Below are positions 1-25,959 of a DNA stretch of 25,959 nt, piece by piece. Position 1 is the first letter of the stretch. Each line of letters opens with the position of its first letter. This stretch comes from Leucosporidium creatinivorum (taxonomy: Eukaryota > Basidiomycota > Microbotryomycetes > Leucosporidiales > Leucosporidiaceae): NCBI GenBank assembly GCA_001600635.1, contig BCKL01000037.1, positions 1 to 25,959 of the forward strand, written 5' to 3'. The notes beneath the pieces were generated by a model. It did not search any database. It saw only the letters and a program-made list of their open reading frames with translations, and was not told where the DNA came from. The position numbers were made by a program, and so were the translations under genes.

Positions 1-1290
1 CTCCTACGTCACACCCTAACCCTAACCCGACCCTAACCCAACCTTAGTTGCCAAGTCCCTCTGCCAACGGTCGAGTGCAAAGTTGCAAGTGGAGTCTGGT
101 GCAGAGTTCAGCCTGTAGTAAAGTATGCAGGGAGCAAGAAACCGTCTCCCCGTCCTGTTTGCCATCTCCGTTGACTCGCAGCAGCAGCCCCAACCCTACG
201 CCAAGTTGAGCCAGCCAGTGCTCTCCCCTGCACCAAGTCACCGCTGCTACACTCGAGGAGTCCTAGCTGGTAGATCTCACTCTGTAGACCCGTGCACTGG
301 CTCTGTAGTGTGGTACGCATCCTTGGTAGCTCCTCGAAACTTGCGCCGAGCCGAGTCCGGCGCTGGCAAGGCAAGCGGCTGTCAGAGCTTCAGACCACCC
401 GTTTGCTGTATTCTAGTAGTCCGAGTGGCGAGTGCACTGTCTTCACTGCACCGTACACTTGGCTCTACGCTCGTCCGGTCCCTCGTACATAGTGGCTCCT
501 CGGTTGTGATCTCGGCGCAACTCTGGGAGACTTTGCTCAGATGGAAGCTCCCTCTTGCATCAGATGCAATACAACAAGCAATGAGATGACTACGCCTTGA
601 TCTGACCGTCACCACTGCAGCTCTCCAAGTGCTCAAGCCTCCCCATTCCAACCCCCAAACCCCGTGCTCGGCGAAGAGCAATTCCTCGCCTCCAGTCGGT
701 TCCACTTCACCTGCGATGCATCACAGATTGGCCACACGACCAAACTTTGTCCTTTGCACCTCCTCTGCAGTCAGATTTTTGACGCCTTCCACATCTTGGA
801 CATCTCGGCCCACTTCTTCTCGCTCGTGAGCCTCGACCTTCGCACCTGAGGTGAAGAGAGCCGAGACCTATTGTGGAGGAGCGTTGAGTGTTGACCTTCG
901 CGAGTTCACCAGCATCTCCCAGCATCACTTACTACTACTCGCTTACAGTAGAGCAGTTCAGCTACTCGAACACACTCGTTTCGTCCTAGCGCAGAGCCCT
1001 CCTCCTCGCCGTCTCGACCCAATCGAGGCTTGGCCTCCTCCCACCTCTCCGCCTTACCGCTCGCGCTTCTCCTCTCCAAGCAGGGCTCTACTACAGCAGC
1101 TCGTTACAGCAGTAGCAGCTACTCTACTAGATTACCCTACAACATCTGTAGTCGATCAACACTCTCGTCAACACCGCCAGCCACCTCTCGACGAGCCCGC
1201 TTCCAAGCTTCGACAAGCAGCCGTCAAGCTCAGCTGTTGAGCAGCAATCGTACAGCACGCTACATCAATCGACCTACAGCTCTCTACACC
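1..1290. other. Non-coding leader and SKN7 upstream region
   Basis: I see no supported coding sequence on either strand here. The open frames are short, lack family features and look like chance frames. The stretch begins with degenerate telomere-type repeats (separate entry) and becomes pyrimidine-rich from about 960 to 1290, with several CTACAG motifs, as expected for the promoter and 5' leader of the gene that starts at 1291. A 5' UTR intron cannot be excluded. Confidence 0.6.
14..46. repeat. Degenerate telomere-like CCCTAA repeat tract
   Basis: Two perfect CCCTAA units are followed by variants (CCCGA, CCCTAACCCA, ACCTTA). CCCTAA/TTAGGG is the telomere unit in many basidiomycetes. The tract is short and imperfect, so it is either an interstitial or subtelomeric remnant or a promoter telobox-type element. 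The sequence does not decide between these. Confidence 0.6.
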
Positions 1291-4200
1291 ATGTCTGGAC
1301 CCGGCGACTACCACCCTCACCACCCTCACGCCTACGCTCCTGGCCCGCCTCACTACGGCGACCCAAACCAGCTCCCACCGCTCAACCCACCAGACCTCCA
1401 GGGCGGTCCATCCACTCGAGGAGGCAAGCGCAAGGCGCTCAACGACGATGAAGACGAGGATGAGAAGCCTCAAACGGGAGGGGGCAAGGAAGGCAAAGGG
1501 GGCGCTTCAGAGTTTGTCAAGAAGCTCTACAGGTGAGTTAATAGGTGCATATCGATGTTTTGATGAGATCGCTGCTGCTGGGAGCCGGAGGAGATCAGGA
1601 GGAGCTAGCGCCGAGCGCGGAACAGCGGAAGGCGCATCGTCGAGACGCGTGCTCGCGAGAGAGGCGGGGCAGTCGTGTGAAGAAGTCAGCAGCAATGTGG
1701 GACGGCATTCGGGTGGTAGGATCGACGATGTGTCGTTGAGCCCGCTGCTCGTCGACGCGGTCCAACCGCTGCAGGCTCGCTTCTCGTCTCTCGAGCCGTC
1801 GCCGAATCTCACTTCCAGCTCAATTGCTCGAGGCGTGCTTGAGCAGACGCGTCGGTGCTTGTGAAGAACGGGCGCTTGGCTGGGCACGATGGCTTCGCGC
1901 CAGGTCACGCTATCGCCGAGCTCGCTCGAGCTTCCGGCTCCGAGGTGCCGGTCTTTCGCATAGCATGAGAGCAAGCTGCTGCTGGCTCTCGTGCTCGTGA
2001 AGTCCGGCACCTCAAAGCCGGTTCCTTGAAACTCTTCGATGGCCGACACGACCACTTCTCACGCCAGTTCGCCGACTGATCTCTTTCTCACTTCGCAGGA
2101 TGCTCGAGGACGGCCAGTTCACCGACATTGTCAGCTGGGGCTACACGGGCGATTCCTTCGTCGTCAAGGTGGGTTTCCGAGTGTAGGCCTCGCTCCCCAC
2201 GCCCTCACTGACCTCGTTTCCAACCGAAACAGGACATGAACTCGTTCACCCGCTCGATCCTCCCTCTCCACTTCAAGCACTCCAACTTTGCCTCGTTCGT
2301 TCGGCAGCTCAACAAGTACGACTTCCACAAAGTCAAGAACCCCGAGGAGGGAGGTAGCCCGTACGGAGAGCACGTGAGTTCTGATTCTCCAGCGTGAACG
2401 CCGAGCGAGAGTCAAGAGCTGATCTTTTGCGCTCGCTTCCTCAACAGACCTGGGAGTTCAAGCACCCTAGCTTCCGCGCCGATATGAAGTCTTCCCTCGA
2501 GAACATCAAGGTGAGCTTGATTTCGACTTCCAAAGCCCTTTTCTCCCCTTCTATGGCCTCCCTCTCCGCTCCCCACGCAGCCGACTCGAGCTCGAAGCTG
2601 AATCTCTGCTCCTCCCACAGCGCAAAGCCCCCGCCCCTCGCAAGTCGACTCCTCAGCCCGCTCGCGGCCGCGGAGCCGGCGGCGCCATCGACCCCATGCT
2701 CGGCGGTGGCGATCTCTCGGGCCTGCAAGCTCAGCTCGACCAGCTCCATCGCGGGCAGCAAGGGATGCAGCAGCACATGAACAGCCTCTCTCAGGACTAC
2801 CAGGCCGTCATCGGCGAGATGATGAACTTTCAGCGCAACATGGTCGCCCAGGATCAGCTCATGCAGAACTTGATTCAGTACCTCGTCAACCTCGAGGCTG
2901 GTGAGTTGCTCTTCATCCCTCTGCCGATGCTGACAGCTGACCCCTTCGTTGCCTAACAACAGACCAAACAGCCGCCTCCAACCCCGGCGCCCCTCAATCC
3001 GATTTCGTCCCCTCCTCGCAAGCTCAAAAGCTCATCTCGACCTACACCGAAGTTGCTCGCGCCTCCTACGAGCAAATGGCCGACCTCTCCCGTCGCGCCT
3101 CCCTCTCGGGCGGCGCTTTCCAGCCCATGCCCCCTCCTCCCGGCTTTGGTCACCTCGACGTCTCGCGCGGGAGGAGGGAAGAGAACGGCGGAGGACCGAT
3201 TGGGCCTCCTGGAGGGTACGGCATCAGGGATGATGGCTATCGAGGACCGGATGGTGGTCATCAGCAGCAGCAGCCTCAACACGGCGGACCTCCCCCTCAA
3301 CAGCAGCAGCAGCAACAGCAGCAGCAGCACGGTGGCCCTCCTCCCCACGAGCAACAGCAGCAACAACAGCAGCAGCAAGCTCCCTCCCACCCTCCTCCAC
3401 AGCACTTCCAGCACCCCAACGCTCCGACCGAAGCTCCTCGACCCGATTCCGCCGATGGTCGTCCAGGCGCAACGAGGAGACAGACCTACGTCCCCGGCTG
3501 GGCCGTTCCGCCGCGTGTGCTGCTCGTGGAGGACGATGCCGTGTGTAGGAAGTTGAGCTCCAAGTTCTTGGAGGTGTTTGGGTGCTCGATTGATGTGGCC
3601 GTGGATGGGGTTAGTGCGGTCAACAAGGTGAGTTTTGGACGTCGAGCTGAGCGCCGAGAGAGGAAGCTGACATCGCGACTCGTACTACAGATGAACCTGC
3701 AAAAATACGACCTCGTCTTGATGGACATCGTCATGCCCAACCTTGATGGTGCGTTGCTGCTGTCTTTCCCTCGGCCGACCGAGCTGACCTTTCCCTCTCG
3801 CCCTTCGCAGGAGTCTCGGCGACCTCGCTGATCCGTCAATTTGACCCCATGACCCCCATCATCTCCATGACGAGTAACTCGGGACCCAACGAGATCATGA
3901 CTTACTTCTCGCATGGTGCGTGGTCGTCGATTCTCCTCACTCTGACTCGGCCGAAGCTGACCTCGCTTGCTTCGTTTTCCCATCTCTCTCAACAGGCATG
4001 AACGACATCCTTCCCAAGCCCTTCACCAAGGAAGGTCTCCTCGGCATGCTCGAGGTTTGTCTGGTCCCCCCACTCAGGCTCTCGAGCAACGGCTGACCCC
4101 TCGGTCCTCTTCCCCTCCTAACAGAAGCATCTGATCCACCTCAAGGTCATGCAGCAGATGGCCGAAATCCCTCGCGCCCTCGGCTTCACCGACAACCAGA

Positions 4201-4541
4201 TCCAAGATGCTCTCGCCGTCTCGACTGTGGGAGAGGAGGGCAATGTCATCAACCCCTTCTCGGCGATGGGAATCTCGGGTGCGTCGAGCTCGCCGTCCCT
4301 TCTCCTGCGTCCGAGGCCCTCCCTGACACTTTCGATTCGGTACAGACCACGACTACGTCGAGATGCTGCAAGGGATCGCGCTCGAGAAGGAGGGCAAGCG
4401 CGGCTTGGAGGTGGTGCAGGGCAACGAGAGGGAAGGCAAACGCGCCAGGTTCCAGGAGGGTGAGTCGGGAGCGTGTCCCTTCCTATTCTATCGAACTGTG
4501 CTGACCTCCTCGGACGATCCACAGTCGACCACGACCAGTAG
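1291..4541 (+). CDS. SKN7: Skn7/Prr1-type response-regulator transcription factor
   Basis: Twelve exons (1291-1532, 2099-2168, 2233-2373, 2448-2510, 2621-2900, 2963-3627, 3691-3748, 3811-3915, 3996-4054, 4125-4278, 4346-4459, 4525-4541) close in phase to give 655 residues. Residues 73-172 form an HSF-type winged-helix DNA-binding domain ([13 protein letters not shown], then [20 protein letters not shown]). Residues about 205-265 are a Q/L-rich coiled coil, followed by glutamine tracts at about 355-395. Residues 450-563 are a receiver domain with acidic residues E455, D456 and D457, phospho-acceptor D499 in [12 protein letters not shown]527 and K549 in ILPKPF. This is the order of fungal Skn7, the nuclear output of the Sln1-Ypd1 phosphorelay for osmotic and oxidative stress and cell-wall control. 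The first intron is unusually long (566 bp). An alternative acceptor at 2971 would remove three residues in frame. Identity is secure from the domain pair. Confidence 0.95.
1533..2098 (+). other. Long first intron of SKN7
   Basis: The donor is GTGAGT and the acceptor TTCGCAG, preceded by an ACTGATC branch-like sequence. It interrupts the HSF domain just after the first helix. At 566 bp it is far longer than the other introns of this gene (about 60-110 bp). A 182-residue frame lies antisense inside it but shows no recognisable motif. No C/D or H/ACA snoRNA boxes were found at sensible spacing. Confidence 0.85.
3262..3380 (+). repeat. CAG/CAA triplet repeats encoding glutamine tracts in SKN7
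   Basis: Three CAG/CAA runs encode Q4, Q10 and Q9 tracts, separated by repeated HGGPPP-type blocks. The mix of CAG and CAA codons suggests an older, partly stabilised tract. It lies in the linker between the coiled coil and the receiver domain, where length change would alter spacing but not the folded domains. Confidence 0.85.
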
Positions 4542-4819
4542 ACGGCCACAGCGGCTCGCGCGGAAGAAGCGGCGAAGAGCAGGAGGGCCGAGCCGAAGGG
4601 ACTGTACTGTACTCGCTTGGGAGCCGGGCTCGATTTTGGATTCCGTTTCTCGTTTTTTATCATACTGGTGTAAACTTTTCGCTTTCCTCTCACCTCGACT
4701 GCAGGGAGCTACCCCGCCTTGCGAAGCTCTCAGCACTCGACTCTGAAAAATCCAGCCGGCTCTCCTCCTTCTGCCCCACCTCTCACCTTGTTTCCACCGA
4801 GTAACACCCTACAGCAGCG

Positions 4820-6618
4820 ATGGATCCTCAACAAGAAGCCATCCGCCGTGAGCCCCAGTCTACTGCCCTACAACTCGCCGTTCTCTCGCTGACTTTTGCG
4901 TTCTCAACCTCTCCTGCTCGCAGAAACGCACATCTTCATCCACGCCTTTCTCGTCGCGCAAGCGCTACCCAAGTCGGCTGCAGCGTTGACCAGGGAGCTC
5001 AATAAGGTTACAGAGAACTTGGGGAATGAAGTCGAGGAGGAGAGCAAGGACTGCTCGGGCAAGGAGTTGGTCCCCCTCGTGAGGGCTAAAATCGACATTG
5101 AGAAGGCAAAGTGAGTCTTCGTTCCGCTACAAGAGGGCTTCAGCTGGTCTTGTACACCCTATAAGCTCGCTGCACGGCCCTTCAAAGAGCTACAGCGGGA
5201 GAGCCCCAGTCGGCCGACCAAAATGCTAATCAACTTTCGGCGCTGCCTTTGCGTACCGCTCTACAGGAAATCCAAGAAGGCCAGCAAGTCTACAGCCACC
5301 TCATCCGACTCCTCCGCCACCATCGCCACCGTCACCATCCACTCCTCCGACTCGGAGAGCTCGTCCAGCAGCAGTTCCAGCTCCAGCAGCAGCGACTCGG
5401 ACTCTGATTCCGAGGATCCCGTTTCTGGGTCTGCCGTCGCCAAGCTCGCTGCCAACGCTGTCGTAGGCCTCGTGGACGCCGCCAAGCACGTCAAGGACGT
5501 CGTAATGGGCGAGACGGCTCCCGTCGTCAAGGAGAAGGTCGAGAAGGTCAAGAAGGTCGTCAAGGAGAAGGTGGAGGCGAGTGGAAGTGATAGCGATTCG
5601 TCGTCTTCGTCGTCCAGCAGCTCGAGCGATAGTTCGAGCGATGATTCGAGCTCGGAGGATGAGAAGGTCGACGAGAAGAAGGGCGCCGAGAGGAAGGAGA
5701 AGAAGGAGAAGAAGGTCGAGGAGAAGGCTGCTGAGTCCTCGAGTGATTCCTCGTCGGACAGCAGCTCGAGTGACGAGGAGGAGGAGCCTGTCCCCCTCAA
5801 GAAGGCCAAGTGTGAGTCGTTTCGCAGGCGACGGGCGAACGCCGAGCACCGAGCTGACCCTTTTCCCTTCCACAGCCGTCGTTGCCAAGGCCAAGGAGGC
5901 CATCGCTGATGCCATGTCGACGCCTGTCAACAAGAAGCGCAAGGCCGCCTCTTCCTCGTCGTCTTCTTCATCATCCTCCGACTCGGACTCGTCATCCTCA
6001 TCATCCTCCTCTTCTTCTTCCTCGAGCGACTCCGATTCGGACGCCGCACCCGCCACCAAGAAGACCAAGAAATCGTCCCCTTCCCCCGCCGCCGCCGCTC
6101 TCCCCACTCCCGCCCCTCTCGCCGCCGTGATCGCCTCCACCATCGCCGCCGACGCTCCTTCCCCTGCCCGTTCCTTCTCCGGCTACGACTCGACCGCCTC
6201 GGGATCAGGCTACGACTCGCCCCGGAATGGATCCAAGGTCAAGGGCAACCGTGTCGCCAACGCTCCCTTCCGCCGAGTCAAGGCCGAGGATGTCACTTTC
6301 CACGACGACAGGCTGAGGGATATGTCGTTCGCTGCCAGGGTGAGTCGTCATAGAACTAGTTCCGAGCGTTCGGAGGCGATTGCTGACCCGGCTTGATCCT
6401 CACAGCCCGCTGGAATGTCCGACTACGGAGCTCGCGCTTCGGCCGATCTCATCGTCACTCGCGGCAAGGGTTTCGTGAAGGAGAAGAACAAGAAGAAGAG
6501 GTGTGCAGTTTTGCATTCCTTCACTGGCGACTCTCGCTGACCTCTCTCACTCGTTTACAGGGGATCCTACCGCGGTGGAGACATCACGATGGAGAGCCAC
6601 TCGATCAAGTTCGCTTAG
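4820..6618 (+). CDS. SRP40: Srp40/Nopp140-type nucleolar phosphoprotein
   Basis: Six exons (4820-4847, 4924-5110, 5267-5811, 5876-6339, 6406-6500, 6561-6618) close in phase to 458 residues. The N-terminus (about 1-45) resembles a LisH motif (THIFIHAFLVAQALPKSA). The middle has three or four blocks of serine with Asp/Glu, separated by Lys-rich and Ala/Pro segments, which are CK2 substrate-like repeats. The C-terminus is the SRP40_C domain: FRRVKAEDV, then KGFVKEKNKKKRGSYRGG, ending in ITMESHSIKF. That signature is diagnostic for Nopp140/NOLC1/Srp40, a nucleolar chaperone that binds box C/D and H/ACA snoRNPs. The start is supported because the first 9-codon exon splices directly into the LisH region. 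Intron 2 is 156 bp, longer than the rest. It is convergent with the zinc-module gene on the other side. Confidence 0.93.
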
Positions 6619-6819
6619 AGGTCTTGAGGGGTAGCTGGGGCGAAGGTGGCGGTGCCGTTTGTAACTGTCTTTTGCATATTATCGGGTCTTTCAGTCATCT
6701 TGTTCTACTCGCGAAAGGAAGAGAGAGCTTCGCAGAGCTGGTGTCGCCTCGTTTCGAGGAGCAGATAGATGGGAAATATGGATCGCACTGCACCTATAGC
6801 GCTCCCTACAATGAATGAC

Positions 6820-8569
6820 CTACGCCGATCTCACACCTCCCAGCCTCTTCCTCAACGCCCTCAGCACCAACGGCGGGAGCTTCCTCGTCGTCTCGCTCTC
6901 GGCGCTCAGCAATTGCATCACTCCTTCGAGATCCTCCTCAGCCATCTTCATCAAGAAAGCAGGATTGCGACTTCCAATTGCCTCAAAGACGTGCACGTAG
7001 TCGTCGCCGAGGCTGCTATCCTCTGGGATGAGCTTGTTGAGAAAGTGTTGGAGTGAGTCGGTCGCTGAGAAGGGCGAAGGGGAGGTAGAGCGAGTCTGTT
7101 GATCTTGGGAGAGTGTTTGCGCTTTGGAAGAGGTAGCTGGAGTGCGGAAGTCGTCCGAGCAGTCGCTGAGAGGCGAGGAAGTCTCGCGACGACGGCGCTT
7201 GACGTTCGAGGCGAGAGAGGACGAAGACGAGGGTGAAGGAGAGGGTTGACGAGGGCGATGGGCTGGGCTGGACTCGCGCTCCCGCTTGAGAGGACGAGGA
7301 GGAGAGAGTGAAGGTGTCCAGAGCTGGTGGTCGGGAGGAGAGCCCTGCGAGTTCGGCGATGCTAAGGTCAGCCCTCGAGTCGGCGAGGAAGCCATGGAAG
7401 CAGAGACATACCAGAGGGGTAGACGTCCTGTGCGTTATCTGTGGCTTGACGACCTGAGCTACCTCGGGCTCGACAGCAGCGCTCCTCTCCCTCTGCTTTC
7501 CTTTCCCCTTGCCTTTCGGCGCCGACTTGACCGCGCCGCCTCCCTTCTCGAGCGGGTGACTATGCATAGCGCACCGCTCAACGACGACGACCTTCTTGGC
7601 GCTCTTGACTTCGACGCGAACCAACCATCCGCACTTGGCCGCCGTCTTCTTCGCCGAGCAATGCCAGATTGGTCCCGCGCCTTCGTCGGCTGACGAGCAA
7701 ACCGAGAAGCCCTGCTCTTGCGCCCAGCTGCTGAGGGACTTGTTGAGATGCTTGATGGTGCGGAAAGTAGAGAATGAGAGTGGGAGAGGAGTAGAGATGG
7801 TAGGTGAAGCGGGGGACTCGGATGAGGGAGGAGCTGAGACGGAAGGCGAGGGGCGGACCGAGCGAGGGCGAAGTTCGAAGCCGGTGGCGATCTACGAGGT
7901 CAAGTCATCAGCGAGCCACCCTTCAACTAGAACTAAATGGCTTGAACGCACCGACCGAGCAACCTTCTCAGCCTCGACTCCGACCAAGAACCCTTGCTTC
8001 CTCGCCGTCTCGAGCAAATCATCCGCTGAAGTGTCTCCCATTGCCCTCCTCACGTCTTCCATCACCTGATCTTGTGCAACCTCCCTATCCGAAGCCGCGA
8101 ACTTCTCTCGCCCTCCACACCTCTTGAGGGACTTGAGCTGGTCGAGGGCGTACTTGAGCAGATCGGCTCGGCGCTGAGAGATCAGCTTCTCTTGAGCGGC
8201 GGCGTCGGCGGGCGATAGCTTCGATAGACGATGGGTGTGCTTGAGCGTGACCTCGACGACCTTCTCAGAGAGGTCGGCGCCGTCAAACTCGATCTCGACC
8301 GAGTAAGGCGAACGAGAGGAAGAGCGGTCGCAACAGGCGCAGGAGAGGACGATGTTGTACCGTTGAGGTGACTCCTTGGCAATGAAGTCTTTCCGTTCTG
8401 TAGTCGTCGAGGGCAGAAAAATCTGTTAGCCAACTGGAATGAGAGCACCGATGCGAGAAAACGGCTCACGAGCATGCTCGGCCCAGGCGAGGCGGGCAGC
8501 CCTATAGTTGTCCCAGCGAGGCCAACAGGATCTTAGCTCGAAAACCTGGGGTAGAGGGTTGGTCGCCAT
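6820..8569 (-). CDS. Zinc-module gene A: tandem FAR1/WRKY-GCM1-like protein
   Basis: Four minus-strand exons (8569-8470, 8397-7952, 7891-7412, 7344-6820) close in phase to 516 residues. Module 1 (about 10-85) has a FAR1-like helix (DNYRAARLAWAEHA), a Cys cluster (SCACCDRS) and HTH. Module 2 (about 215-290) has a helix ending in WAQEQGFSV, then C-x8-C-x22-HSH. Basic and Ser/Pro linkers with KRRRR, a likely nuclear signal, lead to a helical C-terminus (about 425-516). Intron 1 is phase 1 and intron 2 phase 0, as in genes B and C, so they share ancestry. The acceptor after 8398 was chosen because the nearer TAACAG puts the frame into a stop. Modules of this kind bind DNA in MULE transposases and FAR1/FHY3 regulators. 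No transposase core is present. Function is inferred as a DNA-binding regulator. Module 1 has irregular Cys spacing and may be degenerate. Confidence 0.8.
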
Positions 8570-9137
8570 GGTGTCGTCGAAGATGGAGGAGGAGGAGAGG
8601 AGCGAGCCGAACCGGTTGAAAGCTTGAGAGCGCGAGTGCTCCAAGTCTCCGAGACGCGATCAAGGGCGGCGTGTCGGCTCAGGGGGAATTGGATGGCTTG
8701 AGAAGCCGTATAAGCTGCTTCATACATCGAAGGAGCAGCATCAGAGAGGGCTGCTCCGGTCAGGAAGAGGAAAAGGACCGAGCTCCCCGCGAGACTTGCG
8801 CCGAACAGCCCTGAAAGGACACGGACAGTCTTGTGCGAGCAAGGTAGCATTCTTTGGGCCACATAAAGCATCCTACATGTCCTCCCCACTCCTACCAGAG
8901 CTCTGCGCCGAAGAGAAGACGACGATCGTCAGAGGTTGAACAAGCCGCGTTTGGGGGCAAGAGTAACTGTAGTACAGCAGCGGAGGGCTGAGCAGCGGGG
9001 GATGTAGCTCGTAGCTCCCATCTTGTCCTGTAGTCGAGTCGAAGTTTCGCGACGAAGTGGTCAGAGGCGAACCCTGATTCGCTCCGTCGCCCCTTGCTCT
9101 CCCCCGTCTCGTCTGCTTCTTCGGCTCGCTCTTCGCT
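8570..9137. promoter_or_regulatory. Shared divergent promoter region of genes A and B
   Basis: This 568 bp region separates the start codons of two divergently transcribed family members. I see no supported gene in it. The minus-strand frames that cross it are not conserved in pattern. It contains a TATA-like GTATAAG near 8707 facing gene A. Specific operator sites cannot be named by eye. Confidence 0.5.
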
Positions 9138-10635
9138 ATGGCCGACTATCCTCAGCTGGGGGACAAGTTCCAAACGCCCATAGGCTTCAGGCCCGCTTGT
9201 CATCGGGCAGCTCGTACGTAGAGCTTTCGTTGCGGTCTGAGGCTTTGTTCGCTCACTCCTCGACGCGTTGCAGTGCCCAACCAAGTCCGCTTGCTTATCT
9301 CCAGCGGAGGCCTGAAGGCTCAGCACATCAACTGCAATGCCCTGCCGTACCAGAGCCGTTGCTTCATGCGCCTCGTTGCTCGACCGGAGGATGGACTCTG
9401 GGTGGTCCGAGAGCGTGTGACGGAACACTCGCATTCCTTCACCGACGAGGAGAAGACCTTAGCCGTCTCGAAAACCGCCGACGCTATCGCAAAGCTTGAG
9501 GCAGAGCTCGTGCTCTGGCCCGAGACCGACCGCGCGCTCGCCGAAAGGAGGAGGCTGAATCAGGAGGAGGAGGACGACGAGAACACTGCTAGTCAGGACA
9601 ACAGTCAACGCAGAAGTACTCGCTCTAAACGTGCCCCGAGCAATGCTCAATCTACCTCGGAGCTCTACCCGAGCGCCAAATCCGTCGCCAACGAGGTCGC
9701 CGAGCTGTCCCTCGCTGCTTCTGAGGTAAGTCTGGGCGTGACCAGAACAAGAGCTCCGTATGATACACCTTCCAAACACTGACCGAGCTGTTTTGTGTTC
9801 CTTACAGAGGCATAATGGCATCCTTCCCTTCCCTTCCCCGAACATGGCCTTCCCAAGCGCTCGCGACCTCCTCATCTACCTCTACGCTTCGGCGGAGCAG
9901 CACCAGTTCGGACTGATCCGAAAGGTACCAACTTCGACCGACGTGCAGCTGGTCTGCCAGTACGGCGTGGCCGCCGGCGGCTTATACCCGCTGTGCAAAG
10001 CTCGCTATCACATCACGAAGGGTGCAGACGACTCGTGGAGGATACTCGAGGAGTCGCTCGGACAACACACACATGCATTCTTGGACGATGCGGGGCGGGG
10101 GATATTCCCCGACAAGGCGGTACGCGGCACCGTGAAGGAGAGGAAGCGTCAAGCCGAGCCGAGCAAGAAACGACCTCGCCCGTCACAGCCGGAAGTTCGG
10201 CTCCCTCCAATTCCCTCCCTCCCCCGGATCACTCACTCAGCCTCACTGCCTCACTGTGCGTCAAGCACATGGGATCCCTCACCATCGGCCTCGCTTCGGC
10301 TTCCACCTTCCCCCTCCGCCAGAGTCCCTCTTCGACGTCCAAAGACCACCAACCCAGCTCGTCCACCAGCTAACATCGCCTATCTCCCCACCCTCTCGAC
10401 CTTCCTCACCTCCCTCAGCCCTCGACTTTCCTGCCTTGCCTCACCCCTCCTTCATCAAGCGCATGTCGATTCGCCGGATCGGCTCATGCACTTCCTCAGC
10501 CTTAGCGACCTATCGCTCGACCTCGTACTACGAGATCTGGAGGATTTGGGCTTGTTCGAGCGGCATTTGCTGAAAAAGGAGCGGAAGAGGGCGAGGGAAG
10601 AGGGATGGAGCCTGTGGCGGGAGGTCGCTTGCTGA
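9138..10635 (+). CDS. Zinc-module gene B: tandem FAR1/WRKY-GCM1-like protein
   Basis: Three exons (9138-9213, 9274-9725, 9808-10635) close in phase to 451 residues. Module 1 (about 1-85) starts with a GDKFQT..F helix and has C-x8-C-x21-HSH. An acidic linker and a helix VANEVAELSLAASE follow. Module 2 (about 190-265) starts FPSARDLLIYL and has C-x12-C-x23-HTH. A basic KKRPRPS stretch, a likely nuclear signal, and a Ser/Pro-rich linker lead to a C-terminal helical domain (about 365-440) with TFLTSLSPRL, FLSLSDLSLDLVL and ERHLLKKE. Gene C has the same layout, the same 76-nt first exon and the same intron phases, so the two are tandem paralogues. C2-HxH modules of this type belong to the FAR1/WRKY-GCM1/FLYWCH group and bind DNA. 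The role as a transcription regulator is inferred. The target is unknown. Confidence 0.85.
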
Positions 10636-11282
10636 GTTGCCGAGGTTGAGGATTGTGCCACGCTTTGCAGTTTTGTTGATATATAACATCTAGCTCTTCC
10701 AGTCAGATCGGGTGCAGGGATGCTCACTTCGGGCGAGAGCGAGCAGGCTCAATTCAGCGCCGAGAGGGACTTGGCTTGCGCGCCGCAAGGCTCACCTCTC
10801 GACGCGGGTTGATACTGCACAGACGAGGGGACAGCGAGAAGTGCATACCACCTCCTAACCTCTTACTGTACAGTCAGCACAGTCTCACACGGTAGTGAGT
10901 GCACCGAGGCGAACGGAGTGCGCTCGAGCTCATCGCCGAGATCCCGAGGCGAGTCAGCCTCCAGAGCGTTGGGCGTGGTTGAGCGAGCAGGTCTGCACTT
11001 TTTAAGCTCCGAGAGAGCTACAGCGCTAGCCACGTCGAGCTCTTGGCCCCTGCACAGCGAACGCAAGGCGATGGGCGGTTTCGGCGAAGGAGCATCGCGG
11101 ACTGGCGCTCGAAGGCGGTCCCATGATTTGCAGTAGGTAGCGTACGATGTAGATTTCCGTAGGTCTGGCTCCATCGCAAGCTGTAGTGCAGCATTAACCT
11201 AGCCCATTCAGCTCGGAGCCTTTCGCGCGCTCGAAGCTCTCGCACTTTTGTCCTCCTTACTCTCTCGTCTCGCTTCTTCGTC
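10636..11282. other. Intergenic region between genes B and C
   Basis: This 647 bp stretch holds the 3' end of gene B and the promoter of gene C. It has an AT-rich TGATATATAACA segment at about 10677-10688, possibly a termination or polyadenylation region, and a pyrimidine-rich stretch before 11283. Open frames on the minus strand have no family features. No other gene is supported. Confidence 0.55.
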
Positions 11283-12782
11283 ATGGCCGCCTACCCACGA
11301 GTAGGAGACAGCTTCAATACGCTAACAGACTTCAAGCTAGCCCTCCATCGTGCAGCTTGTACGTCGGCCAGAGCTCATCCCTTCTTCTCGCGTCTCGCTC
11401 GTTCGCTAACTTTCTCGCTCTTAACAGTGCCAGATGGAGTGCGCATGGTCGTCAAGCGGGCAGAGCTACATCATTCAGAACTCGTCTGCAATGGCGAGGA
11501 ATCCTTCGGCTGCACCATGCGCTTCACGGCGGATCTCATCGACAAGCGCTGGGTCGTTCGGCAGGCGTGCTTGGAGCACACGCACGCGTTCACGCCAATC
11601 TCCAAACTAACAGCAGCAGAAAGCTCTGCTGCTGCCATCAAGAAACTCGAGGCGGAGCAGGATCAGCGCAGGCGCGGCCCATCTTGCGAGGAGTCCGAGC
11701 ATTCGGCCGATACCGAGTCGCTAAGCGATAGCAGCTCTGTGGAGGGCAGTCCCCCGCCGGTATCACGTCAAGCGAGGCCACCGCCGAAGCTCAAACCCTT
11801 CCCGGTCGTTGGGGATGTCGCAGATGAGATCGCCGAGCTCATCGCCGAAAGAGTGAGTTCTGCTGTCTACTTCGGCAGATGACCGCGGGTGATTCGCTTT
11901 CAGAGCAGGTGTACTCACTCCTCATCACATCTGCAGCGCGGCATTATCCCTATTCCACCCGCCAGCATGTCCTTTCCCACATCGCGCGACCTTCTCATCT
12001 ACCTTCATACTGCCGCTCAGCAGCACGACTTCAAGCTCTGCCTCTACCGAGCTACACCTAGCAGCACTCAGGCCAGCTTGTACTGTTCTCTGGGCCACTC
12101 GCAGAGTCGACATCGCCCGCTATGCCAGGCTCGCTATCACATCGCCGAGGACGATGACGGCCGCTGGAGGAGGGTCGAGGATACGTTTACGAGGCATACG
12201 CACGTCGTTCTGGATGACGCAGGAAAGCCCATACCCGCTGAGAAGGAAGCATCGCCGGAAGAGGAGGAGCCGAGTGCTTCAGCCGAGCCGACTCGGAGCA
12301 AAAAGCGACCTCGGGTCTCGGAGCCTAGACCTCCCACTCCTTCCCTCCCCGCCTTCTACTCTCTCCCTCCCTCCGCTTCAACACCCAACCTTGCCTCCCT
12401 CAGCCGACAAAACCCAAGCCAGCCACCCCCCTCGGCCTCTCCTCGTCCCTCTCCTTCCCTCACCTCTGCCCCTGCCCCGCCTGCCCCTACACCACCACCT
12501 CCTCCCCCTCGGTTGATAGTCGCCGTCCCAACACCTACAGTGCGCAACACTGCCTACCTAGCCACCCTCACGACCTTCCTCACCTCCCTCAGCCCCCGCA
12601 TCTCCTCGCTAGCCTCCCCTCTCCTCCGAGAAGGTGGCATCGACTCACTCGAAAGGGTCGTCGTCTTCTTGAGCTTGAGTGATCGGGCGATGGATTTGTT
12701 CTTGAGGGAGCTGGAGGGGGTGGGGCTGATGGAGAGGCATTTGTTGAAGAAGGAGGTGAGCAGGGCGTGGGGCGGGGCCTGA
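11283..12782 (+). CDS. Zinc-module gene C: tandem FAR1/WRKY-GCM1-like protein
   Basis: Three exons (11283-11358, 11428-11852, 11937-12782) close in phase to 448 residues. Module 1 (about 1-85) has the GDSFNTLTDFKLALHRAA helix, then C-x7-C-x21-HTH. A helix VADEIAELIAER ends exon 2. Module 2 (about 180-250) starts FPTSRDLLIYL, with C-x12-C-x23-HTH. SKKRPRVS is a likely nuclear signal. A Pro/Ser-rich linker leads to the C-terminal helical domain (about 355-440) with TFLTSLSPRI, SLERVVVFLSLSD and ERHLLKKE. Identical exon architecture to gene B marks a tandem duplication, but the linkers have diverged strongly while Zn ligands and helices are kept, which suggests selection on both modules. Predicted to be a nuclear DNA-binding protein by family logic. 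No enzymatic motif is visible. Confidence 0.85.
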
Positions 12783-13186
12783 AGAGCGGGAGGGAGAGCG
12801 GTAGGGAGCGGTGCGATGGCTATGGCGATGCCTAGGGTGAGCACAGGTGGTGTGGGATTGGCTGGGGTGTGCGAGGAGATCTGTATCGAGGAGGGGGAGT
12901 TGAAGCCGGAGGTGTAGACCACCGCCGAGGTCGAGGAGTTTCTGCGCTGGCTGCAGGAGGGTGATGCATGGTCTGTGTAGCTATTTAGTCATGTTGTGCT
13001 TTCATTCATCGACCATCCACAAGGAAGGGCAGCACGCGAGAACGGCCACAAGTTCGAGCGAGCAGGCTTCCCCTGCCTTCCTTCGGCGCTCGCCCTTCCG
13101 GTCTCCCTCGACTGTACCTCGCGAAGAGCTCGCGTCTAGCTTTGACTTGGTCTTTCGCTTCCATCTCGCCTCACTACAGCACCAGC
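12783..13186. other. Intergenic region between gene C and the small membrane protein gene
   Basis: This 404 bp stretch starts with GC-rich sequence after the gene C stop, then an AT-richer segment near 12970-13010 that probably serves termination. It ends with a pyrimidine-rich leader and a CTACAGC motif about 10 bases before the next start codon. No gene is supported. Confidence 0.5.
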
Positions 13187-13607
13187 ATGATCCCTCGTTC
13201 CCTGCCTTACGGTGAGCTCTCTGTTCTGCTCTCCCTGCTCGGCGCTCGCTCACTCTCCCTTGCTTCTCCTCGCCGCGGCCCACCAGTCAACTTCTTCCTC
13301 GCCACTTCCTCGCTCACCTTCCAGCTCACCGTGCTGTACCCATGGCATATCACTCTCGATGAGGGCTTCACAGCGTGAGCCACAGCTCTTTCCTTCACCT
13401 TGCCTTCGCCGAGCTCTCGCTGATCAGACTTGTTGAACGAGCAGCTTGAAGGCAGAGTCGAGTCGACGGATGGAGGAAAGCTTTAAGCTACACCAGAGAC
13501 GGCTAGAGCGGATCGAAGACCACTTGGAGAGGGCTGTAGGCTCACTCACGCTGCGAGGAGATGAGCCAAGCCGAAGCGAGCAGCGGAGGTCGGCGAGGGT
13601 CGTCTAA
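13187..13607 (+). CDS. Small single-pass membrane protein, unrecognised
   Basis: Three exons (13187-13211, 13287-13374, 13445-13607) with standard donors and acceptors close in phase to 91 residues. After MIPRSLPY comes a hydrophobic segment (about 9-29, VNFFLATSSLTFQL then TVLYPW), likely one membrane helix. A charged region rich in R, E, L and K (about 40-70, RRMEESFKLHQRRLERIEDHLERA) follows and looks like a coiled coil. There is no cleavable signal peptide pattern. Small fungal proteins with a short basic N-terminus, one helix and a coiled coil are often in the inner mitochondrial membrane, but that is inference only. I do not recognise the family. The gene would be missed by simple ORF calling because no exon exceeds 165 bp. 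Confidence 0.72.
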
Positions 13608-13884
13608 GCTGCCGGATATGACCCTAGCTAGTACCTCAATGTATGAAGATCCTTATCAGCCACCTTGTTGCCACTGTCAGCCAGCTCGGCGAAGCGCCCG
13701 GCACTTCGCAGGCCAGCTTCGGTCGAAGATTGTAGCTCGTCAGAGCGGCCGATAATCCGAATCAAGCCTTATGTAGCCGCGCTTTTCCTTAGTACGACTA
13801 ACTCGCCTGGCTTCTGCCCCGCCTCTCCGCTACATCCCCTCCCAGCAGCTCCTCCGCCTCTCTCCCTCCGCTCATTCGCTCTTG

Positions 13885-14470
13885 ATGCTCCCTCTTCGCT
13901 CCTTGCTTCGACCGACCACTGCAGCAGCTCGCATTTCTACTCCAACTCGTCAACTCACTGCTTCTACTGTCAAGATGAGCGCCCCTGGACCGCTGGAGAC
14001 GACCATTCATGAGAAGGTGCGTTTGAGGGCGATTCTGCTGGTCTGTAGGACATTGGGAGAGCAGCTGTAGCACAGGAGGGGATGTATGCTCCAGAAGGTT
14101 GTCCGTGCTGACCCGCTGCTCTCCTACAGATGACCGCCGCGTTCAACCCCGTCCACCTCTCCATTTCCAACGACTCGGCAGCGCACAGGCATCATGCTCC
14201 CATGCGAGCACAAGGAGGAGGTAACGGCGAGACGCACTTCACCGTCCAGCTCGTCTCGGAGAAGTTTGAAGGCCTGGTGAGTAGCTTGCAGCTCGGCGAG
14301 GAGGAAGGGAGCCGTTCGCTGATCTTATTGCTGGTACTTGTGAGCAGAGGGCTATCGCTCGGCATCGGTTGGTCAATGATGCGCTAAAGCAGGAGTTTGC
14401 GGACGGGTTGCATGCTCTTGTCATCAAGGCCAAGTCGCCGAAGGAGTGGGAGGCGACCGAGGACAAATGA
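13885..14470 (+). CDS. BolA-family protein, probably mitochondrial
   Basis: Three exons (13885-14016, 14130-14276, 14348-14470) close in phase to 133 residues. Residues 1-30 are rich in R, L, S, T and A without acidic residues, a typical mitochondrial presequence. The BolA fold follows, with a SISNDSAAHRHH segment, the beta strand ETHFTVQLVSEKFEG, the helix motif RAIARHRLVNDAL and the C-terminal HALVIKAKSP. The invariant His lies in the GLHAL motif. BolA1-type proteins work with monothiol glutaredoxin (Grx5) in handing iron-sulphur clusters to mitochondrial targets. Fungal Bol1 and Bol3 are the alternatives. A second ATG at codon 31 (13975) would give a form without the presequence, possibly cytosolic. 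It is convergent with the hydrolase gene, only 95 bp away. Confidence 0.92.
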
Positions 14471-14565
14471 GTGTCGAAGAGAAGGGAATACTGCATTGAG
14501 ATTCTGTACATCTACTGCTAAAACTACAGCTGAATAGAGAGGCGTGCTAGGGAGAGACGAGAAGG

Positions 14566-15992
14566 CTACAGCTTGCCGCCGCGCCGAGTAGGGAGCAACG
14601 CCGAGAGCTCCGAGTCGTCCAATCCCTTCGGGGCGTCGAGGAAACGGTTCAAGACGTGTGCCCAGTAGGAAGGTGTGTAGTAGTCGTACCACCTGTGAAG
14701 CGGGAGGGCGTCAGCGAGCTTGTCGGCGGCGAGGACGGAGGAAGAGCCCACATGTGGCCGATTCCCTCGAACGACATGAGCTTGGCATGCTTGATGCCGC
14801 GTTGGATGTACTTTGCTTCGGTGTAGTAGACGGAGCCTGTGCAGAGGAAGGTGAGCGAGTAGTTGGAGAAGAGTGAAGAGCGACTCACGATCTAGAGTGC
14901 CGTGCAGCATGAGGACGGGAAGGGTGGAGGGGATGGTGTGAAGGACCTTGCGGACGTCGTAGCCTGCGATCTGTGACGAATGCTTAGCGACTGCAGATTG
15001 GGACGAGCCGAGACTACGTACCACCGAAACTTGTTGTGCTGTAGCGACGAAGGGCCAAGTCAGCAAGAGTCCAGCGCCGAGCTGAAACCCAGCGACTCAC
15101 CGACCGCCCGTGCTGGTCGACGAGTATGCACCGACTCGAGTACCCTCCGGTCCAACACATCCTTGTTCTTCCTATCAGCGAGGAAAGCAGGATCATACCC
15201 CACATGGATGAAAGGCGTCACGAGCTTGATCTTCTCCTCCAGCGTCTGGGGCGCTGCCGAGGCCGAGGGGATCGCCTGTAGTAGATCCGAGTGCGCTGGT
15301 TTGGCGGAGGTGGCGGCGAGGACTGCGTGCCGGATGACGAAGGGTAGTCGAGGGGAGACCAGCACTTGTTGGGCGATCATTCCTCCTGCTCGGCGAGGAG
15401 GGGGTTAGCTTTCGCCTCGAAGCAAGGTGGGAGGGCAAGGACTGACCCATCGAGAATCCCAGTAGATCAATCTCTTTCCATCCGACGTGCTGTTCACCGT
15501 CAAAAGAGATCAGCCGCCCGCTCAAGATCCAGCCTCGAGATTCCTCGGTCGCCGAATCGCCTCACCTTGACCAACTCGACTACATCATTCGCAAGGTCAT
15601 GGGAGGTGTAAGACTCCTTCTCCTTGTCCTTAGGGATGATAGAAGCGCCGATACCTCGGTGGTCAAAGATGAGCACTGTTCGATGAGCCGTCGCCGGGTC
15701 AGCTGGCGTTTCGCGCGGAGCTGAAGAGAGAGGGCGAGCGCACCTGGTCTACTAAGAGCTAGCTCCTCGGCGAGCGGTAACCAGTCTACTAATCCTACAG
15801 CACTCAATCTGTAGCACGCCCCGTCAGCTGAGCTGCACGTCAAAGGAGCAGCTCTCGCACTCACCCATGGACGAGCACGAGCGGTGTAGCCTTCCTCTCT
15901 GCTCCCAACACTTTGTAGGCGAATGTCCCAGCTCCATCAGGTCGACTCCAGAGTGAGAAAGCGAATGGCGGGTACTTGGGTGCAGGAGACAT
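14566..15992 (-). CDS. Alpha/beta hydrolase fold protein
   Basis: Nine minus-strand exons (15992-15865, 15808-15744, 15675-15566, 15489-15447, 15385-15101, 15038-15022, 14970-14889, 14836-14752, 14692-14566) close in phase to 313 residues. Landmarks of the family are present in order: the HG oxyanion motif (LVLVHGLSAVG, about 38-48), the DHRGIGAS turn, the nucleophile elbow GFSMGG with S114, the acid D243 in LHGTLD, and H271 in GIGHM. This is a complete Ser-Asp-His triad. The N-terminus SPAPKYPPFAF lacks a signal peptide, so it is probably cytosolic. The substrate cannot be read from the sequence. An esterase, epoxide hydrolase-like or lipase-like role is possible. One exon is only 17 bp long. 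The order in the window is convergent to BolA and tandem with ILV2. Confidence 0.88.
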
Positions 15993-16376
15993 AGTGAAGT
16001 CGGAACGAGAGCGGAGGAAGCCAAGCTCGAAGCGCTCAGAAACGAGAAGTCGATCTCTCGGCTGAGAAGTGCTGCCTTGCCGGACCGAGGCGTCGAAGGC
16101 TCGCTTTCGCTGTAAGCGCTCGCTATGCAGCTAGACGAGGACTGATTGGATAAACTCGACGCCTCCCGACGTCGTTTTCGGGGGTTGGATGTTGCACAAT
16201 GGGAGGAGGAGGAGAAGCGAGAGCTACGAGTCCGAGAGGGGACAGAAAGAAAGAGGCAACGATACGGAAGAAGCCAAGAGAAGGAAGAGGATAGGGTAAT
16301 AACACAGAAGGCGAGTCACGGGTGGAAGAGACGTGGGTGGTGATGATGGATACGAGAGCCGAGGGAGGAGAGATGC
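15993..16376. other. Intergenic region, ILV2 3' end to hydrolase promoter
   Basis: This 384 bp stretch separates two minus-strand genes, so it holds the end of the ILV2 transcript and the promoter of the hydrolase. The purine-rich plus strand (16195-16290) means a pyrimidine-rich minus strand, as seen in promoters and leaders here. No gene is supported. Confidence 0.5.
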
Positions 16377-19300
16377 TTAGAGCGCCTCGACGGGTTTCTG
16401 CACGACGAGGAGAGGGTTAGCGGTGAGGAGCGAGGTCGGAGAGCATACAGAAAGAACATACCAGCGAAGGGTGGAGGAGGACCTGGTGCAGCGCCTTTCC
16501 AGCAGCGACCTGTTCGTATTCGGCCCTCGATCAGCTCGGCACTCTCTTCCCTTCTTCCTCCTCAGCTCCTCAAGTACTCACCATAGGGTACACATGCTCA
16601 TTCTTGACGCAACGGGCATCAAACAAGACGGGCTTGTTGTTATCGTACTCCATAAACTCCTTCATCTTGGCGGGTAGGTCGGCAATGTTGTCGCAGCGGA
16701 TGGCGTGCACGCGCATCGATTGGGCCAGCGCCACAAAGTCGGGGTTGGTCATCTCGGTGTGCGAGTAGCGCTTCTCGTAGAAGAGGTCTGTTGTTTGACG
16801 AATGAGGGGGGAGAGGAGGGAGGGTGTGGGGAGAGGGAAGAAGAGTCAGCTCGGCGCTCGCTCGCTCGGCTCGACTCGGAATCGGAATCGGAACGCGAGA
16901 GAAGAACTGACCCTGCCACTGGAGGACCATACCCTGGAACTCGTTGTTGAGGATGAGGACCTTGACTCCAATATCGTACTGGCTGGCCGTGGCGAGCTCC
17001 ATGGCCGTCATGGAGAAGGAGGCGTCTCCATCAATGTCAACGACAATCTTCTCGGGCGCAGCCACCTTGGCGCCGATGGCGGAGGGGAGTCCGAAGCCCA
17101 TGGTCTGTGGTGCGTGGTGGGAGATGGGAGGGAGAGGGAGAGGGAAGAGGAGGAGCGGGCGTCAGCGAGGGGTCGAGAAGAGACGCCGAGCGAGCGAAGA
17201 ACCGAAAACTCACGCCGAGTCCTCCTGACGAGACCCACGACCTCGGCTCGGTCCAGCGGTAATACTGGCACGCAAACATCTGGTGCTGTCCCACTCCCGT
17301 CGCCACAATGACCTTCTCCTTGCCATGCTGCTCGCTCCAATCATTCAACGCCTTGACGACCTCTTGCGGCTTCATCAACTCGCCCTTCTTACTCGGCTCA
17401 AAGTGGAACGGGTAGTCCTTCTTCCACTGTGCGATCTTGGCGAACCATTCCTCCCGAGCGGGGGGTTGCTCGGGAAGGAGAGGGAGGAGGGCGTTGAGCG
17501 ATTCGAGGACATCGCCCGTGATGGCCACGTTGGCGTTGATGACCTTGTTGACGTTCTTGGGTTGGATCTCGAAGTGGATGATGCCTCCGCGGCCTTCGAG
17601 GGCGGCGGCACGGGCGGCGGGGGCGAAGGCTGTACGAGGTAAAGAGCGACGAGGTCAGCGAGCGCCGAGATGACTGTGGGAAGGGCGAAAAGGAACCCAC
17701 TGTCCACCTTTCCAGTGACACGATCATCGAAACGAGCGCCGAGGGCGATGATGACATCGGCCGACTGCATCGCGAGGTTGGCATACGCCGAGCCGTGCAT
17801 GCCGAGCATGTGCAACGAGTGGGTCTCGTTGTTCTCGTTGAAGGCGCCGAGGCCCATCAAGGTCGTAGTCACGGGGATGTTACCCTGCTGGGAGAGACGA
17901 GCGAGCAATTCGGGTCCCTCGGGGGTGGAGAGCATGCCCTGTCCAGCGTAGATGACGGGCCGCTTGGCGTTGGCGATGAGTTTGGCGGCCTTGTTGAGCG
18001 CAGAGTCCGAGATCAAAGCGGCCTCGTGGCCCGCTTGCGAGGTGGCCGTATGGGTGCGATTCCGGGAAGGGAGGTTCGACTCGACGAGCTCGGGGTGGGT
18101 CCATTTGTAGGGGATCGCCTGGCGGAGGATCGAGGCGGTGACATCCTTGGGCAGGTCGACGAGGACGGGTCCAGGACGACCAGAGGTGGCAATCTTGAAG
18201 GCCTCGTTGATGCGACGGGGGAGCTCGGCAATGTCCTTGACCATGACGTTCCACTTTGTGCAGGGGCGCGAGATGCCGACCATATCGGCTTCCTGGAAGG
18301 CGTCGGAGCCGATGGCGGAAGTGGCGACCTGTCCACAGAAGACGACGAGGGGGGTTCCATCCGAGAGAGCGTCCTGCATGGGCGTCACGACGTTGGTGGC
18401 TCCCGGACCCGAAGTAACGAGGACGACTCCGGGCTTGCCGCTGACGCGAGCGTAACCCTCGGCCATGTGTCCCGCTCCCTGCTCATGGCGGGGCAGGACG
18501 AAATCGAAATGGGGCGAGTTGTAGATGGCATCAAAGACGGGGAGGATGGCGCCGCCGGGGTAGCCGAACACCTTGTCGACCTTGTGGCGGAGCATCATCT
18601 CGTGGAAGATTTGTCCTCCCGAGAGGCCGATAAAGTCCTTGTCGAGGTCATTGGGGGAATTTGGGCGGGCGAGAGGGGCGGCGGCGGGCGAGTTGGAGGG
18701 GGTAGGGACTTGCTGGAAGTTGGCGGCGGGTTGAGGGCGTCTGTTTGGCAGAGTAGCCGTCAGCGATTGTTCGAGGGTAAGTTTCAGTGTAGCTACTAGT
18801 GAATCAGTCGGAGAAGCCTCCGCTGCCTCCAACCAACAGCAGCAGCCCTCCCATCTCTGGACGAAAGCGCCGAGCTCGCTGTTGATGGTGGTAGGGCTCC
18901 CACCCTCGGCGCTGCTTCCCAGCAGGCGAGGACAGCGTTGTCGGCGCGAAGTACTAGACCACCCAGACTACACCCTTCCGTAGTCCAAATAGCTCCAATC
19001 CCTTGCTCTTGCCAGCGCTGGCCCCCGTCTCATAACTCGGATTTGACTCGTCGCCCATCATGCCGGCGAGCAGCTCCCGCGGTCGAACGCCACTCGATCC
19101 GAGCCGTCTCTCGCTCTGAGAGGGATACAGAGCTGTAGTCGACTAGTTCGAGTAGAGCATAGACCACCCCTCAGCCCTCTGACTGCCCTCCTAGTCCCCT
19201 ACAGCGCGAGGGAAGTTTTTTGTTGTTCTCGTGGAGGCGTAATCTCCCGCTGTGTTTCCCATCTCCGTCCAGCAGTCAGACAAGGGTACAGGGTACAGAG

Positions 19301-19470
19301 ACGACTTACACGGCAGCCTGAGCCTGAGCCTGAGTTGTACCAGTAGCAGTAGCCAGTCCTCGTCGCAGTGCTCCTACGGCAGAGAGAGCGGGCAGGCGAG
19401 AAGTGGAAGCGATGGACGATGCGGGGGAGATGGACGCCAGAGCTCTTCGTGACAGAGTGAAGCGGCTCAT
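16377..19470 (-). CDS. ILV2: Acetolactate synthase catalytic subunit, mitochondrial
   Basis: Seven minus-strand exons (19470-19310, 18740-17701, 17629-17214, 17104-16912, 16787-16582, 16509-16462, 16397-16377) close in phase to 694 residues. Residues 1-45 ([13 protein letters not shown]...) form a mitochondrial presequence. The ThDP-binding N-domain has [12 protein letters not shown] and the catalytic E140 in [16 protein letters not shown]. The C-domain has the Mg-ThDP motif DGDASF (D566) to NN at 592-593. This enzyme makes 2-acetolactate and 2-aceto-2-hydroxybutyrate, the first common step of valine, leucine and isoleucine synthesis, and needs FAD and the Ilv6 regulatory subunit. W602 in VLQW, a known sulfonylurea/imidazolinone contact, is the sensitive-type residue. 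The first intron is 569 bp. A perfect TGACTCA site lies about 156 bp upstream of the start. Confidence 0.95.
18741..19309 (-). other. Long first intron of ILV2
   Basis: The intron runs from a GTAAGT donor just after the presequence-coding exon to a CCAAACAG acceptor, with CGCTGACG as a likely branch. At 569 bp it is the longest intron in the gene (others 64-124 bp). It separates the targeting peptide from the enzyme core, so transcription starting inside it could give an untargeted enzyme, but no in-frame ATG is visible just upstream of exon 2. Confidence 0.8.
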
Positions 19471-19855
19471 CTTGAAGGGGCTGTAGTAGATTGTCGACTA
19501 GTACTGGCTTCTGTAAGGCTAGTACGATCCGACGACGGCGAGAAGAGCGAGAAGAGACGAGCTAAGGTGTGCGACAGAGAAAGAGAGGTGCGAGGCGACA
19601 GAGGCCAAGTCCTTCGACCCGCGACTGAGTCAAGTCCAGCGCCAAAGGGCGAGATCTTATGCAACAACAGTCGCCTGTTGCAGCAGAGTACATCGGTAGT
19701 AGTCTAACACTACATTCGCAAATCACCTACCCCGACTCTTCGCAATTTCGCAGCGCCGTCTCGCTATATCCCACTCATCGCCGAGCTCTCCCTCTCTCTC
19801 GCTCTTCGCTCTTCTCGGCGCAACCTCTTTGACATCTCTACAGCGACACCCCAAC
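19471..19855. promoter_or_regulatory. ILV2 promoter region and GIR2 3' flank
   Basis: This 385 bp stretch lies between two minus-strand genes. The part nearest 19470 is the ILV2 leader and promoter, including a Gcn4-type site (separate entry). The part nearest 19855 is the end of GIR2. Pyrimidine-rich plus-strand sequence and a CTACAGC motif occur near 19790-19845. No gene is supported. Confidence 0.55.
19626..19632 (-). promoter_or_regulatory. Gcn4/Cpc1-type site upstream of ILV2
   Basis: The minus strand reads TGACTCA, a perfect match to the bZIP Gcn4 consensus. It lies about 156 bp before the ILV2 start codon, in the correct region for general amino-acid control. Branched-chain synthesis genes are classic Gcn4 targets in yeasts and Cpc1 targets in filamentous fungi. 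A 7-bp match can occur by chance, so binding is inferred. Confidence 0.6.
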
Positions 19856-21393
19856 TTAATCATCATCGCTCAACTCACCCAACTTGAGTCCCTCCGCCCT
19901 CCTCCTCATCTCATCATCATCATCATCATCGCTGTCCAACCCCTCATTCCTCTCATACTGCGAAAGATCGACCTCTTCGGCGCCTTCCTCGTCGAACGCT
20001 GCGTCCGAGGTGATGAGTGCGCTGTTGGCAGAGGAGGAGGAGAAGAGGTCCCGGCCTGTTGAAGAATTTGCAAGGCAAGTAAGCGATAGGAGGAAGGGAA
20101 TGGGGAAAGGAAGGCGAGGGGAGGAGGTTCGGCGAGCGAAAGGTCAGCGCAGCCCCTTCTCCTTACACAAGCCCACGCTACCACACCCACACCCAACGAG
20201 AAACTGAAACCTGAAAAACATACCCGACTGCTTCCCCATCCACTTCCTCACCTCCTCCCTCTCCTTCGGTGGCAACCCTTTAACTCGCACTTCCTCCTCT
20301 TTGAGCCTGATCGCCTCCATCTCAGCTTCGAATTTGACCTTCCATGCCGCGAAAGAGGTGGGAGTGACTTTGGTGCCCGCGGTTTTTAGGGCTAGGGCCT
20401 GTTTGGCGTAGGGAGGGAGCTGAGTTAGTGGGGAGTTCGGCGGAGGCGAGAAGGCGAGTGAGGGAAGGCAAGGGAAGGGAAAGGGGAAGGGGAAGAGCCA
20501 GGACGGGATGACTCACCTCCTCCTCCCTCTGCGCCTTTTCATTCTCCTCCTTTGCAATCCTCGCTTTCCGTTCCCTCACCACCTCGGCGATGGAATCTCG
20601 TAGGTACGAGGTGAGGGTGTAGACCATGGCCTTTTGGAGGTCGAAGCGGGGTGTAGAGAGGGGTGGTAGGAGAGGGATTGATGGAGAGTTAGGTGATTGA
20701 GTGGAGGAGGGGCAAAGGGAGGTCGGCGAACAGGTCGGCGGAAGGCAGGAGCGAAGGAAGAGAGGGAAACGAGTCAGCTCCACGTCCTCGACCATACCCT
20801 GCTACGCACCACACACTCACCATCCCCAAACTATCCTCCCCCGCGGCCTTCAACCCATTCACCAACGTCTCGACCTCCTCCTCTTCTAACTCGCCCTCCA
20901 ACACCTCCAGTTCAATCAAGGGCAGTTCGTCCGGGTAGGTAGGGGTGTAGGTGATGGTGAGGTTGAGGGCGTCTGTGTGGCAGGGTAGGGATGTTAGTAG
21001 TCTGATGTGGCGCAGGAGAGAGAGCGAAACGGACATGGCTCGGAGGGGGATTGGACTTCGGGTTCCACGCGGATGGAGAGTTGATCTTCAGAGATGACTG
21101 TTTGTAGTAGATTAGGGGTTAGCTGTCTGCGCTGTGCTGTCCTGTATGATCTGGTACAGCTCGGCGCTGGAGCCAGCAGCTGGAGAAGCGCGTCCTTGCC
21201 CTGCCCCTAGCTAGCTCTTTCTAGCAGCTGTAAGACGATATCAAAGAGAGAGCTTACTATTCAATTCGTCGGGAAAGATGGATTCCAATACTTCCAATTC
21301 AGAGCGGCGTTCTTCGGCGTAGTCTGTAGTAGGGCAGGGGGACGAGGATCAGCTCAGAAAGCAGCGAGAGAGGCAAGAGAGCTCACCGGTCAT
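19856..21393 (-). CDS. GIR2: RWD-domain protein Gir2 (RWDD1/DFRP2 family)
   Basis: Seven minus-strand exons (21393-21387, 21323-21258, 21097-21035, 20972-20821, 20630-20517, 20419-20224, 20055-19856) close in phase to 265 residues. The RWD domain (about 1-105) starts with ERRSELEVLESIFPDEL and has the YPDELPLIELE motif. The helical part GMAMVYTLTSYLRDSIAEVV and a charged helix follow. The DFRP-like segment (about 155-200) has GTKVTPTSFAAWKVKFEAEM and KGLPPKEREEVRKWM. The C-terminus is acidic, ending in SDDD. This matches Gir2 and human RWDD1, which bind the Rbg2/DRG2 GTPase and Gcn1 and act around translating ribosomes. The first exon is only 7 bp. Two junctions are non-canonical in flavour (donor GTCCGT at 21034, acceptor CAAAAG at 20631). 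The protein stays in frame across both. Neighbouring ILV2 is controlled by the Gcn4 pathway, which Gir2 influences through Gcn1. Confidence 0.9.
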
Positions 21394-21874
21394 GATGAGC
21401 TACAGAGAAGAGAGAGAGGGAGAGCACAAGCTGTAAGACGGTACAAGAGCACGAAAAGCTGTAGCCTGATAGATTGGCGAGAGCGAGAGCAGCGACAAGC
21501 AAGACGGGCAAAGGGAGGGAGAGAGGAGAGCGCTGAGAGCTGAGCTTCTAAAGGGTTAGCCTCTGATTATTCACTGCTTGTTACTCGTTTAATCGCCTAT
21601 TAGGAAATTTAATCAGCTACAACTTTCAACTAGCTGCTGCTGCTCTATCAAGCTACAACACCAGCCTTTACCACTCTACTACAGCTCTCTTGCTCGCTTT
21701 CCTCTCTCGTTCAACTCGTGTCTCCCAAGCTGTAAGTCATCCAGCTCTCTCTCTCTTCGCTGTCAGTGACCGGCTATATAGCTCTGTAGTGAGATGCTGC
21801 TCATACAGCTCTCCTGTACCTCTTCCCGCCGTCCACCGAGAGCTGACCTTCTTCCCCACTTTCTGCAGCTCGAC
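21394..21874. promoter_or_regulatory. Divergent promoter region between GIR2 and the DUF7918-like gene
   Basis: This 481 bp stretch lies between divergent genes. It contains the most AT-rich segment in the window (about 21545-21660), a plausible core promoter. On the plus-strand side, a 5' UTR intron is likely from 21732 (GTAAGT) to 21868 (TTCTGCAG), with an AGCTGACC branch point and the start codon 7 bases after the acceptor. A TATATA at 21775-21780 falls inside that intron. Confidence 0.6.
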
Positions 21875-23404
21875 ATGGCCCCTCGCGGTAGAAGTAGAGG
21901 CAGAGGCAGAGGCCGAGGAGGAGGCTATTCTGCAGCACAACAACAGCTCAAAAAGACTCGCCCTCACCCTGCTCTTCTGTACGTTTCTCTCCGCCCTGTC
22001 TCTCCCTTCGCCGAGCCGAGTCCGAGCCCGAGCTGACCCTCTCCTTACTCTGCCCAAACAGCATGACACAAGACCTCCTCGCCTGGATTCTCGTCGACAA
22101 TACGCCCGTCACCATCTACTCCAAGTCCGAGTCTACCGAGGGAGGTCGTCGAGTCAAAGGCAAGATTGTTGCCAAGGAGGGGTTGGAGTTTGGCATTGGC
22201 TTTAGGGATGAGAGGACAAGTGGGGAGGATGTCTGTGTTGATGTCGTGGTGGATGGGGTAGTTTCGAGGGGAGTCCTTCAGGCTGGAGAGCGAGGAGAAG
22301 CGGAGAAAGCTGACCCGAGGACCATGAACGCCGAGCAGGGCCGACCGGGAGATCTTTCGCTGTGCGTCGAGGGAGTATCAGCAGAGGTCGTACACTTGGC
22401 GTGGCAGGAAGGATAGCTCTGTGCGTTTCTTTCTCTTCTCTCTCTATCTCTCCCCTCTCCCCGACTGACTCTCTCTCTGCTCGCCTCCCTCACTCCGAAC
22501 AGGGCACCATCCGCCACTTTCTTTTCCAACCCCTCTCCCTCACCGACGACGCCGATATCGCCTGCAATTCCGAGAATGTGGTCAAGTCCATCGGGACGAT
22601 TCAGCTGCGAGTCTGTAGGATCAAAGTGACGGGTAAAGTAGAGGAGGGAGATGGGGAGGGAAGGGAGTTTGTGAATGAGGAGCCGCCCGTGTTGCATGAG
22701 CAGAGTAAGAAGGCGAGGGTTAGTCATCAGGCAGGGTGAGCAGGAGGGGTTATCTCTCTGGTGTCTCCCTTCTTCGATAGCTGACCCTCACTTGCCTGAC
22801 AGACTCGGCCCCTCCCTCCCTCACGTCGCTTCCTCCCGCTCCTCCTTCGAGTGGATCGACCAGCCAGATACTCCCTTCGTCGTTTTTGAGTTCAGCTATT
22901 TGTCGAGGAGTACGTCCTATCCTGTCCCTTACTCCTCCTTGACTTCCGGAGTTATGAGCTGACCTCGACGCTTTCCCCAATAGCCCTCCTCGAGCTCGAA
23001 GGCATCGTCATCCGTCCGTCCTTTCCTGCCCACGCCGGTTCCCACCTCAAGCTGACTCTCCTCCCCCAACAGCCGCCTCCCCTCCCCCTGCACCCTCCCC
23101 AGCAGCCTCCCGCGCCGACTCCAAGAAACCCGCTCCTCCATCTGGACTCGACCGCAAGCCCTGCCGCCCCTCGACCTCCTCCTCCGCCGCCGGCACTCCA
23201 CCACCCCGCTCCAGCGCCAAACCTCCCCTCCTCACCGGTCGAGACAAAGGCAAAGGCCGAGAATCCTCCTCCGCCGCCGTCGCTGCTCGCCTGCTACGCG
23301 ATAGGTCGGGCTCGTTGGAGATCATGGACCCTCCCCCTGCCCCTGCACCAGGTCTTCGTGTGCAGGGCGCCGCCTCGAGCTCGAAGGAGAGGGAGAGGCT
23401 CTAG
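21875..23404 (+). CDS. DUF7918-like protein, ending at an in-frame TAG
   Basis: Exons: 21875-21978, 22062 to about 22257, a short exon ending at 22420, 22503-22735, 22803-22909, 22984-23013 and 23073-23404. An Arg/Gly-rich start (GRSRGRGRGRGGG) precedes a DUF7918-like domain, with LLAWILVDNTPVTIY, FGIGFRD, VVVDG, FLFQPLSLTDDADI, LRVCRIKV, VLHEQSKKARVSH and PFVVFEFSYLSR. I know this domain from many basidiomycete proteins of unknown function. The boundary between 22258 and 22380 is unresolved: one frame meets a TAG at 22414, and another reads into the canonical GTGCGT donor at 22421 in phase 0, which fits better. After the domain comes a Pro/Ser/Ala-rich tail with the RDRSGSLEIMD motif, then TAG at 23402-23404 in the middle of a coiled coil that continues in frame to 23617. 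Function is unknown. It is likely nuclear given the basic repeats. Confidence 0.75.
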
Positions 23405-23617
23405 CGATTGGAGAGGGAGAATCGGGAGATGAAGGCTGAGTTGGAGAGGTTGAGGAGGGGGAGGTTGGCTGAGGCTGAGGAGGGGAGTGGGAGTGCGGCG
23501 AAGAGGGCGAGGGTGGAGGAGGATGAGAAGAGTAGGCGAGCGAGGGAGAGGAGTAAAGGAAAGGGAAAGGCGAAGGAGGTGGAGGAGGTGGTGATTGTCG
23601 ATAGTGATAGCGATTGA
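23405..23617 (+). other. In-frame C-terminal coiled-coil extension after the TAG
   Basis: Seventy open codons continue the frame of the upstream gene beyond its TAG. They encode RLERENREMKAELERLRRG, then a basic segment (AAKRARVEED, SKGKGKAKEV) and an acidic end VVIVDSDSD. The heptad pattern starts before the stop (SSKERERL) and continues after it, so the TAG interrupts one structural unit. A 45-bp intron (GTGCAG at about 23360 to CTCTAG at 23404) would remove the stop in frame but has no visible branch point. Confidence 0.65.
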
Positions 23618-23815
23618 CGGTAAGGAGGGGTCGGCGCGCTTCTCAGTCAAGAGTTTGATAATGACGGTGTTGTGCTGTTAGTCGCCACACCCCGAGGGAG
23701 CGGAGAGAAGGTGAGAGCCGAGAAAGAACCGCCGAGCTTTTCGCGGGCTCTTCAGTCAAGCTCGAATAGAGTCGATATCAATAAGGGAAAAGTACTGCAC
23801 TCCTATTCTCATCCA

Positions 23816-24280
23816 CTACTCCCCCACAGCAGTCTCAGCCTCCCTCGCGCCGTTCTCGCTCTTCCCTTCCCACCCCTCCCTTGCCTCCCTCAGGACCTTC
23901 CTCATCAACCTCCTCTGCAGCAATCCCACTCCCAGATCCATCAAGAACGGATCCCTCATCTCGTCTTCCATGTTGATGAAGCGAGCGAGGAGAGTAAGGT
24001 CCTTGACCCCGCCTTGGTAGAGCGCCGAGCTGAGAGCGCCGAGTGAGGGATGAAGGGAGGAGAGGAAGAGTGTGAGGGTGGGGAGGAAGGTGGGTACGGC
24101 TGAGCGAGGATCCGAGTTGGTGCACGAGGGGGTGGTGGCAGGCGAAATTGCGGGAGGACGAGCGAAGGAGAAAGGGCGAACTGGGCAAGGAGAAGGTTGA
24201 GCGCCGAGGGGAGATGCACGAGCCTTGCTCGAGTGGCTGATAGCATGGTCGTCCACCTCGTCGTCCGAGTTACTTTGGTC
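23816..24280 (-). pseudogene. 5'-truncated copy of a B/C-type zinc-module gene
   Basis: The minus strand encodes a Ser/Pro linker and then the C-terminal helical domain seen in genes B and C: TFLPTLTLFLSSLHPSL, LSSALYQGGVKDLTLLARF, FLMDLGVGLLQRRLMRKVL, with a stop at 23818-23816. The two zinc modules, the start codon and a promoter are absent. The frame closes upstream at a TGA near 24286. The 5' end abuts the A-type fragment on the other strand. The domain sequence is well kept but more diverged than B is from C. It could in theory be the last exon of an unusual gene, but no preceding exon is visible. Confidence 0.65.
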
Positions 24281-24284
24281 CTGT

Positions 24285-24584
24285 TCTCAAGCGCTATCCC
24301 ACGACCAACGAGGACGCTCCTCACCTTCCCCCTTCTCGGCGAACGACTCGCTCCAACATTTTCTCAACAAGCTCATCCCCGAGGACAGCAGTCTCGGCGA
24401 TGATTACGTCCACGTATTCGAGGCTATTGGAAGTCGCAATCCTGCTTTCTTGATGAAGATGGCTGAGGAGGATCTCGAAGGAGTGATGGAATTGCTGAGC
24501 GCCGAGAATGAGACAACGAACAAGCTGCCGCCATTGGTGCTGAGGGCGCTGAGGAATAGGCTGGGAGGAGTTAGGTCGGCTTAG
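24285..24584 (+). pseudogene. 5'-truncated copy of the 3' end of gene A
   Basis: From about 24285 the plus strand matches the last exon of gene A: SLQHFLNKLIPEDSSLGDD, the VFEAIGSRNPAFLMKMAEED block and the identical end GGVRSA with TAG at 24582-24584. By eye about 90 percent of bases match over 270 bp, and only about five of some 82 residues differ, so most changes are silent. Zinc modules, earlier exons and a start codon are missing. The silent bias implies the copy was under protein-level constraint for some time after duplication, then lost its 5' part. The other explanation, a still-expressed C-terminal-only gene, has no visible start. Confidence 0.72.
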
Positions 24585-25959
24585 TCGTGTATCCCCATGC
24601 TGGCTTGATTGCAGTGCTATCTGTCTCGCCGCTTGACCCAGCGACCGAAGAGAGCTTTCGGCGGAGAGCAAGTTCGGCGAAAGCGATTCTGCAGCTGTTC
24701 GAGCTCTTTGTGGACTTGGGTCGCCACAGGGGTGCTAAAAATCCATTCTTATCCGACTTGAAAAGCTTCCTGAGCCGTCCGACATTCTCGACGAGCAACA
24801 TCAGCGCCGACAAACTCCCCCCGAGCCGTACAAACGAGCTGACTGAGCGTAAGAGTCGAAGAAAGAGCTGCAAGAAGGCAGATGCGGAGGTTTCAGCTGT
24901 AAGTCGAGGCTGAGGTCAGGATGTGGGTGCATGTCTCACCTGTGCCGCTGCTGGAACTCGCTACAGCAGCTCTGATGTAGCCTGGGAGCGAGCGAGCAGC
25001 GAGAGAAGATTCGAACGAGCTGGCGGGAGCCAAAGAGGGCAGAGGGGGCCGTGCGCCGAATCGACTCGGAGGCGATTCGAATCGAGCCGTGAACGAAGGA
25101 GGTGCAGTCAAAGGTGCATGAGGAAAGCGCGAAGAGACTGAAGATCGTTAGATCGCTTGCCCGACCAGTCGAAGCAAGCAACGGGACCGACACAGGTGCC
25201 GGTGCGCCAACGCCGAGAAGGTGAATCGAGCAGCTGGCGCCGAATCTGTCGCGTTTGAGGCTCAAGTGACATCCTACAGAGTAAATCTACCCTAGCTACT
25301 CTGATCCCGCACCTCTAGGGCAAATTAACCGCTGACTGAGCTGAGGAAGGAGCTCGGCGGAGCTCAAAAGTCGAAAAAGCAAGTTGATCTCCGTCCTCTC
25401 GCTGCACTGCTTGGACTCGCTCGCTGCTACTACAGCATCTACACATATCTCATAGCTTTCGGATAGCTTCCTAGAAACCTACAGCTTGCTCTTCAGCCCT
25501 TCTTCTGTCTCCAAATCGCTTCCCCTCGCCGTCGACCGACTCGTCTCGGCGCTTCTCTGCTGCACTTTCGCCTCGCTCCCTCGGCTGTAGCCATGCGGCG
25601 TCTTTTGGGGGGGGGGGGGGGGGACGATATTCATCACCCCTTTCCCTGCTCCCCTGCCACTCGGCGCGCTGTTTAGAGCGGAGGCGGAACGACTGCATCT
25701 TCGCCTCTTGATCTCAAGCCACTCGTTACAGAGGCAGCACCAGCAGCACCAACTCGCTCAGTCTCTCTGTATCCATCGCCTCTCCTGCAGCCCTGCTCGA
25801 CCGAGGAGAACCTCCGCTCGCTCGGCCCCAGCCGTCTGCCGCCGACGGCCACCCGACGCACTTTTTGACAAGGGAGTGAGTTCTGTAGAGGATGATTATA
25901 TTGCCGTAGAGTACTCGTACTGAAGGGCTCTCTTCTCGTACAGTGTCGCCTCACGCCTG
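24585..25959. other. Right-end region without a supported gene
   Basis: This 1.4 kb stretch has only weak coding signals. A plus-strand frame at 24587-24913 has a plausible composition (AILQLFELFVDLGRHRG) and ends near a GTAAGT, but no partner exon or start is found. From about 25360 the sequence becomes pyrimidine-rich with CTACAGC motifs, as in promoters and leaders elsewhere in the window, and a GTGAGT occurs near 25877. It may be the 5' part of a gene extending beyond the right edge. A 17-G run lies at 25607-25623. Confidence 0.45.
25607..25623 (+). repeat. Poly-G homopolymer of 17 bases
   Basis: An uninterrupted run of 17 G follows TCTTTT. It is the longest homopolymer in the window. 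Such runs are prone to length error in sequencing and to slippage in vivo, so the exact length is uncertain. Confidence 0.9.

Follow-up and report, generated by a model that had tools for sequence, protein, structure and literature searches.

A family of tandem zinc-type modules with a C-terminal helical domain at one chromosome end of Leucosporidium creatinivorum, a candidate group of DNA-binding regulators

The window analyzed here, the whole stretch of 25,959 nucleotides at positions 1 to 25,959 of contig BCKL01000037.1 of Leucosporidium creatinivorum, harbors three neighboring genes, A, B and C, and a pair of separate C-terminal domain copies (Table 1). The gene models were assembled by hand from the DNA, with putative splice sites, and all three spliced models have an uninterrupted frame from ATG to stop. 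As had been predicted, B and C each encode two modules and a common C-terminal domain, with intron phases of 1 and then 0, and gene A, in which the first two introns have these same phases, encodes one regular module (C-x8-C-x22-HSH) and one irregular module. Only gene A has a third intron, of phase 0, for which an alternative acceptor was discarded because it broke the frame. The hand-built first exons are supported by a paralogue at C37:56783, whose first exon (MATYPRYGDKFYSITDCKLALYHAA) is of the same kind as those of the window genes, and the paralogue A2 (C37:54535-56224) corresponds to gene A in its first exon and in the place of the intron. Promoter sharing between A-B and C was considered and rejected, since the A-B and C intergenic stretches have 15 8-mers in common, as compared with 17.1 expected by chance, and hence no excess.

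Table 1. Positions of genes, modules, C-terminal domains and telomere repeats in the window
Feature	Position	Strand	Details
Degenerate CCCTAA telomere repeats	1..60	+	window begins at chromosome end
Gene A	8569..6820 (exons 8569-8470, 8397-7952, 7891-7412, 7344-6820)	-	4 exons, 516 aa
Gene A module 1	8219..8395	-	irregular (SCACC...HTH); 6.2 bits with window-free profile, inside control range
Gene A module 2	7544..7789	-	C-x8-C-x22-HSH; 35.3 bits with window-free profile
Gene A C-terminal domain (A-type tail)	6823..7083	-	dN 0.030, dS 0.54 against copy at 24321-24581
Gene B	9138..10635 (exons 9138-9213, 9274-9725, 9808-10635)	+	3 exons, 451 aa
Gene B module 1	9138..9446	+	split by intron 1; 26.1 bits for 9327-9446
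Gene B module 2	9826..10083	+	34.2 bits with window-free profile
Gene B C-terminal helical domain	10372..10602	+	54.2 bits without window members
Gene C	11283..12782 (exons 11283-11358, 11428-11852, 11937-12782)	+	3 exons, 448 aa
Gene C module 1	11283..11594	+	split by intron 1; 27.8 bits with window-free profile
Gene C module 2	11949..12209	+	45.8 bits; predicted helix and four strands
Gene C module 2 putative ligands	C50, C63, H87, H89 (exon 3 numbering)	+	in module 11949..12209
Gene C C-terminal domain	12546..12776	+	63.1 bits without window members; five helices predicted
B/C-type tail copy	23852..24286	-	55.8 bits; no module found upstream
A-type tail copy	24288..24584	+	DNA 86% identical to gene A 3' end

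The modules were assessed with a profile of 25 modules, none of them from the window, and with 20 Markov-simulated windows and the reversed window as controls. This window-free profile matches five of the six window modules at 26.1-45.8 bits (best simulated window, 10.2; reversed window, 6.4), which, together with the open gene models, confirms the observation behind the original prediction. The sixth, module 1 of gene A, has lost the regular second Cys and is degenerate; a profile-profile comparison with A and its paralogue A2 gave P 3.4e-5 and a probability of 72% for it. In an alignment of 24 modules, whose collection relied in part on the C-C-H-x-H pattern itself, these four residues keep their order without exception (24/24), and G and W are present in at least 90%. 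Mean column entropy is slightly highest in strands 1 and 2, at 2.73 and 2.67 bits, and amounts to 2.57 bits in strand 3 and 2.22 bits in strand 4. In the module tree, the first modules of B, C and the 57 kb gene form one group (support 89/83) and their second modules another (support 96/90), and the two-module layout predates the divergence of these three genes from one another.

A zinc fold of the FAR1/WRKY-GCM1 kind, which had been proposed for the module, is moderately supported by profile comparison and structure prediction, each single test falling short of strong. In the PDB, the profile of all 24 modules has AFT2 (4lmg) as its top match (E 4.2e-4, profile positions 9-89 of 93), with WRKY4 (1wj2) at a non-significant E of 0.34. 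With the 16 modules from outside the window AFT2 is again at the top (E 3.1e-3) and is the sole match up to E 5; a profile limited to five window modules misses it, the best match then being CD4 at E 0.2. Pfam FAR1 matches 12 of the 24 modules at E <=1 (best 9.2e-7) and Pfam AFT matches three (best E 0.0039), and a genome search with the latter gave no match at E 1. The window genes themselves stay under the FAR1 (PF03101) cut-off of 28.1 bits (C, 13.5; B, 10; A, no match). The sole genome match over this cut-off is C37:187235-187327, which reaches 29.1 with its neighbors in frame. A SWIM domain was not seen by Pfam in the window genes, and the WRKYGQK motif is absent from all 24 aligned module rows.

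For exon 3 of gene C, AlphaFold2 predicts a helix (residues 16-29) followed by four strands (32-40, 43-50, 64-71 and 77-84). When residues 11-90 are divided into blocks of ten, the pLDDT is 76-88 in six of the eight, 57 in block 51-60 and 60 in block 81-90, with a pTM of 0.37 and a pLDDT of 60 for the stretch holding both histidines. A Foldseek search of 350,542 chains ranks DNA-bound AFT2 first for this model, at E 0.097 and a probability of 0.85; the TM is 0.40 by target but 0.20 by query, with an rmsd of 7.2.

The C-terminal domains fall into two types. A tail profile from six genes outside the window, with which 20 simulated windows give at most 8.8 bits, matches B, C and the copy at 23876-24091 at 54-63 bits and does not match the tail of gene A; that the A tail and the B/C tail are one domain was not accepted (P 0.017, as compared with P 0.12 for the reversed control). 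The two separate tail copies at 23852-24286 and 24288-24584 lie head to head. The predicted model of the gene C tail, based on an alignment with the gene B tail as its second row, has five helices, with a pLDDT of 73-80 over residues 21-90. A structural search with it gave no significant match, the ANKS3 SAM domain (4nj8), second of 10 matches, having a TM of 0.59 by target but an E of 6.8 and a probability of 0.15. The tail profile gave 18 PDB matches up to E 10, to Protein A and to unrelated chains; the best, 5h7b (E 2.5e-8), has no stretch that passes alone. We attribute these matches to repeats and tags and rejected them. In Pfam the tail has nothing over the cut-off, which agrees with the original impression that two modules plus this C-terminal domain form an unrecognized arrangement.

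Within a family of 28-29 tail-bearing loci spread over ~240 kb at one chromosome end, A, B and C lie nearest the telomere; the local family seen originally is thereby supported but was too small a picture. Two modules are found in 15 of 28 loci, three in 2, one in 7 and none in 4, "none" meaning no module match at E 1e-3, and the head-to-head pair at 23852-24584 belongs to these last four. When matches of E <1e-4 are considered, the other 11 contigs bearing the telomere word have none, and a single-module gene at C2:627 kb is the sole relative found away from the telomere-bearing end. A match on C3 was dropped from the family, as it consists mainly of linker and has 18.0 bits with the tail profile. 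The paralogues diverge under protein constraint: dN/dS is 0.057 between the A tail and the module-free copy at 24321-24581 and 0.30-0.60 in seven other paralogue exon pairs, and all of the 21 best matches of the family search (E <=3.2e-5) are free of internal stops. Standard domain annotation nearly overlooks the family, because the window genes lie under the FAR1 cut-off and one genome match lies above it; a published table lists no FAR1 domain for three Microbotryomycetes (PMC4469406, Table 3).

The family most likely represents the known WRKY-GCM1/FAR1/AFT kind of module in a new arrangement that is expanding at one subtelomere, and A, B and C are probably, if far from certainly, nuclear regulators that bind DNA in a sequence-specific manner. 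In such proteins each module would consist of a helix and then a four-stranded sheet, one end of which is closed by zinc (C, C, H, H), and by analogy with AFT2 the edge of the sheet may sit in the major groove of the DNA. Two or three tandem modules could allow the reading of a longer or two-part site, the C-terminal helical domain might pair subunits or recruit partners, and the basic stretch KKRPR, which in B and C follows module 2, is a possible nuclear entry signal. At this one chromosome end the genes would multiply through conversion and through duplication, some of it in the form of divergent A-B pairs, and diverge afterwards. A bolder version, which we regard as rather doubtful, is that this chromosome end is a factory of DNA-binding specificities, in which multi-module genes are duplicated and converted and the DNA-facing strands diversify to keep pace with targets that themselves change, e.g., mobile elements or rewired promoters.

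An origin as remnants or passengers of MULE or related transposons, i.e., as transposase DNA-binding ends that lack the core and are spreading or decaying, is unlikely. FAR1-type domains are known from MULE transposases, DBD_Tnp_Mut weakly matches module 1 of gene C (E 0.11), within diverged inverted copies one family gene is spanned in full by a near-identical tract, and at the C1/C37 joint ~4 kb with a three-module gene are enclosed by inverted repeats that are 98.9% identical and 1,206 bases or longer, all of which would suit such an origin. The repeats at the joint could, however, be an artefact of assembly, as the two contigs terminate at this point. As had been predicted, no transposase core was found: Pfam shows no MULE catalytic core in genes A-C, and PF10551, with exons read separately, has no match in the genome at E 1, whereas the same search was positive in 4 of 14 control genomes. 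The self-comparison of the window by blastn (E 1e-5) revealed no terminal repeats around A, B and C, and the clustering of the copies at one chromosome end rather than their dispersal, the protein constraint and the added tail domain also argue against transposons. The stretch upstream of the 158 kb gene has a tyrosine-recombinase-like look but no Pfam match, and this resemblance was set aside.

The location of all relatives found, except the C2:627 kb gene, at the telomere-bearing end could point to structural proteins that bind or silence subtelomeric DNA instead of regulating genes elsewhere, yet the other telomere-word contigs are free of matches at E <1e-4 and the paralogues have diverged more than structural proteins would be expected to, so that we consider this quite improbable. 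Just as improbable is a decaying subtelomeric array of little function, maintained by continuing duplication and conversion: the four module-free tails, the irregular module 1 of gene A and dN/dS values up to 0.60 would fit decay, but the stop-free best matches, the strict conservation of the four ligands and the low dN/dS of the A tail, even against a module-free copy, do not. Less probable still is a zinc fold that has been kept but binds protein or RNA, e.g., in signaling or self-recognition. The slightly higher variability of strands 1 and 2 would fit proteins that recognize changing partners, whatever their nature, while the nearest solved relative, AFT2, is a DNA-binding domain, and nothing was seen to connect the cluster with a mating locus, as the STE3 match (C25) and the homeobox matches (E <=0.1; C24, C13, C14 and C1:669 kb) lie elsewhere and none lies in the cluster.

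If the proposal of DNA-binding regulators is true, an established DNA-binding fold has been reshaped into tandem arrays, has gained a new C-terminal domain and has expanded at just one subtelomere, which would offer a compact system for watching new DNA-binding specificities arise. The range of paralogues, from close to distant, allows the idea to be tested directly. The nearest solved structure by profile, and the first in the fold search, belongs to the AFT family (yeast Aft1/Aft2, 4lmg), a member of the WRKY-GCM1 superfamily, with which the modules share the C-C-HxH order and, by prediction, the helix and the four strands. Aft proteins have one such module and act in iron sensing through an Fe-S site, whereas here up to three modules are joined to a helical tail. 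The likeness to FAR1/FHY3 and MULE proteins lies in the FAR1 matches of the modules, with the differences that the MULE core and SWIM are not seen and that the window genes stay below the FAR1 cut-off. Plant two-domain WRKY factors likewise have a zinc fold, which is predicted here, and two tandem modules, but WRKYGQK is missing from the 24 aligned modules. Animal clustered zinc-finger genes would resemble the possible factory of specificities in process, although the proteins here would have a WRKY-GCM1 fold and, in addition, a new tail. The Candida albicans TLO genes (subtelomeric Med2 paralogues) are also an expanded transcription-related family at chromosome ends. TLO genes occur at many chromosome ends and encode a Mediator subunit, whereas the family described here has zinc-type modules and is gathered at one end.

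Genes A, B and C, which lie between window positions 6820 and 12782, each splice into a complete frame, with an intron of phase 1 followed by one of phase 0 in all three, in agreement with the original prediction. Their exon models, inferred from sequence, are supported by first exons that recur in paralogues on the same contig (BCKL01000037.1, here C37): the short exon 1 of B (MADYPQLGDKF...) and C (MAAYPRVGDSF...) has a counterpart, MATYPRYGDKF..., at C37:56783, and exon 1 of gene A is found again in its paralogue A2. A profile of 25 modules (zinc-type C-C-HxH units) from other loci of the genome, with all window modules excluded, recovered five of the six window modules in a six-frame search, against a top score of 10.2 in 20 Markov-simulated windows and 6.4 in the reversed window. 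The sixth, module 1 of gene A, scored only 6.2 bits, inside the control range; it is likely to be an irregular module, since the first modules of A and A2 match the module profile (P 3.4e-5, probability 72%, profile-profile comparison). A profile of the C-terminal domain (tail), built from six genes outside the window, detected the tails of B, C and a further copy, while simulated windows scored 8.8 bits or less. The gene A tail was missed by this B/C profile in the six-frame window search, and its equation with the B/C domain was unconvincing on profile comparison (P 0.017, reversed control 0.12), so gene A may have a different C-terminal domain.

Features in the window and at related loci, with profile scores where obtained
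Feature	Position	Score (bits)	Remark
Response regulator	window 2941-3828		ordinary neighbour
Gene A	window 6820-8569 (-)		hand-built model, 516 aa, four exons
Gene B	window 9138-10635 (+)		hand-built model, 451 aa, three exons
Gene C	window 11283-12782 (+)		hand-built model, 448 aa, three exons
Thiamine-diphosphate enzyme	window 16643-18967		ordinary neighbour, presumably acetolactate-synthase-like
RWD-domain protein	window 20692-21087		ordinary neighbour
Fused pair	window 23852-24584		shortened, without modules
C module 2		45.8	profile of outside modules
A module 2		35.3	profile of outside modules
B module 2		34.2	profile of outside modules
C module 1		27.8	profile of outside modules
B module 1		26.1	profile of outside modules
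Tail of C		63.1	tail profile from outside genes
Tail of further copy	window 24091-23876	55.8	tail profile from outside genes
Tail of B		54.2	tail profile from outside genes
A2	C37:54535-56224		paralogue of gene A
L011	C37:157102-160623		inverted copy of L012
L012	C37:176240-179761		inverted copy of L011
L037	C2:625933-629019		single-module relative

Several lines of evidence, each moderate, agree on a predicted zinc module of the WRKY-GCM1/FAR1/AFT type, often in tandem. Against the PDB, a 24-module profile retrieved yeast AFT2 (4lmg) at the top (E 4.2e-4), followed by two glutamate dehydrogenases (0.28) and WRKY4 (0.34), which were not significant, and AFT2 was the sole match of 16 modules of which none came from the window (E 3.1e-3). 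Of the 24 modules, 12 matched Pfam FAR1 with E no worse than 1 (lowest 9.2e-7) and three matched AFT; in the genome FAR1 gave eight matches, seven in the cluster, including one that exceeds the cut-off when taken together with its neighbours. An AlphaFold2 model of gene C exon 3, from an alignment of eight window rows, has a helix at residues 16-29 and four strands at 32-40, 43-50, 64-71 and 77-84, with the first cysteine predicted where strand 2 ends, the second right before strand 3, and the two histidines past strand 4. When residues 11-90 are divided into eight blocks of ten, six average a pLDDT of 76-88, whereas the loop 51-60 averages 57 and the histidine-bearing 81-90 averages 60; for the whole chain, much of which is linker, the mean is 62.9 (pTM 0.37). 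In Foldseek, AFT2 on DNA ranked top among 350,542 chains (probability 0.85), although weakly by E (0.097), TM by target (0.40) and rmsd (7.2), and the five window modules alone did not retrieve AFT2 from the PDB (top match CD4, E 0.2). The zinc fold is moderately supported. According to PMC4350883, Babu et al. proposed a zinc fold common to WRKY, GCM1 and FLYWCH; the same paper itself judges WRKY domains too divergent for useful grouping with the other two.

The tail, modelled alone from three window rows, has five predicted helices (pLDDT 73-80 over residues 21-90, pTM 0.49). The highest TM among ten Foldseek matches was a weak one to the ANKS3 SAM domain (0.59 by target, E 6.8, probability 0.15), so that it is at most a SAM-like helical domain; by analogy with such domains elsewhere, our guess is that it would pair subunits.

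The family proved local but considerably larger than the three genes foreseen. Gene B exon 3 had 26 matches in the genome, 21 with E ≤3.2e-5, of which 20 lie on C37 or in the final 26 kb of contig C1, and the remaining one, on C3, spans mainly linker. When two further members served as queries, matches at E <1e-4 were confined to C37 or the C1 end (strongest elsewhere C1:880856, E 3.8e-4), as were all 26 matches of a third; gene A matched only C37 copies at E <0.1. These counts are lower bounds, as only the best candidates were scored. C1 and C37 share 4,514 bases at their ends (99.9%), and on this sole basis they seem to form one region of about 240 kb. A map of the fetched stretches, which take in part of C37, is descriptive of the family because its profiles were built partly from members; it gave 77 matches, and the cluster, with the overlap removed, comprises 43 modules together with 28 tails (23 B/C-type, five A-type); a possible sixth A-type tail at C37:181 kb, outside the mapped stretches, is weak (E 0.054). 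By hand count, two modules precede 15 of the 28 tails, three precede two (C37:32.1-34.1 kb and C1:1863.9-1866.0 kb), one precedes seven, including A and A2, whose irregular module is absent from the map, and none precedes four (C37:23.9, 24.3, 63.6 and 96.2 kb). Outside the cluster, the map shows a tail fragment on C3 (18.0 bits) and a single-module gene at C2:627 kb (62.3 bits) without a recognised tail. The latter (L037), which is distant from the cluster and has an open frame of 533 residues, is possibly of an ancestral type.

The window begins at a chromosome end. Its first 60 bases include CCCTAACCCTAACCCGACCCTAACCC, degenerate telomere repeats, and the word CCCTAACCCTAACCC has 18 occurrences in the genome, spread over 12 contigs: six, including C37, have it in plus orientation among their first 64 bases, C2 has it in minus orientation among its last 34, and it is also present on C6, C17, C51, C53 and C56. 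The call is based on place and orientation rather than count, which alone proves little (the backwards control word occurs nine times), and it places gene A 6.8 kb from the telomere. Gene A, gene B exon 3 and the three member queries had no matches at E <1e-4 on the other 11 contigs carrying CCCTAACCCTAACCC.

In a 31-module tree, module 1 of B, of C and of the family gene at 57 kb form one group (89/83, under the mark for firm support), and module 2 of the three genes forms another (96/90); this separate grouping indicates that whole two-module genes were duplicated. A and B form a divergent pair, with an equivalent pair at 54.5-58.3 kb, and at 23.85-24.58 kb a fused pair carries B/C-type and A-type tails head to head. 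Between the gene A tail and this module-less copy, dN is 0.030 and dS 0.54, with 2, 3 and 24 differences at codon positions 1, 2 and 3: both copies have been constrained during most of the period after their split, and protein constraint on the A tail is still strong. Seven other exon pairs gave dN/dS of 0.30 to 0.60, with dS (0.55 to 1.89) high enough for uncertainty. The inverted copies L011 and L012 (157-160 and 176-180 kb) differ at 9/1654 sites (about 0.5%) across the family gene, including stretches between its open frames, vs 29/363 and 105/1472 sites (7-8%) in the flanks, a pattern that appears conversion-like or may mean that the gene was recently replaced as a whole. Compared over 116 residues, an open frame (215-757) lying upstream of the L011 module exon had no Pfam match, and of the loci fetched the two inverted copies alone matched it clearly. 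By a small margin, the module varies most in strands 1 and 2; the DNA-facing edge of this fold probably lies there, so the variation is no more than suggestive.

Plant FAR1 descends from a transposase DNA-binding domain, and the module possibly has such an origin as well. The C1/C37 joint (L044, L019, L047) speaks in favour of it: about 4 kb containing a three-module gene lie there between inverted repeats that are 1,206 bases or longer (98.9% identical), but both contigs end at this joint, so that an assembly effect is possible. Against a transposon origin, a profile search of the genome found no Mutator-like transposase (MULE) core, as had been anticipated, and self-comparison of the window found no terminal repeats around A, B and C. 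The gene family is real, its frames are mostly open where fetched, and DNA-binding regulators are its best reading, which we regard as reasonably probable. No subtelomeric FAR1-like family in fungi was named among the titles and abstract starts listed from the open-licence literature. The module is probably of the WRKY-GCM1/FAR1/AFT type, the tail is new, and the expansion at a single chromosome end is striking.
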